From a bacterium (GTDB lineage: Bacteria > Vulcanimicrobiota > Vulcanimicrobiia > Vulcanimicrobiales > Vulcanimicrobiaceae), in contig JAJZED010000001.1 in NCBI GenBank assembly GCA_021805775.1, forward strand, positions 22,250 through 86,249: 64,000 bases of DNA, given 5' to 3'. The position numbers and the translations under genes were made by a program. This document shows positions 1-64,000 of the stretch, in pieces. How positions within the stretch are numbered: position 1 is the stretch's first letter; each line of letters opens with the position of its first letter. The notes beneath the pieces are model-generated. The model had not been told where the DNA came from and did not search any database. It saw nothing but the letters and a program-made list of their open reading frames with translations.

Positions 1-128
1 GTTCTCTGTCACCCCGAGTAGGGCGCGCTAGCGTTCTCTGTCACCCCGAGTAGGGCGCGCTAGCGTTCTCTGTCACCCCGAGTAGGGCGCGCTAGCGTTC
101 TCTGTCACCCCGAGTAGGGCGCGCTAGC
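1..128. repeat. Four tandem 32-bp units at the window edge
   Basis: Four identical direct repeats of 32 bp run head to tail (1-32, 33-64, 65-96, 97-128). Each unit contains CACCCCGAGTA followed by GGGCGCGCTAGC. Only the last unit continues into the other half of a hairpin (127-143). The earlier copies therefore look like duplications of the left half of that element. The array starts at base 1, so the true copy number may be larger. Confidence 0.95.
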
Positions 129-143
129 GCCCGTATCGAGGGG
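107..143. repeat. Hairpin element, copy A
   Basis: Perfect hairpin GGGCGC (117-122), loop GCTA, GCGCCC (127-132), flanked by CCCGAGTA on the left and GTATCGAGGGG on the right. The same flanks with other stems recur at 281-337 and 29356-29387. It resembles REP-type intergenic palindromes. There is no U-run, so a terminator role is not obvious. Confidence 0.75.
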
Positions 144-354
144 CGCCCTCGCGTTCGCCTGCGGCGCACCGCTCCTCGCTAGACGCTCGCGGCTCGGACA
201 AGCAATGTCAGGGTCCTCGCCGCTCGCTTAAGCGCTCGTCGGGTGTACCGCAGGCGACGCTCGCCGCGCGAATGAGGTTACCGCGAGTAGGTTGCCCCTC
301 GACCGGCTCGGGGTAAACTTCGCAGTCGTATCGGGGGCGCCGCAGGGGGCACGC
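144..354. other. Non-coding repeat-rich stretch with inverted repeats
   Basis: I see no convincing gene here. A perfect 10-bp inverted repeat, TCGCCTGCGG at 155-164 and CCGCAGGCGA at 248-257, encloses about 83 bp. A further degenerate hairpin element lies at 281-337: GAGTA at 285-289, stem GTTGCCCC/GGGGTAAAC, then GTATCGGGGG at 328-337. These look like intergenic palindromic repeats downstream of the PilZ gene. Confidence 0.6.
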
Positions 355-1041
355 TCAAACTTGTTTGACGTCGCCCTCTTCGCTGACAAGGAAGCGCGTG
401 TCGTACGCTAACATTTCGTCCTTCACTTTAATTCGGCTATGCACGTTAAAGCGATGCGCCTTCTTGCCGCCTGAGTTGACGAGCCCCCCGTAGAAAATTT
501 TAATGAGCGGCGTCTGCCCGGGTTTGGGATCTTCCAGTTTTCTTGAGGCGACCAGCGCCGCGACGATCTTATTTTGAATTGCGACCGGTAAAAGACGGTA
601 GGCATCATCGGTTTGAGCCGCCGCCGGGTTCTCCGGGGTCCGCCGATCGACGGGCTCCGGCGTGTCGGTGACATAGCGAACCACCGCGTCCCAGTGGTCC
701 GCAGCGATCCCCGAAAACTCGCAAAAATATCGATTCCAGGTATCGTTCTTGTGTTGCACTGTATCGGCGCGGATTAGTTTGCAACGAATCGGTATGCGCT
801 GTTCGCGCAACCGAACGACGAGGTTGAGCTCCTTGGCCGTAACTTTTTCGCGGAGCATGAAAACGAGCCCATTCGCCGAGACTTCCATCCCGATTCCCTG
901 CCGGAGATCGTTGGGTTTGCTCGCATCGGGGAGCCACCACACATGGAAAGCGCCCGCCCGGCGTTGATATTGCCGCCGGTCGCCTGCGCGCCCGAGAAAC
1001 CACTCGATCACGTCTGAGAAAATCGAGTTGCCGAGGGACAT
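355..1041 (-). CDS. PilZ-domain protein, putative c-di-GMP receptor
   Basis: A 228-residue soluble protein. The N-terminal half has the PilZ signature: an RxxxR stretch (RQYQR near residues 23-27) followed by a DxSxxG-like turn that reads EVSANG (about residues 53-58), so the usual Asp is Glu. The middle (about 130-150) is Pro/Ala-rich and likely a linker to a C-terminal segment I do not recognise. PilZ domains bind cyclic di-GMP and control motility, polysaccharide or envelope functions; the target here is unknown. The gene is divergent from tmk with only 32 bp between starts. The Asp-to-Glu change leaves ligand binding uncertain. Confidence 0.7.
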   Translation of the reverse strand: MSLGNSIFSDVIEWFLGRAGDRRQYQRRAGAFHVWWLPDASKPNDLRQGIGMEVSANGLVFMLREKVTAKELNLVVRLREQRIPIRCKLIRADTVQHKNDTWNRYFCEFSGIAADHWDAVVRYVTDTPEPVDRRTPENPAAAQTDDAYRLLPVAIQNKIVAALVASRKLEDPKPGQTPLIKIFYGGLVNSGGKKAHRFNVHSRIKVKDEMLAYDTRFLVSEEGDVKQV

Positions 1042-1073
1042 GGGTTGACCTCCCGTCGAAAGACCGCCCCGGT

Positions 1074-1688
1074 ATGTTTGCGGTCATTGAAGGAATTGAA
1101 GGTAGCGGTAAGAGCACCCTGCAAGCGGGTCTCGCCGAGGCGTTGCGCGCTCGGGGGCGGAACGTAACCACGACGCGGGAGCCCGGAGGAAGCCCGCTCG
1201 GGGACGCCATTCGCACGCTCTTTCTCGCGCCGGGGCCGCCGATCGATTCGGTCGCGGAGGCAATGTTGGTCAACGCAGCTCGGGCTCAACATATAGCCGC
1301 CTTGATTCGTCCGGCGTTGCAGCGCGGAGAGGTCGTTCTCTGCGATCGATTCGTCGACTCGACGCTTGCCTACCAAGGCTACGGCCGCGGGCTCGATCTG
1401 AGGATGCTGCGTTCGCTCTGCTCTCTCGCCGTTGGTACGTTGGCCGCCGATGTAACGATCCTGCTCGATTGCGAACCGAACCTGTCTCGACATCGTCTTG
1501 CAGAGCGCGGCGCCGCGCGCGACCGCCTCGAGAGCGAGAACCTCGATTTTTACGAACGCGTGCGCGGCGGCTTTCTAACGATTGCGCGCGAGAGTACCCG
1601 ACACGTCGTTCTCAACGGGAGTGACTCACGCGAAGCGCTCGTAGCTGCGGCGCTCTCCGCAATCGAAGGAATGGAGGCGCATGTCTGA
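1074..1688 (+). CDS. tmk: Thymidylate kinase
   Basis: Phosphorylates dTMP to dTDP with ATP in the cytoplasm, for dTTP synthesis. The 204-residue length is normal. The P-loop GIEGSGKST is at residues 6-14, the TREPGG motif near 34-39, and the dTMP-binding DRFVDSTLAYQG near 89-100. A LID-like stretch rich in Arg (ERGAARDR) follows near 143. Its last 8 bp overlap the start of holB, so the two are probably translationally coupled. The tmk-holB pairing is common across bacteria and supports both calls. Confidence 0.95.
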   Translation: MFAVIEGIEGSGKSTLQAGLAEALRARGRNVTTTREPGGSPLGDAIRTLFLAPGPPIDSVAEAMLVNAARAQHIAALIRPALQRGEVVLCDRFVDSTLAYQGYGRGLDLRMLRSLCSLAVGTLAADVTILLDCEPNLSRHRLAERGAARDRLESENLDFYERVRGGFLTIARESTRHVVLNGSDSREALVAAALSAIEGMEAHV

Positions 1689-2667
1689 ACGCTACGATCC
1701 GACGATCGGTGCCGACGCCGCACGCGCGTTTTTCACGCGAAGCCGCAAAACGGAGATCGCCCACGGGTATCTTTTCGTCGGGCCAAGCGGCGTCGGCAAA
1801 AAGAGTTTCGCACGCTATCTCGCGCAGTCGTTGCTCTGTGAAGGAAATGGCGAGCGCGCGCTCGGCCCATGCGGAACGTGTCGTTCGTGTGCGCTCTTCG
1901 GGCACGAAGGGCAGAGCGCACATCCCGACTTTATCGAGCACTTCGGAGCTCTCAAAATCGGCGATACTGCCGGCGTGGGTTTTGCGACGACGGGCGATAC
2001 GACATCGCGCGATCTCATACGGCAATTGGCGATGCAATCGTATTCCGGCGGTCGGCGCGTTTTGTTGCTCGCCGACGTTGAATTCGCTTCGCCCGCGGCT
2101 GCTAATGCGTTGTTGAAGTTTTTCGAAGAGCCGCCGATGGGCGTCACCCTCCTTTTAACGAGTTCTACCCCAGCTGCAATACTCGGCACGATCCGTTCGC
2201 GCCTCACGCAATTGCGCGTCGGGCCGCTCTCTCGCGACGAAATGACGCACTTGCTCGCGCAGCGCGGCTTCCCTTACGATGCCGCCGAACGAGTGCTCGC
2301 ACGCGCTCGCGGAAGCCTGACGCGAGCGCTAGAATTGCTCGATGTCGATGCGGAGGCGCCGCATGCCGTCATCGCGCGCTGGTTCGATGAAGCGATCGCC
2401 GGCCGGACGCCTGATGTCAGTTGGGCGACTCGAGAGAGCCTCGACGAGGGATTGCTTGCGATAAAGACGCTGTTGAAAGATGCAATTGCGGCGCCCTATC
2501 TCGGCGAGGCGCACGGGCGCGCTATCGATCTCGCACGCGGACTGAAAGCCTTCGAGAAGATCGATGACGCGCAACGTCTTTCGCGAACGAACGTGAGCCC
2601 GGCGATGGTCGCCGATCTGGTGCGAATGGCGATTACCGGGCTCGTTACCGGCGGCGAACGCCCCTAA
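1681..2667 (+). CDS. holB: DNA polymerase III delta' subunit
   Basis: AAA+ clamp-loader subunit, part of the complex that loads the beta sliding clamp. It has 328 residues. Visible features are Walker A GPSGVGKK (about 34-41), a zinc module with Cys residues in CEGNGERALGPCGTCRSC, a degenerate Walker B in RRVLLLADVE, the hallmark NALLKFFEEPP, and the Arg of an SR motif (IRSRL). The Lys-Lys after Walker A instead of Lys-Thr/Ser suggests weak or no ATP hydrolysis, as known for delta' subunits. The start overlaps tmk by 8 bp. The stop overlaps the end of the convergent membrane-protein gene. Confidence 0.9.
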   Translation: MSERYDPTIGADAARAFFTRSRKTEIAHGYLFVGPSGVGKKSFARYLAQSLLCEGNGERALGPCGTCRSCALFGHEGQSAHPDFIEHFGALKIGDTAGVGFATTGDTTSRDLIRQLAMQSYSGGRRVLLLADVEFASPAAANALLKFFEEPPMGVTLLLTSSTPAAILGTIRSRLTQLRVGPLSRDEMTHLLAQRGFPYDAAERVLARARGSLTRALELLDVDAEAPHAVIARWFDEAIAGRTPDVSWATRESLDEGLLAIKTLLKDAIAAPYLGEAHGRAIDLARGLKAFEKIDDAQRLSRTNVSPAMVADLVRMAITGLVTGGERP

Positions 2668-3377
2668 CGAAATCCGCGTTGTGCGACGTCGTCGTAGTTC
2701 TTTGCAAACGGGAAGGCAAGATAGGCAAAGACGAGGGCTTGGACGACTGCAGGAACGATCTCAAAGAGGAAAGGGTTCGCCGTCAACGTCAGCATACGGT
2801 CGATAACCAATTGCGGCAGAACGCCCCAGAGTAAGACGAAGATCACCGCCAGCACGATGGCGCGCGCGGAATGCTCGCGCACCGCGCGAATCGATGCGCT
2901 AATCGCCAAGGGCCCAGGCAGCCCCGAGATCGCACCCGCCGGTATCGTGTAGATCAGGAAGACCGCCGCAACGAGTTGGAGCCCGTAGACGCCGACCGCA
3001 CCGAGAAGCGAGCCGACGGTCGCGGCGACGGATATAACGAAGACGAAGCCGACCGTTGCCATCAAAATCGCGCCGGCCCTTCCGAGTGCTTCGTTCCAGA
3101 CGCTATCGAAGTTCGTTCGATATCCCCGCTGGAGATCGTTAGCATAGAGCGTTGCCACTCCGAACGCGAAACCGAACGCAAGTTGTTGTAGGAAACTGAT
3201 AATGCCGCCGCCCGCGCTGCCGAGAGCATCGGTAAAAAACTGTCCGACTTGCGCGAGTAAAACGCTGACGAGGGCTGCTAAGAGCGGCACCACGATAATA
3301 GCCGGATGTCGCAACAGCAGTCCGAGGCCGCGTAGATAGATTCCGAAATCGACCTCGGGCGTGCTGCGTCGATTCAT
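2664..3377 (-). CDS. Multi-pass membrane protein of unknown function
   Basis: 237 residues with about five to six hydrophobic segments (approximately residues 22-48, 60-80, 100-125, 130-150, 170-190, 205-225) and no signal peptide. It is rich in Ala, Val, Leu and Gly. I do not recognise a catalytic motif; the pattern resembles generic bacterial integral membrane proteins of the DUF4013/YIP1-like sort, but this is not demonstrated. It converges on holB, with stop codons overlapping (2664-2667), and shares its strand with mtnP upstream (15-bp gap), so it may be the distal gene of an mtnP transcript. Confidence 0.7.
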   Translation of the reverse strand: MNRRSTPEVDFGIYLRGLGLLLRHPAIIVVPLLAALVSVLLAQVGQFFTDALGSAGGGIISFLQQLAFGFAFGVATLYANDLQRGYRTNFDSVWNEALGRAGAILMATVGFVFVISVAATVGSLLGAVGVYGLQLVAAVFLIYTIPAGAISGLPGPLAISASIRAVREHSARAIVLAVIFVLLWGVLPQLVIDRMLTLTANPFLFEIVPAVVQALVFAYLAFPFAKNYDDVAQRGFR

Positions 3378-3391
3378 TTCGTGCGCTTATC

Positions 3392-4189
3392 CTAACCGCG
3401 CGCGCCGTCGAGCGCGTGACGACAGGAGCAGTCGGCGTGTAAGTCGACGCGTTCGATAATTTTTCCCAGCGCCGCTTTCACGCGTTCGTTATTGCTCGCA
3501 AAAACCTTCATCACTTCGGCGTGCGAGACCGGCGACATGCCTTCGAGGCCGACGTCGTAATCGGTAATCAGCGAGATATTCGCGTAGCAAATCTCAAGTT
3601 CTCGTGCGAGATAGGACTCCGGGTACTGGGTCATGTTGATGACTTCCCAACCCTGGCTCTGGAACCACTTCGATTCGGCGCGCGTCGAAAAGCGGGGCCC
3701 CTGAATCACGACGACGGTGCCGCGGTCGTGCGTTTCGATGCCGAGTTCGACTAGTGATTTGGCGGCGATTCCGCGCAGCGTCGGGCAATACGGGTCGGCG
3801 AAGGAGACGTGTGTCGTAACCGGGCCATCGAAGAACGTGTCGCGTCGCCCGGTCGTGCGATCGACGATTTGATCGGCTACGACCATCGAGCCCGGTTTGA
3901 CGTGAACGGCGAGCGAGCCGCAGGCGGTTGGCGCAATAATACGCGAGACGCCGAGCATTTTCATCGCATATAAATTCGCGCGATAGTTAATCGCTTGCGG
4001 CGGAAACCGGTGGTCCTTGCCGTGCCGCGGTAAAAACGCGACGCGCTTACCGGCGATCTCGCCGAGCGCGACGCGATCGCTAGGGGCGCCATAGGGCGTC
4101 TCGATCCAAACCTCGCGTGCGTTTTCAATGAGCGAATAAAAACCGGACCCGCCGAAAACGCCGATATCCGCTTGTTCGTTTGTCTGCAT
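3392..4189 (-). CDS. mtnP: S-methyl-5'-thioadenosine phosphorylase
   Basis: Cleaves methylthioadenosine with phosphate to adenine and 5-methylthioribose-1-phosphate, in methionine salvage and polyamine metabolism. From ATG 4189 it has 265 residues. Family features are the phosphate-binding GGSGFY near the N-terminus, FLPRHGKDH, the purine-site GPRFSTRAE, and the NMTQYPE nucleoside motif. An in-frame ATG at 4246 would add 19 residues before the conserved core. It has a GAGG eight bases upstream, but it would overlap the divergent gene, and homologues usually begin just before the GGSGFY strand. I prefer 4189. A close 5'-deoxyadenosine or purine phosphorylase activity cannot be excluded. Confidence 0.9.
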   Translation of the reverse strand: MQTNEQADIGVFGGSGFYSLIENAREVWIETPYGAPSDRVALGEIAGKRVAFLPRHGKDHRFPPQAINYRANLYAMKMLGVSRIIAPTACGSLAVHVKPGSMVVADQIVDRTTGRRDTFFDGPVTTHVSFADPYCPTLRGIAAKSLVELGIETHDRGTVVVIQGPRFSTRAESKWFQSQGWEVINMTQYPESYLARELEICYANISLITDYDVGLEGMSPVSHAEVMKVFASNNERVKAALGKIIERVDLHADCSCRHALDGARG

Positions 4190-4226
4190 GGTTTTGAGAT
4201 TCGCGAGGAGAATCGGCGCCCCTGCG

Positions 4227-4661
4227 ATGTTTATTTTCAGACACATTCTGCTTGCCTCGGCAACGGCGTTTAACCCCGGACTTTATCAGACGCAGTGCAG
4301 CGCCCTTTTGGCCGGTAACCTTCACGCGTATGCGGCGACGCTCGCACCGAACTATCGCGTCGTCGATCTCGGCGGTAAGGTCGAATATCGGGCGCAGGTT
4401 CTCGCGGTCTTTTCGCGCTGGTTTCAGCAGAAGAGCGGGCGAATCGAACGCTGCATTGCAAGCGCTCCCTCGGCCCGGCTCTCTGCACGCGGCGCCTCGT
4501 TGCCGCTTCATATCGTCGAGGATATCGCGGTCGCGATACCAACCGAGGGCTTGCGGAAATACAGGATCGACCTTCACGCAATCGAGCGTTGGAGGCTCGT
4601 CGGCGGGCGCTGGCGTGCGGTCGAAAGCCGGGTTCTGAAACAGAGCGTCACGGCGATCTAG
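4227..4661 (+). CDS. NTF2/SnoaL-like protein, possibly secreted
   Basis: 144 residues from ATG 4227, preceded by a hydrophobic N-terminus (FIFRHILLASATAF) that could be a weak signal sequence. The body looks like an NTF2/SnoaL alpha+beta fold: an N-terminal helix pair with QCSALLAGNLHAYAATL, the strand region YRVVDLGG, and a final WRAVESRVL strand. The next gene has the same layout (QCSLLKNTDIDGYSKTL at the same place), so the two look like diverged paralogues. An alternative upstream start at 4188 would overlap mtnP. The ligand or activity is unknown; such folds include both enzymes and non-catalytic binders. Confidence 0.65.
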   Translation: MFIFRHILLASATAFNPGLYQTQCSALLAGNLHAYAATLAPNYRVVDLGGKVEYRAQVLAVFSRWFQQKSGRIERCIASAPSARLSARGASLPLHIVEDIAVAIPTEGLRKYRIDLHAIERWRLVGGRWRAVESRVLKQSVTAI

Positions 4662-4806
4662 AGCGTCGCCTCCCGGCCGGAGCGGCGGCTCGCTCCGAGC
4701 CTCTCGTGGGAGCGACTCGCGGGGGGCGTAGCGAAGCGGAACCTTCCCCGCCCTGAACGAACCCATAGCGGTTCGCACCCCTAACCTTTGGAGGTTCCTA
4801 ACGCTC

Positions 4807-5343
4807 GTGTTTATTCGTGGACTCTCGATTCTTTTGACAGGGCTCGTGTTCAGCGCCGCGATTGCAAAGACCGCGCGCGCCGCAGCACCGGCGCCGCTAC
4901 CACCGGCGATCTCGACCGCCATTTCGGCGGCCTATGCAAACCAATGCTCGCTTCTGAAAAATACCGATATCGACGGTTACAGCAAGACGTTGACCGATCG
5001 CTGGGTCGAACACGATCCGAATGGAACCAGCACGACCAAAGCGCAGGCGATCGGAGCGATCAAACAACAGATCGCAATGATGGGGTTGACGTTGACCGAT
5101 TGTGCCGCCACCATCTCCGGCGGTTCGGTGAGCCCCGACGGCAATACGGTAACGGTCAATGTGGAGCAATCCGCAGATGGTACGGTTGCCTCGCAGAGCG
5201 GAACCTCGCCGATTCAAATCAGTTCGACGGAGACCGACGTGTGGGTAAAGCGCGGTGCGACGTGGTTTCAGAGTGCGTCGACCGTACTTAAAAATACGAT
5301 CATGTTGAACGGTCAAGTCGTTCAGCAGAACGGTAGTCGATAG
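4807..5343 (+). CDS. Secreted NTF2-like protein
   Basis: 178 residues starting at GTG 4807, with GGAGG about 12 bases upstream (4790-4794). The N-terminus is a clear Sec signal peptide (hydrophobic FIRGLSILLTGLVFSAAIA) with a likely cut after ARA. The mature part begins with a Pro/Ala linker and then an NTF2-like domain containing NQCSLLKNTDIDGYSKTL and the terminal strand WFQSASTVLKNT. It is paralogous to the preceding gene, 145 bp away on the same strand. No catalytic residues are recognisable. It probably acts in the periplasm or outside the cell. Confidence 0.75.
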   Translation: MFIRGLSILLTGLVFSAAIAKTARAAAPAPLPPAISTAISAAYANQCSLLKNTDIDGYSKTLTDRWVEHDPNGTSTTKAQAIGAIKQQIAMMGLTLTDCAATISGGSVSPDGNTVTVNVEQSADGTVASQSGTSPIQISSTETDVWVKRGATWFQSASTVLKNTIMLNGQVVQQNGSR

Positions 5344-5359
5344 TCGTCAAGGAAACGAC

Positions 5360-5836
5360 TTAACGATTGAAATCGCTCGGTTTGAGATTGTCGAGAAACT
5401 TCTTGAACCGAGAGAGATCTTCTTCATCCCCCTCGTCCCCCTCGCCTTGGCTCTCTTCAAGCACGATCTTATCGGTAACGTAGATCGGCGCTTTTGCGCG
5501 TAGCGCAAGCGCGATGCCGTCCGATGGGCGCGCGTCAATTTCTTTAAGATCGCCGCCCGCACGCACGACGAGTTTTGCAAAGAACGTCGAGTCGCGAATA
5601 TCGTGAATGACGACTTGCTCGATCGTACCGCCGAGCGTGTCGACAATCGAGAGCATGAGGTCGTGCGAGAGCGGCCGCGGTGCCTGCCCTCCTTCGAGAA
5701 CGTGCGAGATCGCCGCAGCCTCGAACGGCCCAATGAGAATCGGTAAAAAATGCATGCCGTTTACGGCTTTGAGGATGACGACCGGTTCGTGTGTGAGCAA
5801 ATCGATTCCGAGCTTATCGACCTTCATCTGGCGCAT
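5360..5836 (-). CDS. Bifunctional nuclease family protein (DUF151)
   Basis: 158 residues with the BFN/DUF151 domain: VVILKAVNGMHFLPILIGPFEA near residues 19-40, then PRPLSHDLM, an FFAKLVV strand, and the signature DARPSDGIALALR near residues 101-113. Characterised members are DNase/RNase-like proteins linked to stress. The C-terminus is very acidic (EGDEGDEEDL). The gene faces the secreted NTF2 gene convergently and is divergent from ychF, with 65 bp between starts. No catalytic residues are assigned for this family with certainty. Confidence 0.85.
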   Translation of the reverse strand: MRQMKVDKLGIDLLTHEPVVILKAVNGMHFLPILIGPFEAAAISHVLEGGQAPRPLSHDLMLSIVDTLGGTIEQVVIHDIRDSTFFAKLVVRAGGDLKEIDARPSDGIALALRAKAPIYVTDKIVLEESQGEGDEGDEEDLSRFKKFLDNLKPSDFNR

Positions 5837-5901
5837 ACCCTGGAGTAATCCTACGTGAAGCAGGCTTTCCCTGGCATGGGCGGAAGCGAAGCCGACTTGT
5901 C

Positions 5902-6996
5902 ATGGCACTCTCTTGCGGTATCGTCGGCCTTCCCAACGTCGGGAAATCCACCATCTTCAACGCACTGACGCGCTCGGCGCAGGCATTAGCGGCTAATTAT
6001 CCCTTCGCCACCATCGAGCCAAACGTAGGGGAGGTCGCGGTCCCCGACGAGCGCCTCGCGGTGCTGGAGAGGCTGGTGAGCGCTCGGCGCATCGTCCCGA
6101 CCACCGTCCGCTTCGTCGATATCGCCGGCCTCGTTCGCGGGGCGAGCACCGGGCAAGGGCTCGGGAATGCCTTTCTCAGCCATATCCGCGAGACCGATGC
6201 GATCGCCATGGTCGTTCGCTGTTTCGACGACGCCAACGTCACCCACGTCGAAGGGGGCCCCGACCCGGCCCGCGATATCGAGATCATCGCTATCGAGCTC
6301 GCGCTCGCCGATCTCACGACGATGCGCAAACGCCTCGACCGCCTGGAGAGGGAGGCTCGTGCGAACCCGAAGCTGCGCGCGACATACGAAGCGGCCGCTC
6401 GGCTCACCGCGGCGCTGGAGGAGGGGAAGCCCGCACGATCGTTCCCCGAGGGCTCGCTCGAGCGCGAGGTTGCCGGCGAGAGCTTCCTGATTACCGCGAA
6501 GCCGCTCCTCTATGTCGCCAACGTCGACGAGGCACAGATTACGGCGGAGGGACCGTATGTGGCGGCGGTCCGGGGGATCGCCAAGGCGGAGGGCGCGCAG
6601 GTCGTCGTGCTTTGCGGCAAGATCGAGGCGGAGTTTGCCGGCCTCTCCGATGAGGAGGCGGGTTCTTTCTGCGAGGAACTGGGGATCGAGCGCCGGGGGC
6701 TCGACGAACTCGCGCTCGCCGCCTTCGAAACGCTGGGGCTCATGACGTTCTTGACCGCCGGCGAGCAGGAGGTCCGCGCCTGGACCATCGAGCGCGGCAC
6801 GCGGGCACCCCAGGCCGCCGGAAAAATTCATAGCGATATCGAGCGCGGCTTCATCCGCGCCGAGATCGTCAGCTACGAGGACTACGCCGAGTTAAAAAGC
6901 ATGGATGCGATTCGATCCGCCGGCCGCCTGCGTAGCGAAGGGAAAGAATACGTCATGCAAGAGGGCGACGTCGTCAACTTCCGCTTTAACGTCTAG
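5902..6996 (+). CDS. ychF: Redox-regulated GTPase/ATPase YchF (Ola1 family)
   Basis: 364 residues, the standard length. The P-loop GLPNVGKST is at residues 8-16, followed by NYPFATIEPNVG (switch I) and DIAGLVRGAS (G3). The G4 position, normally NKxD in GTPases, reads NVDE. This NxxE form is typical of the family and explains its preference for ATP over GTP. GLGNAFLSHIRETD follows the G3 motif and a C-terminal TGS domain ends in GDVVNFRFNV. It is ribosome-associated and implicated in stress and translation control in other bacteria. It is monocistronic, with a possible terminator at 7052-7078. Confidence 0.95.
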   Translation: MALSCGIVGLPNVGKSTIFNALTRSAQALAANYPFATIEPNVGEVAVPDERLAVLERLVSARRIVPTTVRFVDIAGLVRGASTGQGLGNAFLSHIRETDAIAMVVRCFDDANVTHVEGGPDPARDIEIIAIELALADLTTMRKRLDRLEREARANPKLRATYEAAARLTAALEEGKPARSFPEGSLEREVAGESFLITAKPLLYVANVDEAQITAEGPYVAAVRGIAKAEGAQVVVLCGKIEAEFAGLSDEEAGSFCEELGIERRGLDELALAAFETLGLMTFLTAGEQEVRAWTIERGTRAPQAAGKIHSDIERGFIRAEIVSYEDYAELKSMDAIRSAGRLRSEGKEYVMQEGDVVNFRFNV

Positions 6997-7051
6997 TTGC
7001 TTTGGTAAACCTAGCGGGTGCGACCAAAGTGCTCCAGGAACCGCAGAGAGC

Positions 7052-7083
7052 GAGCGCAAAACCCAATCGGGTTTGCTCTTTGC
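7052..7083 (+). terminator. Possible terminator after ychF
   Basis: An imperfect hairpin, GAGC-gca-AAACCC, loop AATC, GGGTTT-GCTC (7052-7078), followed by TTTGCG. The stem has a three-base bulge and the U-run is short. It lies between ychF and the ribosome binding site of the glutamate dehydrogenase gene. Confidence 0.4.
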
Positions 7084-7115
7084 GCACATAAAGTTTTAGG
7101 AGGCACCAGGTTTCT

Positions 7116-8375
7116 ATGAGCACCTCGCCCCGCGATGTCTCGGTCTTCGGCGACGGAATCACGTACTTCAAGGAAGCGGCGGATATTCTCGAGCTCGATG
7201 CAGGCATGCGACTCATCCTCACGCATCCGGCTCGCCAGATCATTTTTTCGATTCCGTTCCAACGCGACACCGGGGAGTTCGAGGTATTTACCGGATATCG
7301 CGTGCAATATAGCTTTGCGCGCGGCGCGGCAAAGGGCGGTATTCGCTACCATCCCGGCGTGACGCTCGACGAAGTCACGGCGCTTGCGTTCTGGATGACG
7401 TGGAAGTGCGCGGTCGTCGATCTACCGTTCGGTGGTGCAAAGGGCGGCGTTACCTGCGATCCGGCGACGCTTTCGATGAACGAACTCGAGCGCATCACCC
7501 GCCGGTACGCTGCCGAGCTCGTCGAGGTCGTCGGTCCCGATAAAGACGTTCCGGCGCCCGACGTCAACACGACTCCGCAAATCATGGCGTGGTTCATGGA
7601 CACGTACTCGATGCACGTGCGACAGAACGTTCCCGGCGTCGTGACCGGCAAGCCGCTGGAGATCGGCGGCTCGCGCGGGCGCGTTGAAGCGACCGGACGC
7701 GGCGTTACGATCTGCGCGCTCGACCAGATGGCGAAGATGGGTCTGAAACCCGAGCAGAGCAGCATCGCAATTCAGGGCTTCGGAAACGTCGGTATGTATG
7801 CCGCGAAACTCTTCGCCGAACGCGGCTGTAAGATCGTCGGCATCTCCGATGTCACCGGCGCCTATCACAATGAAAAGGGCATCGACGTCGCCGCCGCAAT
7901 GAAGTACACCGCCGAGCATCGCTCGCTCGAGGGGTTCAAAGGCGGCGATAAGATCAGCAACGGCGAGCTGTTAACCGCATCGTGCGACGTGCTGGTTCCG
8001 GCCGCGCTCGAGAAGGTCTTCACCGCCGAAAATGCCGCGAACGTGAAAGCGAAGCTGATCGTCGAAGGCGCGAACGGCCCGACGACCCCTGAAGCCGCGA
8101 ACATCTTCCGCGAGCGCGGCGTGATCGTGATCCCCGATATCATGGCCAATGCCGGCGGCGTAACCGTTTCCTACTTCGAGTGGGTACAAGATCGTATGGG
8201 GTATTTCTGGAAGGAGTCGGAGGTGAACGAGCGGCTCGAAGATACGCTGCTTGAAAATCTCCATCGCATCCAAGATTTCGCAAAGCAGCATAATACGACG
8301 CTGCGAATCGCGGCCTATTCCATCGCGATCGATCGCGTCGTGAAGGCACTGCGCTTACGTGGAATTTACGCCTAA
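7116..8375 (+). CDS. gdhA: Glutamate (Glu/Leu/Phe/Val family) dehydrogenase
   Basis: Interconverts glutamate and 2-oxoglutarate plus ammonium with NAD(P). The 419 residues match the small hexameric class. The catalytic-lysine block PFGGAKGGV is near residues 106-114, the substrate region PAPDVNT near 147, and the Rossmann motif GFGNVG near 223-228. An AGGAGG at about 7099-7104 sits 11 bases before ATG 7116. The gene appears to be transcribed alone and is closed by a strong bidirectional terminator. Cofactor preference (NAD or NADP) cannot be read with confidence. Confidence 0.93.
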   Translation: MSTSPRDVSVFGDGITYFKEAADILELDAGMRLILTHPARQIIFSIPFQRDTGEFEVFTGYRVQYSFARGAAKGGIRYHPGVTLDEVTALAFWMTWKCAVVDLPFGGAKGGVTCDPATLSMNELERITRRYAAELVEVVGPDKDVPAPDVNTTPQIMAWFMDTYSMHVRQNVPGVVTGKPLEIGGSRGRVEATGRGVTICALDQMAKMGLKPEQSSIAIQGFGNVGMYAAKLFAERGCKIVGISDVTGAYHNEKGIDVAAAMKYTAEHRSLEGFKGGDKISNGELLTASCDVLVPAALEKVFTAENAANVKAKLIVEGANGPTTPEAANIFRERGVIVIPDIMANAGGVTVSYFEWVQDRMGYFWKESEVNERLEDTLLENLHRIQDFAKQHNTTLRIAAYSIAIDRVVKALRLRGIYA

Positions 8376-8400
8376 CACGCCCCCGCGTTCGTAACGCAAA

Positions 8401-8440
8401 GAAGCGCCCCGCCGAGATTCGGCGGGGCGCTTCTTTCTAG
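8401..8440. terminator. Strong bidirectional intrinsic terminator
   Basis: Perfect 15-bp stem GAAGCGCCCCGCCGA / TCGGCGGGGCGCTTC with loop GATT (8401-8434), followed by TTCTTTCT on the plus strand; the minus strand reads CTTCTTTGCG. It separates convergent gdhA (plus) and the SGNH-lipoprotein gene (minus), and should serve both. Confidence 0.9.
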
Positions 8441-8460
8441 GGTTCGCTCGCGCTCCGGCG

Positions 8461-10233
8461 CTAGTGTTGTGCGAACGGATCGGGGTAGAAGTATCCGGTT
8501 CCGTTATAGACGTTGACCGGGCTGACTTGGTTGATCGTCGTTCCGTACGCGGTGTTGATGGTCTGGATAAAGGCGTTAGCGATGAGTGCGTAGCCGGTAT
8601 CGGAGGGATGCAGGCCATCGAAGCTCAGGATGCCGCCGCCGAAACCGAGCGTACAGCACTTTCCGGGGTTGATGCTGAGCGCTTGCATGAAGTAGGGGTT
8701 CGGATTTCCAATCGCGCCCTTCCAGGAGAGATTATCCTCGAGCGTCTTCGTATCGACCAGCGGCGTGTTCGTCGCCTGTGCGGCGGCGAGAATGCCGTTG
8801 TTGATATTATCGTTGACGGTTTGTACCTGCGCGGCCCATGCCGGCGTGAAGTAGTACCCGCCGAGCCCGGTGCCTGGGCCGCTCGGATCGAGTTGAAATG
8901 GAGCGACGTTCAGCGCACCGACGAGGGCGGTTGCCAGCGCCGTTGGGTTGGCTAAGAGCGCCGGATTTGCTTTGATAACGCCGCCGAGCGCTTCGATCGT
9001 CGTGAGCATGCCGGTCTCGGTAAGGTAACCGTTGGGACCGGTGGGGTTGCAAGAGCCGCTCGTCGAGCCCTGCGTGCAGATGCCGTAGGCACTGGAGACG
9101 GCGACGACGAGGCTCTGCGCTTCGGGAAGCGTTATCGGGAGTGCCGGGCTCTGCGAGGTAGCGAAGAGCTCGATCGTGCATGCCGCATTCGCTTGAATGT
9201 TGCAGACCGCTGGTTGCAGTGTCGGCGCAAGCTGGGCGGCGAGCACCGCCGGATCCTGGACCGTGAAGAACTGCGGAGCGACGAGGATGTCGGGAATATT
9301 CGCCACGACGACCTTCGCGCCCGAGGCCTTCAATTGGTTGATGATCGTCGTCATATCGCTCTGCACCTGAGCGACGGTGGTATCGTCACCCTGCCACTGT
9401 CCGTCGCTGAACGCATACTTGAGCAGGTCGTTTGCGCCGAGCCAGACCGTCGCAAGCGTCGGTTTGAGCGAGACGGCCGCGGTGAGCGGCGTGAGCGATG
9501 AACCGAGGTTCGTGAAACCGTGGAGAACCGGCCAGAAATCCTCGCTCTCACCGCCGGCAACGCCTTGGATCGCCGCAACTGTTGCCGCCGGAACACCGGG
9601 AACTTGGAGACCGCTCGCGCAGGTCGGAACGAGCGGCTGATGCATCGCGATCTCTTCATGGATCGTGAGGCCGGGGATTCCGAGGTCGAGCGGAGCGGCG
9701 CTCGGGAACATGAGCGCCGTCGCGACCGTCGAGAGGCTGTACGCCGCTTGATCGTTCGCCTTGCAACCCGCTCCCGGCGCGGTGCCGTAGAGAGGACCGA
9801 ATTCGAGCCCACCGGCCAGGGCGGGGTTCGCCGGTACGAGTTCGTTGCCGATCCCAGGCCCGGCGATGAGCGGCAGCGGGCTCGTCGGCCCGGCCATTAA
9901 CAGGGGGCTAAACGGCGTGCCGGTGAGCGCGCTCTGGCTCTGCTGGTAGAGCAACGACCACCAGCCGTTCTCTTGGCCGAAGGGTGCCGGAGCGCCGGCA
10001 TAGGGGGTTCCGGTCAGGAGTGGGTTCGGGACGTTCGTAGCCCCGAGCCAGCCGGCGGACTGGTAGCCGGCGGTGAGGCTGTCGCCGACGCCGACGATAC
10101 GCGAGAGGACATTCGGTGCCGTCGAGGGTCCCGGGGCCGGAATCGTCGAGGAGCTGCTTCCGCCGCCGCCGCAGGCCGCGAGCGCGGCCATGGCGACCAA
10201 GGCGAACGCGCGTTGGAGGTGCTTGATCTTCAT
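8461..10233 (-). CDS. SGNH/GDSL-hydrolase lipoprotein
   Basis: 590 residues from ATG 10233; AAGGA lies 8 bases upstream, which favours this over ATG 10242. The signal peptide ends in a lipobox (ALAAC) followed by a Gly/Ser run, so it is a predicted lipoprotein. The SGNH fold shows block I GDSLTAGY about 45 residues in, block III-like GANDLL, and block V DGLHPSDTGY near the C-terminus, supplying Ser, Asn, Asp and His. Such enzymes are esterases, lipases or carbohydrate deacetylases. At 590 residues it is longer than typical (200-350), with a large insert between blocks. It lies directly downstream of the beta-barrel gene, possibly co-transcribed. Confidence 0.85.
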   Translation of the reverse strand: MKIKHLQRAFALVAMAALAACGGGGSSSSTIPAPGPSTAPNVLSRIVGVGDSLTAGYQSAGWLGATNVPNPLLTGTPYAGAPAPFGQENGWWSLLYQQSQSALTGTPFSPLLMAGPTSPLPLIAGPGIGNELVPANPALAGGLEFGPLYGTAPGAGCKANDQAAYSLSTVATALMFPSAAPLDLGIPGLTIHEEIAMHQPLVPTCASGLQVPGVPAATVAAIQGVAGGESEDFWPVLHGFTNLGSSLTPLTAAVSLKPTLATVWLGANDLLKYAFSDGQWQGDDTTVAQVQSDMTTIINQLKASGAKVVVANIPDILVAPQFFTVQDPAVLAAQLAPTLQPAVCNIQANAACTIELFATSQSPALPITLPEAQSLVVAVSSAYGICTQGSTSGSCNPTGPNGYLTETGMLTTIEALGGVIKANPALLANPTALATALVGALNVAPFQLDPSGPGTGLGGYYFTPAWAAQVQTVNDNINNGILAAAQATNTPLVDTKTLEDNLSWKGAIGNPNPYFMQALSINPGKCCTLGFGGGILSFDGLHPSDTGYALIANAFIQTINTAYGTTINQVSPVNVYNGTGYFYPDPFAQH

Positions 10234-10249
10234 CGTTCTCATCCTTGCC

Positions 10250-11443
10250 TTAGAACTGAATCACGCTCGGCGAACCGATGCCGAACTGAATCTGAATTTG
10301 AGTGGCCTTGAGTCCGCCGACGACCGGCGCACATTGCGTGATCGAAGCGCACGAGATCGCCGAGACGCCGTATGGGGTCTCGTTCGAGGGTCCGCCGCTG
10401 TTGAGCTGGAGCTGAACGAACGTGTTTTTCGTCAGGCGACGCGATACGCCGAGGAAGTACGCGAAGAGATGCTGTGCGTAGGGATCGGTCGGGAGGTAGT
10501 CGCGCGAGCTTTGCGGCTCGAAGAAAAACTTCGTCTTGGAATTGGGGGTATATTCGAGATAGAGGATCTGATAGAGCTGCGCCTTGTTGACGCCGTTGAT
10601 GCCGTTGGGATGGTTTAGCCAGCCCGGCGCGACGGTGAACGTGCCGAACATCTTCGGCGTCTTGAGGAAAGGCACCGTAACGGCGAGCGACCAGACCTGT
10701 GCCGAGCGCGTCTTCGTGTTGAAGAAGAGCGGCCCGTCGGGCGGGTTCACGGCGAAGGGGACGGTGTCGTCGTTCTGCGTCGAGGCGCCGATCTTCGACC
10801 AGCGCGAAACGTAGGTCGGGGTCACGACGATCGGAAGCACCCGTCCGTTCTTGAACTTGATCGAGAAGAGCTTCTCGTAGTTGAAGAAGAGGAACGTGTC
10901 TTTGGTGGTCACGTTGATGTTCTGCGGCGAACAACCATTCGCCGAGGTATTATTGAGGTTGACGCAGCCGACCGGATTGGCGAACCCCTGTAAATAGAGC
11001 GGCACGGTTCCGCTATTGAAACCGTACGGATAATGCTGGAGCTGGTACATCGAGACCATGAAGCGGCTGGTGGGATTGAATCCGTAGCCGGCAACGAGAT
11101 CGACGCCGCCGGGCAGCCATTGACCTTTTGCGGTTCCAATGTTGCCGTAGGGGAACGCCATCGATGCATCGGCGGTATAGGTGAAGCCGGTCGGCAGGCC
11201 CTGTTGGACCTTCGCACCGCCGACGGGGTGCTGTTCGACGGGGGGGACCTGAGCGACCGTTCGCTTGCCGACGGCGCTCTTTGCCTTCGGGGACTTCATG
11301 GCATTCTTGATGGCGGTATTCGCACCGCCGACCACGTTGGTCGCAAAGGCTTCGCTCGTAGTGGCGGCGGCGGGTGCCGCCGAGAGCCCTAGCGCGATGA
11401 GAGCCGCTCCTGCGGCGACCGCGCGAAGAGAAAGTTTGTGCAT
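10250..11443 (-). CDS. Predicted outer-membrane beta-barrel protein
   Basis: 397 residues from ATG 11443, with GGAG six bases upstream. A Sec signal peptide ends near AAPAAA. After a Lys-rich segment (KNAMKSPKAKSAVGK) the sequence alternates polar and hydrophobic residues in many amphipathic strands (for example GVDLVAGYGF and TKFFFEPQSS) and ends in the aromatic SVIQF, the C-terminal Phe typical of Bam-inserted proteins. Two Cys pairs (GCVNLNN...NGCS and SCASITQC) could form disulphides in loops. I recognise no named family; it may be a transporter or adhesin. It lies between the RND permease and the SGNH lipoprotein. Confidence 0.7.
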   Translation of the reverse strand: MHKLSLRAVAAGAALIALGLSAAPAAATTSEAFATNVVGGANTAIKNAMKSPKAKSAVGKRTVAQVPPVEQHPVGGAKVQQGLPTGFTYTADASMAFPYGNIGTAKGQWLPGGVDLVAGYGFNPTSRFMVSMYQLQHYPYGFNSGTVPLYLQGFANPVGCVNLNNTSANGCSPQNINVTTKDTFLFFNYEKLFSIKFKNGRVLPIVVTPTYVSRWSKIGASTQNDDTVPFAVNPPDGPLFFNTKTRSAQVWSLAVTVPFLKTPKMFGTFTVAPGWLNHPNGINGVNKAQLYQILYLEYTPNSKTKFFFEPQSSRDYLPTDPYAQHLFAYFLGVSRRLTKNTFVQLQLNSGGPSNETPYGVSAISCASITQCAPVVGGLKATQIQIQFGIGSPSVIQF

Positions 11444-11547
11444 TCGCATCTCCAAATCGGGAGCCCGGCGGAAAACGGAAAAGCGTCCCCCGGTTGGAGG
11501 GGTACGTTGCGCTAAATGGCCCGCTTTCCCTGGCGCCTCCGGGCCTC

Positions 11548-14500
11548 TTAACCCGGTGGAGGCGTCGAATCTTCCCCGAGTTCGAGGCCCGCTGTCGTGC
11601 CGTGCGCCTCGACGAAGGGGCGTCCGAAGACCCGCTCCTCAAAGCTCTTAATGACGACGTAGAGCACCGGAGTCACCATGAGGTTCAGAAACGTCGAGAG
11701 CAACATGCCGCCGAAAACGACGGTGCCGATCGATTGGCGCGCCGCGCTGCCGGCGCCGGTCGCGAAGACGAGCGGGGTCGCACCGAGGATGAAGGCGATC
11801 GAGGTCATCAAAATCGGACGGAGGCGCGTCTGTGCGCCGCGGAGCGCGGCGGTGGTAATATCGGCGCCGGCTCGCAACTGTTGGTTCGCGAACTCGACGA
11901 TCAGAATCGCGTTTTTGCTCGCCAAACCGACGAGCATAACGTAACCGACCTGCACGTAGACGTTCTGCGCCATGCCGAGGAACGGAATGAAATTGCGCAG
12001 CCCGATGAGAGCGAGCGCCCCGAAGAGGGCGGCCGGAACGGCGAGCAACACGATCAACGGGTCGATCCAGTTTTCGTAGAGCGCGGCGAGCACCAGGAAG
12101 ACGAAGATGATGCCGAGAGTGAAGAGGAGGATCGTCTGCGAACCCGCGTGGATCTCTTCGAGCGAGATGCCGCTCCATTCATAACTGACGCCCGGCGGGG
12201 CGACGCGTTTGAATATCTGCTCCATCGCCGCGATCGCTTCGCCCGAACTGTGACCGCTTGCGGCCTGCCCGGTGATCTCGATGTTGCGATAGAGATTGTA
12301 GTGGTCGATCACGGGCGCGGCGAGAACGCGGTGCACGCTCACGAGCTCCGGCAGCGGGATCATTCCGCCGCTCGCCGAGCGCGTGTAGAGGCTTTGGAGC
12401 GAGGCGATGCGGTCGCGGTACCGCTCGTCGCCCTGGACGTAGACGCGATAAGACTGATTGAGATAGGTGAAATCGTTCACGTAGGCGCCGCCGAGCATGA
12501 CTCCGAGCGTTGCGTAGAGATCGCTCAAAGGAACGCCTAAGGAGATCGCCTTCTGCCGGTCGACGCTCGCGTCGAGTTGCGGCGAATTAATCGCGAATTG
12601 CGTCCGAACTTGAGCGAGGCGAGGATCTTTCGCCGCCGCCGCAAGTATTTTCTTCGCGACGTCGTCGAGCTGCCGGAGCGTTAGGGTTCCGTTGTTTTCA
12701 AGTTCGAACTGGAAGCCCGATGTCGTTCCTACGCCGCTGATCGCGGGCGGGTTAAAGACCAAAACCTGTGCTTGTGCGAACGAGAAGAAGTGATAAAAAT
12801 ATTTGAAAGCGAGAAAACCCGCCGAATTAAACGGCCCATTGCGCTGATTCCAAGGTTTGAGCCGCACGAACATAATGCCGCGGTTCGGCGTCGAACCGCC
12901 GAAACTAAACCCGCCGATATTGAAGACGTGCTCGACCTGCGGCTGAGAGAGCAGATATTTTTCTACCTGAACCGCAACTGCATGCTCGCCGGCAAGCGAA
13001 GTGCCCTCCGGGGCTTGAATGAGGCAAATAAGATATCCCTGGTCTTCTTGCGGAATGAACCCCGAGGGGATCGTTTTAAAGAGCACGACGACGAGGAGGA
13101 GCGTGACGGCAAACGCCGCCAAGACGCGTCCGCGAACCTTCAGTAAGCGCGGCAACGTGCGCGCGTAAGAGCCGCGAAAGCGTTCGAGCCGTCGGTTGAA
13201 CCAGGTAAAGAGGCCGAAACGCGGCGGCCGATCGCCGAGGTGCAAGAATTTTACCGCCAACGGCGGCGCCAGCGTTAGCGAGGCAAAAAGCGAGATCGAG
13301 ATCGACCCGACGATGGTGAGCGCAAATTGCTTGTAGATCTGCCCGGTCGTTCCCGGGAAGAACGCGACCGGAATAAAGACCGCGAGTAACACGAGAGAGG
13401 AGGCGACGACGGCGCCCTGGATCTCTTCCATCGCCTCGGCGGCTCCGGCGAGAATGCCGGTGCCGCGCAATTTTACGATGCGCTCGATGTTTTCGATGAC
13501 GACGATCGCGTCATCGACGACCAGGCCGGTGGCGAGCGTAATTCCAAAAAGCGTAATCGTATTGATCGAAAAACCGAAAAGCTTCATGATCGCGAACGTG
13601 CCGATCAGCGAGACCGGAATCGTAATCGCCGGTATTAAGGTCGCGCGCCCGTTTTGCAGGAACAGGTAGATCACGGCAATGACGAGCAAAATCGAAATGA
13701 GCAACGTAATCAGGACGTCTTTAATCGATTCTTTCACGAACGCCGTCGAGCTAAACGCCACTTGGTAATGAACGCCGGCCGGGAATTGTTTCTCGAGTTT
13801 GTTCATTTCGGCGATCACGGCGCTCGACACGGTCAGCGCGTTTGCCGATGGATACTGTTGCACGCCCATGCCGACGACATTTTGGTGGCCGTCGAAGCGC
13901 AGGAAGCTGCTGTAATCTTCGGCTCCGAGATCGACGCGCGCGACATCCCCGAGACGGGTGATGCCGCCGTTGGGATCGGAACGCAAAATAATATCGCGGA
14001 ACTGCTTCGGCGTGGTGAGGCGCCCGCGAACGCTCACGACGTAGGTGTAGGGTTGATTGGCGGGCTGCGGCGGCGCACCGATGCTGCCGCCTGAGACGGC
14101 GGCGTTCTGCTCCTGAATTGCAGAGAGGACGTCGGTGACGGTCAGCCCGCGCGCGGCGAGTTCGTGGGGGTCGAGCCAGATCCGCATCGCGTAGAGACGC
14201 TCGCCGAAAATATTGACGTTACTGACGCCGGGAATGCGTTTGAGATCGTTAACGATATTGAGCGCGGCGTAATTGCTGAGAAAGAGCGTATCGTATTTCT
14301 GCGTATTCGAGATCAGCGCCATGCCCATTACGAACGAGCCCGCGTTCTTGCTCACCGTGACGCCCGATTGGGTGACGGTGCCGGGCAGGCGTCCGAACGC
14401 GCTCTGGATTGCGTTCTGCACGTCGGCGGCGGCGATATCGAGATTGGTGCCGAGGTGGAAAGTACAGGTGATCGACGAGGAGCCCTGCGCGCTCACCGAT

Positions 14501-14736
14501 GAGATGTAATTGAGCCCCTGGACGCCGTTGACCGCTTGTTCCAGAGGAATCGTTACCGCCGATTCAACGGTCTTGGGGTCGGCGCCGAGATAGAACGCCG
14601 AGATCGAAACGACCGGCGGATTGATCTGCGGGTATTGGGCGACCGGAAGCGTCGGAATAGCGATTAAACCCGCTATCGTAATGATTAGCGCGAAGACGGT
14701 TGCGAAGATCGGGCGATTGAGAAAGAACTTGGTCAC
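11548..14736 (-). CDS. RND efflux transporter permease, HAE1/AcrB-like
   Basis: 1062 residues, normal for the hydrophobe/amphiphile efflux family. Twelve membrane segments and two large periplasmic loops are apparent. Proton-relay acids are present as GLVVDDAIVVIEN in TM4, with the partner Lys in GLASKNAILIVEF of TM10. The N-terminus MTKFFLNRPIFATVFALII is typical. It exports drugs or lipophilic compounds using proton-motive force, with a periplasmic adaptor and an outer-membrane channel. Unusually, no adaptor gene adjoins it; the nearest adaptor and TolC belong to the MacB-type operon 28 kb away. Its start overlaps the lipA stop by 4 bp. Confidence 0.95.
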   Translation of the reverse strand: MTKFFLNRPIFATVFALIITIAGLIAIPTLPVAQYPQINPPVVSISAFYLGADPKTVESAVTIPLEQAVNGVQGLNYISSVSAQGSSSITCTFHLGTNLDIAAADVQNAIQSAFGRLPGTVTQSGVTVSKNAGSFVMGMALISNTQKYDTLFLSNYAALNIVNDLKRIPGVSNVNIFGERLYAMRIWLDPHELAARGLTVTDVLSAIQEQNAAVSGGSIGAPPQPANQPYTYVVSVRGRLTTPKQFRDIILRSDPNGGITRLGDVARVDLGAEDYSSFLRFDGHQNVVGMGVQQYPSANALTVSSAVIAEMNKLEKQFPAGVHYQVAFSSTAFVKESIKDVLITLLISILLVIAVIYLFLQNGRATLIPAITIPVSLIGTFAIMKLFGFSINTITLFGITLATGLVVDDAIVVIENIERIVKLRGTGILAGAAEAMEEIQGAVVASSLVLLAVFIPVAFFPGTTGQIYKQFALTIVGSISISLFASLTLAPPLAVKFLHLGDRPPRFGLFTWFNRRLERFRGSYARTLPRLLKVRGRVLAAFAVTLLLVVVLFKTIPSGFIPQEDQGYLICLIQAPEGTSLAGEHAVAVQVEKYLLSQPQVEHVFNIGGFSFGGSTPNRGIMFVRLKPWNQRNGPFNSAGFLAFKYFYHFFSFAQAQVLVFNPPAISGVGTTSGFQFELENNGTLTLRQLDDVAKKILAAAAKDPRLAQVRTQFAINSPQLDASVDRQKAISLGVPLSDLYATLGVMLGGAYVNDFTYLNQSYRVYVQGDERYRDRIASLQSLYTRSASGGMIPLPELVSVHRVLAAPVIDHYNLYRNIEITGQAASGHSSGEAIAAMEQIFKRVAPPGVSYEWSGISLEEIHAGSQTILLFTLGIIFVFLVLAALYENWIDPLIVLLAVPAALFGALALIGLRNFIPFLGMAQNVYVQVGYVMLVGLASKNAILIVEFANQQLRAGADITTAALRGAQTRLRPILMTSIAFILGATPLVFATGAGSAARQSIGTVVFGGMLLSTFLNLMVTPVLYVVIKSFEERVFGRPFVEAHGTTAGLELGEDSTPPPG

Positions 14737-15635
14737 GCCGAGAAGGCCTGCTCTGCGTGGTAGGAGGACCGCGAGAGTGGGCTGCTCACGACTTGATGGA
14801 ATCCTTTCGAGCGCGCGAGCGCTCCGAGTTCGGCGAAGCGCGCCGGAGTAATGAATTCCGTAACCGGAAGATGCTTTTTACTCGGCTGAAGGTATTGTCC
14901 CATGGTAAAGATATCGACGCCTGCGGCGCGGGCATCTTCCATCGCCGCTTCGACTTCGTCGACGCTCTCGCCGAGGCCGAGCATAAGCGAAGTTTTTGTA
15001 TAGCGATCGGGCGAATGCAATTTAGCGTGACGAAGAATCGCTAAGGAGCGGTCGTATGTCGCCCGTTTGTCGCGAACGTGCGGGGTGAGTCGGCGCACCG
15101 TCTCGATATTGTGGGCAAAGACGTCGGGGCGTGCATCGAGCACGATCTCTAGCGCGGTGAGGTCGCCACGATAATCGCCGCTGAGGATCTCGACGCGAGA
15201 ACCCGGGGCGCGTTCGTGAATGGCGCGGACGGTGTTCGCGAAAATCAGTGCCCCGCCATCGGCGAGATCGTCGCGGTCGACCGCGGTGAGCACGAGATAC
15301 TTCCAGCCCAAGTCGGCGACTGCATCGGCGACGCGCGTCGGTTCGAGCCAATCGACGATCCCGCGCGGATTTCCGGTTTTAACGTTGCAAAAACGGCAGC
15401 CGCGGGTGCAGGTATCGCCGAGAATCATGATCGTTGCCGTGCCTGCGCCCCAGCACTCCGCGAGGTTCGGGCAGGCGGCCTCTTTGCAAACGGTATTGAG
15501 GGTGAGCCCCGAAACCTTCGCCTTCACGCGTTCGTAATCGTCACCGTGGGGCAGGCTAACGCGAAGCCAATCGGGCTTGCGTGCGTAGCGCACCCCCTCT
15601 GGGGGCGTGCCGGTGAGATCGATCTCAATGGCCAT
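14733..15635 (-). CDS. lipA: Lipoyl synthase
   Basis: Radical-SAM enzyme inserting two sulphurs into octanoyl groups on lipoyl domains. From ATG 15635 it has 300 residues; the reading frame is open further upstream, but that part lacks family similarity and overlaps the ATP-grasp gene. The auxiliary cluster Cys set is CKEAACPNLAEC near residues 50-61, the radical-SAM CTRGCRFC near 76-83, and the essential C-terminal RSSYHAEQ. Its stop overlaps the start of the RND permease (ATGA). lipB and lpdA lie about 2 kb further along, also on the minus strand. Confidence 0.95.
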   Translation of the reverse strand: MAIEIDLTGTPPEGVRYARKPDWLRVSLPHGDDYERVKAKVSGLTLNTVCKEAACPNLAECWGAGTATIMILGDTCTRGCRFCNVKTGNPRGIVDWLEPTRVADAVADLGWKYLVLTAVDRDDLADGGALIFANTVRAIHERAPGSRVEILSGDYRGDLTALEIVLDARPDVFAHNIETVRRLTPHVRDKRATYDRSLAILRHAKLHSPDRYTKTSLMLGLGESVDEVEAAMEDARAAGVDIFTMGQYLQPSKKHLPVTEFITPARFAELGALARSKGFHQVVSSPLSRSSYHAEQAFSA

Positions 15636-15699
15636 AACGTCGCAGATTCTAACATCCCGCAGCCGCCGAAGGCTGCATCCTAAACCTAAAGCGAGAAGC

Positions 15700-16857
15700 T
15701 TATCGAGCGCTGGGAGCGAGAAGACTGCGAAGGAGGGCCGCGGTCGCCTGGCGGGCTCGCTCGCTCGCTTTGCCCGGAAGCATCGTGGCGTTGGCTTCGA
15801 AGAGCACGAGATTACCCTCGCCGTCGAGGCCGAAGTCGGCGCCGGCGTACTGGAGGCCAAGCTCGCGCCCGACGGTTTCAAGCGCCGCGAACGCTCGCTC
15901 GCCGAGCCGCTTGCGCGGGTGTCGGCGAAACTCACGGTCGAGCGCTCGCCCCAGTTCGCTACCTGCCAAATCGGCGTCTTCGTAATGCACCTTCCAGGCG
16001 GTCGAGAGCGCCGCATGAACCGGAACGATCTCGTCGCCGATGAAGAGTGCGCGATATTTGCAATAATAGCCGCGCTCGTCGCGAGTATCGATAAATTCGA
16101 CTGCGTAGAGCTCCTCGCCCGGAAGAGCGCCGAGCGCGGCGGTAAGCTCGCCTGCATCGGCGACGCGGATCATGAAGCGCCCGTTGTGGAACCCGGGTAC
16201 GCGCACTAAAAACGGATAGGAGATGCCGGCAGCTGCAAGCGCTAGGCTTGCCTGCCCGGAGCGCAATCGGTCGCGTTCGATACGCAAGATGCGCGGAACG
16301 CGCAGCGCCGGGCGTCCGCGAAGGCGTGCGGCGTTACGGTCGCGACGCGTCTTCGCCACGTCAGCCGGGTGGTTTACGAGCGGCGCGTCGCTTCGCGAAA
16401 CGATTTTCTCCGCTAGGGCAAGCGCCTTTTCCGCGGCATCGGCATCTCCGATTGCGTTGAAGATGATGTCGTGCTTGGGAAACTCGGCATCCGCCGATAT
16501 CGCGTCGACGTGCACTAGGGTAATCGCGCAGATCTCGCTTGAAAGGATCGGTTCGAGATCGATGTTGGCGTTTTCGGTTGCGAGGAGCGCGAGAACGCGG
16601 ATCGACTGCTCGCCGCCGCGAAATGGAATCGTTCGCATCGGTGCGAGTTTAATCGCATTGCGGCGATGGCGTTCCGCCCCGTCCTCATCGCCGATTCGTT
16701 GGTAGCCCTGCGCCAACCCGAGATGGATTTGTAACTCGAACGGATCGATTGCGAGCGCGCTTTCATAGGCATCGATGGCGGCGCGCACATCACCGGCCGC
16801 GAGCATTGAATGCCCGCGGTTTACAAGTGCGACGACCTCGGCTCTGCTCGCGTTCAC
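15700..16857 (-). CDS. TPR and ATP-grasp-like protein
   Basis: 385 residues starting at GTG 16857. Residues 5-75 form about two tetratricopeptide repeats (AGDVRAAIDAYESALAIDP). The rest resembles an ATP-grasp fold: a central FLVRVPGFHNGRFM lysine/arginine strand, VEFIDTRDERGYYCKYRALFIGD, and a C-terminal GADFGLDGEGNLVLFEANATM that carries the metal-binding E and N. ATP-grasp enzymes form carboxylate-amine or carboxylate-thiol bonds; here the substrate is unknown. Similar TPR plus ATP-grasp proteins exist but have no settled role. It is upstream of lipA on the same strand and divergent from the SCO gene. Confidence 0.7.
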   Translation of the reverse strand: MNASRAEVVALVNRGHSMLAAGDVRAAIDAYESALAIDPFELQIHLGLAQGYQRIGDEDGAERHRRNAIKLAPMRTIPFRGGEQSIRVLALLATENANIDLEPILSSEICAITLVHVDAISADAEFPKHDIIFNAIGDADAAEKALALAEKIVSRSDAPLVNHPADVAKTRRDRNAARLRGRPALRVPRILRIERDRLRSGQASLALAAAGISYPFLVRVPGFHNGRFMIRVADAGELTAALGALPGEELYAVEFIDTRDERGYYCKYRALFIGDEIVPVHAALSTAWKVHYEDADLAGSELGRALDREFRRHPRKRLGERAFAALETVGRELGLQYAGADFGLDGEGNLVLFEANATMLPGKASERARQATAALLRSLLAPSAR

Positions 16858-16951
16858 TCGATGGCGACGTTCCGTGGGCTGCGTGCTTTTCCCGAGCGAG
16901 CGCTACCTTGCTCGCGAGCGGGTTCTCGGGTCGTCGAGAGAAGAACGTAGA

Positions 16952-17521
16952 GTGTCGCTCCCTCGCTCGCCGCTCCGGTTCGCCGCCCTCGCGGGCGCTC
17001 TCATAATCGCCGCGTGTGCGAGCCCGCCACCGAAGCTCTACGGCACCGCGCTGCAACCCGTTCGTCCCGCTCCGCCGCTGGCGGCGATCGACCAGAGCGG
17101 CGCGCCGTTCTCGCTACAAAGTCGGCGCGGTCGCGTTGTCGCGCTCTACTTCGGCTTCACCCACTGCAAGGATATCTGCCCGCAGACGCTGGCAAAGCTC
17201 GGGGCGGCGCGAAAAAAATCCCGGCTCGGCTCTCGCGTAGCCATCGTTTTCGCCAGTGTCGATCCCGGGCGCGATACGCCCGCGGCGCTGCGTGCGTTTT
17301 TCGCTCGCGTCGGCGTGCCGGCGATCGGGCTCACCGGGTCGCACGCGCAGATGAAGAAGATTTGGGGCGATTACGGCGTCGACGTGCGAGCGACGCGCAC
17401 CGATGTGGGGCATAGCTCTTTCGTGTATTTTATCGGTCCGCGGGGTGACCTACGGATCGTCGGCGGCGACAAAATGTCGATCGCGCATCTCGCCGCCGAC
17501 TTCCGTGGGTTAGCGCGCTAG
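16952..17521 (+). CDS. SCO1/SenC-family copper chaperone lipoprotein
   Basis: 189 residues from GTG 16952. The frame is open further upstream, but only this start places a clean lipoprotein signal (AALAGALIIAAC) at the N-terminus. The thioredoxin-like fold carries the copper-binding CxxxCP motif (CKDICP) and the distal His in DVGHSSFVYF. SCO proteins deliver copper to, or reduce, the CuA site of cytochrome oxidase. No oxidase subunits lie nearby, but a lone CuA-type cupredoxin is encoded at 31317-31661. The 3' end overlaps the convergent small membrane-protein gene by 12 bp. Confidence 0.88.
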   Translation: MSLPRSPLRFAALAGALIIAACASPPPKLYGTALQPVRPAPPLAAIDQSGAPFSLQSRRGRVVALYFGFTHCKDICPQTLAKLGAARKKSRLGSRVAIVFASVDPGRDTPAALRAFFARVGVPAIGLTGSHAQMKKIWGDYGVDVRATRTDVGHSSFVYFIGPRGDLRIVGGDKMSIAHLAADFRGLAR

Positions 17522-17767
17522 GGCCGAGCGCCAACGAAATACGAACTCCGCAACGAATGCCGTCACGATCGAAAGCACTGAAATCATCGGTAGCGCAACA
17601 ATTGTCCATCCGGGTGCAACAGACGGTCTGTGGTTGAAATCGATATTTGTAAGGGCGATGGCTACGGCGATAACGCAGGCGATTCTTCCGACATGCGAAC
17701 GAAAGCCCAGTGGGGCCATCGCGAAGATCGCATTTAGCGAAAACAGGATAACGAGTTGAAGAGGCAT
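17510..17767 (-). CDS. Small membrane protein, unknown
   Basis: 85 residues with three hydrophobic stretches (about 1-20, 25-42, 55-75) and no recognisable motif. A GGGGG sequence lies about 11 bases before ATG 17767. The end overlaps the SCO gene by 12 bp on the opposite strand, and it sits 17 bp downstream of the lipB stop, so it may be the last gene of the lpdA-lipB transcript. Small size and lack of homology knowledge keep the call tentative. Confidence 0.5.
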   Translation of the reverse strand: MPLQLVILFSLNAIFAMAPLGFRSHVGRIACVIAVAIALTNIDFNHRPSVAPGWTIVALPMISVLSIVTAFVAEFVFRWRSALAR

Positions 17768-17784
17768 CGAAAATCGTTCCCCCT

Positions 17785-18417
<633 letters not shown>

Positions 18418-18425
18418 CGAGCCTT

Positions 18426-19874
18426 CTATTTTGCAGCTCCGACCGGCGCCTTCGGCTTGGGATTGACGATGTGGATCGCCTTACCGTGCGCGGCCTCCGC
18501 GGCGTCCATTATGCCTTCGGTGAGCGTCGGATGCGGATGGATCGAGAGCCCGATATCTTCCAGCGTCGCGCCCATCTCCAGCGCGATCACGCCTTCGCCG
18601 ATCAGCGATTCCGCCTGCGGTGCGACGATGTGCATGCCGAGCAGCAAATCGGTCTTGGCGTCGCCGACGAGCTTGATGAGACCGTCGCTCTCGTTCATCG
18701 TCCGCGCGCGCCCGCTCGCCGCGAGCGGGAACTTGCCGATCCGAACTTCGTAGCCCTTCGCTTTTGCCTCTTCCTCGGAGAGCCCGACGGTCGCAACCTC
18801 GGGGTCGGTGTAGACGCAATTCGGGATCGCGATCGGGTCGAACGCCGCACTGGTGTCGCCGCCGATAACCTCCGCGGCAACGACGCCCTGCTTCATCGCG
18901 CGATGTGCGAGCAACGGTTGCCCGGTGACGTCGCCGATCGCGTAGATGTGCGCGACTTTCGTGCGCATGCGTGCGTCGACGGCGAGGAAGCCTTTTTCGT
19001 CGACGGCGAGCCCCGCTGCGGCGAGGTTGAGCGCGTCGGTGACGGGGCGGCGCCCGACGGCGACCAGCGCCATCTCGAACTCGCGCGTCTCGTCCTTGCC
19101 GCCGGTGCCCGCGCCCGAGATCGTCGCTTTGACGCCCTTCGCGGTCGTCGCAAGCGATGCGACTTTCGTATCGAGCATGATCTCGACACCCTGTTTCTTG
19201 AGGATGCGTCCGAGCGTCTTCGATATCTCGAGATCGGAGCCGGTCAGAATCTGCGGCAATGCTTCGACGACGAGCACCTGCGCGCCCATGCGCGTATAGA
19301 CCGTGGCGAACTCTAGGCCGATTACGCCGCCGCCGATAACGAGCATCGTTTTGGGGATTTGTTTGATGGCGACTGCATCGTCGGAGTTGAGAATGCGCTT
19401 GCCGTCGCGCGGCCACGCCTTGATATCGATCGGCGCCGAACCCGTTGCGATCACCACGTGCGCGGCGCGAATGCGCTCGCTGCTACCATCTTTTCCTTTG
19501 AGGGCGATCTCGTTCTGGGAGAGGAACGACGCTTCGCCGTACATGAACTGCACGTTGTTCGCTTTGAAGAGCGTCTTTACGCCTCCGACATTCGATGCGA
19601 CGACATCGTTTTTGAATTTTTCAACCCCGGCACGATCGACCGTCGCTTTGGGAACCTTCAAGCCGATCGCCTCGGCGTGGTCGATATGGCGAATCACTTC
19701 GCCGACATGCAGCAGCGCTTTCGTGGGAATACAGCCCCAGTTCAGGCAGACCCCGCCGACCTCGTCGCGATCGACGCAGATGACGGTTTTCCCAAGTTGG
19801 CCGAGCCGGATGGCGGCATGATAGCCGCCGGGGCCCGCACCGATGACGACGGCATCGACCTGATGTTCGGCCAC
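18426..19874 (-). CDS. lpdA: Dihydrolipoamide dehydrogenase
   Basis: FAD enzyme (E3) that reoxidises dihydrolipoamide in 2-oxoacid dehydrogenase and glycine-cleavage complexes. Starting at GTG 19874, with AAGGAG seven bases upstream, it has 482 residues. Features are the FAD-binding GAGPGGYHAA, the redox disulphide GGVCLNWGCIPTK, the NAD-binding GGGVIGLEFA, and a dimerisation domain with HPHPTLTE containing the catalytic His-Glu region. It is followed by lipB. E1 and E2 subunits are not in the window. The open frame upstream of 19874 lacks family similarity. Confidence 0.95.
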   Translation of the reverse strand: MAEHQVDAVVIGAGPGGYHAAIRLGQLGKTVICVDRDEVGGVCLNWGCIPTKALLHVGEVIRHIDHAEAIGLKVPKATVDRAGVEKFKNDVVASNVGGVKTLFKANNVQFMYGEASFLSQNEIALKGKDGSSERIRAAHVVIATGSAPIDIKAWPRDGKRILNSDDAVAIKQIPKTMLVIGGGVIGLEFATVYTRMGAQVLVVEALPQILTGSDLEISKTLGRILKKQGVEIMLDTKVASLATTAKGVKATISGAGTGGKDETREFEMALVAVGRRPVTDALNLAAAGLAVDEKGFLAVDARMRTKVAHIYAIGDVTGQPLLAHRAMKQGVVAAEVIGGDTSAAFDPIAIPNCVYTDPEVATVGLSEEEAKAKGYEVRIGKFPLAASGRARTMNESDGLIKLVGDAKTDLLLGMHIVAPQAESLIGEGVIALEMGATLEDIGLSIHPHPTLTEGIMDAAEAAHGKAIHIVNPKPKAPVGAAK

Positions 19875-19956
19875 GAAAAGACTCCTTACGCGCAGGCGTG
19901 GATGATGGGTAGGTAACTCCCCGATTATTCCGCCGCGGAAGGCGGCGGGCCTCCGT

Positions 19957-19970
19957 GGTCCAATTGGACC
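19957..19970. promoter_or_regulatory. Perfect 14-bp palindrome before the MocR gene, likely operator
   Basis: GGTCCAATTGGACC reads the same on both strands and ends 5 bp before the MocR ATG (19976). It lies between the divergent lpdA and MocR genes. GGTCC/GGACC half-sites are a recurring type of operator for MocR-like GntR regulators. Autoregulation is the simplest inference, possibly with control of lpdA too. Confidence 0.6.
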
Positions 19971-19975
19971 CATCC

Positions 19976-21445
19976 ATGAGTAAGATTGGTGCGCCCAACC
20001 TGCCCCTCCAGCTCGATCGTGACTCGATCGTGCCGCTCTACCGGCAGCTCTACGAGGGACTGCGCGAGGCGATTCTCTCCGGCTCGCTGCCCGAGTCGAC
20101 GCGTCTGCCCCCCGAGCGTGCGATGGCCGAGCGTCTCGAGATCAACCGCAGTACGGTCGTTCGCGCCTACCGCGAGCTCGTCGCCGACGGTTTGCTCGAT
20201 CAGCGCGTCGGCTCGGGCTCGCGGGTCGCTTCGCGCAAGCGCGCCGTCTCAGTGGGAGAACGCGGGGCGAGCGTTCCATGGTGGGTGACCCTACCGCCGT
20301 GGCGCGTCGGCGAGTTCCCGATGGTGCTTGGAGAGCTGGCGGCAAAGCAGGAGCCCGGTCGCATCTCGTTCGTGCAGGGCGTTGCGCCCGACGAGCCCTC
20401 GCCGCTCGCCGAACTCGCGGGATCGTTCGCGCGCGTGGCAAGCGATCCGCGCTTTATTCTTTCGTACGGCGATTCGGAGGGCTACGAACCGCTGCGCGAA
20501 GCGATTGCGGCGCGCATGCGTGCCCGCGGAGCGCGCAGCGTAGTAGCCAAGAACGTCATCGTGCTAACCGGCTCGACGCAGGGCATCGCCATCGTGGCAC
20601 AGAGCCTCGCGGAGGCCGGCGATGAAATTATCGTCGAATCGCCCTCATATCCGGGAGCGTTGCAGATATTCCAAATCGGCGGCTTGCGAGCGATTCCTAT
20701 ACCGGTCGACGACGACGGCATGCGCGTCGATCACGTCGAGGCAATTTTACGCACGCGCCGCCCCCGCTTTATCTATACGATGCCGTCGATGCATAATCCG
20801 ACGAACGTTACCATGAATGCCGACCGGCGCGAGCGCCTTGCAACGATCGCACGGCGCGCCGGCGTGCCGATTATCGAAGACGATCCCTATGGGCCGCTCG
20901 CCTCGCATAACGAGAGCCCGCTACTCGCACTCGCACCCGATCACGTCGTCTATCTCTCGACCTTCAGTAAAACCGTCGCTCCGAGTTTGCGGGTCGGCTG
21001 GATGGTCGCTCCGCGAACCATCGTCGATCGTCTTTTAATGCGCAAGCAAGCCTACGACATGGCGACGAGCCTCTACGTGCAGGCCGCGATCGTCGATTAT
21101 CTCGAACGCGGCTACGACGCACACATCGAACAACTGCGCGAAGAATTACACTTGCGCCGGAGGATCGCCGATGAAGCGATTGCGAAATATTGGCCGAACG
21201 GCGTTCGCGCCATCGGCCCGAGCGGAGGCTTCTATCTCTGGGTCGCGACGCCGCGCGAAATGCGTGCTCGCCCGCTGCTCGATGCCGCCGAGCGCCTCGG
21301 TGCATCTTTTCTCTTCGGTGAGGCATTCTTCGCAAACTCCGGAGGCGACCATAATTTTCGCCTGGCGTTAACCGCCGTCCGTCGCGATGAGATACCCGAA
21401 GGTATCCGTCGCATCGGCGAAGCGATGCGTAGTTTGCGCGGATGA
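19976..21445 (+). CDS. MocR-type regulator: GntR domain fused to PLP aminotransferase
   Basis: 489 residues from ATG 19976. Residues about 10-85 are a GntR winged helix (PLYRQLYEGLREAILSG, LPPERAMAERLEINRSTVVRAYREL). The remainder is a fold-type I aminotransferase domain: TGSTQGI, MPSMHNPTNVTM, EDDPYG, and the PLP-lysine in STFSKTVAPSLRVGW. MocR/PdxR proteins are transcription factors that sense PLP or amino compounds. The target is unknown. The perfect palindrome just upstream suggests autoregulation. The stop overlaps mutY by 4 bp (ATGA). Confidence 0.9.
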   Translation: MSKIGAPNLPLQLDRDSIVPLYRQLYEGLREAILSGSLPESTRLPPERAMAERLEINRSTVVRAYRELVADGLLDQRVGSGSRVASRKRAVSVGERGASVPWWVTLPPWRVGEFPMVLGELAAKQEPGRISFVQGVAPDEPSPLAELAGSFARVASDPRFILSYGDSEGYEPLREAIAARMRARGARSVVAKNVIVLTGSTQGIAIVAQSLAEAGDEIIVESPSYPGALQIFQIGGLRAIPIPVDDDGMRVDHVEAILRTRRPRFIYTMPSMHNPTNVTMNADRRERLATIARRAGVPIIEDDPYGPLASHNESPLLALAPDHVVYLSTFSKTVAPSLRVGWMVAPRTIVDRLLMRKQAYDMATSLYVQAAIVDYLERGYDAHIEQLREELHLRRRIADEAIAKYWPNGVRAIGPSGGFYLWVATPREMRARPLLDAAERLGASFLFGEAFFANSGGDHNFRLALTAVRRDEIPEGIRRIGEAMRSLRG

Positions 21446-22350
21446 CCGGGCTCCAAAAACGTTTGCTTTCCTGGTATGCAAAATACGGGCGAGCAAATTT
21501 GCCCTGGCGTGTAGCGCGAAACCCGTACTACACGGTCGTTAGCGAATTTATGCTGCAGCAAACGCAAGTGGACCGCGTCGTTCCGATTTTCGGAACGTTT
21601 ATTTCCCGATTTCCGAACTTTGCCGCATTGGCTAAGGGGCCGCGCTCGGAGGTGGTGCGTTATTGGAAGGGACTCGGTTATAATACGCGAGCGGTTCGGT
21701 TAAAAGCGCTCGCCGATGCGGTGGTTTCGAAGTTCGAGGGCGAAATGCCGAGCGACGAGAAAGCGCTCCTTGAATTGCCGGGAGTCGGCCCCTATACCGT
21801 GGCTGCAATTCGAGCGTTCGCTTTCGACTATGACGCTGCGGCAAGCGACACCAACGTTCGCCGCATCGTCCATCGCGTACATTTCGGTATCGAATATCCC
21901 GTTAAGGCGAACACGAAAGAACTCGAACGGGTCGCGCGCCAACTCGTTCCTAAAGGTGAAGCGCACGATTGGAACTCGGCGATGATGGATCTTGGGGCGC
22001 TCGTGTGCACCGCACGAGCGCCCCGTTGCTCCGCCTGTCCGTTGCAAACGCTCTGCATCGCCGCGCCGATCGATGCAGCGCGGCTCGAGCGCCTCCGCGA
22101 AGAATTTGCCAAGCCGACCGGCGCTAAGGAACCGGTGCCGTTCGAAGCGACCGCTCGCTTTGCGCGCGGCCGCATCGTCGATCGGCTACGAGAGCTCCCT
22201 CCCGGCGAGCGCATTTCCTTACTCCAACTCGAACGCGAAATCGTCGGCGTGGTGCCTCCGAAGGTCGGAGAACGCTTCGACGAATTGCTTGTCGCTTTGG
22301 AAAAAGACGGCATCGTCGCGCGCGACGGGGACGGAATATCGTTGGCCTAG
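21442..22350 (+). CDS. mutY: A/G-specific adenine glycosylase, short form
   Basis: Removes adenine mispaired with 8-oxoguanine. 302 residues. The catalytic Glu lies in SEFMLQQTQV (about residues 32-41), the helix-hairpin-helix in LPGVGPYTVAA, the catalytic Asp in DTNVRRI, and four iron-sulphur Cys in CTARAPRCSACPLQTLC. The Asp motif DTNV rather than DGNV recalls actinobacterial MutY. The C-terminal 75 residues lack the MutT-like 8-oxoG recognition domain and look like a short winged-helix. It is translationally coupled to the MocR gene by a 4-bp overlap, an unexplained pairing. Confidence 0.88.
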   Translation: MTGLQKRLLSWYAKYGRANLPWRVARNPYYTVVSEFMLQQTQVDRVVPIFGTFISRFPNFAALAKGPRSEVVRYWKGLGYNTRAVRLKALADAVVSKFEGEMPSDEKALLELPGVGPYTVAAIRAFAFDYDAAASDTNVRRIVHRVHFGIEYPVKANTKELERVARQLVPKGEAHDWNSAMMDLGALVCTARAPRCSACPLQTLCIAAPIDAARLERLREEFAKPTGAKEPVPFEATARFARGRIVDRLRELPPGERISLLQLEREIVGVVPPKVGERFDELLVALEKDGIVARDGDGISLA

Positions 22351-22351
22351 C

Positions 22352-22843
22352 CTAAAAATTGAAAACCGCGTCGTAGCGAGCGGTGGCCGTCGCGATGCGA
22401 ACGCCCGACGCGTCGTAAATGCCGAACTCGGAATAGCGGGGGGCGTAAACGTGGATCGATAAGGCTTCATTCGTTGCTCGATTAGCGACGCTGTGAAGAT
22501 CGCGCGCGCTCTCCATCGCATCGCCCTCGCCGATCTGTTGCACGCTACGCCCTACTAACTGCAATGGAATGCGGCCATCGTCGTTTGAGGCGTCTGGCCG
22601 TAGGTAGCGGGTGACGTGTAGTTCGCCCGCAAGCACTCGCGTCGCACAGTAGGAGGCGCCATGATCGTGAATCGGCGTGGTCGCACCGGGAAACCACAAA
22701 AGCGCTAAGACTTCGAAGGCCTCGCTTGCATAGAGTCGAGAGCGCGTGTATCCGATTTTCTTGCGAGGAAGCAAAGGCTCCCAGTGCGAGCGTCTGACGA
22801 CTCGGTCGGCGATGATGCGATCGATATCGAGCTCGGCGATCAT
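22352..22843 (-). CDS. Cysteine dioxygenase-type thiol dioxygenase
   Basis: 163 residues from ATG 22843, whose ATGA overlaps the stop of the FAD protein upstream. It is a cupin of the CDO family: metal ligands in PIHDHGAS (two His) and a third His in DLHSVAN, with VLAGELHV between. CDO proteins oxidise cysteine, 3-mercaptopropionate or other thiols to sulphinates using iron and oxygen. The substrate cannot be read from the sequence. The coupling to an FAD/NAD(P)-binding protein is a recurrent pairing. It converges on mutY with 1 bp between stops. Confidence 0.85.
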   Translation of the reverse strand: MIAELDIDRIIADRVVRRSHWEPLLPRKKIGYTRSRLYASEAFEVLALLWFPGATTPIHDHGASYCATRVLAGELHVTRYLRPDASNDDGRIPLQLVGRSVQQIGEGDAMESARDLHSVANRATNEALSIHVYAPRYSEFGIYDASGVRIATATARYDAVFNF

Positions 22844-24189
22844 GCTACCCACTCCTCGCGTTCGCGCGCGACGCGCCGCGCGATCTCGCGCGCCTGTTCG
22901 ACGATCTCCGGCACGGCGGTGCTCTCGTAGAGGACGCCGCGCAGCAGCGGCCCGAGTGCGAGCAGCCTTTCATCGATGAGGCCGTCGGCATCGATCGCTT
23001 CGCCGTATGGGGTAGCGTCGATGCCGAGCGCGAGCGGATCGCGGCGTATGAGGCCGCGGCGCAGCAGCGCGCGTATCAACGGATTGGGGTTCGATCCGAG
23101 GTCGCCGTTGGGTCCGGTGCAGTTGACGACCGATGCAACGGAGAGTCGGCAACGTTCGCCGTGGATGCTGTATTCGATGCCGATGCCTTCCTCTTTGTCG
23201 ACTGCCGCGACGATCTCGCCCTGCAATGGAATGTATCGCCCCGAGTTACGAAGCGCCGCGACGGCGTCCTCGGTGGCCGGCGGTACGCGATAACGCAGCG
23301 ATGCCCACAGCGAAGAGACTTTCTCGAGAAATTGGCGACGCTGCGCGGTGCTCCACCCGAGCCAAATACGCTGCGAAGGTTGGCGAAGCGCCTCGGCGAC
23401 TTCGCGCCAATCGCCGCCGGCAGAGATGTGCTGACGCATCGCCGCGCGCACCGATCGTACCAGCGAGAGCGGACTGCGTTCGTCGATACCGAGACCTCGA
23501 TAGCCGCATGCGCGTACTTCGGGAAGCTCGCGAGCGGGGAGATAACCGTGGCGGGCGAGCGTATATATAGTTCCCTTCCGCATTGTGGACCCAAAGGCGG
23601 CAACGCGATCCATCGCGGTGAGGCCGCTGCCGATGCAGAGCATGTCACCCGCGGGAAGGTCGTCCGTTCGGGTACGCCAGGGATCGCCGAAATATAGCTC
23701 GCTCTCGCGCAACTCGCGCGGCAAGAGATCGTCTGCGGGATTTGCATTTCCCAGTGCGAGCGCTACGGTGTGCGCTCGATACCGACGGCCGCGCGAATCC
23801 ATTAGGACGAAACCTTGCCCTTTACGATCGATATCGACGATTGCCGCGCGTTCGAGGCGCATCTGCGGCCGTTCGTCGATCGCCGCGCGAAGCGTCTTGC
23901 CGACGTATTCACCGAAACGCTCTCGCGTTACGAGCGCATCGGATTCGCATTGAAGCGCGCGCACGAGATGTCCGGGGTCGTCGGCGACGAGACTCATCGA
24001 GCGTGCCGGGCCGTTCATGAGCCATAACGGCGAGCCTCTACCGTAGGCGGCGCCTCGTCCGGGCTCTTCGGGAGAGAATATCCGAACGCGCGCATGCCGC
24101 GCGTGCCGCGCGCAAGCGATCGCCACTGCCGCACCGGCGAGGCCGCCGCCGATAACGGCGACGTCGTCGATCTCTCGTGCGCCTTCCAT
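22840..24189 (-). CDS. FAD/NAD(P)-binding oxidoreductase
   Basis: 449 residues from ATG 24189 (the frame is open further upstream without similarity, over the divergent nth start). N-terminal Rossmann motif AVIGGGLAGAAVA, then GRGAAYG and a second dinucleotide site CIGSGLTAMDRVA near the middle, with VVNCTGPNGDL before the C-terminal part. This pattern matches the FAD-NAD(P)-binding family (NAD_binding_9), related to flavin monooxygenases. The reaction is not known. It is coupled by 4 bp to the thiol dioxygenase, suggesting a joint role in sulphur-compound oxidation. Confidence 0.8.
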   Translation of the reverse strand: MEGAREIDDVAVIGGGLAGAAVAIACARHARHARVRIFSPEEPGRGAAYGRGSPLWLMNGPARSMSLVADDPGHLVRALQCESDALVTRERFGEYVGKTLRAAIDERPQMRLERAAIVDIDRKGQGFVLMDSRGRRYRAHTVALALGNANPADDLLPRELRESELYFGDPWRTRTDDLPAGDMLCIGSGLTAMDRVAAFGSTMRKGTIYTLARHGYLPARELPEVRACGYRGLGIDERSPLSLVRSVRAAMRQHISAGGDWREVAEALRQPSQRIWLGWSTAQRRQFLEKVSSLWASLRYRVPPATEDAVAALRNSGRYIPLQGEIVAAVDKEEGIGIEYSIHGERCRLSVASVVNCTGPNGDLGSNPNPLIRALLRRGLIRRDPLALGIDATPYGEAIDADGLIDERLLALGPLLRGVLYESTAVPEIVEQAREIARRVAREREEWVA

Positions 24190-24243
24190 CGTAGCTGGTT
24201 CATCGGCAGGTTGGTCGCGGCGATTGAGCGCAAAATATCGCTC

Positions 24244-24993
24244 GTGGCTGTAATTCCGTTTCCCAAACGTAAAGTTTCGAAAGCGATCGCAAAAGAAGAG
24301 CTCGCTCTTCTCGAAGCGGCCTACCCGCACGCCGTCACCGCACTCTCATACCGCAATCCTTTTGAATTGTTGGTTGCGGTCATTCTCTCGGCGCAGTGTA
24401 CCGATGCGCGCGTCAATTTAACGACGCCGGCGCTCTTCGCCGCCTTTCCGACGGCGAAAGCGTTAGCGAATGCGCGGGCGATCGATGTCGAGCGGTTGAT
24501 TCAATCGTGCGGCTTCTTTCGGACGAAGGCGAAGAACATCGTTGCCGCGGCGCGCGCCTTAGTGGAGGCGCACGAAGGTCGCGTGCCCGAAACGCGCGAG
24601 GAACTCGAAGCACTCCCCGGTGTAGGCCGAAAGACGGCGAGCGTCGTGCTCTCCGTCGCCTTCGGTGCGGCTGCGTTTGCCGTCGATACGCACGTTTTTC
24701 GCGTGGCGCATCGTTTGGGGTTCACGACCGGTACGACGCCGCTTGCCGTAGAGCGCGACGTGACAGGGCTGCTGCCGGAGTCAAAATGGCGCTTCGCCCA
24801 CCATTGGCTGATCCTTCACGGGCGCGCGATCTGTAAGGCGCAGCGACCGCTCTGCGATCGTTGCCCCGTTCGGCAGCTCTGTCCGAGCGCGTCGATCGTT
24901 GCTAAAACGAGAGCGGGCCGGGAGAATTCAGGTGCGGCGGGCGCGGAAGTTCGGCGTCGCGTGAGATCGATTTCAAAAGCGTCGAAGGAGTAA
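24244..24993 (+). CDS. nth: Endonuclease III
   Basis: DNA glycosylase/AP lyase for oxidised pyrimidines. About 249 residues if GTG 24244 is the start; the longer open frame overlaps the divergent FAD gene and lacks similarity. Features are LLVAVILSAQCTDARVN, the helix-hairpin-helix LPGVGRKTA with the catalytic Lys, the catalytic Asp in AVDTHVFRVAHRLG, and iron-sulphur Cys in CKAQRPLCDRCPVRQLC. The last 92 bp overlap the convergent hypothetical gene. With mutY nearby, this is a small base-excision repair neighbourhood. Confidence 0.92.
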   Translation: MAVIPFPKRKVSKAIAKEELALLEAAYPHAVTALSYRNPFELLVAVILSAQCTDARVNLTTPALFAAFPTAKALANARAIDVERLIQSCGFFRTKAKNIVAAARALVEAHEGRVPETREELEALPGVGRKTASVVLSVAFGAAAFAVDTHVFRVAHRLGFTTGTTPLAVERDVTGLLPESKWRFAHHWLILHGRAICKAQRPLCDRCPVRQLCPSASIVAKTRAGRENSGAAGAEVRRRVRSISKASKE

Positions 24994-25423
24994 GCGGCTC
25001 GCCGTAGCCGCTCTCGGTCGAAACCTTCGAGACGTCGATAAGGCTCGGAATCGCGCGGTCGGGGACGAATTGATAATCGCCGTCGAATTCAAGGCCGCGA
25101 ATGCGAACTAACTCGGCGCGCTTGTCGAGTTCGAGCGCGATGCGATATTCGCCGAAGCGTAGCCGCAACCGCAACGGATGCTCGAGACGAACCAACCGAA
25201 CGCCGTTTCGCTCGCCGAGAATTGAATTCAGACGTTTAATGCCCATCGCGAGCGCATCGGCGAAGGCGCGTAACGAGCGTTCCGCATCGCCGTCGGCGAG
25301 TGCAGCGCTCGACGCTTCGTTTTCCTCGAGCAGTTCGCCGAGTGCGCGTCGTGCGCGAATGCGTTCGGCGGCCGCAACGATGGGATTTTGACCGGTAAAA
25401 TTCGGCTCCATTGGATCTGCCAT
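24902..25423 (-). CDS. Conserved-looking hypothetical protein
   Basis: 173 residues, soluble, with a Glu/Arg/Ala-rich helical N-terminal half (residues 15-75, AAERIRARRALGELLEE) and a more strand-like middle (VRLVRLEHPLRLRLRFGEYRIALEL). No domain is recognised. Its 3' end overlaps nth by 92 bp antisense. It is divergent from the S9 peptidase gene with about 40 bp between starts. Codon usage resembles the neighbours, so I treat it as real, but the function is unknown. Confidence 0.6.
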   Translation of the reverse strand: MADPMEPNFTGQNPIVAAAERIRARRALGELLEENEASSAALADGDAERSLRAFADALAMGIKRLNSILGERNGVRLVRLEHPLRLRLRFGEYRIALELDKRAELVRIRGLEFDGDYQFVPDRAIPSLIDVSKVSTESGYGEPLTPSTLLKSISRDAELPRPPHLNSPGPLSF

Positions 25424-25463
25424 AGGGAAAGTATTGCCACGCGCACGGGCGAAAGTCCCGCGT

Positions 25464-27614
25464 ATGAAGCAGGTGAAACATATCGCCGTTCTCGCGGCCG
25501 TGCTGACGGCCGCCTTCGCCGCCGCGCCCGTGCGGGCTGCGTTAACCTCCGCGCAGGCGTTCGGGAAAGAGCCTCCTTGGGGGCGGCAGCCGGCGGCGAT
25601 TTCGTGGTCTCACCGCGGAGAACGGTTCACCTACGTGCTGCCCTCGCAGGACCCCTCCGAGCACCTGCCGCTGATGCTGCGCTCCCTTTCGGGTACGTCG
25701 GCAGAGGTGTTGTTGCAGCCCGATCGATTCGGCAAGCACGGTGCTACGCCGTATAATGCGGGCTGGTCCCCACACGACCGTCGCCTCGCCGTCGAGGCCG
25801 GCGGGGCGCTGTACGTCTATACCTTTGCTTCGCACGCGCTGCAAAAAATTGCAAGTACGGCCTCCGATCCGCAATGGTCGCCGACCGGCAATGCGATCGC
25901 CTTTGCGAAGAAGTCGAACCTCTACGTCGCAGATCTCGGTGTAAAAACCACCGTCGTCGCGATCACGCACGGCGGTTCTGGGGATGCAATTCTCGACGGG
26001 CAACTCGATTGGGTCTACCCCGAAGAACTCGGTATCTCGCACGGCTTTCGCTGGTCGCCCGACGGATCGAAGATCGCCTATCTGCGCCTCGACGAGCGGA
26101 GTGTCACGCGCTTTCCGTTAACCGATTTTCTGCCCAAGAATGGGCGCGTGAACTATCAACGCTATCCGCTCGCCGGCGAAAAAAACCCGGCCGCGAGCCT
26201 TCACGTAATCGACCTTGCAACGAAGGTCGATCGAGTTCTCTACGACGCCGCGCCGAAAGATCGCTATATCGCGGCATTTGCGTGGCGCCCGAAGAGCGAC
26301 GATCTCATCGCCGAGATATTGAATCGTCGCGAACGATGGTTGCGCGTCGATTCGCTTCCCGCCGACGGGGCGGCGCCGCAGACGCTCTATCGTCAGAGCT
26401 CGCCTTCGTGGGTTGATGTGATCGCTCTGCCGACGTGGCTCGCCGATGGCTCGTCGCTCTGGGTGCTCGATCGCGCAAACCTGCGCTCGCTCTACCTGCG
26501 CGAGAGCGGCGGAAAGCTGCGTCGCCTAACCGGCAACTTCAATCTCGGCAGTGAGTACGCTACCAACGGCTTAGTCGCGGTCGGCCGCAAAGGCGAGCAT
26601 GCGTGGGTCTATGCCGATTATCCGAGCCGCCGCAACCGTGCGTTGCTCGAGATCGGCCTTCGTAATGGAGAGCTCGCGAACCTCACGCCGGGGCGCGGCG
26701 TGCATCGCATTGCCTTCGCGCCGGCGACGCACGCGTTCGTCGATACCTATTCGTCGATGAACCGCGTTCCCGAAGTGACCTTGAACGCTCCATCGACGGC
26801 TCCGCAACTCCTCGCCGCACCCGATTCCGCGTTACAATCGCAGTTGCTTCCGGTACACCGCTTCGAGGTTCCCTCGAAGTACGGGCCGCTCGATGCATGG
26901 ATGATTCGCCCGCCGCACTTCGATCCGCACCGCAAGTATCCGGTCGTCGTCTACGTGTACGGCGGCCCGGCTGCGCCGACCACGACCAACGGCTTCGGCT
27001 ACACGATGGAATTGATGCACGATCTGTTGGCGCAGGAGGGTATCATCGTATTCTCAATCGATGGGCCGGCCTCGCAGATCGATAACGACGCACACGTACG
27101 ATTGCTGTTGCATAATTTCGGGCCTGGTTCGCTGCTCGGGCAACGCATCGGCGCTCGCTACCTCGCCTCGCTTCCGTATGTCGATGCCAAGCGCATCGGG
27201 ATCTGGGGTTGGAGTTTCGGCGGCTACGAAACGATCTATGCACTCGAACACTCGAAGCGGTTCGTTGCCGGGCTCGCGGTCGCTCCGGTGACCGATTGGC
27301 ACCTGTACGACACGATCTATACGGAGCGGTACATGGGGCTTCCGCAAAAGCATCCGCACGCGTACGACCGCAGCTCGAACCTTCTCGACGTCGCGCACCT
27401 CAACGGACCGCTGCAGATCATGCACGGCACGAGCGACGATAACGTTCACATGGCCAACACGGTGGCGTTCCTGCAGAAGACGATTCTCGCCGGGCTCACC
27501 GATGTCAACGTCATGCTCTTTCCGCGCAAGACGCATTCGATCGCCGGGCTCATGCAACGGCGCACGCTTTGGGAGCGGATGCTGATCTACTGGCGCTCGG
27601 TGCTGCACCCGTAG
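25464..27614 (+). CDS. S9 family peptidase, dipeptidyl peptidase IV type, secreted
   Basis: 716 residues from ATG 25464 with a Sec signal peptide ending near PVRAA. The first ~460 residues look like a DPP IV-type beta-propeller (WSPDGSKIAYLRLDE repeats). The C-terminal alpha/beta-hydrolase has the nucleophile Ser584 in GWSFGGYE, the acid in HGTSDDNVH, and the His in RKTHSIAG. DPP IV enzymes release X-Pro or X-Ala dipeptides. It is exported, probably periplasmic, and serves peptide utilisation. It is followed by a hairpin at 27650-27679. Confidence 0.9.
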   Translation: MKQVKHIAVLAAVLTAAFAAAPVRAALTSAQAFGKEPPWGRQPAAISWSHRGERFTYVLPSQDPSEHLPLMLRSLSGTSAEVLLQPDRFGKHGATPYNAGWSPHDRRLAVEAGGALYVYTFASHALQKIASTASDPQWSPTGNAIAFAKKSNLYVADLGVKTTVVAITHGGSGDAILDGQLDWVYPEELGISHGFRWSPDGSKIAYLRLDERSVTRFPLTDFLPKNGRVNYQRYPLAGEKNPAASLHVIDLATKVDRVLYDAAPKDRYIAAFAWRPKSDDLIAEILNRRERWLRVDSLPADGAAPQTLYRQSSPSWVDVIALPTWLADGSSLWVLDRANLRSLYLRESGGKLRRLTGNFNLGSEYATNGLVAVGRKGEHAWVYADYPSRRNRALLEIGLRNGELANLTPGRGVHRIAFAPATHAFVDTYSSMNRVPEVTLNAPSTAPQLLAAPDSALQSQLLPVHRFEVPSKYGPLDAWMIRPPHFDPHRKYPVVVYVYGGPAAPTTTNGFGYTMELMHDLLAQEGIIVFSIDGPASQIDNDAHVRLLLHNFGPGSLLGQRIGARYLASLPYVDAKRIGIWGWSFGGYETIYALEHSKRFVAGLAVAPVTDWHLYDTIYTERYMGLPQKHPHAYDRSSNLLDVAHLNGPLQIMHGTSDDNVHMANTVAFLQKTILAGLTDVNVMLFPRKTHSIAGLMQRRTLWERMLIYWRSVLHP

Positions 27615-27649
27615 AGGGCGTCGAAGCCGGCTGCAGCGGAGGCAAGTAA

Positions 27650-27683
27650 AAAGGCACCGTCGCGATCGACGATGCCTTTGGGG
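27650..27683. terminator. Bidirectional hairpin terminator
   Basis: Stem AAAGGCA-C-CGTCG, loop CGAT, CGACG-A-TGCCTTT (27650-27679) with one internal A/C mismatch. Read on the minus strand the hairpin ends in GCCTTTTTAC, a five-T run, so it best terminates the lysine-rich gene. On the plus strand it follows the peptidase with TTT only. Confidence 0.7.
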
Positions 27684-27723
27684 CGCCGGCCCCTAGGTAG
27701 ATGAGAATAATAACGTGGATCGA

Positions 27724-28047
27724 CTAACGAACGGGCGGTTTATGGCCCTTCTTAGCGGCGGCTTTCTTAGCCATCGCTTTTTTGCCGGTGGCTTTCTTGG
27801 CCATCGCTTTTTTGCCGGTGGCCTTCTTGGCCATCGCTTTTTTACCGGTGGCTTTCTTAGCCATCGCTTTTTTACCGGTGGCTTTCTTGGCCATCGCTTT
27901 TTTGCCGGTGGCCTTCTTGGCGGCGGCTTTCTTGGCCATCGTCTTCTTGGTCATGGTCTTCGTGGTGCTCTTGCTCGCCGAGGCGGCCATGGCCGTACCG
28001 GTTGCGAGGAAGGACGCCGCGATCAGTGCAGCGAGGAGTTTGCGCAT
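27724..28047 (-). CDS. Secreted Lys/Ala-rich repeat protein, acid-shock (Asr)-like
   Basis: 107 residues. A Sec signal peptide ([20 protein letters not shown]) is followed by [10 protein letters not shown] and then five tandem decapeptides of the form [10 protein letters not shown], ending KKGHKPPVR. About 40% of the mature protein is lysine. The DNA unit is 30 bp. A GGGGGTG lies six bases before ATG 28047. Exported Lys/Ala-repeat proteins are best known as the acid-shock protein Asr; histone H1-like tails look similar but lack a signal peptide. Periplasmic buffering or chaperone activity is inference only. The repeat number may vary between strains. Confidence 0.8.
27770..27930. repeat. 30-bp tandem repeats inside the lysine-rich gene
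   Basis: About five near-perfect 30-bp units on the plus strand, containing TTTCTTGGCCATCGC and TTTTTTGCCGGTGG. The copies differ at a few synonymous sites (gcttt/gcctt, ttggcc/ttagcc, ttgcc/ttacc), so they are old enough to have diverged, or are under coding selection. Confidence 0.85.
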
Positions 28048-28130
28048 TCTTTCACCCCCTTTGTGCGAAAATTCGTCTCTTAACGTGCCTTAAGAACGTC
28101 GGAGAAGGGCGGTTAGTTCGCAAAGGCGAC

Positions 28131-29288
28131 CTAGCGCCCCTTCCCAACCAAATTGCGGGAGATGACCAGGCGCTGGATCTGTTGGGTGCCTTCGTAGATT
28201 TGGGTGATTTTGGCGTCGCGCATCATCCGCTCGACCGGGTATTCGGCCGAGTAGCCGAAGCCGCCGAGCACCTGAACCGCGTCGGTGGTGACCGCCATCG
28301 CTACGTCGCCGCACTTGAGCTTCGCCATCGAGGCCCAGAGCGAGACGTCGGGGGAGCCTTCGTCGCATTTCCGAGCCGATTCGTAGAGCATGAGGCGGGC
28401 CGCCTCGACCTCGGTCTTCATATCCGCGAGCATGAAGCCGATGCCCTGATGCTGGCCGATCGGCTTGCCGAAGGCGACGCGGTCGCGCGCGTACTGGGTT
28501 GCATACTCGAGCGCTCCGGCGGCGATGCCGAGGGCCTGAGCCGCGATACCGGGGCGCGACTTATCGAGGACCTTCATCGCGATCTTGAATCCCTCGCCCT
28601 CTTCGCCGAGCCGATTGGCGGCGGGAACCCTACATTCGCTGAAGATCAACTCGACGGTCGGCGAGCCTTTAATGCCCATCTTGCGCTCTTTCTTGCCGAC
28701 CGAGAAACCCGGCGTGCCTTTCTCCACGACGAAGGCGCTCACACCGCGGCTCCCCGCTTCGGGGTCGGTTACAGCAAAAACGCAGACGATGTCGGCGACG
28801 CTTCCATTGGTAATCCAAATTTTCTGGCCGTCGAGAACGTAGGAGTCGCCGTCGCGGCGCGCGCGGGTTCTCATCGAACCCAGCGCATCGGAGCCGCTGC
28901 TCGCCTCGGTGAGCGCGTAGGCTGCAAGGTTCTCGCCGGAGGCGATCTTTGGAAGAAAACGCCGTTTCTGTTCGTCGTTGCCGCCGATCATAATCGGCAG
29001 CATGCCGAGCTCTTGCACCGCGACGATCAGCGAACTCGACGCGCACGCTTTAGCGATCTCTTCGACGACCTTCACGTAGGTAACGAAGCTGCCGCCGAGC
29101 CCGCCGTATTCGGTTGGAATCGGAATTCCTAAAAGATCGTTCTGCGCGAAGAGACGACGGATATCGTCGGGGAACTCCTCGCTCTCGTCGATCGCTGCCG
29201 CGCGCGGCGCGACTTTCTCTGATACTAACTCGCGTACCATTTCGACGATCATCGCTTCTTCGTCGTGCGTCTGCGCAGCTGCGGACAT
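28131..29288 (-). CDS. Acyl-CoA dehydrogenase
   Basis: FAD enzyme that introduces the 2,3 double bond into acyl-CoA, passing electrons to ETF. 385 residues. Recognisable are YALTEASSGSD (FAD contact), the signature KIWITNGSVAD, and the catalytic Glu in QIYEGTQQIQRL near residue 367. The last segment LVISRNLVGKG is typical of short/butyryl-CoA-type enzymes. Chain-length specificity cannot be read. It is divergent from the CoA-transferase genes with 172 bp between starts, and a joint role in fatty-acid or amino-acid catabolism is likely. Confidence 0.93.
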   Translation of the reverse strand: MSAAAQTHDEEAMIVEMVRELVSEKVAPRAAAIDESEEFPDDIRRLFAQNDLLGIPIPTEYGGLGGSFVTYVKVVEEIAKACASSSLIVAVQELGMLPIMIGGNDEQKRRFLPKIASGENLAAYALTEASSGSDALGSMRTRARRDGDSYVLDGQKIWITNGSVADIVCVFAVTDPEAGSRGVSAFVVEKGTPGFSVGKKERKMGIKGSPTVELIFSECRVPAANRLGEEGEGFKIAMKVLDKSRPGIAAQALGIAAGALEYATQYARDRVAFGKPIGQHQGIGFMLADMKTEVEAARLMLYESARKCDEGSPDVSLWASMAKLKCGDVAMAVTTDAVQVLGGFGYSAEYPVERMMRDAKITQIYEGTQQIQRLVISRNLVGKGR

Positions 29289-29305
29289 TGTAAACTCCTC
29301 TTAAC

Positions 29306-29340
29306 GGGTAATGGGTAATGGGTAATGGGTAACGGGTAAC
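29306..29340. repeat. Five GGGTAAY heptamers
   Basis: Head-to-tail GGGTAAT x3 then GGGTAAC x2, immediately upstream of the acyl-CoA dehydrogenase start (minus-strand gene). The array sits beside a hairpin element. It is a microsatellite-like heptamer; its place in the 5' region could let slippage affect promoter spacing. Confidence 0.9.
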
Positions 29341-29351
29341 GAGCGGAAATG

Positions 29352-29387
29352 TCATCCCGAGTAGGCCCGCAGGGCCGTATCGAGGGA
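29352..29387. repeat. Hairpin element, copy B
   Basis: CATCCCGAGTA, then the perfect hairpin GGCCC-GCA-GGGCC (29364-29376), then GTATCGAGGGA. The flanks match copy A at 107-143, but the stem is different. It lies between divergent acyl-CoA dehydrogenase and CoA-transferase genes. Confidence 0.75.
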
Positions 29388-29460
29388 CCTGATTGTCAAC
29401 CGGTCGATAGATTCGGGGGCGACCAGGGTTTTGCTCCCGCGACCGCCTATCTGCGCCGGT

Positions 29461-30219
29461 ATGGAGAAAGTGTACCCATCGGCGGCCGCGGCCGTCGCCG
29501 ACATTCCCAGCGGGGCCTCGTTAGCCGTCGGGGGCTTCGGCCTCAACGGCATCCCCCACAACCTGATCCAGGCGCTGCTCGCACAGGGCGCGACCGATCT
29601 CGTCACCGTTTCTAACAACTGCGGCGTCGATGGCTGGGGGCTCGGCGTCCTCCTCGATAACAAGCGTATTCGGCGCACGACCGGTTCGTACGTCGGCGAA
29701 AACAAGGAATTCGAACGGCAGTATCTCTCGGGCGAGCTCGAGGTCGAGCTCGTTCCGCAGGGCACGCTCGCCGAGCGGCTCCGCGCCGGAGGCTGCGGGA
29801 TCCCCGCCTTCTATACCCCCGCCGGCGTCGGCACGCCGGTCGCCAACGGAGGGCTACCTTGGCGGCACAACGCCGACGGCAGCGTGGCGAAGGCATCGCC
29901 GCCGAAAGAGACGCGCCGTTTCGGGGATACCGAGTACGTACTCGAAGAGGCGATCCGTTGCGATTATGCGTTGGTGCGCGCCAGCATAGGCGACCGCGAA
30001 GGGAATCTCTACTTCGCGAAGGCGACGCGTAACTTCAATCCGCTCTGCGCGATGGCCGGGCGGATGACGATCGCCGAGGTCGAGCGGCTCGTCGAGCCGG
30101 GCGAGATAGAACCGGAGGACGTTCACGTTCCCGGAATCTTCGTCGCGCGCATCGTCGAGGTCGGTGCCGAAGGGAAACGAATCGAGCGAGTAACGACGCG
30201 CAAGCGGGAGGAGCGATAA
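29461..30219 (+). CDS. scoA: 3-oxoacid CoA-transferase subunit A
   Basis: Alpha subunit of a succinyl-CoA:3-ketoacid-type CoA-transferase, which activates acetoacetate or related oxoacids. 252 residues from ATG 29461; the ten-residue upstream extension is unlikely. The domain signatures are [16 protein letters not shown] near residue 20, [16 protein letters not shown], and [17 protein letters not shown] followed by [13 protein letters not shown]. It is paired with subunit B, two bases downstream. The exact acid substrate is not readable. Confidence 0.92.
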
Positions 30220-30221
30220 CG

Positions 30222-30878
30222 ATGGCGCTGACACGGGAGGAACTCGCCGCGCGCGTCGCGCGCGAAATGCGCGACGGCATGTACGTCAATCTCGGTATCG
30301 GTATGCCGACGCTGATCCCCAACTACGTTCCGCCGGGCGTGCGCGTGGTTTTGCAGAGCGAGAACGGGATCCTCGGCACCGGGCCATACCCCTACGAAGA
30401 CGCCGTCGATCCCGATCTTATCAACGCCGGCAAAGAGACGGTGACCGTGTTGCCGGGCGCCTCGTTCTTCGATTCGGCGCTCTCGTTCGGCATGATTCGC
30501 GGCGGGCACATCGATCTCGCGGTGCTCGGTGCGATGCAGGTGAGCGCGCACGGCGACCTTGCGAATTGGATGATTCCGGGGAAGATGGTCAAGGGCATGG
30601 GCGGCGCGATGGATCTCGTTCACGGCGCGAAGCGCGTGATCGTGATGATGGAGCACGTCGCAAAGGGCAACTCCCACAAAATAGTCGGCGAGTGCACCTT
30701 GCCGCTCACCGGCAAGCGCGTCGTGCACAAACTGATGACCGATCTTGCGGTGATCGATATCGAGCCCGAGGGGCTCGTCTTGCGCGAACTCGCACCTGGA
30801 GTAACGGTAGAAGAAGTGCAGGCCGGTACCGGCGCGCCGTTGTTAATTCCGGCTCCACCGAAATCGATGGCCGGCTAG
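30222..30878 (+). CDS. scoB: 3-oxoacid CoA-transferase subunit B
   Basis: 218 residues, normal for the beta subunit. The catalytic Glu is in [14 protein letters not shown] (about residues 44-57), the position that forms the CoA thioester. Other family blocks are [28 protein letters not shown] and [24 protein letters not shown] sits before the ATG within the end of scoA, supporting co-translation. With the nearby acyl-CoA dehydrogenase it suggests ketoacid or fatty-acid catabolism. Confidence 0.94.
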
Positions 30879-30905
30879 AGAGAAAATCTCTCATCCGTTT
30901 TTAGT
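30879..30905 (+). terminator. Possible weak terminator after scoB
   Basis: GAGAGA-AAA-TCTCTC (30879-30893) starts right after the scoB stop, and a five-T run follows (30899-30903). The stem is short and the gap to the T-run is 5 bases. Confidence 0.4.
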
Positions 30906-30975
30906 GGACTCACGGCGGCGAGTGCGGTACTTTGCGAACACGAATATCGCACTCATCGTCCTAGGAGTTCATGCC

Positions 30976-31248
30976 ATGCTTCAATATCGTTATCGTTCGC
31001 AGATCGCCGGGTCTATTCGCCTCGGGGCGTTGCTTCTGATCGCTCTCTTTCTTGGGTCGGCGGTCACCGCATACGCATTCGAGCGACAGCCGCACATGCA
31101 GATGGCGCTTGGAGCGCTGGGCCGCGCTGCCGCGCAACTCAACGCAGCGCAACGCGATAAGGGCGGCCATCGTGCGGCCGCCTACAACCTCGTCGAGCGG
31201 GCGATCGGCCAAGTTCGCGCCGGAATCGCGTTCGACAACCACCACTAA
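30976..31248 (+). CDS. Small exported protein with conserved C-terminal helix pair
   Basis: 90 residues from ATG 30976, with AGGAG eight bases upstream. A signal sequence or membrane anchor (about 17-36, LGALLLIALFLGSAV) is followed by a helical region of about 55 residues: ALGALGRAAAQLNAAQRDKGGHR and then LVERAIGQVRAGIAF. I recall small secreted proteins with this KGGHR...AI..V..GI pattern in environmental genomes, but I know no function. Upstream in-frame codons to 30904 are probably not translated. It is closed by a strong terminator. Confidence 0.65.
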   Translation: MLQYRYRSQIAGSIRLGALLLIALFLGSAVTAYAFERQPHMQMALGALGRAAAQLNAAQRDKGGHRAAAYNLVERAIGQVRAGIAFDNHH

Positions 31249-31260
31249 AGGCATGAAATG

Positions 31261-31297
31261 CAAAAGGGGAGGCGCCGTCGGCGCCTCCCCTTTCTTG
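31261..31297. terminator. Strong bidirectional terminator
   Basis: AAAGGGGAGGCGCC-GTC-GGCGCCTCCCCTTT (31263-31293), a 14-bp perfect stem, followed by CTT on plus and by TGCATTTC on minus. It separates the small exported-protein gene (plus) from the cupredoxin gene (minus). Confidence 0.88.
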
Positions 31298-31316
31298 CGA
31301 TAAAGTACGTTCGCGG

Positions 31317-31661
31317 TTACTTGATAACCTTGAACGTCATCATCATATGCTCGTGGCCGATGCCGCAATAGATCGCGCAATGTGCGGGGAAGGTGCCGAT
31401 CTTCTTCGGGGTGACGGTAACGGTGGTCGGCTTGGAGGTAATCGTGATGACCTTGGTGATGCCGACTTCGGGGGCGATCATTCCGTGAACGCCTTGCATG
31501 GCGACGAACGTGATTTTCTGCGGCTTGCCGACATGGAGGGTGACGACGTTGGGCATGAACTGAAAGTTCTTGGCCTTGACGACGATGGTGCTATTCGCGC
31601 TGGCCGAGGCGACCGTGAGGGCGCTAAAGGCGAGAGCGAGAGCTAAAGCGAGCTTGCGCAT
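31317..31661 (-). CDS. Secreted cupredoxin with a complete CuA-type site
   Basis: 114 residues with a Sec signal peptide ending near ASASA. The mature ~92 residues form a single cupredoxin domain. The loop HCAIYCGIGHEHM has Cys-x3-Cys-x3-His-x2-Met, exactly the spacing of CuA in cytochrome oxidase subunit II and nitrous-oxide reductase, and VHGMI supplies the other His. The usual middle Glu is Ile, but only its backbone carbonyl binds copper. AGGAG lies six to seven bases before the ATG. It is likely a periplasmic electron carrier or copper protein. No oxidase subunit adjoins it. Confidence 0.82.
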   Translation of the reverse strand: MRKLALALALAFSALTVASASANSTIVVKAKNFQFMPNVVTLHVGKPQKITFVAMQGVHGMIAPEVGITKVITITSKPTTVTVTPKKIGTFPAHCAIYCGIGHEHMMMTFKVIK

Positions 31662-31779
31662 GGTGTTCTCCTAGATATGGTTTGAAAGGATGGCGTTGGG
31701 GCGTTCCCCGATAGTACTGAGGATAGGCCGGAGTGGGCGCGCCCGTTACTACAAAACTCCGCTCGGTGTAAAAGCTACG

Positions 31780-33588
31780 TTAGGTCGGAATGCGTTCCCG
31801 AAATTGAGTGCGATAGAGGCGGGCATACGCGCCGTTACGCGCGAGAAGTTCTTCATGCGAGCCCGATTCCACGATGCTTCCGCCGTCGACGACAAAGATC
31901 GTGTCGGCGTTGACGACCGTCGAAAGGCGATGCGCGATGACCAAGCTCGTCCGCCCGCGCATCAAGCGTTCGAGCGCACTCTGAATCGCCGCCTCGTTCT
32001 CTGAATCGAGGGCGGAGGTCGCTTCGTCGAGGATTAAAATGCGCGGGTTCTTTAGAAGTACCCGCGCGATTGCGAGCCGCTGGCGCTCGCCTCCCGAAAG
32101 CTTGTGCCCGCGCTCGCCCACGATGGTATCGTAGCCGTGGGGCAGCGTTTCGATGAAATCGTGGATGTTCGCCGCTCTCGAAGCTTCGTGGATCTGGTCG
32201 ATGGTTGCATCGGGGCGCGAATAGCGTAAGTTCGCGATAATGCTATCGTGGAACAGATAGGTTTCCTGAGTGACGATGCCGATGTTTTCTCGAAGCGACT
32301 CAAGGCCGACGGTGGCGATGTCGTGGCCGTCGACGCAAATCTGCCCCTCGGAGATATTGTAAAACCGCGGCAATAATTGCGTAATCGTCGTTTTACCGGC
32401 TCCCGATGGGCCGACGAATGCCGCCACCTTGCCCGCGGGAATCGAGAAAGAGATTCCTTGGAGAATCCGTTCGCGCCCTTCGTATGTAAAAGAGACGTTC
32501 TTAAAAGCAATATCGCCGCGTACCTCGCCCAGATGTATCGCGCCGGGCACATCGTAACGCTCGGTCTTCATATCGAGGTAGTCGAAAATTCGCTCGAAGA
32601 CCGCGAGCGCGCTCACGATCTGCACCTGGATTCCGACGAGTGCCGCCGCCGGGCCGTAGAGCCGCCCTTGAATGTATCCGATAAACGCGACGATGACGCC
32701 GACGTCGAGCGCGCCCTGAAGGGCGAGCCAGCCGCCGCCGAGCCAAACGATGGCGGGGCCCACCACGACCATCGCGGTTACCGAAGCGATAAACCACCGA
32801 CCGATCATCGCCAGGCGGATTTCAAGGTCCATCAACTCCGTTCCGACCTTGTAAAAACGCGAGCGTTCGTATGCCTCGCGAACGAAGGATTTGATCAGGG
32901 TGATTCCCGAGATCGAGAGCGTCTCTTGGGTGATCGACTCGATTCGGTCGCGTTGCTCGCGCGTCCGCTTACGCACGTCGTACATTTTGCGCCCGACCGG
33001 ACCGAGCGGCAACACCATAAACGGAACGACGATTGTCGAAATCAACGCGAGCCGCCAATTCCAGATAAGCATCGCAATGAGGGTGGTCGAGATCATCACG
33101 ATGTTCGTGACGATCGTGGTCAGCGTTCCGGTAACCACGCCATCGACGTTATCGACATCGCTTGAAACGCGATTCATGATCTCGCCGGTCTTGGTCGCGG
33201 TAAAGAACGAAAGCGGCATGCGATGTAGGTGCGAAACGAGGCTGGTGCGCAGGTCGCGCATGATCCCCTCGCCGACCATCGAGTTAAAGTATCCTTGCGC
33301 GACGCCGAGCGCCATCGAAATGACCGCCGCGGCAAGAATAAAGCCTACGTCGACGGTAAGTTCGTGAAAACTGTGGTGCGGCAGTGCAGAGTCGATGATT
33401 CGGGCGGTCATATAACCGGGAACGAGGCCGACGATCGCGCTAAAGACGATGATGACGAATACCAGCGACTGTTGCTTCCAATACGGCGAGAAGAGCGAAC
33501 GGATGCGTCGCCAGTCTATGCGTCTGCGCACTCGTGGTTTCTCGGGGTCGTACATGTTCGACCACATGAGGCCGTGCCCGGACATCAT
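31780..33588 (-). CDS. ABC exporter, fused permease and ATPase
   Basis: 602 residues: about six membrane segments in residues 25-320 (type IV exporter fold), then a nucleotide-binding domain with Walker A GPSGAGKTT, signature LSGGERQRLAIARVLL, Walker B ILILDEATSALD, and the switch His in VIAHRLS. It exports lipids, peptides or drugs as a homodimer or heterodimer; MsbA is one well-known relative, but no substrate can be assigned. The start ATGA overlaps the VOC gene stop. It is the last gene of the dnaK-grpE-dnaJ run. Confidence 0.93.
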   Translation of the reverse strand: MMSGHGLMWSNMYDPEKPRVRRRIDWRRIRSLFSPYWKQQSLVFVIIVFSAIVGLVPGYMTARIIDSALPHHSFHELTVDVGFILAAAVISMALGVAQGYFNSMVGEGIMRDLRTSLVSHLHRMPLSFFTATKTGEIMNRVSSDVDNVDGVVTGTLTTIVTNIVMISTTLIAMLIWNWRLALISTIVVPFMVLPLGPVGRKMYDVRKRTREQRDRIESITQETLSISGITLIKSFVREAYERSRFYKVGTELMDLEIRLAMIGRWFIASVTAMVVVGPAIVWLGGGWLALQGALDVGVIVAFIGYIQGRLYGPAAALVGIQVQIVSALAVFERIFDYLDMKTERYDVPGAIHLGEVRGDIAFKNVSFTYEGRERILQGISFSIPAGKVAAFVGPSGAGKTTITQLLPRFYNISEGQICVDGHDIATVGLESLRENIGIVTQETYLFHDSIIANLRYSRPDATIDQIHEASRAANIHDFIETLPHGYDTIVGERGHKLSGGERQRLAIARVLLKNPRILILDEATSALDSENEAAIQSALERLMRGRTSLVIAHRLSTVVNADTIFVVDGGSIVESGSHEELLARNGAYARLYRTQFRERIPT

Positions 33589-33959
33589 GGAGTGACTCTC
33601 GATTCGTGGAGCGTCACTTTATTGCCCTCGGGATCGGCAAACGAGCCGAGCTTACAGACCGGCGTCAGATGGATCTCTTCGGTCGCGACGCCGCGCTCGC
33701 GCAAGCTTGCAAACGCCGCTTCGATATCGGCGACTTCGAACGCAATCGAGGCGCAACTGCCCGGGGCGACCCCCATCCACTCCGTCGTCATCACCGCAAA
33801 ATAACCGCTACCGACGCGAGCCTCGCAATAAAGTGCGATACCATTTTCGGCGTACGGCTCCGAAAATTCGATACCGAGCGTATCGGCGTAAAAGCGTGCC
33901 AGTGCGGCGACGTCGGCAGCCGGATAGGCTGTAAACGCAATGTCCTCGAGCTCGATCAT
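33585..33959 (-). CDS. VOC (glyoxalase/bleomycin-resistance) family protein
   Basis: 124 residues with two beta-alpha-beta-beta-beta modules: AFTAYPAADVAALARFYADTLG at the N-terminus and ASIAFEVADIEAAFASLRERGV in the second half, ending in FADPEGNKVTLHES. VOC proteins bind a metal and act as lyases, dioxygenases or resistance proteins; the metal ligands here are not certain and the substrate is unknown. It lies 9 bp after dnaJ and overlaps the ABC exporter by 4 bp, so it is probably co-transcribed with the chaperone genes. Confidence 0.8.
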   Translation of the reverse strand: MIELEDIAFTAYPAADVAALARFYADTLGIEFSEPYAENGIALYCEARVGSGYFAVMTTEWMGVAPGSCASIAFEVADIEAAFASLRERGVATEEIHLTPVCKLGSFADPEGNKVTLHESRVTP

Positions 33960-33968
33960 GCCGGTGGG

Positions 33969-34985
33969 TTACTTCTTCCCGTTGCGGAGGTTCTTAAGGT
34001 CGCGGAAGAGTTTGCGTTCCTTGTCGGTGAGATTTTGAGGGAATTGCCCGATAAGGCGGACGTACTGATCGCCGCTGCCGCCGCCTTTTACATGCGGCAT
34101 CCCTTTGCCGCTTAGGCGCAACAGACGGTTGTTCTGCGTCCCTTCGGGAATCGTCATCGCAACGTTTCCCCCCATCGTCGGCACTTGAACTTCGGCGCCC
34201 AACACGAGATCGTAGAGATCGACGGGGAGGTCGACGTAGAGATCGTCGCCCTTTCGCTTGTAGCGTGCATCGTCGGTGGTCTTTACGATGAGAAAGAGAT
34301 CGCCGCTGGGCGCACCACCGGTGCCGGCGCCGCCCTGGCCTGCGAGACGAATGCGTTGACCCTCGCCGATGCCTTTTGGAATCGATATCTCGAATTTCTT
34401 CGTGCTTAGCGTGCGCCCCGTTCCGTGGCAGGCTACGCAGAGGCGGCCGCTCTCCGTCCCGGTGCCACGGCAACGGGGGCAGCTATCCTCGAGTTGTAAC
34501 GAGATCGATTTTTTGCCGCCCTCGTAGATATCGTGCAAGGAAAGCTCGATGGTCGTTTCCATATCTTGTCCGCGCGTAGCGCTCGGAGCCGTACCGGCCG
34601 GGCCGCGACGGCCGACCCCGGAGAAGAACATATCGAAGAAATCCGAGAACCCGCTCGTACCCGCTCCGGCTGCCGCATTGGGGCCGAAACCGAAGTCGAA
34701 CTGCGTGGCGTTCTGTTGCGTTCGATAGCGCCGCTGTTGCTCCGCTTGCCGCGCCGCTTGCTGCCAATCGCTGCCGAGAGCGTCGTATTTTCGGCGTTTG
34801 TCGCTGTCGCCGAGTACTTCGTATGCTTCGGATATCTCTTTGAATTTCTCTTCGGCAGCCTTTGCATTACCGGGATTCGCGTCGGGGTGCCATTTGCGTG
34901 CGAGGCGACGATAGGCGGACTTGATGTCCTTCTCGGGAGCGCCCTTCGGCACGCCGAGAACGGCGTAGTAGTCCTTGTAATTCAT
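33969..34985 (-). CDS. dnaJ: DnaJ-type co-chaperone with a half zinc finger
   Basis: 338 residues. J domain at 1-70 with the HPD motif (KWHPDANPG), then a Gly/Phe-poor linker and the client-binding domain. Classical DnaJ has four CxxCxGxG repeats; this protein has only CPRCRGTG and CVACHGTG, enough for one zinc site. It falls between full DnaJ and CbpA-like proteins. It stimulates DnaK ATPase and delivers clients. The start overlaps the grpE stop by 4 bp, and dnaK lies upstream. The gene symbol is given on operon position. Confidence 0.88.
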
Positions 34986-35488
34986 TGATGCTTCGCAACG
35001 AGCACTTTCGCCGGTCGGAGGAGATCGTCGCCGAGGCGATAGCCTTTCTCCGCGACTTCGACGACGGTATCGTCGGCTTGCCCGTCGGTCGCTGCGACCG
35101 TTCCGATCGCTTCGGCGACGTGGGGATCGAACGGCAGTCCCTTCACATCGACGGCACTGATGCCCTCGGAGGAAAGAACCGCTTCGAACCCGCGCAGCGT
35201 GCTCTCTACCCCACTTCGAAGCGCTTCGCCTCCGGCGGGAACGGCAAGCGCGCGTTCGAGATTATCGAGCACCGGAAGTAAGCGCCCAAAAAGGCGACGC
35301 CGGTGCTCGACGATGCGTTGTTCGATATCTCGTTGAACGCGTCGTTTATAATTCTCGAAGTCGGCCATTGCAAGTAAAAATTTGTTGTAGTTTTCATCGG
35401 CGCGAGCGTTTGCTTTGGAGAGTTCGTTCTCCGGTTGCGCACTTTCTTCGCTTGCGTCGAGTGGATCGTTGAGAAGGTCGTTATCCAT
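34982..35488 (-). CDS. grpE: Nucleotide exchange factor GrpE
   Basis: 168 residues. Acidic disordered N-terminus ([17 protein letters not shown]), a long coiled coil (about 20-75, [23 protein letters not shown]), and the C-terminal beta domain with [19 protein letters not shown] and [21 protein letters not shown], the characteristic GrpE signature. It accelerates ADP release from DnaK. It sits between dnaK and dnaJ, overlapping dnaJ by 4 bp. Confidence 0.93.
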
Positions 35489-35546
35489 GGGTGCGTCTAT
35501 CTCTACTTCTTTTTAAAATGTTGAGCGCATGAAAAGACTGCGGGAG

Positions 35547-35580
35547 GTGAGGGCGGGTGCCGCGTACGGCTCGCCCTCAC
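35547..35580 (-). terminator. Hairpin between dnaK and grpE, possible attenuator
   Basis: Outer stem GTGAGGGCG/CGCCCTCAC, inner stem GCCG/CGGC, loop CGTA, with an unpaired bulge between. On the minus strand it is followed by TCCCGCAGTCTTTTC, with a short T-run. It lies about 20 bp after the dnaK stop. Such intercistronic hairpins often stabilise or partly terminate dnaK mRNA. Confidence 0.6.
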
Positions 35581-35601
35581 TCCACCCGCATGAGCCGGAG
35601 G

Positions 35602-37470
35602 TTACTTCGCTTCTTTGAACTCGGCGTCGATTGCATCGTCGGGCGCGGCGCTCGACGATGCGCCGTTTGCTGCGCCGTTCGATGCCTGGCCGTTCGCGGA
35701 TTCGGCACCGGCGGCATCGCCTTCGGGCGTCGCTCCGGTACTCTTGTAGAGCAGCTCTGCCATTTTGTAGCTCGCGCTCTGCAACTTTTCGATCGAAGCC
35801 TTGATCTCGGCAGCCGTGCCGTTCTCGCTGAGCTTCTTGAGTTCGGCGAGAGCGCTCTCGACTTCGCCGCGGGCGGCTGCGTCGAGTTTCTCCCCGACCT
35901 CTTTGAGCGATTTTTCGGTCGAGTAAGTTAGGCTCGACGCGGTATTTCGCACCTCTGCTTCTTCGCGCTTTGCCTTGTCGGCAGCCGCCTGAAGTTCGGC
36001 GTCCTTGACCATCCGCTCGACTTCCTCTTTGTTGAGGTTGGTCGATGCGGTGATAGTGATCTGCTGTTCTTTGCCCGTTCCGAGATCTTTCGCACCGACA
36101 TTGACGATGCCGTTGGCATCGATATTGAAGGTCACTTCGATCTGCGGTACGCCGCGCGGTGCGGGCGGAAGCCCTTCGAGCCGGAAGCGTCCCAGGGTCT
36201 TGTTGTCGCCGGCCATTGGGCGTTCGCCTTGCAGAATGTGAATATCCACGCTGGTTTGGCCGTCCTCGGCGGTTGTAAAAACCTGCGATTTCTTCGTCGG
36301 GATCGTCGTGTTCCGTTCGATCAGCGTCGTCATAACGCCGCCCATCGTTTCGAGCCCCAGTGAGAGCGGGGTAACGTCGAGAAGCACGACGTCGCGCACT
36401 TCACCGGAGAGAACGCCCGCCTGAATCGCCGCACCAACCGCGACGACTTCGTCGGGGTTGACGGTGAGGTTCGGGTCTTTGCCGGTGAGCTTACGGACGA
36501 GTTCGAGAATGACGGGCATGCGGGTCGATCCGCCGACCATCACCACTTCATCGATCTGCGAAATGTCGATTTTCGCATCGGCGAGAGCGCTCTTGAAAGG
36601 ATTGATGCAACGGTCGGTGAGATCGCTCGTGATCTCTTCGAACTTCGCGCGCGTCAAGGTGTATTCGAGATGCTTGGGGCCTTCGGCATCGGCGGTAATG
36701 AACGGTAGGTTGATCGTCGTCTGAACGACTGCGGAGAGTTCGATCTTTGCCTTCTCGGCGGCCTCGGTGAGGCGCTGCATCGCCTGCTTATCCTTGGAGA
36801 GATCGATTCCCTGATCTTTGCGGAATTCGCCGACGATCCATTCGACGACGCGATGATCGTAATCGTCGCCGCCGAGACGGGTATCGCCGTTGGTCGATTT
36901 TACTTCGAAGACGCCGTCCCCGACTTCGAGGATCGAGACATCGAAGGTGCCGCCGCCGAGATCCCATACGAGGATCGTCTCGTTGCCTTTTTTGTCGAGT
37001 CCATACGCGAGTGCGGCAGCGGTCGGTTCGTTGATGATGCGGAGCACTTCAAGCCCCGCAATTTTTCCGGCGTCCTTCGTCGCTTGACGTTGAGCGTCGT
37101 TGAAATAGGCGGGGACCGTGATCACCGCCTGGGTGACTCGCTCGCCGAGATAGTTGCTCGCGTCGTTCACGAGCTTTTGCAGAACCATCGCCGAGATCTC
37201 TTGCGGGGTGTAATCCTTGCCGTCGATCTTCACGCGATAGTCGCCCTCACCCATGTGGCGTTTGATCGAAGAGATCGTGCGCTCCGGATTGGTGACGGCC
37301 TGACGCTTTGCGAGTTGTCCGACGAGACGCTCGCCGGTTTTCGAGAAGGCCACGACCGACGGAGTCGTGCGCGATCCTTCCGAGTTTGCGATAACGGTGG
37401 GCGAGTTGCCCTCCATTACGGCGACGACCGAGTTGGTCGTGCCGAGGTCGATTCCGACCACTTTAGCCAT
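35602..37470 (-). CDS. dnaK: Chaperone DnaK (Hsp70)
   Basis: 622 residues. N-terminal ATPase domain begins [13 protein letters not shown]; other signatures are [32 protein letters not shown] and [10 protein letters not shown]. The substrate-binding domain follows, with [12 protein letters not shown] and [18 protein letters not shown]. The C-terminus is an Ala/Gly/Asn-rich tail ending [12 protein letters not shown]. It holds and refolds unfolded proteins with DnaJ and GrpE. The order dnaK-grpE-dnaJ, without hrcA or hspR beside it, resembles actinobacterial or deep-branching genomes. No CIRCE or HAIR element was seen upstream. Confidence 0.97.
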
Positions 37471-37749
37471 GAAGTTTTACCTCGTTGATGTGATGTGAAC
37501 CCCGAGCGCGCCCCGGACCAGCTTGATCGGGCGATCGGGCGGTCGAGCCGAGGCGCGCGCACATTCGAGGTTGGTGTGCGCGTCGCGACGAGTCGGCGAC
37601 GCTTCGATCGTTCGACGACGCCTTGCCGCTTACGAACGAATTCGGGCTTGGTTGCCTGCCCCATACTACAACAAGGAGCGGCAATTTGTTCCGCTCCTTG
37701 TAACAGCAGGGCTCCCCTTTAGGTTGCGCTCCCCTTGGAGCGCTTCGCG
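37471..37749. promoter_or_regulatory. htrA-dnaK intergenic region with an 11-9-11 inverted repeat
   Basis: The 279 bp hold no convincing gene. Bases 37671-37701 form ACAAGGAGCGG, nine bases, CCGCTCCTTGT: a perfect 11-bp inverted repeat with a 9-base spacer, the CIRCE geometry but not its sequence. It lies about 200 bp upstream of dnaK and 49 bp after the htrA stop. It may be an htrA transcript hairpin (without a U-run) or an operator. I could not pin a sigma promoter. Confidence 0.5.
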
Positions 37750-38946
37750 CTAGGGAACCGTTCCCGCGGTCGCCGGGCGCTCGGTTAGCGTCACCGCCGC
37801 GAACTTCTTGAGTCCTTGGGCCCAGAGATCGATCCGGACGACCGTTCCCGGTTTCTTCGCGGCGATATATTTCACGAGATCTTGCGTCTTGGTGAAACTC
37901 TTGCCGTCGACTTGGAGAATGACGTTGCCGGGCTCGAGCCCCGCCTTATCGGCCGGCGAACCGGGAACGACGGCGATGACGGCGATGCCGTTGGGGCCCG
38001 ACGCATAGCCGATCTGATTCCGTAAACCCGGAGTGAGATCGGCCATCTGGATCCCCATATAGCCTTCGTTGGTCCCTTGGGTGATGCCGGGGTGGGCGAG
38101 CATCTCGGCGACGACACGCTGCACCGTGTTCGCCGGGATGGCGAAACCGATGCCTTGGGCGTATGCCGATTTCACCGTCGACTGGTTGATGCCGATCACC
38201 TTGCCGTGGTCGTCGATCAACGGGCCGCCGGAGTTCCCGGGGTTGATCGGTGCGGAAGTTTGCAGAAGCCCTTTGAAATCGATCGTCTGCCCGCTATCGT
38301 TCTGGATCGGCTCGTTGCGATTGAACGCTGAGACGATACCCAGCGTCACCGTCTGCTGGAGCTCGAGCGGCTCGCCGATCGCGATCGCCCACTGCCCCTG
38401 CTCGACGCGATCGAAGTTGGCGAACTGCAGCGGCGGCGGCAGTTTTTTATAGCCGTCGACCCGGATGATCGCAAGGTCGGCCCCGATGTTCTCGGCGACG
38501 ACATGTGCCGGCACGTGATCGCCGTCGGCAAAGACCACCGTCAACTTGGTGATATTGCCGCCCTGTGGCGGGGTGACCACGTGCGCGTTGGTCACGATAT
38601 CGCCCTTCGTGTCGTAAACGAAGCCGGAACCCGATGCCTTCCCTTTGTACGGCTCTTCGACGCCTGGGCCGCCCTGGCCGAAGAAGCCTTGGAAGAACGG
38701 TACGACGCGCTGGCCGTTGACGTCGAGCTGGATTGCGACGACGGAGGGTTTCGTGCGCTTGACCGCCGAGACGATGCGATCTTGGTCGCTGATCCCTTGG
38801 AGCGGCGCGGCGGAGACCGCCGGAAGCGAGTGGTTTGGCCCGGCGACGCCGGTAAAATGCGTGCTGGCGTAGAGCATCATCAAAAAGCTGCCGACGCTCG
38901 CGCCGACGAGAGCGATGATGAGGGTGGGGAGAACGCGTTGTTTCAC
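37750..38946 (-). CDS. HtrA/DegP-like serine protease
   Basis: 398 residues. An N-terminal hydrophobic anchor (about 7-27), then a trypsin-like domain with the triad His in VTNAHVV, Asp in GADLAIIRVD and Ser in NPGNSGGPLID, and one C-terminal PDZ domain (VVPGSPADKAGLEPGNVILQVDGK). Such proteases degrade or refold misfolded envelope proteins. A single PDZ and a membrane anchor make it closer to DegS/HhoA than to DegP. It precedes dnaK on the same strand, which fits a stress cluster. Confidence 0.92.
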   Translation of the reverse strand: MKQRVLPTLIIALVGASVGSFLMMLYASTHFTGVAGPNHSLPAVSAAPLQGISDQDRIVSAVKRTKPSVVAIQLDVNGQRVVPFFQGFFGQGGPGVEEPYKGKASGSGFVYDTKGDIVTNAHVVTPPQGGNITKLTVVFADGDHVPAHVVAENIGADLAIIRVDGYKKLPPPLQFANFDRVEQGQWAIAIGEPLELQQTVTLGIVSAFNRNEPIQNDSGQTIDFKGLLQTSAPINPGNSGGPLIDDHGKVIGINQSTVKSAYAQGIGFAIPANTVQRVVAEMLAHPGITQGTNEGYMGIQMADLTPGLRNQIGYASGPNGIAVIAVVPGSPADKAGLEPGNVILQVDGKSFTKTQDLVKYIAAKKPGTVVRIDLWAQGLKKFAAVTLTERPATAGTVP

Positions 38947-38980
38947 AGTTATAAATGCTCCATGCTGTGGAGAAGGCTCG

Positions 38981-39724
38981 TTACGATTGAGGGATTGCCT
39001 CTCGTTGAACGACGGAACCTTCCGAAAAGTGCCCGTGCGGGGTCGGCGTATCGGAAAGAATCAGGCCGTCGCGAAGGCGTACGACGCGATTTGCGCGCTC
39101 GGCGACCTCTTCGTCGTGGGTGACGACCACGATCGTGCGCCCCGATCTGTGGAGGCTCTTGAAGAGCGAGAGAATCTCCTCGCTCGTCGCGGTGTCGAGA
39201 TTGCCGGTCGGCTCGTCGGCGAGCAGCACCGCCGGGTTGTTGATCAACGCGCGCGCGATCGCGACTCGCTGCTGCTGGCCGCCCGAGAGCTCGCTGGGGC
39301 GGTGGTGCGCGCGATCGGCGAGCCCGACTTCGGCGAGCGCGCGTTGCGCGCGCTCGCGGCGTTCCTTCGGTGAGACTTTTGCATAAAAGAGCGGCAACGA
39401 GACGTTCTTCATCGCATCGGTACGAGGTAGCAGGTTGAAACCTTGGAAGATGAAGCCGAGTTTTTCCAGGCGTATCTTCGCCAGCGCGCGATCGTCGAGT
39501 GCGGAAACGTCGATTCCGTCGAGTCGATAGTTGCCCAAGGTCGGTCGGTCGAGGCAACCGATAACGTTCATGAGGGTCGATTTCCCCGAACCCGACGGGC
39601 CCATGATAGCAACGTATTCGCCGCGTTCGATGCGAAGGGTGACACCGCGCAGCGCCTGTACCTCGATGCTGCCGGTTTTGTAGGTCTTGACGATCTCTTG
39701 GAGATCGATCGCGATATCATTCAT
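38981..39724 (-). CDS. MacB-like ABC transporter ATPase
   Basis: 247 residues. Walker [26 protein letters not shown] signature, Walker [13 protein letters not shown], and the [11 protein letters not shown] start typical of the MacB/LolD class. The N-terminal 20 residues add a short coupling helix region. It overlaps the upstream permease by 8 bp. It energises the MacB-type transport of the two adjoining permeases; such systems export macrolides, toxins or lipoproteins through an adaptor and TolC. Confidence 0.93.
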
Positions 39725-40925
39725 AGCGTAATGCCTCTATGGGATCGACGGAAGCCGCGCGCAGCGCGGGAAGCGTTCCGAAGACGAGGGTGACGATCGT
39801 TGCGAAAAGAGTAGCGAGCAAGATTGCCTGCGTCCAGGGTAACGCGGCGATCGTTCCCGAGATGCGTGCGATGAGAATTTGTTGAGCGAGCTCTCCGATT
39901 CCAAGCCCGGCGAGCATCCCGATGAGCGAACCGCTAAACGCCAGAACGAACGCTTCGACGAAAAATTGGATAAGAATTGTCGCCCGCGAAGCGCCGATAG
40001 CACGTCGAATGCCGATCTCGCGCGTGCGTTCGCTCACAGAAACGAAGAGGATGTTCATGATGCCGATACCGGCGACCAAGAGCGAGATCGCCCCGACCGC
40101 GCCGACGATCGTGCCGATGACGCCGAAGAAGCCGTCGACCTTTTTGGTGAAAAATCCGAAATCGAAGGTTTGGTAGATCGATCCGCCGTGGGCATCGGAG
40201 AGCACGCGCTTGGCGTTTGCTTCCAACGTCGCTAACGTTGCATCGCGACTGCCGAGAACCTGAATGCCGAAGAGCGGGCGTCCGCGCTGGTAGTCGTTGT
40301 AGAAAGTGGTGTAGGGGATCACTACATCGTTGTTGATATCGAAGCCCAACGACGCGGTCGAGAGCGTCGCCGGCCCGAGAATTCCGGCGACGACGTAACG
40401 TTTCGGACCGACGTAGACCGACTGCCCGAGAACCGTCTCGGGGTCGGCGGCGTGCGGGAAAAGCCGTTTGTAGGCCTTGGCGGAGAGAACGCAGACCGGG
40501 GTCGCGTTTTCGACATCGCTGCGGGTGATCGCATGCCCTGCGACCACGGGTGCGGTGCTGAAGCGACGGTAAGATTCGCCGCCGAATTTCAACATGATGT
40601 GTTGGTGCCCGGCGCTGACGATCGTGCGCGTTTGGCCGAACGGGATGGCCGTTTCGACTCCGGGCACATTCCGGTCGAGGAGTTTGAGATCGGAGAGCCC
40701 GAGGTTCGCTCGCTGCGTGCTGCCTTGCGTCGATTTCGGGAAAATGAAGAACGTGTTCATGTTGATGCCGCGAAAAGCGCCGTTGACGGCGGCCGCCATG
40801 CCGGCTGCGGCGACCTGGATGGATATAATCGCCGCAACCCCGACGACGAGCCCGACGAGCGTTAGCACCGTGCGCGTCAGATTCGCTTGCATGAGTTCGA
40901 GCGTTTCGCGAATGTAATCGACCAT
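39717..40925 (-). CDS. MacB-like ABC permease, second copy
   Basis: 402 residues with the MacB layout: one N-terminal membrane helix, a periplasmic domain (about 45-270), then three helices. [14 protein letters not shown] and the terminal DPIEALRYE are family signatures. It lies one base after the preceding permease stop (40927), and its 3' end overlaps the ATPase gene by 8 bp. Two unlike permease genes in tandem suggest a heterodimeric transporter, since MacB proper is a homodimer. Confidence 0.92.
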
Positions 40926-40926
40926 C

Positions 40927-42114
40927 TCAGCTCCGCAAGGCTATGACGGGATCGAGTTTTCCGGCGCGGATCGCCGGATAGGCGCCGAAGCCGATACCGA
41001 TGCCGATGGTAAAGAATGCGGCGATTGAGAGCACCAGCGCCCACGGAACCGGCGCGCTCCCGGCAAAATGCACGATGCTGCCTTGGAGCGCGAGCACGAT
41101 AAGGACGCCGAAAATGCTCCCGATCGCCCCGCCGATGATCGAGAGAATCGTCGCTTCGATTAAAAATTGCAACGAGATATCTCCCGAACTCGCACCGATC
41201 GACTTGCGGATACCGATCTCGCGAGTTCGTTCGTTTACCGAAACCAACATGATGTTCATGATGCCGATGCCGGCAACGCAGAGGGCGATCCCGCCGATGA
41301 GCGTGATGCCGATGCCGATGCCGCCGAGGACGCGGGAGAAAACGCCGAGCGATTTCGCCTGGTCCTGGATCGTGTATTTTGCGTGCGGTCCGTGGAGGTT
41401 CTTGAGAGCGGCCTTCGCCGCTGCCGTTACCTGTGCCGATGTGAGGCCGGGTGCGGAATAAAAAATAATTCCGTCGATCGGGCCCGGGGCGATGCGGTGC
41501 ATCGTGGTATAAGGGACGTAGATTGCGTCGCCGATGGCGCTGCTAAGTAGGCTGCCGGTGGCATCGAAAACACCGACGATGCGCAGGCGAGCGTTGCCGA
41601 CGGAGATGCTTCGTCCAACCGGATCTTCATGCGGAAAGAGCGTCTTGCGCGCTTCTTTTGAGATCATGGCGACGTTCGCTGAAGCCAAAACGTCGTTGTG
41701 ATCGAGCTTGCGGCCCTCGAGGATCACCATCGCATTGTCGCCTTTGTCGGTTCCGTGGAGCTGCGGATAATGGGTCTTCCCGCCGACATTTACCGGAAAC
41801 GGACGACCGAAATATCCCGCGTAGGCCGAGGCTATAGCGCCGTTACTCCGGGCGACGAAGCGAGCGACATCGCGGTAATAGAGCGTCGCCGCAAGCGGAT
41901 TATCGGACGATCGATCGACGAACGCGACCCACCCGACCGAATCGGCGTTACCGAGCGATTTCTCTAGACCGAGCGAACCCGCTTGGCTGAGTCCCAAGAC
42001 GGCGATCGTCGACGCGATTCCGATGATCGTACCGAGAAGCGAGAGCGCCGATCGAAGGCGATTGCGCCAGAGGGAGGCGAAGGCTTCTTCGATGTAGGCA
42101 GCGAGAACGCTCAC
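40927..42114 (-). CDS. MacB-like ABC permease, first copy
   Basis: 395 residues with the same layout as the next gene: N-terminal helix (NRLRSALSLLGTIIGIASTIAV), a periplasmic domain, three C-terminal helices, with [14 protein letters not shown] and a C-terminal KLDPVIALRS. It overlaps the adaptor gene by 4 bp at its start. Differences from the second permease run through the periplasmic domain, so they are not recent duplicates. Confidence 0.92.
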   Translation of the reverse strand: MSVLAAYIEEAFASLWRNRLRSALSLLGTIIGIASTIAVLGLSQAGSLGLEKSLGNADSVGWVAFVDRSSDNPLAATLYYRDVARFVARSNGAIASAYAGYFGRPFPVNVGGKTHYPQLHGTDKGDNAMVILEGRKLDHNDVLASANVAMISKEARKTLFPHEDPVGRSISVGNARLRIVGVFDATGSLLSSAIGDAIYVPYTTMHRIAPGPIDGIIFYSAPGLTSAQVTAAAKAALKNLHGPHAKYTIQDQAKSLGVFSRVLGGIGIGITLIGGIALCVAGIGIMNIMLVSVNERTREIGIRKSIGASSGDISLQFLIEATILSIIGGAIGSIFGVLIVLALQGSIVHFAGSAPVPWALVLSIAAFFTIGIGIGFGAYPAIRAGKLDPVIALRS

Positions 42115-43406
42115 GGAGTACCCGAGGGGCTGCTCTGCGGAATCGGGAGGATACGCATACCTTCGTGTAATACGGGGAGCGCCGTCGCGACGACCGTTTC
42201 GCCTGCGGTGAGTCCCGAGCGAACGACGCTCTGAACGTCGTTGCTCTTGCCGAGTACGACTGCAACTTCATGGGCCTTGCCGCCGCGTACGAGCCAGACC
42301 TTCGTTTGCTTCTTCACGTGAACGATTGCGGCGGTCGGTACGACGAGCGCGTGCGGAATGCTCGTCGTGAGAATATCGACGTTCGCGGTCATTCCGTCGC
42401 GCAGCACCGGACTCGTCTCGTCGAGCGCAATCGTCGTCAGAACTTCGCGTGCCGTCGAGCCGGCATCGGTGGAGCGGGTGGCAATCGGCGAGATACGCTC
42501 GATGTGCCCGTGGAGGGTGGTGTGGGGAAAATCTTCGCTCGTTACGTTGACCGGCATGCCGAGTTTAACGGCGTGAACGTCTTGTTCGTCGACTTGTGCT
42601 TGGACGACGTAGGCGCTGCCCTCGGCGATGGTAAACATTGCTTGCCCGGCAGAGACGGCGTCTCCGGGAAGAATCGTGCGGTTCGCGTCGGTGGGGCGCG
42701 GCGCAACGCTCTGAATGATGCCGTCGAACGGCGCGACGATGCGTTCGAAGCCGAGTTGTTGTTGGGCCTGGTCGTTGAGGATCTTTGATTTCAAGGCCTG
42801 CGCTTTCGCAGCTTGCACCGAACTCGTGCCGTAACCGGTCACCGCGCCGAGTTTAAGTTGCTCGACCGATTGATCGTAAGCGACTTTTGCCTGCTCTTCC
42901 TTCGCGCGGTCGGCATCGAGTTGGCTACGTGGAATCGCCTTGTCGGCGTAGAGCGTCTCGTCGGCCTTTAGGACTCGGAGTGCCTCGTCGAGGTTGCTTC
43001 GTGCGGTGTCGACCCCGGCCTGATACTGCACGCGAGCGTTACGTTCTTGAATTGCAGCGGTGCTAACGTTTGCGACCGAACTCTGATAATCGGCGAGAGC
43101 GCCGGCGGCGTTTGCGTCGAGCGACGGGTTTTCGATCGTAGCGAGAACCTCACCGGCACGCACGCGATCGCCCGCCTTTACATCGAGGGTCGCGAGATTT
43201 CCGCCGACTAAAGCCGGAATCGTCTCCATGTGCGGGTGCATTACGGTGCCGTTCTCCGGAAGCTTCACCACGAATGTCGTCGGTTCGAGTTTAATCGTTT
43301 TAACGGCGACGGAGTTGGTCGTATGCGGACGGAACGCAAGCGCCAACCCGATGAGAATTATCGCGACGACGGCAGCGAGGACGAAAAACCGGGCTTTCTT
43401 ATTCAT
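42111..43406 (-). CDS. Periplasmic adaptor (MacA/HlyD family)
   Basis: 431 residues. One N-terminal membrane segment (about 8-26), a lipoyl-like domain (VKAGDRVRAGEVLATIENP), a long coiled-coil hairpin (about 80-190), a second lipoyl half (IVAPFDGIIQSVAPR), and a beta-barrel/membrane-proximal domain with KLGMPVNVTSEDFP. It links the MacB permeases to TolC. The stop overlaps the permease start by 4 bp and the start lies 8 bp after the TolC-like gene. Confidence 0.92.
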   Translation of the reverse strand: MNKKARFFVLAAVVAIILIGLALAFRPHTTNSVAVKTIKLEPTTFVVKLPENGTVMHPHMETIPALVGGNLATLDVKAGDRVRAGEVLATIENPSLDANAAGALADYQSSVANVSTAAIQERNARVQYQAGVDTARSNLDEALRVLKADETLYADKAIPRSQLDADRAKEEQAKVAYDQSVEQLKLGAVTGYGTSSVQAAKAQALKSKILNDQAQQQLGFERIVAPFDGIIQSVAPRPTDANRTILPGDAVSAGQAMFTIAEGSAYVVQAQVDEQDVHAVKLGMPVNVTSEDFPHTTLHGHIERISPIATRSTDAGSTAREVLTTIALDETSPVLRDGMTANVDILTTSIPHALVVPTAAIVHVKKQTKVWLVRGGKAHEVAVVLGKSNDVQSVVRSGLTAGETVVATALPVLHEGMRILPIPQSSPSGTP

Positions 43407-43414
43407 AGTGCTCC

Positions 43415-44830
43415 TTAGTGAAGGTCGGCGACGGCGTTCGTCGGTGAAAAAATACCCATGGAGGTACGCAAGCGCACGAGCGCGTTGACGTAAGCCACGC
43501 GTGCGGCGATCAGGTCGTTTTGCGCCGAAATGGAAGTTTGCTGGGCCTGAACGACATCGGAGAGCGCGGCCACGCCCGCTCGATATTGAAGTTGCTTAAT
43601 GCGCGCGCTCTCGATGCCTAAGCGAGCTTCTTGTTTCGCAAAGCCCACTTGAGCGACCGCTGCTTTAGCGGCGCGATAGGCACTACGAACGTCGTTGAGC
43701 GCGACGAGTTTCGCATTCACCAAGGCAAGCTTTGCACTTCGCACCGCGGCCTCATAATTGACGCGCGATAAGCGGCGAGCTCCGTAATCGACAATCGGCA
43801 GATTGAAAGTTGAGACGGCCTGGATCTGCCAGAAGCCGGGGGTGCCGCGCGGAACGAGGATTTTATTCGGAATGAGTCCTGCGGCGTACTCGTTGTCGAG
43901 TTGTTGCTGCGTGAAGACGGCGTTGGTTGGTGAAAATTGATTGCCGACTGCGGCCGAGAGTTGAATTTGCGGGAAGAGTTGCGGGAGCCAGCTCTTGCGA
44001 TTGAGGTCGGCGACCCGAAGCGCATAGCGTGCGCTCGCGATATCGGCGCGGTTTGCCAAGGCGATTCGCTCGATTTTTTGCATCGACATCGCCGGGAGCG
44101 GCGGCATCGTGAGTTGTTTTGGCAGTGCGAAGGGCGTGCCGAGCGGGGCGCCGATGCTTTGACAGAGTGCGTCGCGGGCGTTTTCAACGTTTGCCCGGGC
44201 GGCAACGAGCGTCGATTCGCTGCGCGCGACGGCGACGCGTGCCGAGAGCACGTCAACACCGGCGGCGACCCCGGCGCGCTCTTTCACGCGGGCGTTTTGC
44301 AGCAGCAGTCTCTGATATTGAAGGTCGCCGCGATCGACGTTCACCATTTCTTCGTCCTGAACGACGGCGTTGTACGCACTCGTCACCGAGGTCGCCACCT
44401 GCGCCTGGGAATTGCGAAGATTCGCTTTCGCTTGTTCGAGGTTCGCCTTCGATACGGCGAGTTGGATGCCGGCGAGTCCCCCGGTTGTGAGCGTATATTG
44501 CGCCTGCAGTTGCGCGGTGTTCTGACTGAAAACGCTCTGTTGCTGCGCGCCGATGACGGCGTAGGCGCCACCGTAGTTGGAACTCTTTGACATGATGTTA
44601 TTGAGCGAGGCGCCGGCGGTCGGCAGATTTTGCGTTTTCTGCGTGGCGAAAGAAGATCGCGCCGCCGCTACCGCCGCCGTCGAAGCGGCGACCGTGGAGT
44701 TGTGCGCGAGTGCGTAGGCAACCGCCGCTCGTAAGTCGAGCGGCCGCGGTGCCGCGCCGGCTGGGCCGGCGAAGAGAGCTCCGGCGAGCAGCGCCGGAGC
44801 CGATATCCAAACGAAAAGTAGGCGACGCAT
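43415..44830 (-). CDS. TolC-family outer-membrane factor
   Basis: 471 residues from ATG 44830, giving a clean signal peptide (RRLLFVWISAPALLAGALFAGPAGA). A start at GTG 44851 adds seven basic residues and has no obvious Shine-Dalgarno. The rest has two homologous coiled-coil halves of outer-membrane efflux proteins (AVAYALAHNSTVAASTAAV; LALVNAKLVALNDVRSAYRAAKAAV). It forms a trimeric tunnel with the adaptor. An 11-bp inverted repeat surrounds the ATG (see 44817-44842). First gene of the five-gene exporter set. Confidence 0.93.
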   Translation of the reverse strand: MRRLLFVWISAPALLAGALFAGPAGAAPRPLDLRAAVAYALAHNSTVAASTAAVAAARSSFATQKTQNLPTAGASLNNIMSKSSNYGGAYAVIGAQQQSVFSQNTAQLQAQYTLTTGGLAGIQLAVSKANLEQAKANLRNSQAQVATSVTSAYNAVVQDEEMVNVDRGDLQYQRLLLQNARVKERAGVAAGVDVLSARVAVARSESTLVAARANVENARDALCQSIGAPLGTPFALPKQLTMPPLPAMSMQKIERIALANRADIASARYALRVADLNRKSWLPQLFPQIQLSAAVGNQFSPTNAVFTQQQLDNEYAAGLIPNKILVPRGTPGFWQIQAVSTFNLPIVDYGARRLSRVNYEAAVRSAKLALVNAKLVALNDVRSAYRAAKAAVAQVGFAKQEARLGIESARIKQLQYRAGVAALSDVVQAQQTSISAQNDLIAARVAYVNALVRLRTSMGIFSPTNAVADLH

Positions 44831-44842
44831 ACGTCGCCTACT
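44817..44842 (-). promoter_or_regulatory. Inverted repeat with the tolC-like start codon in its loop
   Basis: On the minus strand: AGTAGGCGACG, then TATG, then CGTCGCCTACT. The 11-bp arms are perfectly complementary, and the four-base loop contains ATG 44828-44830. In RNA this would place the initiator AUG in a tetraloop; in DNA it is a 26-bp palindrome suitable for a dimeric repressor. Confidence 0.55.
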
Positions 44843-44875
44843 ACGGGGCACGGGGGAAAAAGTTTCAGGGAACCG

Positions 44876-45649
44876 CTACGGGCTAGCCGATGCGCTCGTC
44901 GTCGGAGGGGTGCCATTGCTCGCGGCAGGGATTTGACGGGCGAACCCCGCGGCGAACAACGCCGGGATCAGCAGCACGACAAGCGCGGCCGCCCAGGCTT
45001 TGGGTGCCGCCAGACGAGCGATGCGCTGCATGAGGAGCGCGTTGAGCCAGAGCGCCCAGAGCGTGAACGGGGTGAATGACGCGAGCAACCCGGCGAGCTT
45101 GATATTCGCCGTTGGAATTACCGCCGCGAGCGAAAGTGAATTGCGAAAGATATCCATTTCACTTGTGAACGCATCGGGGCCGCGCAGCGCGAGCACGATG
45201 GAAGCGATAAGCGACCCGATTGAAATGACGGCGAACACATTCATGCTCGCGCACCAAAGTTGTTTAAACGTCGCTTTCCCGCTCAGAAGGGCGTTGCAAA
45301 GCAAGAGAACGACGGTCACGATTCCTACGCTAACGAAAACGCCGATCGGCGAGAAGACCCAAGCGAACTCCGAAAACTTCGCGGTGATTGAAAACACGGC
45401 CCTCGCGGCGGCCAATTGCTGCGCGTTCGTTGAAGCGGCGATGCCTCGTTCCATTATCAACCGAGCGAGATGTTGCTGGACCGGGCCGCTGGCCAACGAT
45501 GTGACGATCGTAAGGACCGAGGCGGCGATAAACGCCCAGCCCCAGGTTTGCTTCTCGGCGAGGCGGTCGAAGGCGCTCGCCGGGGCGACGACGATTTCGA
45601 CGAGGCTGGTGAGCCCCGCGTTCTCTTGAGGTGGTGGTGCAGTTGTCAT
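44876..45649 (-). CDS. Yip1-family membrane protein
   Basis: 257 residues. A soluble N-terminus with the Yip1-type LVEIVVAPASAFDRLAEKQTW, then about five membrane segments (about 37-55, 95-125, 135-160, 180-205, 215-235). The fold is associated with small membrane proteins near efflux genes, with no known biochemical role. It lies 45 bp before the TolC-like ATG on the same strand and may be co-transcribed with it. Confidence 0.75.
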   Translation of the reverse strand: MTTAPPPQENAGLTSLVEIVVAPASAFDRLAEKQTWGWAFIAASVLTIVTSLASGPVQQHLARLIMERGIAASTNAQQLAAARAVFSITAKFSEFAWVFSPIGVFVSVGIVTVVLLLCNALLSGKATFKQLWCASMNVFAVISIGSLIASIVLALRGPDAFTSEMDIFRNSLSLAAVIPTANIKLAGLLASFTPFTLWALWLNALLMQRIARLAAPKAWAAALVVLLIPALFAAGFARQIPAASNGTPPTTSASASP

Positions 45650-45950
45650 GGCTGCGACTATTGGCGGGCGACGCCTCGGTTCTTGCCGAGAGGAACGGAT
45701 CGGCGAGTAGGCAGCCGACCGAGGCCCCCGCTCGCAGGAGACGCTCCAGGCGTCCGAGGCGCTCGCGGCGGAGCTCGAGTAGGCGCAGAACGAGTATATC
45801 TCGCGTTCGCCGTAGGGCGTGCCAAGAATAGAGGGTTTCGGCGCGTGGAACCGCGATTTCCGGCCGCTTCGGATGCTGCGTGGCGTGGCGGGTGCTTCCG
45901 AGCAGGCTCGCGGCTAGTAGCGCGAGCGTGATAGAGTATCTGTAACCCAT
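45330..45950 (-). CDS. Possible degraded or out-of-frame secreted protein gene
   Basis: ATG 45950 has GGAGG seven bases upstream and encodes a plausible signal peptide (GYRYSITLALLAASLLGSTRHA). After about 100 residues rich in Arg, the frame runs on 320 bp into the Yip1 gene, in a different phase from it. The overlap suggests a frameshifted or lost 3' end. If functional, the real product is only the 45651-45950 part. I have no homologue in mind. Confidence 0.3.
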   Translation of the reverse strand: MGYRYSITLALLAASLLGSTRHATQHPKRPEIAVPRAETLYSWHALRRTRDILVLRLLELRRERLGRLERLLRAGASVGCLLADPFLSARTEASPANSRSHDNCTTTSRERGAHQPRRNRRRPGERLRPPRREANLGLGVYRRLGPYDRHIVGQRPGPATSRSVDNGTRHRRFNERAAIGRREGRVFNHREVFGVRLGLLADRRFR

Positions 45951-46004
45951 GGGCGTTCCTCCGCCCGTCATTCCCACGCAAATAGCCGTTGTAAAGGCCT
46001 CATA

Positions 46005-47699
46005 TTGAAAACGCAGAGCATCTCCGTTCCTAAAGCTCCCAAGGAGCCCTTCGTTCGCGTCGTTCCGCTCGGCGGCTGCGGCGAAATCGGCCGAAATATG
46101 ACGGTGATCGAAACCAACGACGATTTGGTCGTCGTCGACTGCGGGTTGATGTTTCCCGACGAAGAGATGTTCGGCGTCGATATCGTTATTAACGATTTCA
46201 GCTACATTCGCGAACGGGTGCATAAACTGCGCGCGGTTCTAGTGACGCACGGGCACGAAGATCACATCGGCGGTATTCCTTATTTTTTGCGAGAATTTCC
46301 GAACACGCCGATCGTCGGTACGGCGATCACCGGCGCGCTCATCAAAGCGAAGTCTCGCGAACATAAACTCGGCGAGATGCCGTTGGTCGCCGTCGCGCCG
46401 GGCGATCGCGTTCGTTACGGCGAAATCGAGGCAGAGTTCGTGCATATCAACCATTCGGTCGCGGGCGCCTGTTCGCTCGCCGTGCGTACGCCGAGCGGAA
46501 CGATTTTTCACACCGGCGATTTTAAGTTCGATCAGACGCCGATCGACGGCCGACCGGCGGATTTTGCGGCGCTCGCGCGCATCGGGGAAGAAGGCGTGCT
46601 CTGCATGCTTGCCGATTCAACGAATGCCGAACGGCCGGGGCACACCCAATCCGAACGCGTCGTCGGCGAAGCCTTCACGACGATTTTCTCGAAGGCGACC
46701 GGGCGAATTCTCATCGTTTCTTTCGCGTCGAACGTTCCTCGCATTCAACAGGCGATCGATCACGCCGAAAAATTTGGCCGGAAAATCGCGTTTCTTGGGC
46801 GTTCGATGAACAACGTATTACATTTTGCGCGCGAACACGGACACCTTCGCATTCCACCCGATATTTTAGTGAAAATCGAAGACGTGGGTAATCTTCGTGC
46901 CGACCAAATCGTCGTGATGACGACGGGCTCGCAAGGCGAGCCGATGAGCGGACTCTCGCGAATGTCGGTGCGCGATCATCCGAAGTTCTCTATCGACCCC
47001 GGCGATACCATCGTTATCAGTGCGACGCCGATTCCCGGAAACGAAAAGAGCGTCTATCGCACGATCAATAATCTCTATCGCCTCGGTGCAACGGTCATTC
47101 ATGGGAGCGAAGGCCGCGCTCACGTCTCCGGGCATGCTTCGCAAGAAGAGCTTTTGCTGATGCTCAACCTCATTCGCCCGGAGTACTTTATTCCCGTGCA
47201 CGGCGAGTACCGTATGTTGGTGACGCACGGCAGCTTGGCGACGAAGACGGGGGTGCACCCCGAGAGCGTTTTCGTTATCGAAAACGGCGACATCGTCGAA
47301 TTTACTGCCGAGTACGGCGACAAAATCGGGAAGACCTACGGAGGCATGGTACTCGTCGACGGGACGGGCTTGGGCGAGATGGGCGAGGCCGTTCTGCGCG
47401 ACCGGAAAATGCTTTCGAACGACGGCATCGTTACTGCCGTCGTTGCAATCGACGCTGAAGAAGCGCAAACGATCGGCGTGCCCGATATCGTGACGCGCGG
47501 TGCGTTCTACGAACCGGAATCCGAAGCGCTGATCGAGCATCTTCGTTCGCATTTAAGCGCGATGTTGGCGACGCTTTCGACCGACGCCCTGCGCGACACT
47601 AATTCGGTGCGCGAGCACGTGCGAGCGACGTTGGCGAAAGAAATTTTTTCGCGAACGCGTCGTCGGCCGGTGATCGTGCCGATCGTTATCGAGGCGTAG
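46005..47699 (+). CDS. rnj: Ribonuclease J
   Basis: 564 residues, starting at TTG 46005 with AAAGG about seven bases upstream. Metallo-beta-lactamase core with the metal-binding HGHEDHIGG, HINHSVAGAC and FHTGDFKF, then the beta-CASP motifs (LADSTNAERPG, FASNVPRIQQA, MTTGSQGEPMSGL) and GSEGRAHVSGHASQEEL. The C-terminal domain is present. It is a 5'-3' exonuclease and endonuclease for mRNA and rRNA processing. Alternatives such as other beta-CASP enzymes are unlikely with this length and motif set. Confidence 0.93.
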   Translation: MKTQSISVPKAPKEPFVRVVPLGGCGEIGRNMTVIETNDDLVVVDCGLMFPDEEMFGVDIVINDFSYIRERVHKLRAVLVTHGHEDHIGGIPYFLREFPNTPIVGTAITGALIKAKSREHKLGEMPLVAVAPGDRVRYGEIEAEFVHINHSVAGACSLAVRTPSGTIFHTGDFKFDQTPIDGRPADFAALARIGEEGVLCMLADSTNAERPGHTQSERVVGEAFTTIFSKATGRILIVSFASNVPRIQQAIDHAEKFGRKIAFLGRSMNNVLHFAREHGHLRIPPDILVKIEDVGNLRADQIVVMTTGSQGEPMSGLSRMSVRDHPKFSIDPGDTIVISATPIPGNEKSVYRTINNLYRLGATVIHGSEGRAHVSGHASQEELLLMLNLIRPEYFIPVHGEYRMLVTHGSLATKTGVHPESVFVIENGDIVEFTAEYGDKIGKTYGGMVLVDGTGLGEMGEAVLRDRKMLSNDGIVTAVVAIDAEEAQTIGVPDIVTRGAFYEPESEALIEHLRSHLSAMLATLSTDALRDTNSVREHVRATLAKEIFSRTRRRPVIVPIVIEA

Positions 47700-47709
47700 T
47701 CTCGCGCCT

Positions 47710-48543
47710 TTGGGGATATTTCTTGCGCTCGTCGCAGCAGCCGCGTATGGAAGTGCCGACTTTCTCGGCGGAATGGCCGCGCGCAAGGCGGCGCTCCTTG
47801 CCGTCGCGCTCGGAACTCAGGCGGTCGGGTTGCTGGTCATCGCGGTTGCGTTGGCGCTGCACCCCGAAACCTTCTCGTTCGCATCGCTTGCGTGGGGAGC
47901 GCTAGCCGGCCTCGCCGGCGCGACCGGAATCGCATTCCTCTATCACGCGCTCTCCATCGGGCGGATGGGCGTCGTTTCGCCGGTGACGGCCTTGCTTGCC
48001 GCGGCGGTTCCCGTGATCTTCGGCATCCTCACCGGCGAGCGCGCCTCTCCGCTTGCATACGTTGGGTTGGCGTTGGCGGCTGCGGCGATCATCGCGATTT
48101 CGGCCTCGTTCGAGAGAGAGGGCATGCGCGAGTTCGATACCGCGGGCCTGCGCGAAGCGCTGCTATCCGGGCTTGCATTCGGTGCGTTTTTCACGTTGCT
48201 GGGCATGACGCGCAACGGCGCGCCGCTATTTGCGTTGCTCGGTTCGCGCCTCGCCTCCGTGAGTTTGCTCGCTTCGATCGTCTTTGCGACGCGCACTCCG
48301 CTACGCATGAACGGTGCTACGACATTCGTTTTGCTGGGCGGGGCGCTCGATATGGCCGCAAACCTGCTTTATTTGCTCGCTGCCAGGATCGATGGCCTAG
48401 CGATCTCTGCGGTTTTGACCTCGCTCTATCCGGCCTCGACGGTTCTTCTCGCGGCGGTGGTTTTACGCGAGCGTCTCTCGCGCATTCAGTGGGCCGGGGT
48501 GCTCTGCGCGCTCGTCGCCGTCGCGATGATTGCGGCGCGGTAG
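47710..48543 (+). CDS. EamA/DMT-family transporter
   Basis: 277 residues starting at TTG 47710; no better start is obvious and there is no clear Shine-Dalgarno. Ten predicted membrane segments in two five-helix EamA repeats (AAAAYGSADFLGG; SGLAFGAFFTLLGMTRNGAPLF). These carriers export amino acids or nucleotide-sugar-like metabolites. It follows RNase J by 10 bp. The final helix ends LCALVAVAMIAAR. Confidence 0.85.
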   Translation: MGIFLALVAAAAYGSADFLGGMAARKAALLAVALGTQAVGLLVIAVALALHPETFSFASLAWGALAGLAGATGIAFLYHALSIGRMGVVSPVTALLAAAVPVIFGILTGERASPLAYVGLALAAAAIIAISASFEREGMREFDTAGLREALLSGLAFGAFFTLLGMTRNGAPLFALLGSRLASVSLLASIVFATRTPLRMNGATTFVLLGGALDMAANLLYLLAARIDGLAISAVLTSLYPASTVLLAAVVLRERLSRIQWAGVLCALVAVAMIAAR

Positions 48544-48588
48544 AAGGTGCCGTGCAGGCCTGCAAACCTCCGCATATAAAGGGCGTTC

Positions 48589-48924
48589 ATGCACGTCATG
48601 AAGAGCACGCGGAGAATCTTTCTTGCCGGTGCCGCACTTGGTGTAGGCGCCGCCCTCTTGCCCGGCTCCACGGTGGTTGAGGCTGCCCCGGCGGGCTCGC
48701 CGACGCCGAGCCCAACGCCGGCTTCCGTCCCGACGCCTTCGCCGGGAGCGCTCGATCTGGCGCGTTCGATGCGTCGCTTCGACGCGACGCTGAGCGATGC
48801 ACAAATCCAGGCCATCGCGCAAGGTATCGAGCAGGGCTATGCCTTCGGCGCCGCGTTAAACCCGCAGGGAACCTTTCTGCAAAACGGTGATGCGCCGGTC
48901 CCGCAATTTGCGGTGCGACCGTGA
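48589..48924 (+). CDS. Small Tat-signal protein with Pro/Ser-rich linker
   Basis: 111 residues from ATG 48589, with AAAGGG five bases upstream. The N-terminus has the twin-arginine STRRIFLAG followed by a hydrophobic stretch, then a linker of repeated SPTP-type units (about 35-55), and a C-terminal helix segment DAQIQAIAQGIEQGYAFG ending PQFAVRP. No enzyme motif. The stop overlaps the amidase start (GTGA, 48921-48924). It may be an export partner of that amidase. Confidence 0.75.
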   Translation: MHVMKSTRRIFLAGAALGVGAALLPGSTVVEAAPAGSPTPSPTPASVPTPSPGALDLARSMRRFDATLSDAQIQAIAQGIEQGYAFGAALNPQGTFLQNGDAPVPQFAVRP

Positions 48925-50315
48925 ACGATATCGATCTCGCATTCTCCGACGCACTCACGCTCGGTCGTGAGATCGCGCGTAAGCGTATCTCGTCGGTCGA
49001 GCTGACGAGGCTCTACCTCGCACGGCTCGAGCGCTACGGTGCGCGCTTCGGAGCGGTCGTTACGATCTTGCACGAACGTGCAATAGGGGAGGCGAAGGCC
49101 GCGGATGCGGCGCTCGCGCGCGGCGATCGCAAGAGCCGGCTGCACGGCGTTCCCTACGGCGTAAAAGATCTGCTCGCCGCAATCGGTGCGCCGACGACGT
49201 GGGGTGCCGCACCCTATCGCGATCGTTCCTTCAATTTTGACGGAGCGGTAGTGGAGAGATTGCATGCCGCAGGAGCGGTGTTGATCGCTAAGCTCGCAAT
49301 GGTCGAACTGGCGGGGGCGTTCGGCTACAACGGTGCCGACGCGTCGTTTACCGGCCCGGGAAGAACGCCATGGAACCGCGATTTTTGGAGCGGCGGCAGT
49401 TCGAGCGGTCCCGGTGCGGCGGTCGCCGCCGGGTTGGTCGGGTTTGCCATCGGCTCCGAAACGAACGGTTCTATTTTGACGCCGAGTGCGATGTGCGGTG
49501 TCTCCGGGCTGCGCCCGACCTTTGGGCGAGTCAGTCGCTACGGTGCGATGGCGCTGATGTGGAGCTCCGATAAACTTGGCCCGATGGCGCGCTCGGCGCG
49601 CGATACGCTTGCGATCCTACGGATCGTTGCCGGGGCCGACCCGCGCGATGACAGTACGCGAACCGAGGCGTTCTATGCGCCGAAAAAGAAACCACGCGTC
49701 GCCGTTATCGTTGGGGCGCGCAAGCAGACGCAAGCTGCGGTCGTGAAGAATTTCGATGCCTCGCTCGCCGTAATCGCCGCCGACGTCACCTTTGCCGACG
49801 AGGTAAAGTTGCCCGATCTTCCCTACGGCGCGACGATCGGCGCGTTGATCAACGGCGAGAGTGCCGCGGCCTTTCGCGACTTAATCGAGAGCGGCAAAGC
49901 GCGCGAACTGCAGTCGCCCGACGACCGCATCGGCGGCTACATTCAGTACGAAACGCGTGCGGTGGATTACGTCGACGCGATGCGTCGTCGGCGAGAGATC
50001 GTCGATGCCGTCGGAAAATCGATTGCCCCGTACGATGCGTTGCTCTTTCCGACGCTTCCAACCGTTGCATACCCAATCGGAACGCCTTTCGATAAGGTCT
50101 ATCCCGACGCTCCCGGCGGGGTCGATCCGGTTACGCCGGGAAATCTCTGCGGGCTTCCGTCGATGAGCGTTCCCAATGGTTTTGGCGAAAATCATCTGCC
50201 CACCGGGTTCGGTATGATGGCCAATCCGTGGCGGGAGCGCGATCTCGTTGCGCTCGCGATGCGTTTTCAGGCGCGTACGGCGTTCCACACGATGCATCCG
50301 CCCGGAGTAGCGTAG
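48921..50315 (+). CDS. Amidase signature enzyme
   Basis: 464 residues starting at GTG 48921. The amidase triad Lys-cisSer-Ser appears as Lys in YGVKDLLA (about residue 77), GGSSSGPGAAVAAG, and GSETNGSI. The usual G[ST]DTxGSI block reads GSETNGSI, a variant also found in amide hydrolases distinct from GatA. It has no signal peptide of its own. It lacks gatB/gatC neighbours, so a GatA role is unlikely. The upstream Tat protein may carry it out of the cytoplasm by co-export. Confidence 0.85.
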   Translation: MNDIDLAFSDALTLGREIARKRISSVELTRLYLARLERYGARFGAVVTILHERAIGEAKAADAALARGDRKSRLHGVPYGVKDLLAAIGAPTTWGAAPYRDRSFNFDGAVVERLHAAGAVLIAKLAMVELAGAFGYNGADASFTGPGRTPWNRDFWSGGSSSGPGAAVAAGLVGFAIGSETNGSILTPSAMCGVSGLRPTFGRVSRYGAMALMWSSDKLGPMARSARDTLAILRIVAGADPRDDSTRTEAFYAPKKKPRVAVIVGARKQTQAAVVKNFDASLAVIAADVTFADEVKLPDLPYGATIGALINGESAAAFRDLIESGKARELQSPDDRIGGYIQYETRAVDYVDAMRRRREIVDAVGKSIAPYDALLFPTLPTVAYPIGTPFDKVYPDAPGGVDPVTPGNLCGLPSMSVPNGFGENHLPTGFGMMANPWRERDLVALAMRFQARTAFHTMHPPGVA

Positions 50316-50345
50316 CCAAGCCCTTCTCGAAAAATCGGAACGTTC

Positions 50346-51494
50346 TTAATTTCCGAGCGCTCGTTCGTACGCTTGTAACGTCGCCTTCGCTGCGGCAGAC
50401 CATGTGAAATCAGAGAGAATGCGCCGTCGCCCTCGCGCTCGCAGCTCCGCGTCGATTTCGTAGCGGTTCCAGGCTCTCTGCGTAGCGCGAAGAATCGACC
50501 AGGCGTCGCACGGATCGCAATAGTAGGCCGCATCGCCGAAGTATTCCGATTCGAAACCGAGATTGCCGACCACAATCGCGGTGTCTGCCAAAAGCGCCTC
50601 TAGCGACGAGAGCCCCGGCGATTCAAAAAGACTCGGTAAGAGATGGATGCGGGCGGCGGCATAGAGATGGCGCAGTTGTTGCTGCGGAATAGCCGGAAAA
50701 TAATAGATCGGCGCTTTTCGTCGCGAGCCGAGGTCGCGAAAACGGGCGAAAATCTCCGGGTCGGTCGCATCGCCGACAAAAACGAGGGGATACTCCGTGT
50801 TTTTCAGTGCGAGAAGAACGAAATCTTGTTGTTTACGGGCATCGAAGCGGGCCGCCATTAATGCAAACGGAGCGCTCCGTAACTCGGCGGGAACCGCCGC
50901 GGGGGTTCCCGCTGTAAATAGGGTGGCGTCGACGGCGTTGGGTACGACGGCAAACGAGCAAAAATCGCCGAGGTAGGTGAAGATTGCGGCGAGCTCCATC
51001 CAGGAGTTCGGTAAAATGGTATCGATTCGAGCGAGGACGCCTCTGCATGCCGCCGTCGAGGGGTGTGCCGTCCAGGCCGTCAGCGTTGCGCCGTCGACGG
51101 TAATGTCGACGCTGCGACGAGCGATTTGTTCCAGAGTATCGCGAGCATTCTCGATATCGAGCGAGCCGCGGTCGCCGGTGCTTTCAAATAGCCATCGCCG
51201 CGCGGCATGCATCCAGCGTAGCGTATGGTGCGGCGCCCATATCGTGGAGAGCGCGACGCGCGCTTTGCCGCGCACGGGGGCGAGTACATCGAGTTGACGC
51301 TCGAGCTTATCGGGAAGGTGGAGACTCGTCCAAAGGTGGACGATGTCGAATGTTGCTTCGCACGCGCGCTCTGCCGGGCCGATCTCGACTTCGACGCCGA
51401 TCTCGCGCAGTTCTCGCGCCGTTGCCTCCATCTGCACGACATCGCCGCCGAAGACGCGGTCGCCGTCTTCGCGTGGGACGAAGAGCACGCGCAT
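50346..51494 (-). CDS. GT4-family glycosyltransferase
   Basis: 382 residues of GT-B fold. C-terminal nucleotide-sugar site features are the SPGLSSLEALLAD segment (the Ex7E-like motif of GT4) and MAARFDARKQQDFVLLAL. The N-terminal domain starts VLFVPREDGDRVFGGDVVQ. Donor and acceptor are not known. The gene lies 6 bp after the tandem-PilZ gene on the same strand, so the two are probably co-transcribed, linking the transferase to c-di-GMP signalling. Confidence 0.85.
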   Translation of the reverse strand: MRVLFVPREDGDRVFGGDVVQMEATARELREIGVEVEIGPAERACEATFDIVHLWTSLHLPDKLERQLDVLAPVRGKARVALSTIWAPHHTLRWMHAARRWLFESTGDRGSLDIENARDTLEQIARRSVDITVDGATLTAWTAHPSTAACRGVLARIDTILPNSWMELAAIFTYLGDFCSFAVVPNAVDATLFTAGTPAAVPAELRSAPFALMAARFDARKQQDFVLLALKNTEYPLVFVGDATDPEIFARFRDLGSRRKAPIYYFPAIPQQQLRHLYAAARIHLLPSLFESPGLSSLEALLADTAIVVGNLGFESEYFGDAAYYCDPCDAWSILRATQRAWNRYEIDAELRARGRRRILSDFTWSAAAKATLQAYERALGN

Positions 51495-51500
51495 CGAGCG

Positions 51501-52382
51501 CTATTTCCCTCCGGATCGCAACCGACGCAGTTGCATGGCGTGATTGAACCGCACGATCTCTTCGCGCGAATATCCGTCGAGGTTCGTAAACTCGACGCCG
51601 AAGGAGTTGCGGCCTTCGACGGGGGCGAGTTTCGCGACGACTTGGCCTCGAGCAAAAATTTGATCGAAGGATCGCCGATTATCGGGGACGCGCACGCGAC
51701 GCGGCCCAAAAGGCGTGATCTCGGTTCGCTCGCCGCCCTTGGGAAAGACATCGAGCACATCGTTGGGGAGCGTGAAGCGCAATTCAATCTCGCTTCCATC
51801 CTCGATGGCATCGCCGCAGACGAGTCTGATTCCGCCGGCGCTTACATCGGCGCAAAAGCCATTGAGCCAGACCGAGCCCGGCCTACGGAACGAAATTGGA
51901 AATGAGACGCACTGCCGCAGATCCTTACGGCGTTGGTCGTTTTGGGAAGCGGGTTTTTCATCTCGTGCATGCACTCGACCCGCCGCATCGCGTCGTTGCA
52001 ATTCCATGATTTCGGCATGCAATTGCTTGCGTTCGGGGGGCGTAATCCCGTCGAAAGTGACCCCGTATTCGTACCCCGCACCGTCGGAGGGAGATCTCCG
52101 CCCTGCGACGTGGCCACGCAGACGCAATGGGGCGCCGCTGCCGCGGCGCAACTCGAAGCGAACGACGCACTCGCGGTCGAGCAAGACCAGCGATCGAATG
52201 CGGCATCCCGACTCCGATATGTCGATAAGCGTTCCGAAAATTTGGGCGGCCTTCCCTCCGGCCTCGAATGAAATGGGGATCTCGAGCGACTGTCTGAAAG
52301 TCGCCCGTTTTGAGGTCGCGTTCTCGCCGTCCGAGCGCGGAGGGTTTCCGGAGCCGCCCGCACCTCGCGTTATCCAGGACAT
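51501..52382 (-). CDS. Tandem PilZ-domain protein
   Basis: 293 residues from ATG 52382; the longer frame upstream has no similarity. Two PilZ domains: the first (about 30-120) with RATFR and DISESG, the second (about 150-280) with RKDLR and DVSAGG, both the canonical RxxxR and DxSxxG c-di-GMP motifs. A helical linker (PPERKQLHAEIMELQRRD) joins them. A bipartite receptor could bind two dimers of the ligand. It directly precedes the glycosyltransferase gene. Confidence 0.82.
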   Translation of the reverse strand: MSWITRGAGGSGNPPRSDGENATSKRATFRQSLEIPISFEAGGKAAQIFGTLIDISESGCRIRSLVLLDRECVVRFELRRGSGAPLRLRGHVAGRRSPSDGAGYEYGVTFDGITPPERKQLHAEIMELQRRDAAGRVHARDEKPASQNDQRRKDLRQCVSFPISFRRPGSVWLNGFCADVSAGGIRLVCGDAIEDGSEIELRFTLPNDVLDVFPKGGERTEITPFGPRRVRVPDNRRSFDQIFARGQVVAKLAPVEGRNSFGVEFTNLDGYSREEIVRFNHAMQLRRLRSGGK

Positions 52383-52433
52383 AGCCAACCTATTTAGGGG
52401 GAGGCTGCTGAGAACCCTTATTGCGCTCGCGGC

Positions 52434-52498
52434 CGGGTCGCGAGGGTTCCCTCGCGGCCCGACCGGCGCCCCTACGTGACGCGGCTCGCTCCGCGTCA
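52434..52498. terminator. GC-rich hairpins between the dehydrogenase and PilZ genes
   Basis: TGACGCGG-CTCGCT-CCGCGTCA (52477-52498) is a perfect 8-bp stem 22 bp after the dehydrogenase stop (minus strand). A second, imperfect GC-rich inverted repeat (GGGTCGCGAGGG / CCCTCGCGGCCC) lies at about 52436-52461. Neither has a U-run, so termination is only possible, not clear. Confidence 0.35.
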
Positions 52499-52519
52499 TG
52501 CCACGTACGACCCAGGAGA

Positions 52520-53614
52520 CTAGAGCGAGGACCAAACCTCGAGCTTGCGTTTCACGCCGTCGATGACGGCGTCGGTGAACTCGGTGGTCGTTGCTTGGCC
52601 ACCGAGATCGGCGGTCGCGATGCCGCTGTGGATCGCTTCGAGGGAGGCTTCGTAAATCGCTCGCGAGGCGTTCGTAGCGCGCCGGTCGTCGATATAACCG
52701 AGCATCGCTCCCGCCGCTAAGATCATCGCCAGGGGGTTGGCGACGTTCTTTCCGAAGAGGCGCGGCGCCGTGCCGTGCGGCGCTTCGGCCATGACGATAC
52801 TCGGCTTGAAGGCTTCGCCCGCTTCGGGAGAGCCCTCGAAGGAAAGCAATACCGATTCGGCCCCGGCGATCGAGCCAAAGAGCTGCATGACGAAATCGGA
52901 GAGGCAATCGCCGTCGCGGTTGAGCGAAGGGATAACGAGCGGATCGTCGCCAACCGAACTCAAAAGCAGGGCGTAGGTCGCATCGATGAGCTGCGGTTCG
53001 TAGGGAATATCTTTATTGCGCTCGGCAGCCGCGTCCATCTCTTCTTTCAGCATGCCTTCATAGACCGGGCTGACCGTATACTTCGGTCCGCCGAAGACGC
53101 GCCCGCCGACTTTGCGGGCGTGTGCGAACGAATACTCCGAGACATACCGGCAGATCTTCCGCGATATCGATTCGGTTCGATAGGCGATCTCATCGCCATC
53201 GGCGCTCTCGCGCCATTCTTTTGCGCCGTAAGCATCGCCGACCGCCATCCGCACGACGGCGATCGGCGCGTGGATGCCGCCGACCGGGCGAACGCGCGGC
53301 AGACGACGCCCGGTACGAACGATGACCTTCCCGTCGATCTCTTTACGGAGGATTGCGTTGGGCGACCCAACATCGTTGCGTTGTTCGGGGGTAATCGTTG
53401 CGGCCTTGATGCCGAAGCGATGTTTTCTCATCGCGGCTGCGGCCTCGTGAACCACTGCATTGTTTCCCTTGCGGCGGTTTTCGAGCGAAAGGTCGAAGCG
53501 CAGCAGCTCGAGTTCGAGGTCGATCGTCTCGCGCGCGATCACGCGTAACGATTCCTCCAGTAATTCCTGTCCGGTTTGATCGCCCTCGAGGACGACGACG
53601 GTTGGCTTGCTCAA
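52520..53614 (-). CDS. Isocitrate/isopropylmalate dehydrogenase family, divergent
   Basis: 364 residues of the beta-decarboxylating dehydrogenase fold. The NAD(P) site EAPHGTAPRLFGKNVANPLAM and the metal-binding NRDGDCLSDF are clear. However, the substrate Arg/Tyr region reads VRMAVGDAYGAKEW where typical IDH/IPMDH have VxRENTEDxY, and the Lys stretch reads FGGPKYTV where IDH has HKGN. The substrate is therefore uncertain: isocitrate, isopropylmalate, tartrate/malate and homoisocitrate are all possible. No TCA or leucine genes adjoin. It is upstream of the PilZ-glycosyltransferase pair. Confidence 0.78.
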   Translation of the reverse strand: MSKPTVVVLEGDQTGQELLEESLRVIARETIDLELELLRFDLSLENRRKGNNAVVHEAAAAMRKHRFGIKAATITPEQRNDVGSPNAILRKEIDGKVIVRTGRRLPRVRPVGGIHAPIAVVRMAVGDAYGAKEWRESADGDEIAYRTESISRKICRYVSEYSFAHARKVGGRVFGGPKYTVSPVYEGMLKEEMDAAAERNKDIPYEPQLIDATYALLLSSVGDDPLVIPSLNRDGDCLSDFVMQLFGSIAGAESVLLSFEGSPEAGEAFKPSIVMAEAPHGTAPRLFGKNVANPLAMILAAGAMLGYIDDRRATNASRAIYEASLEAIHSGIATADLGGQATTTEFTDAVIDGVKRKLEVWSSL

Positions 53615-53650
53615 AAGAACTCCTCGTACGATGACGAATGAAATCGCCCA

Positions 53651-55828
53651 ATGGCACGCGTGCGTCGTAAGGCAAGTTCGAGAGATCGCCTAAACTCGGA
53701 GATCGTCGGGCTTCTTGCGCTCGGATGCGCGCTGCTCTTCGGAATCGCGTTGGCGCTACCGCAGCATTCCGGCGAGATCGGGCGTTGGGGCGCCACGATG
53801 TTGCATCGCATCTTTGGTGATGGAGCCCCGCTTTTCCCGGTGCTGATCGCCCTGATCGGCGCGATCGTCTTCCTCGAAATCGACGTTCCACGCTTGATTG
53901 CGACCTATGGCGGAGCGGCGTTGGCGTACTTTTTGCTCGCCGACGCGGCCCTGGGAGCCCGAAGCGACCGCTCCGGAGGGGTTCTCGGCGCCTCGATTTG
54001 GTGGATGCTCCATCGGCTCGTCGGCGGCATCGGCGGCACCCTCTTTCTCGTTCTGTCGGCCGTCGTGCTGACGATGTGGCTCGCGAATCTCCGCCTCAAG
54101 CTGGTGCTGGGCGCGATCGGTACGCTCTTCGCCCGGATACGGCTTCCCAGAATTCCCTTTCCCGAGATCGAGCTTCCGCGGTGGCGGCTGCCCAATTTTG
54201 CTCGTCCGGCGCTACCCGTGCCGGAGAGCCCTCGCCCCATGCCGCCGGAGAGCATCGCTCGCCCCGAGCGCGCTCCTTACGATGAGTCGGCGCAATCCGT
54301 CGAGCCGCCGCGGGCACCGGTGCCGGCGCGAATTCCGGCCGCTCCGCTCGAAGGAGAGTACCAGGCGCCCGACCCGGCGGCGCGCGCGCGCACCTATCGT
54401 CTCCCCGATCTCGCCCTCTTCGACCCGTCGGCGCGGCAAGTCGTCGACGAAACCAATCGCGCGCACGTGCTCGAAGATACGCTCGCTTCGTTCGGCGTCG
54501 GCGCGAAAGTCATGCATATCGAGCGCGGGCCCTCGATCACGCGGTACGAATTGCGGCCGGAGCGAGGCGTGAAAATTTCGCGCATCGCTTCGCTCGCCGA
54601 CGATCTCGCGCTCGCTCTCGCCGCAACGAGCGTTCGTATCGAAGCGCCGATCCCCGGAAAATCCGCGGTCGGAATCGAGGTTCCCAACGCTAACGTCTCC
54701 GTCGTGGCGATTCGCGAGATTCTCGAAGCGCTCCCCAATCGCGGGCAGATTCCGCCGCTCTGGATGGCTTTAGGGAAAGACATCACCGGCCGGCCGGTCT
54801 TCGGCGACCTTGGAAAGATGCCGCATCTTCTCGTCGCCGGGGCGACCGGTTCGGGGAAATCGGTCTGTTTGAACACTATCGTTGCATCGTTGCTCGTCGC
54901 GGCGACACCCGACCAAGTGCAAATTCTGATGATCGATCCGAAGCGCGTCGAACTCACCGTCTACAACGGTATTCCGCACTTAATTAAAGAGGTCATTACC
55001 GATCCGAAGGTCGCCGCCGGCGCGCTATTAGAAATGACGCGGGAGATGGACGCGCGCTACGAACGCTTCGCAAAGGCCGGCGTGCGAAAAATCGAAGAGT
55101 ATAACGCAAAATACCCCGACGAGCGCCTCCCGTTCGTGGTCATTATCATCGACGAACTCGCCGACCTTATGCTGGTTGCGCCGTCGCGCGTTGAAACGAC
55201 CATCATGCGCCTCGCACAACTCGCGCGCGCTACGGGCATCCACCTGATCGTTGCGACGCAGCGCCCGTCGGTCGACGTCATTACGGGGCTCATCAAAGCC
55301 AATATCCCCTCGCGCATCGCCTTTGCCGTGAGTTCGCAGGTCGATTCGCGCACGATTCTCGACCAAGCCGGTGCAGAGCGTTTATTAGGGCGCGGCGACA
55401 TGCTGTTTTTGCCGATCGACGCCCCCAAACCGATGCGCGCGCAGGGTGCGCTGATCTCCGGCCCGGAGGTGACGCGGCTCGTTGAGTTCTGGGCGCGGCA
55501 GGCCCGCCCGGAGAATCTGCTCGAAGTCGAACTCCTTCCGGTCACCGATGACGAAGAGAACGGCAAACGCGAGGTCGATGCGCTCTGCTACGAAGCCGCA
55601 AAGTTTATCATCGAGACGAACGTTGCATCGACTGCGGCGTTGCAGGCGCAATTTTCGATCGGCCACCCGCGTGCGGTGCGCGTGATGAAGCAACTCGAAG
55701 ACTTCGGCGTCGTCGGCCCGCACGAGGGCACGAAGCCGCGCAAGATCGGGCTCTCGCTCGGCGATCTCGAACTGCTCGCCCCGCGTATGGGCAAAGGTGA
55801 AGGCTCGCAACAGGGGCTCTTCGACTGA
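53651..55828 (+). CDS. ftsK: DNA translocase FtsK/SpoIIIE
   Basis: 725 residues. Four N-terminal membrane segments (about 15-165), a Pro/Arg-rich linker (about 185-245, short compared with Escherichia coli), then the motor: Walker A GATGSGKSVCLN, ILMIDPKRVELTVYN, Walker B VVIIIDELADLML, and RIAFAVSSQVDSRTILDQAGAERLLG. The C-terminal gamma winged helix (STAALQAQFSIGHPRAVRVMKQLEDFGVVG) reads KOPS-like sequences. It pumps chromosome ends through the division septum. The stop overlaps the PAP2 start by one base. Confidence 0.95.
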   Translation: MARVRRKASSRDRLNSEIVGLLALGCALLFGIALALPQHSGEIGRWGATMLHRIFGDGAPLFPVLIALIGAIVFLEIDVPRLIATYGGAALAYFLLADAALGARSDRSGGVLGASIWWMLHRLVGGIGGTLFLVLSAVVLTMWLANLRLKLVLGAIGTLFARIRLPRIPFPEIELPRWRLPNFARPALPVPESPRPMPPESIARPERAPYDESAQSVEPPRAPVPARIPAAPLEGEYQAPDPAARARTYRLPDLALFDPSARQVVDETNRAHVLEDTLASFGVGAKVMHIERGPSITRYELRPERGVKISRIASLADDLALALAATSVRIEAPIPGKSAVGIEVPNANVSVVAIREILEALPNRGQIPPLWMALGKDITGRPVFGDLGKMPHLLVAGATGSGKSVCLNTIVASLLVAATPDQVQILMIDPKRVELTVYNGIPHLIKEVITDPKVAAGALLEMTREMDARYERFAKAGVRKIEEYNAKYPDERLPFVVIIIDELADLMLVAPSRVETTIMRLAQLARATGIHLIVATQRPSVDVITGLIKANIPSRIAFAVSSQVDSRTILDQAGAERLLGRGDMLFLPIDAPKPMRAQGALISGPEVTRLVEFWARQARPENLLEVELLPVTDDEENGKREVDALCYEAAKFIIETNVASTAALQAQFSIGHPRAVRVMKQLEDFGVVGPHEGTKPRKIGLSLGDLELLAPRMGKGEGSQQGLFD

Positions 55829-56469
55829 TGCAGCGCTTCGGTCGCCCCGCGCTCTATGCAGCCGCCGCGCTCGTATCGTTCGAAGCGGCGTTCGTGCTTG
55901 GTTCGTTCGTCATGAAGTTCGGCGAACCCGCGCCGGTTATGGCCTTCGCTCGCGCCATCGTCGGCATCCACGCCCATATTGCGTGGGATTTCACGCTGAT
56001 CGCGCGCCCGGAGGTTTTGGCGCCCCTTGGGGTCGCGCTTATCGTAGCGGCATTCGTCTTTCGCAATTGGAGCGGCCGTATCGCGTTCTCGCTGCTGTCG
56101 TTGTTGCTCTCGTGGCGAGCCGATGCGTTTTTGCAACATTTCTTCAAACGCCCTCGCCGCACGGACTGGGTGATCCATCACGAAACCTCGTTCTCTTATC
56201 CGAGCTCCCATGCGGCGATCTCGTGCGGCTTCTATTTGCTCTGGGCGTATTTCATCGCGCGCAGCGAGCTTCCGATAGCGTTTCGGGTCTCCCTGACCGG
56301 CCTGCTCGTTCTGCTCTGGCCGACGATCCTGTGGTCGCGTCTCGCGCTCGGGGCTCACTATCCAAGCGACCTTCTCGGCGGGACCTTCATCGGCTTCGCG
56401 GCGGTCTTTGCGCTCGCCGCGGCGGTCGAGACGATAAAGGTGGTAGGCGCCACCTCGTGGCGGGCATAG
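55828..56469 (+). CDS. PAP2-family membrane phosphatase
   Basis: 213 residues with about six membrane segments. Catalytic motifs of lipid phosphatases are present: a KRPRR block (motif 1), YPSSHAA (motif 2) and SRLALGAHYPSDLLGG (motif 3, nucleophile His and partner Asp). Members dephosphorylate undecaprenyl diphosphate, phosphatidylglycerophosphate or phosphatidic acid. The start overlaps the ftsK stop by one base (TGATG). Proximity to ftsK fits a cell-envelope role. Confidence 0.85.
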   Translation: MQRFGRPALYAAAALVSFEAAFVLGSFVMKFGEPAPVMAFARAIVGIHAHIAWDFTLIARPEVLAPLGVALIVAAFVFRNWSGRIAFSLLSLLLSWRADAFLQHFFKRPRRTDWVIHHETSFSYPSSHAAISCGFYLLWAYFIARSELPIAFRVSLTGLLVLLWPTILWSRLALGAHYPSDLLGGTFIGFAAVFALAAAVETIKVVGATSWRA

Positions 56470-56480
56470 CATCGTCGTCA

Positions 56481-57611
56481 ATGAGCGTTGCGACGGTGAC
56501 CGGCGACCCTACGCTGGCAAAGATCGAAGAAAAGATCGCGGCGGGCGATTCGCTTTCGTTTGAAGATGGGCTCGCGCTCTATGCGACGCGCGACCTTCAC
56601 ACGTTAGGGCGCCTGGCGCGCGAACAAAAACGGCGAAAGAGCGGCGACCGCGTCTATTACGTCCTCAATCGTTACATTAATTCGACCAACGTTTGCTACG
56701 CCGGGTGTACGTTCTGTTCGTTTGCGGCCGACGAATTTAAGGAAAAGGCTCGAGTCTTTCGGATGACCCCCGATCAGGTATTCGAAAAGGCGCTTGAGAC
56801 CGGACGCAACTTCAACCAACTGCACATCGTTGGCGGGCACGATCCGCGCCAGCTCTCACTCGATTACTGGCTACCGTTAATGCGCCGCTTCAAGGCCGAG
56901 TTACCGCACGTTCAGCTCTCGCTCTTTACGGCGGCGGAGATCGATTATATGGCGCGACGCCATCGGCTGAGCTATCCCGCAATCGTCGCGCAGCTAAAGG
57001 AAGCGGGGCTCGACAACGTCAACGGCGGTGCGGCCGAGATTTTCGCCGAGGAAACGCGGAAGAAGATCTGCCCGAATAAAGTAACCGCCGCCCAATGGCT
57101 TGAGGTACATGAAGAACTTCATCGGCAAGGCGTCGCGAGTAACGCGACGATGCTCTACGGGCATATCGAATCGATCGACGACCGCATCGACCACTTGATT
57201 CGCCTGCGTGAATCGCAACGTCGCTCGCCGGGCTTTAATGCGTTTATTCCGTTAGCGTACCACCCCGACGGCAACGAATTGAGCTATTGCGGCTGGACCG
57301 GCGGCATCGATGATGTTAAGACTTTCGCCGTCGCACGATTGATGCTCGATAATTTCGATCACATCAAAGCCTATTGGATGATCCAGGGTCTCCACGTCTG
57401 CCAGGTCGGATTGGAGTTCGGTGTCGACGATATGGATGGCACGCACGGTTCGACCGACGAAGAGATGATCTACCATGCCGCCGGAACGCGCTCCGGGCAG
57501 TATGTCGACGATCGCGAGTTTCGCCGCTTGATCGAAAATGCCGGTTACATGCCGGTGCGCCGGAACTCGACCTATCAAACCTTCGCGCACGACTGGAACC
57601 CCGATGCTTAA
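56481..57611 (+). CDS. mqnE: Aminodeoxyfutalosine synthase (radical SAM)
   Basis: First committed step of the futalosine route: joins enolpyruvyl-benzoate (made by MqnA) with SAM to give aminodeoxyfutalosine. 376 residues from ATG 56481 (the open frame upstream is antiphase ftsK/PAP2 sequence). The radical-SAM cluster is CYAGCTFCSF near residues 74-83; LHIVGGHDP and NATMLYGHIES are other family blocks. mqnA starts 8 bp before its stop, so they are coupled. MqnC is the related alternative, but MqnC is the third gene here. Confidence 0.92.
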   Translation: MSVATVTGDPTLAKIEEKIAAGDSLSFEDGLALYATRDLHTLGRLAREQKRRKSGDRVYYVLNRYINSTNVCYAGCTFCSFAADEFKEKARVFRMTPDQVFEKALETGRNFNQLHIVGGHDPRQLSLDYWLPLMRRFKAELPHVQLSLFTAAEIDYMARRHRLSYPAIVAQLKEAGLDNVNGGAAEIFAEETRKKICPNKVTAAQWLEVHEELHRQGVASNATMLYGHIESIDDRIDHLIRLRESQRRSPGFNAFIPLAYHPDGNELSYCGWTGGIDDVKTFAVARLMLDNFDHIKAYWMIQGLHVCQVGLEFGVDDMDGTHGSTDEEMIYHAAGTRSGQYVDDREFRRLIENAGYMPVRRNSTYQTFAHDWNPDA

Positions 57612-58437
57612 GTGCGGTCGCATTAAATACACCAACGATTTGCCGATTTTTGCCGCTTTTGACGAACGCGTCATCGAGTATCCCGGAACGTTACACGAAG
57701 ATGTGCCCACGAGCCTGAATCGGATGTTGCTCGCGGGCGAACTGGACCTCGCCCCAATCAGCGCTTTCGCTTGGGCGCGCAACGCCGACCGCCTTGCGCT
57801 GCTTCCCGATCTCTGTATCGGCGCGCGCGACGAGGTCGTTTCGGTCGTGTTGGTCTCCCAGACGCCCCCGGCTCTTCTCGATAACACGCAGATTTTCGTA
57901 ACGGAAGAATCTGCGAGCGGCCGAAATCTACTTCGCGTTTTGCTCGAGCGTCGTTATTGTATCGCGCCTTCCTACGTCGAGGATGCGCTGCCGATCGAAC
58001 GAGCGCGACGCGGCTTCCCGGCGTTATTGATCGGCGATGCGGCGATCGATGCCGTCGAAGAGTTTCCCCGTTCGCATGTCTACGATCTCGGTACCCTTTG
58101 GCATGAGTGGACGGGGCAGCAGACGGTGTTCGCCGTCTGGGCCGCTCGGCGCGAAATCGTCGACGAGCGTCGCGAAGAGGTGCGCGCGTGCATGGATGCG
58201 TTAACCGACGCTTTAACCTGGTCGAAGCGGAATATGCCGACCGTCATCGCCGCAGCGCACCAACGCTTCACGCGCGCACCGGGCTTTTACGAAGACTATT
58301 ACGAAAAACTGAACTTCACGTTCCACGCCGCCGCACGCAGCGGGCTGGCTGCCTACTGCCGAGAACTGCATGCCATCGGCGCGATTCCGCAGATCCCTAT
58401 CGTCGCGCCGGAGGTAACCGATGCCATCGCTAACTGA
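57604..58437 (+). CDS. mqnA: Chorismate dehydratase
   Basis: Converts chorismate to 3-enolpyruvyl-benzoate, feeding MqnE. 277 residues from ATG 57604, which overlaps mqnE by 8 bp. Periplasmic-binding-protein-like fold with KCGRIKYTNDLP at the N-terminus, PTSLNRMLLAGELDLAPISAF, and VTEESASGRNLLRVLL. Its 3' end overlaps mqnC by 17 bp. The usual MqnB/MTA nucleosidase and MqnD are not nearby; mtnP (3392-4189) or a distant nucleosidase may hydrolyse aminodeoxyfutalosine. Confidence 0.9.
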   Translation: MLKCGRIKYTNDLPIFAAFDERVIEYPGTLHEDVPTSLNRMLLAGELDLAPISAFAWARNADRLALLPDLCIGARDEVVSVVLVSQTPPALLDNTQIFVTEESASGRNLLRVLLERRYCIAPSYVEDALPIERARRGFPALLIGDAAIDAVEEFPRSHVYDLGTLWHEWTGQQTVFAVWAARREIVDERREEVRACMDALTDALTWSKRNMPTVIAAAHQRFTRAPGFYEDYYEKLNFTFHAAARSGLAAYCRELHAIGAIPQIPIVAPEVTDAIAN

Positions 58438-59509
58438 GTTGCTCGACCGCGCCGCCGCCGGCGGCCGCTTGAGTTTTGAGGAAGGCGTTCGCCTCTATCG
58501 CGAAGCTTCGCTTCACGATCTTGGCGCCGCGGCGCACGCGCGCCGGCTCGCGATGCATCCCGGCGATACCGTTACGTACGTCATCGATACCACGATTAAC
58601 TATACGAACGTCTGCAACGTGCATTGCACCTTCTGCGCGTTCTTTCGCCCGGAGCAGCACAAAGAAGGATACACGATGTCGCACGACCGGGTGCTCGAGC
58701 GGGTGAAATTTGCCGCCGACCAGGGCGCGACGCAAATCATGATTCAGGGAGGCGTGAACCCCGAACTCGGCGTCGCCTGGTTCGAAGAGTTATTCGGGCG
58801 CGTGCGCCGCGAGTACCCCGAGGTCGACATTCATTCGCTTTCGGTCTCCGAGATCGTTGGGATCGCGAAGGTCGAGGGCTGCTCGACGCGCGAGGTATTG
58901 CAGCGCTTGCAGGCTGCCGGGCTAAAATCGTTGCCCGGCGCCGGAGCCGAGATTCTCGTCGAACGGGTTCGCAAGCGTATCTCCGCGCGGAAAGTGGTCC
59001 CCGAGGCTTGGATCGGCGTGATGCGCGAGGCGCAACAACTCGGCATGCCGACGACGGCGACGATGATGTTCGGGTCGATCGAGACGCCCGAAGAGCGCAT
59101 CGAGCACATGCGCGTTCTGCGCGATCTTCAAGACGAAACGAATGGCTTTACGGCGTTCATTCCGTGGTATTACGTTCCGTTCAAAACGCCGCTGCGCGGT
59201 AAAGAGGCGACGGGGCTGGAGTATCTCCGCGTGCTCGCAATCTCGCGGCTCTTCCTCGATAATATCCCGCACCTTCAAGCCTCGTGGCTGACCCCGGGTT
59301 TGAAGATGGGGCAACTCGCGTTGCTCTACGGTTGCGACGACATGGGCGGCACGATCCTCGAAGAGCAGGTCGTGCATGACGCCGGTTCGACCAACGAAGC
59401 GACGCGCCGCGATCTCGAGAAGGCGATTATCGGCGCGGGCTTTCGTCCGGTGATTCGCGACACCTATTGGAGCCTACGCGCCGAACCGGCGCTCGCTACC
59501 GCGAGGTAG
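58421..59509 (+). CDS. mqnC: Cyclic dehypoxanthine futalosine synthase (radical SAM)
   Basis: Closes the second ring of the menaquinone precursor. 362 residues. The cluster is CNVHCTFCAFF near residues 66-76, with IMIQGGVNPELG, LPGAGAEILVERVR and FIPWYYVPFKTPL as family blocks. The start overlaps mqnA by 17 bp. The three genes mqnE-mqnA-mqnC are packed as one transcription unit, on the same strand as ftsK and the PAP2 gene. Confidence 0.93.
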   Translation: MPSLTELLDRAAAGGRLSFEEGVRLYREASLHDLGAAAHARRLAMHPGDTVTYVIDTTINYTNVCNVHCTFCAFFRPEQHKEGYTMSHDRVLERVKFAADQGATQIMIQGGVNPELGVAWFEELFGRVRREYPEVDIHSLSVSEIVGIAKVEGCSTREVLQRLQAAGLKSLPGAGAEILVERVRKRISARKVVPEAWIGVMREAQQLGMPTTATMMFGSIETPEERIEHMRVLRDLQDETNGFTAFIPWYYVPFKTPLRGKEATGLEYLRVLAISRLFLDNIPHLQASWLTPGLKMGQLALLYGCDDMGGTILEEQVVHDAGSTNEATRRDLEKAIIGAGFRPVIRDTYWSLRAEPALATAR

Positions 59510-59515
59510 TCCGCT

Positions 59516-60157
59516 TTATTTCAGCGACTGCACGTAGGTCGCAATATCGAGTACGTCCTTTTTGCTGAGCGTTCCGGGATAGAGATTCGGCATCGGCAGC
59601 GCCGGGTGTTCGATCCACGCTACGGTTTGCACGAGATTTTTACGAGCGCTTTCGTTTTGCAGTGACGGGCCCATGCCGCCTTGCGCGTCGGCGCCGTGGC
59701 AGTTCGCACAATGTTGTTCGTAGAGCTGCCGTCCATCGGCAATATTGCCGGTGACGGCGACGACTGCAGGCGTCGGGGGCGCGGTTGGCGCTACGGTGCT
59801 TTTCGGCGCGGCGGTTTTCGTCGGGAGGCTTGCGGCCGTCGCTTTTGTAGCCGGGCTCGCGCGAACGATCGCCACCTTTTGCTGAGGTTGTTTCGGCGAA
59901 GGCTTTGCCGTCGGCGTCGAGGTTTTCGGCGAGCTCTGGGGATTCGCGGTCGTGGTTCGCGTGGTTGGGCTCGGGTTCGCTTTCGCTTGATGAGCGTGCG
60001 GGCCGACGGTCGCGGCGCGAGCGGTCGGTGCGCTCGTTGTAACCGCGGCCACGGTTGCAGCCGGACTCGGTGCAGCCGTTTTTGCAGTCGTCGTCGCTTT
60101 CGAACAACTGCTTAGGAGGAGAAGAGCGAAGAGCGCCGTTGCGGTTGCTCGCATCAT
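59516..60157 (-). CDS. Cytochrome c lipoprotein with long disordered linker
   Basis: 213 residues. Signal peptide with a lipobox (LLLLSSC), then about 110 residues rich in Thr, Ala, Pro, Ser and Lys (probable disordered tether), and a C-terminal class I cytochrome c domain: haem-binding CANCH and the distal Met in MPNLYPG. The haem domain is about 75 residues. The tether should let a membrane-attached cytochrome reach its partners. It converges on mqnC with 6 bp between stops and lies downstream of mnmA. Confidence 0.88.
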   Translation of the reverse strand: MMRATATALFALLLLSSCSKATTTAKTAAPSPAATVAAVTTSAPTARAATVGPHAHQAKANPSPTTRTTTANPQSSPKTSTPTAKPSPKQPQQKVAIVRASPATKATAASLPTKTAAPKSTVAPTAPPTPAVVAVTGNIADGRQLYEQHCANCHGADAQGGMGPSLQNESARKNLVQTVAWIEHPALPMPNLYPGTLSKKDVLDIATYVQSLK

Positions 60158-60224
60158 TCGTCACGTACCTCAACTTTCTTGATAGTTGAAGCCTTCGGCG
60201 CTCGCGCGAACGCTCCCCGTCGAG

Positions 60225-61304
60225 CTACGCGACGATCGCAGCGCGAATCGTTGCCGCGCCGAGCACTTCGTCGCCGTCGGGAGCGAAGAGCGCCACCAGC
60301 TGCCCGGGTGCGATCGCGCGTTGCGGTTCTCGAAAGTCGATCGAGAGCGAACCATCCGGCTCGCGTTTCGCGCGCGCGCGTGCCGGAGCGCTGCGATAGC
60401 GAATCATCGCATCGACGTCGCGCCCTTCAGCGAAACCTTCATTGCGAATGAGGTTCACCTCGTCGGCATGTAAGCCATCTGCAAGTAAATCCTCGCCGCG
60501 TCCAACGACGACGGTATTGCTCGCAGCATCGAGTCGAATGACGTATTTGGGTTCTGGGGAGCCACCGAGCGGAGCACGCTGGCCGATGGTAAAGTTCGCG
60601 ACGCCGTCGTGGGTGCCGAGGGTTGCGCCGTCGGTGCCGACGAGTTCGCCTTCTTTTTGCAGCCCGGGGCGGACGCGCGCGAGAATATCGCGGTAATCGC
60701 CGCCTTCGACAAAACAGATATCCTGCGACTCCGGCTTATTATGAATCGGTAATCCGAACCGGCGCGCGTGTTCGCGCGTTTGCGTTTTGTCGAGTTTGCC
60801 GAGTGGGAGCAACAAGCGATCGAGTTGGTCGCGCGTGAGTTGTGCCAGCGCGTATGCCTGATCTTTCGCCGAGGGGTTCCGAAAGAGGCGCGGGCCGTCG
60901 TCGAGGTGTTCGATCCTGGCGTAGTGCCCGGTCGCTACATAGCGAGCGTCCATACGATCGGCATAATTGCGAAGCGTTCCGAGTTTCACGTGATTGTTGC
61001 AACTGACGCAGGGGTTGGGCGTACGCCCGCTCGCGTACTCGTCGGCGAAGCGTTCGATGACACTGCGGCGGAACGCTTCCTCGAAATCGAGGACGTAATG
61101 CGGAATCCCAAGTATCGCGGCACTACGCCTGGCATCGTCGAAATCGTCGATGCCGCAGCAGCTTTTGGCGTGCGCCGGCCGTGTAGCTTCGTACATCCGC
61201 ATCGTCACCCCGATGACCTCATAGCCTTGCTCGGCCAACAAGGCGGCCGCGACGGCTGAATCGACCCCGCCGCTCATCGCGGCAATCACACGCATCTTTG
61301 CCAT
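60225..61304 (-). CDS. mnmA: tRNA-specific 2-thiouridylase MnmA
   Basis: Thiolates U34 of Lys, Glu and Gln tRNAs. 359 residues from ATG 61304; ATG 61295 (three residues shorter) is equally possible. PP-loop [13 protein letters not shown] at the N-terminus, catalytic Cys in TPNPCVSCN and Cys in [12 protein letters not shown], and the tRNA-contact GQRAPLGGS block. The C-terminal barrel is complete ([12 protein letters not shown]). It is divergent from rodZ with 47 bp between starts, which must hold both promoters. Confidence 0.95.
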
Positions 61305-61351
61305 AGCTTTATACGAGGATAACGGGTTGACAAGGCTAACCACAAGCGCTA
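61305..61351. promoter_or_regulatory. Divergent mnmA-rodZ intergenic region
   Basis: Only 47 bp. TTGACA lies at 61327-61332 on the plus strand, with TAATGG 17 bases further at 61350, so the -10 would overlap the rodZ start; if used, the ATG is too close for a leader. Promoter and start therefore conflict. I flag the match but do not assert it. Confidence 0.3.
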
Positions 61352-62257
61352 ATGGCGGCGCTTGGAGAACGATTTCGAATTGCACGTGAGGCCCGTGGCC
61401 TCACGCTGGCGGAAGTTTCCGAACAGACTCGGATCCGGTCGGTCTATCTTGCGGCGATCGAAGAGGAGCAATGGGATAGGATCGGGGCCGCCGTCTACGT
61501 CCGGGGCTTCATCCGGACCTATGCGAGCTTTCTCAAGCTCGACGTCGAGCATGCCCTTCGTGAATATGCCGGCAGCCCCGCCGTGTGGAGCTCGCCTGAG
61601 GCGAGCGAGGAGCGTGAGGAGGCCATGGCTGCCTCCGCGAGTGCGGCGGGAAAACGCTCGCTGGCCCCCTGGCTCTGGACCGCGGGAGTGCTTGCGGTCC
61701 TGCTCGTCGCGTACCTAACCTACTCACTGGCGAATTCCGGGCAGCCCGGGGCCTCGGTCGCCTTTTCGAGCCCCGGAGCGAGCCCGAGCCCCGGAGCGAG
61801 CCCGAGCCCCGGAGCGAGTCCGAGCCCCGGAACGAGCCCGAGCCCCGGAGCGAGCCCGAGCCCCGGAGCGAGCCCGAGCCCCGGAGCGAGCCCGAGCCCC
61901 GGAGCGAGCCCGAACCCCGGAGCGAGCCCGAGCCCCGGAGCGAGCCCGAGCCCCGGAGCGAGCCCGAGCCCCGGAGCGAGCCCGAGCCCCGGAGCGAGCC
62001 CGAGCCCCGCGGCACTGATTCCCGGACCGGGGACGCTGCTCGTAACGCTTTCGGGCACCTCGTGGCTACGGGTCACCGTTGACGGGAATGTTAGCATGGT
62101 GGGGACGTTTCCCGTCGGTACGCAGCGTGCTTTCCGAGGGAAGCACGTCACCGTGCGCGTCGGAAACGCGGCTGCCGTCACGCTCAACGCCGACGGTAAG
62201 AACGTTGGGCCCTTAGGCGGAGCCGGCGTTGTCGTGGAACGGACTTTTACCCTGTAA
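61352..62257 (+). CDS. RodZ-like protein with SPSPGA repeat linker
   Basis: 301 residues. N-terminal HTH ([22 protein letters not shown], about 4-75), a membrane helix (about 107-130, [17 protein letters not shown]), a periplasmic linker made of about 14 hexapeptide units SPSPGA (about 141-220), and a DUF4115/RodZ C-terminal domain ([17 protein letters not shown]). RodZ links MreB to the envelope for rod shape. The linker's length is unusual and encoded by 18-bp tandem DNA units. The stop overlaps yajQ (TAATG). Confidence 0.82.
61770..62010. repeat. 18-bp tandem repeats in rodZ
   Basis: About 13 units of GAGCCCGAGCCCCGGAGC, with single-base variants such as gagtcc, aacgag and cgaacc. The antisense strand is also open through this part, giving a false LGLAPG-type protein. 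The count is likely to vary between strains by slippage. Confidence 0.9.
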
Positions 62258-62748
62258 TGGCGAGCGAAGCTTCATTCGATATCGTTTCGAAAATCGACCG
62301 TCAAGAGCTCGACAACGCGCTCAACCAGACGCGCAAAGAGATCGAGACGCGCTTCGATTTTCGCAACAGTAAAACGAGCGTCGAGTCCGACGATAAGAGT
62401 ATTACCATTCTCGCTGACGACGAATTGAAGATGCGCAACGTTATCGACATGTTGCAAGCGAGAGCGACAAAACGCGGCATCGATATAAAAGCATTTGAGA
62501 TGGGCGCCAACGAGCCGGCAGCCAATTCGATGGTGCGTTGTAAGATAGTCCTGCGTAACGGCATTCCGAAAGACAAGAGCAAAGAATTGATGGAGCGCAT
62601 CAAAGCGCTCAAGCTAAAAGTCAACGCGCAATATCAAGACGAACAAATCCGCGTCACCGGAAAAAATCGCGACGACCTACAAGCAGTCATCGCGGCGTTG
62701 AAATCTTCGAATTTCGAACTGCCGTTGCAGTTCGTAAATTACCGCTAG
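62257..62748 (+). CDS. yajQ: YajQ-family protein
   Basis: 163 residues with N-terminal [20 protein letters not shown], and [13 protein letters not shown], typical of the UPF0234/YajQ fold. Members bind nucleotides and some bind c-di-GMP (Xanthomonas XC_3703). The TAATG overlap with rodZ and the 12-bp gap to rimO suggest one transcript. With the two PilZ genes in the window it adds a possible c-di-GMP link, although binding here is unproven. Confidence 0.92.
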
Positions 62749-62760
62749 GAGCAGTTGCGA

Positions 62761-64000
62761 TGCCGTCCGTTTCGTTCGTGAGTTTAGGCTGCGCGAAAAA
62801 CCTCGTCGATACCGAAGTGATGATCGCCAAACTCGGCGCTGCCGGGTGGCAGTTGGAGAGCGATGCCGATGCTGCCGATACCGTCGTCATCAACACCTGT
62901 GCGTTCATCGACCCGGCAAAAGCCGAATCGACCGAGGTGATTTTGGAGCGCGCGCAACGTAAACGGACCGGCCAGCAACTCGTCGTGGCGGGCTGCCTCG
63001 CCCAACGTTACGGCGAGCAATTGCAATCCCTGATCCCGGAGATCGACGGCGTCATCGGAACCGGTTCGTATGCGTCGATCGTCGAATTACTCGACGACGT
63101 TCAGGCGGGAAGCAAGCCCGTGCGCCTGGCCTTCGAGGCCGAACCCGAACACGATTTTCTTCCGCGTCTTATAACGACGCCGCAAGCAACCGCTTATCTC
63201 AAAATCGCCGAAGGCTGCGACCACCCGTGCACGTTCTGTATCATTCCGCAGTTGCGTGGCGGCTTTCGCAGCCGAAGCGAAGAGTCGATACTCGCCGAAG
63301 CTCGCGCGCTCGCCGCTGCGGGGACTCGCGAACTCATCTTGATCGCGCAGGATACTTCCATGTGGGGGCGAGATCGGGGCTACCGTCGCGGAGGGCTCGC
63401 TGCGCTGCTGGAGCGCTTGCACGAAATCGACGGCCTAGAATGGATTCGACTGCTCTATCTTTACCCGGCGACCGTCGATAGCGAACTGATCGACGCGATG
63501 GCACGTTTGCCAAAGGTATGCAAATACATGGATATGCCGCTACAACACGCTCACCCCGAGGTTCTTCGAGCGATGCTTCGGCCGGGGAACGGTGAGCGTT
63601 ATCTCGAGATCGTTGAATCCTTTCGCGAACGCGTTCCGGGCATGACGATGCGATCTACCTTCATCGTCGGCTTCCCGGGCGAGCGCGAAGAACACGTCGC
63701 GTACTTGGAAGAATGGATCGCTCGCGCCGGGCTCGACCGGGTCGGTTTCTTCGAATATAGTGCGGAGGAAGGTACGCCGGCTTCCGCATTGGGCTCGCGC
63801 GTCCCCGTGCGCGAACGGCGAAAGCGCCTTCTGCGATTGCGTGAGGCGCAGCGAATCGCTTCTGAGAAAGCGCGGCTTACGCGCGTCGGATCGATCGAGC
63901 GCGTGCTAATCGAAGAGCGAAGAACGCTCCGTCGCGGAGACCCGCTGCGCGCGCATCTTCCCGCAACGGTGTGGTGCGGACGTTCGCAGGGTGAAGCGCC
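62761..64000 (+). CDS. rimO: Ribosomal protein S12 methylthiotransferase (3' end cut off)
   Basis: Partial: the frame is open to the window end (413 codons). Radical-SAM enzyme that adds a methylthio group to Asp of ribosomal protein S12. Start at ATG 62761, with TAGGAG ahead. The N-terminal UPF0004 motif SLGCAKNLVDTEVM, with DTE rather than NxxDSE, marks RimO against MiaB. The SAM cluster is CDHPCTFCIIP; a second Cys pair appears as NTCAFI and AGCLAQRY. The C-terminal TRAM domain should follow the end. Confidence 0.93.

Follow-up and report, generated by a model that had tools for sequence, protein, structure and literature searches.

Efflux operons are usually controlled by repressors of the TetR or MarR type, of which the operator forms a perfect dyad over the -10 element and the start point of transcription; a repressor site in this position is common and is the commoner arrangement in general, and the regulator gene usually lies nearby or carries a second site at its own start, although neither is strictly required. 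In the MS2 replicase operator and in RNA thermometers, the start codon lies within a hairpin and the ribosome site is paired. On the sense strand, intrinsic (rho-independent) terminators and attenuators combine a strong stem with a T-rich tract downstream of it. For the SigW-type ECF promoters of Bacillus, the published consensus is TGAAAC-N16,17-CGTA (PMC2375139), and the -35 consensus is TGAAACXTTT, with its first T at position -36 (PMC6713349).

The start of the TolC-like exporter gene analyzed here resembles each of these systems in part. It is located in a 64-kb stretch of DNA (hereafter the window; G000:C6:22250-86249) from a 2.59-Mb genome that has Candidatus Eremiobacterota metagenome-assembled genomes among its close named relatives. 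Its palindrome is like the TetR/MarR-type operators in the dyad, but differs in that no recognized regulator gene lies nearby and no second site was found. The placement of ATG in a hairpin is shared with the MS2 replicase operator and RNA thermometers, but the operon's own transcript, as predicted here, lacks half the hairpin. A strong stem and then a T-rich, though interrupted, tract on the sense strand are found as in intrinsic terminators, but the stem spans the start codon, its left arm overlaps the -10 element, and an RNA started at the predicted point could not form it. As in the SigW-type promoters, TGAAAC-N16-CGTA occurs together with TTT after the -35 element (PMC2375139, PMC6713349) and with stress-linked genes downstream, but the host belongs to another phylum and the predicted start point falls on a perfect palindrome and a start codon. 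A narrow search of the open-licence literature, covering SigW/ECF consensus, leaderless operators, terminator/promoter overlap, start codons in hairpin loops and Eremiobacterota promoters, yielded no matching arrangement. The element added by the present analysis is a putative ECF-type promoter that shares its center with the palindrome, at a start predicted to be leaderless.

Gene organization and the palindrome at the tolC start

The gene context of the palindrome is as follows.

44876-45649, minus strand: Yip1-domain membrane protein (PF04893), upstream, its stop 45 nt before ATG 44830
43415-44830, minus strand: TolC-like efflux protein of the outer membrane (PF02321), 471 aa when read from ATG 44830
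42111-43406, minus strand: HlyD/MacA-like adaptor
40927-42114, minus strand: MacB-like permease 1
39717-40925, minus strand: MacB-like permease 2
38981-39724, minus strand: ABC transporter ATPase
37750-38946, minus strand: HtrA-like trypsin and PDZ protease, its gene separated by 34 nt from that of the ATPase

The HtrA-like protease gene is possibly the last gene of the operon. It is followed on the same strand as the exporter by dnaK-grpE-dnaJ (33969-38946 for all four genes), and together these genes make a possible stress-gene block. As to the start of tolC, a signal-peptide-like stretch, MRRLLFV...PAL..GALFAG.AGA, follows ATG 44830 in all eight aligned sequences of the genus, and ATG 44830 is likely to be the start codon. 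The upstream alternative, GTG 44851, was rejected because its column in the alignment is not conserved across the eight (GTG in three, ATG in one, CTG in three and CTC in one).

The palindrome and the sequence next to it consist of the following elements.

44817-44842, minus strand: perfect inverted repeat with 11-bp arms at 44842-44832 and 44827-44817, 11 of 11 Watson-Crick pairs
44831-44828, minus strand: loop TATG, four bases, containing the start codon ATG 44830-44828
44809-44816, minus strand: T-rich tail TTTCGTTT, directly after the stem, in codons 5-7 of tolC
44809-44846, minus strand: 38-nt block, CCGT plus palindrome plus TTTCGTTT, invariant at 8 of 8 same-genus starts

Across 44842-44817 the minus-strand letters are AGTAGGCGACG-TATG-CGTCGCCTACT, with the dyad axis between A44830 and T44829, so that the perfect 11-bp hairpin with ATG 44830 in its TATG loop, described in the first-pass annotation, is borne out. 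The site is unique in the window at 3 mismatches, and was matched in none of 100 shuffles. After a census of perfect hairpins of at least 11 bp with loops of 3-8, we counted 9 distinct sites in 234,079 bases of the genome (10 rows, one site being counted twice through two overlapping loci), compared with 0-2 per shuffle in five Markov shuffles. A perfect 11-bp hairpin by itself is only mildly rare in this genome; what goes beyond chance is its placement and conservation taken together.

The genus sample consisted of 10 genomes, of which 9 carry a close tolC (G004 is the one without), and the tolC start could be compared in 8, the contig of G003 beginning inside the gene. The same annotation had named conservation in relatives as the check on the palindrome, and within the genus it is indeed conserved, being identical at all eight starts. 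The eight aligned sequences are 74-91% identical overall, yet the 38 nt at the palindrome are without variation. This block is the longest invariant run in the tolC alignment (the second longest is 12) and again in a 5.6-kb alignment of 7 sequences (second longest, 23). Its invariance rejects a chance hairpin; since nothing varies among the eight starts, no compensatory changes in the arms are to be seen. Codons 2-7 of tolC are all invariant as codons, against a background of 72 such codons among the 371 with an invariant amino acid (a set that excludes Met and Trp), and four of these six are minority codons kept in all eight: CTA (3.3% of Leu), CTT (11.6%), CGT (14.1% of Arg) and GTT (18.6% of Val), as estimated from 28 genes of the window.

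In the eight genomes with a tolC start, the palindrome was found, at up to 1 mismatch, only at that start. When up to 3 mismatches of 20 letters were allowed, the 10 genus genomes yielded one further match, located in a coding frame of the own genome, and no second non-coding site. A separate search of the own genome gave four 3-mismatch matches, all within long coding-like frames, and the 1-mismatch matches in two other genera (L081 and L082) fall within coding frames as well. The inner core GGCGACG-N4-CGTCGCC is frequent (42 sites, counting those with 1 mismatch, versus 7 for the reversed control), and its two exact extra copies sit in long coding-like frames. A repeat family or mobile palindrome was rejected on the ground of the single copy per genome, which fits a cis-acting element.

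Outside the genus, we collected 21 loci (L010-L030) and assessed 18, after L013, L016 and L021, for which no start was assignable, had been dropped. The palindrome is absent from all 18 tolC starts of these other genera of the family and class, and between -60 and +40 of tolC none of the 18 carries the promoter motif described below or a perfect hairpin over 6 bp. In 17 of them an upstream open frame terminates close to the tolC start, at positions from 4 nt within the gene to 34 nt in front of it, with overlap in 6 cases (L014 is the locus without an upstream frame), and this near-abutting frame looks as in a coupled operon. As both promoter and hairpin are missing in the outgroups, the two are peculiar to this genus, where they occupy a gap widened to 45 nt.

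Putative ECF-type promoter and predicted start point

The promoter elements upstream of tolC are as follows.

44862-44867, minus strand: -35 element TGAAAC, inside CTGAAACTTTT (44868-44858), invariant in 8 of 8
44842-44845, minus strand: -10 element CGTA, spaced 16 nt from TGAAAC; the palindrome begins with the final A of this element
44831, minus strand: predicted +1, T44831, the base preceding ATG, as placed by SigW numbering

The putative promoter, which ends in the left arm of the palindrome, had escaped the first-pass annotation. The sequence TGAAACTTTT at 44867-44858, invariant in all eight, fits the SigW -35 consensus TGAAACXTTT (PMC6713349), and TGAAAC-N16-CGTA as a whole equals the SigW consensus, which comes from Bacillus, a phylum other than that of the host (PMC2375139). 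In the order upstream of tolC, CTGAAACTTTT is invariant, the following 11 nt are variable in letters but fixed in number, and CCGTAG is again invariant; all eight tolC starts thus keep TGAAAC-N16-CGTA, the spacer of which varies in sequence and is constant in length. To judge from the match, this promoter may depend on an ECF sigma factor.

When TGAAAC is taken to begin with T-36, T44831 becomes +1 and ATG begins at +2, and the predicted +1, the start codon and the dyad axis coincide within 2 nt. With the predicted +1 at the axis, the operon's own RNA would carry the right arm only and could not fold the hairpin. In computed folds, RNA begun 0 or 3 nt before ATG cannot form the palindrome stem, while RNA begun 12 or 60 nt before ATG forms it in all eight genomes. 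The operon's own mRNA is accordingly predicted to be almost leaderless. A crude gene calling in 234 kb gives no more than a hint of leaderless initiation in this genome: ribosome sites were detected for 23 of 50 genes inside operons (control, 1) and for 31 of 125 first genes (control, 14), while TANNNT was present between -14 and -9 in 10 of the 125 first genes, versus 8 and 3 at control positions.

The exact form TGAAAC-N16-CGTAGTA occurs once in the own genome, and the promoter motif at 2 mismatches is not over-represented genome-wide (12 and 20 versus 21 and 20 for the reversed control). The argument for the promoter therefore rests on conservation and not on counts. A search of the relatives for TGAAACT-N15-CGTA identified a second gene with the motif (L099:10276-10325), at which TGAAAC-N16-CGTA is kept in all 7 starts with a variable spacer, even where the upstream sequence is unrelated (L127, without the start of that gene, is left out of the count). 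Its product of 256 aa gave only weak family matches (DUF7330, LiaX). In part of the genomes, the TGA of its TGAAAC is at the same time the stop codon of the preceding gene.

As for the sigma factor, the genome contains 12 sigma-70 region-2 matches, one of which is an ECF sigma of 194 aa on contig C27 (PF04542, PF08281, ECF superfamily). Its gene is preceded by CGAAAC-N17-GTA in all 8 genomes that have it, with CGTA in 7 of the 8, and its ATG follows 8 nt after CGTA; the motif differs from that of tolC in the first base and in spacer length. We regard this sigma factor as a candidate partner of the tolC promoter. The same gap (C27 near 46530 in the own genome; L112-L119) carries TGAAACC-N17-CGTATG in the opposite direction, making two divergent ECF-like promoters.

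Possible roles of the palindrome

We tentatively favor, at somewhat short of an even chance, the reading of the palindrome as a terminator or insulator that acts only on read-through RNA. The exporter operon would have its own ECF-sigma-type promoter with the start point on the dyad axis, and the self-started RNA, with its 5' end at or one base before AUG and devoid of the left arm, would be read nearly leaderless. Since this RNA lacks the left arm, the mRNA hairpin could form only in read-through from the Yip1-like gene. Such RNA, having both arms, would fold into the 11-bp hairpin with AGTAGG in the stem, followed by UUUCGUUU, and would be terminated or at least not translated, the ribosome site being closed. 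The palindrome would in this way make the operon depend on its own promoter, and the start codon would fall in the loop as a consequence of the axis having to coincide with the transcription start. Under this reading several features are accounted for: the position of the axis at +1, the placement of ATG in the loop, the restriction of the T-rich flank to one side, the occurrence as a single copy, and the fact that promoter and palindrome are present together.

The stem itself is strong, with a computed energy of -18.8 kcal/mol, and in a simple terminator scan stem plus UUUCGUUU scored as terminator-like on the minus strand only. Between 37 and 50 kb the scan gave 12 terminator-like sites, of which the palindrome stem is the longest; as the shuffles gave a mean of 16.6, i.e., more than observed, the scan alone proves nothing. 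Several observations stand against the insulator reading. First, the T-rich tail, with 6 T of 8, is interrupted. Second, at the ECF sigma gene, where the promoter is present without a hairpin, early codons are strongly conserved as well, with a 22-nt invariant run, so that the conserved T-rich tail is not specific to a terminator. Third, gene starts elsewhere in the region likewise carry invariant runs of 15-22 nt. The lack of compensatory changes in the arms and the weakness of the leaderless signal in the genome also count against it.

The fuller proposal, that promoter and terminator share the same bases and a common axis at the start codon, with the hairpin formed only in RNA from upstream, and that by this self-start-only gate the genus removed the exporter from its ancestral operon and brought it under the control of an ECF sigma factor, is plausible, if somewhat less likely than not. 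If true, it would represent a very compact operon rewiring, in which a single 38-nt block combines a -10 element with the start point, the start codon, codons 2-7 and a read-through stop. For an Eremiobacterota genus represented here by metagenome-assembled genomes alone, the analysis further supplies a first ECF-type promoter motif that can be tested together with its candidate sigma gene, as well as a putative leaderless start that lends itself to testing.

The second of the two mechanisms put forward in the first-pass annotation, a DNA operator placed on the start, is a serious contender, which we place only slightly behind the insulator reading. A dimeric repressor bound to the palindrome over -11 to +15 would block polymerase, and ATG would lie inside only because the message is leaderless. 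The perfect dyad, invariant in 8 of 8, does overlap the predicted -10 element and start point. On the other hand, the single coding match is all that the 10 genus genomes offer as a further site at up to 3 mismatches of 20, indicating that no autoregulated regulator shares the palindrome, and no recognizable regulator domain was detected among 20 neighboring proteins scanned, of which 3 match no family. The operator reading leaves both absences to chance, and does not predict a conserved T-rich flank on one side only.

The other mechanism of that annotation, gating of initiation by mRNA structure, is improbable for the operon's own mRNA, while it may apply to read-through RNA. A longer leader would fold and hide AGTAGG and codons 2-5 until temperature, a ligand or an RNA-binding protein opened the hairpin. 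In agreement with this, the ribosome-site-like AGTAGG, 6 nt before ATG, is paired inside the stem in the fold, and the context of htrA and dnaK-grpE-dnaJ is one of stress genes. However, for such a gate to act on the operon's own mRNA, transcription would have to start upstream of the predicted point, which the conserved promoter puts downstream of the left arm; the folded 101-nt stretch is only modestly better than shuffles (z -2.05), and for a thermometer a stem of this energy is very stable. In 44300-46100 all Rfam families stay below their gathering scores, and a known RNA family for the hairpin was rejected for this reason. The claim that the exporter is controlled at one point is partly supported, through the conservation, with the first of its two proposed mechanisms unlikely for the operon's own transcript. 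Equally improbable is a palindrome without function, its symmetry a frozen accident of separately conserved promoter, start codon and early codons: the conserved early codons of the hairpin-less sigma gene speak for it, but the invariance of all 11 pairs at the eight starts, the use of rare codons and the longest invariant run of the region speak against it.

Several other features were noted in the course of the analysis. Intergenic perfect hairpins at 8398-8436 (18 bp) and 31263-31293 (14- to 15-bp), flanked by A and T runs, are probably two-way terminators. The longest perfect hairpin in the 234 kb examined is of 19 bp with an 8-nt loop (L109:2658-2703). A conserved minus-strand frame at about 45850-45960, flanked by the RNase J and Yip1 genes, begins with ATGGGTTACAG and carries a 22-nt invariant run near its 5' end.
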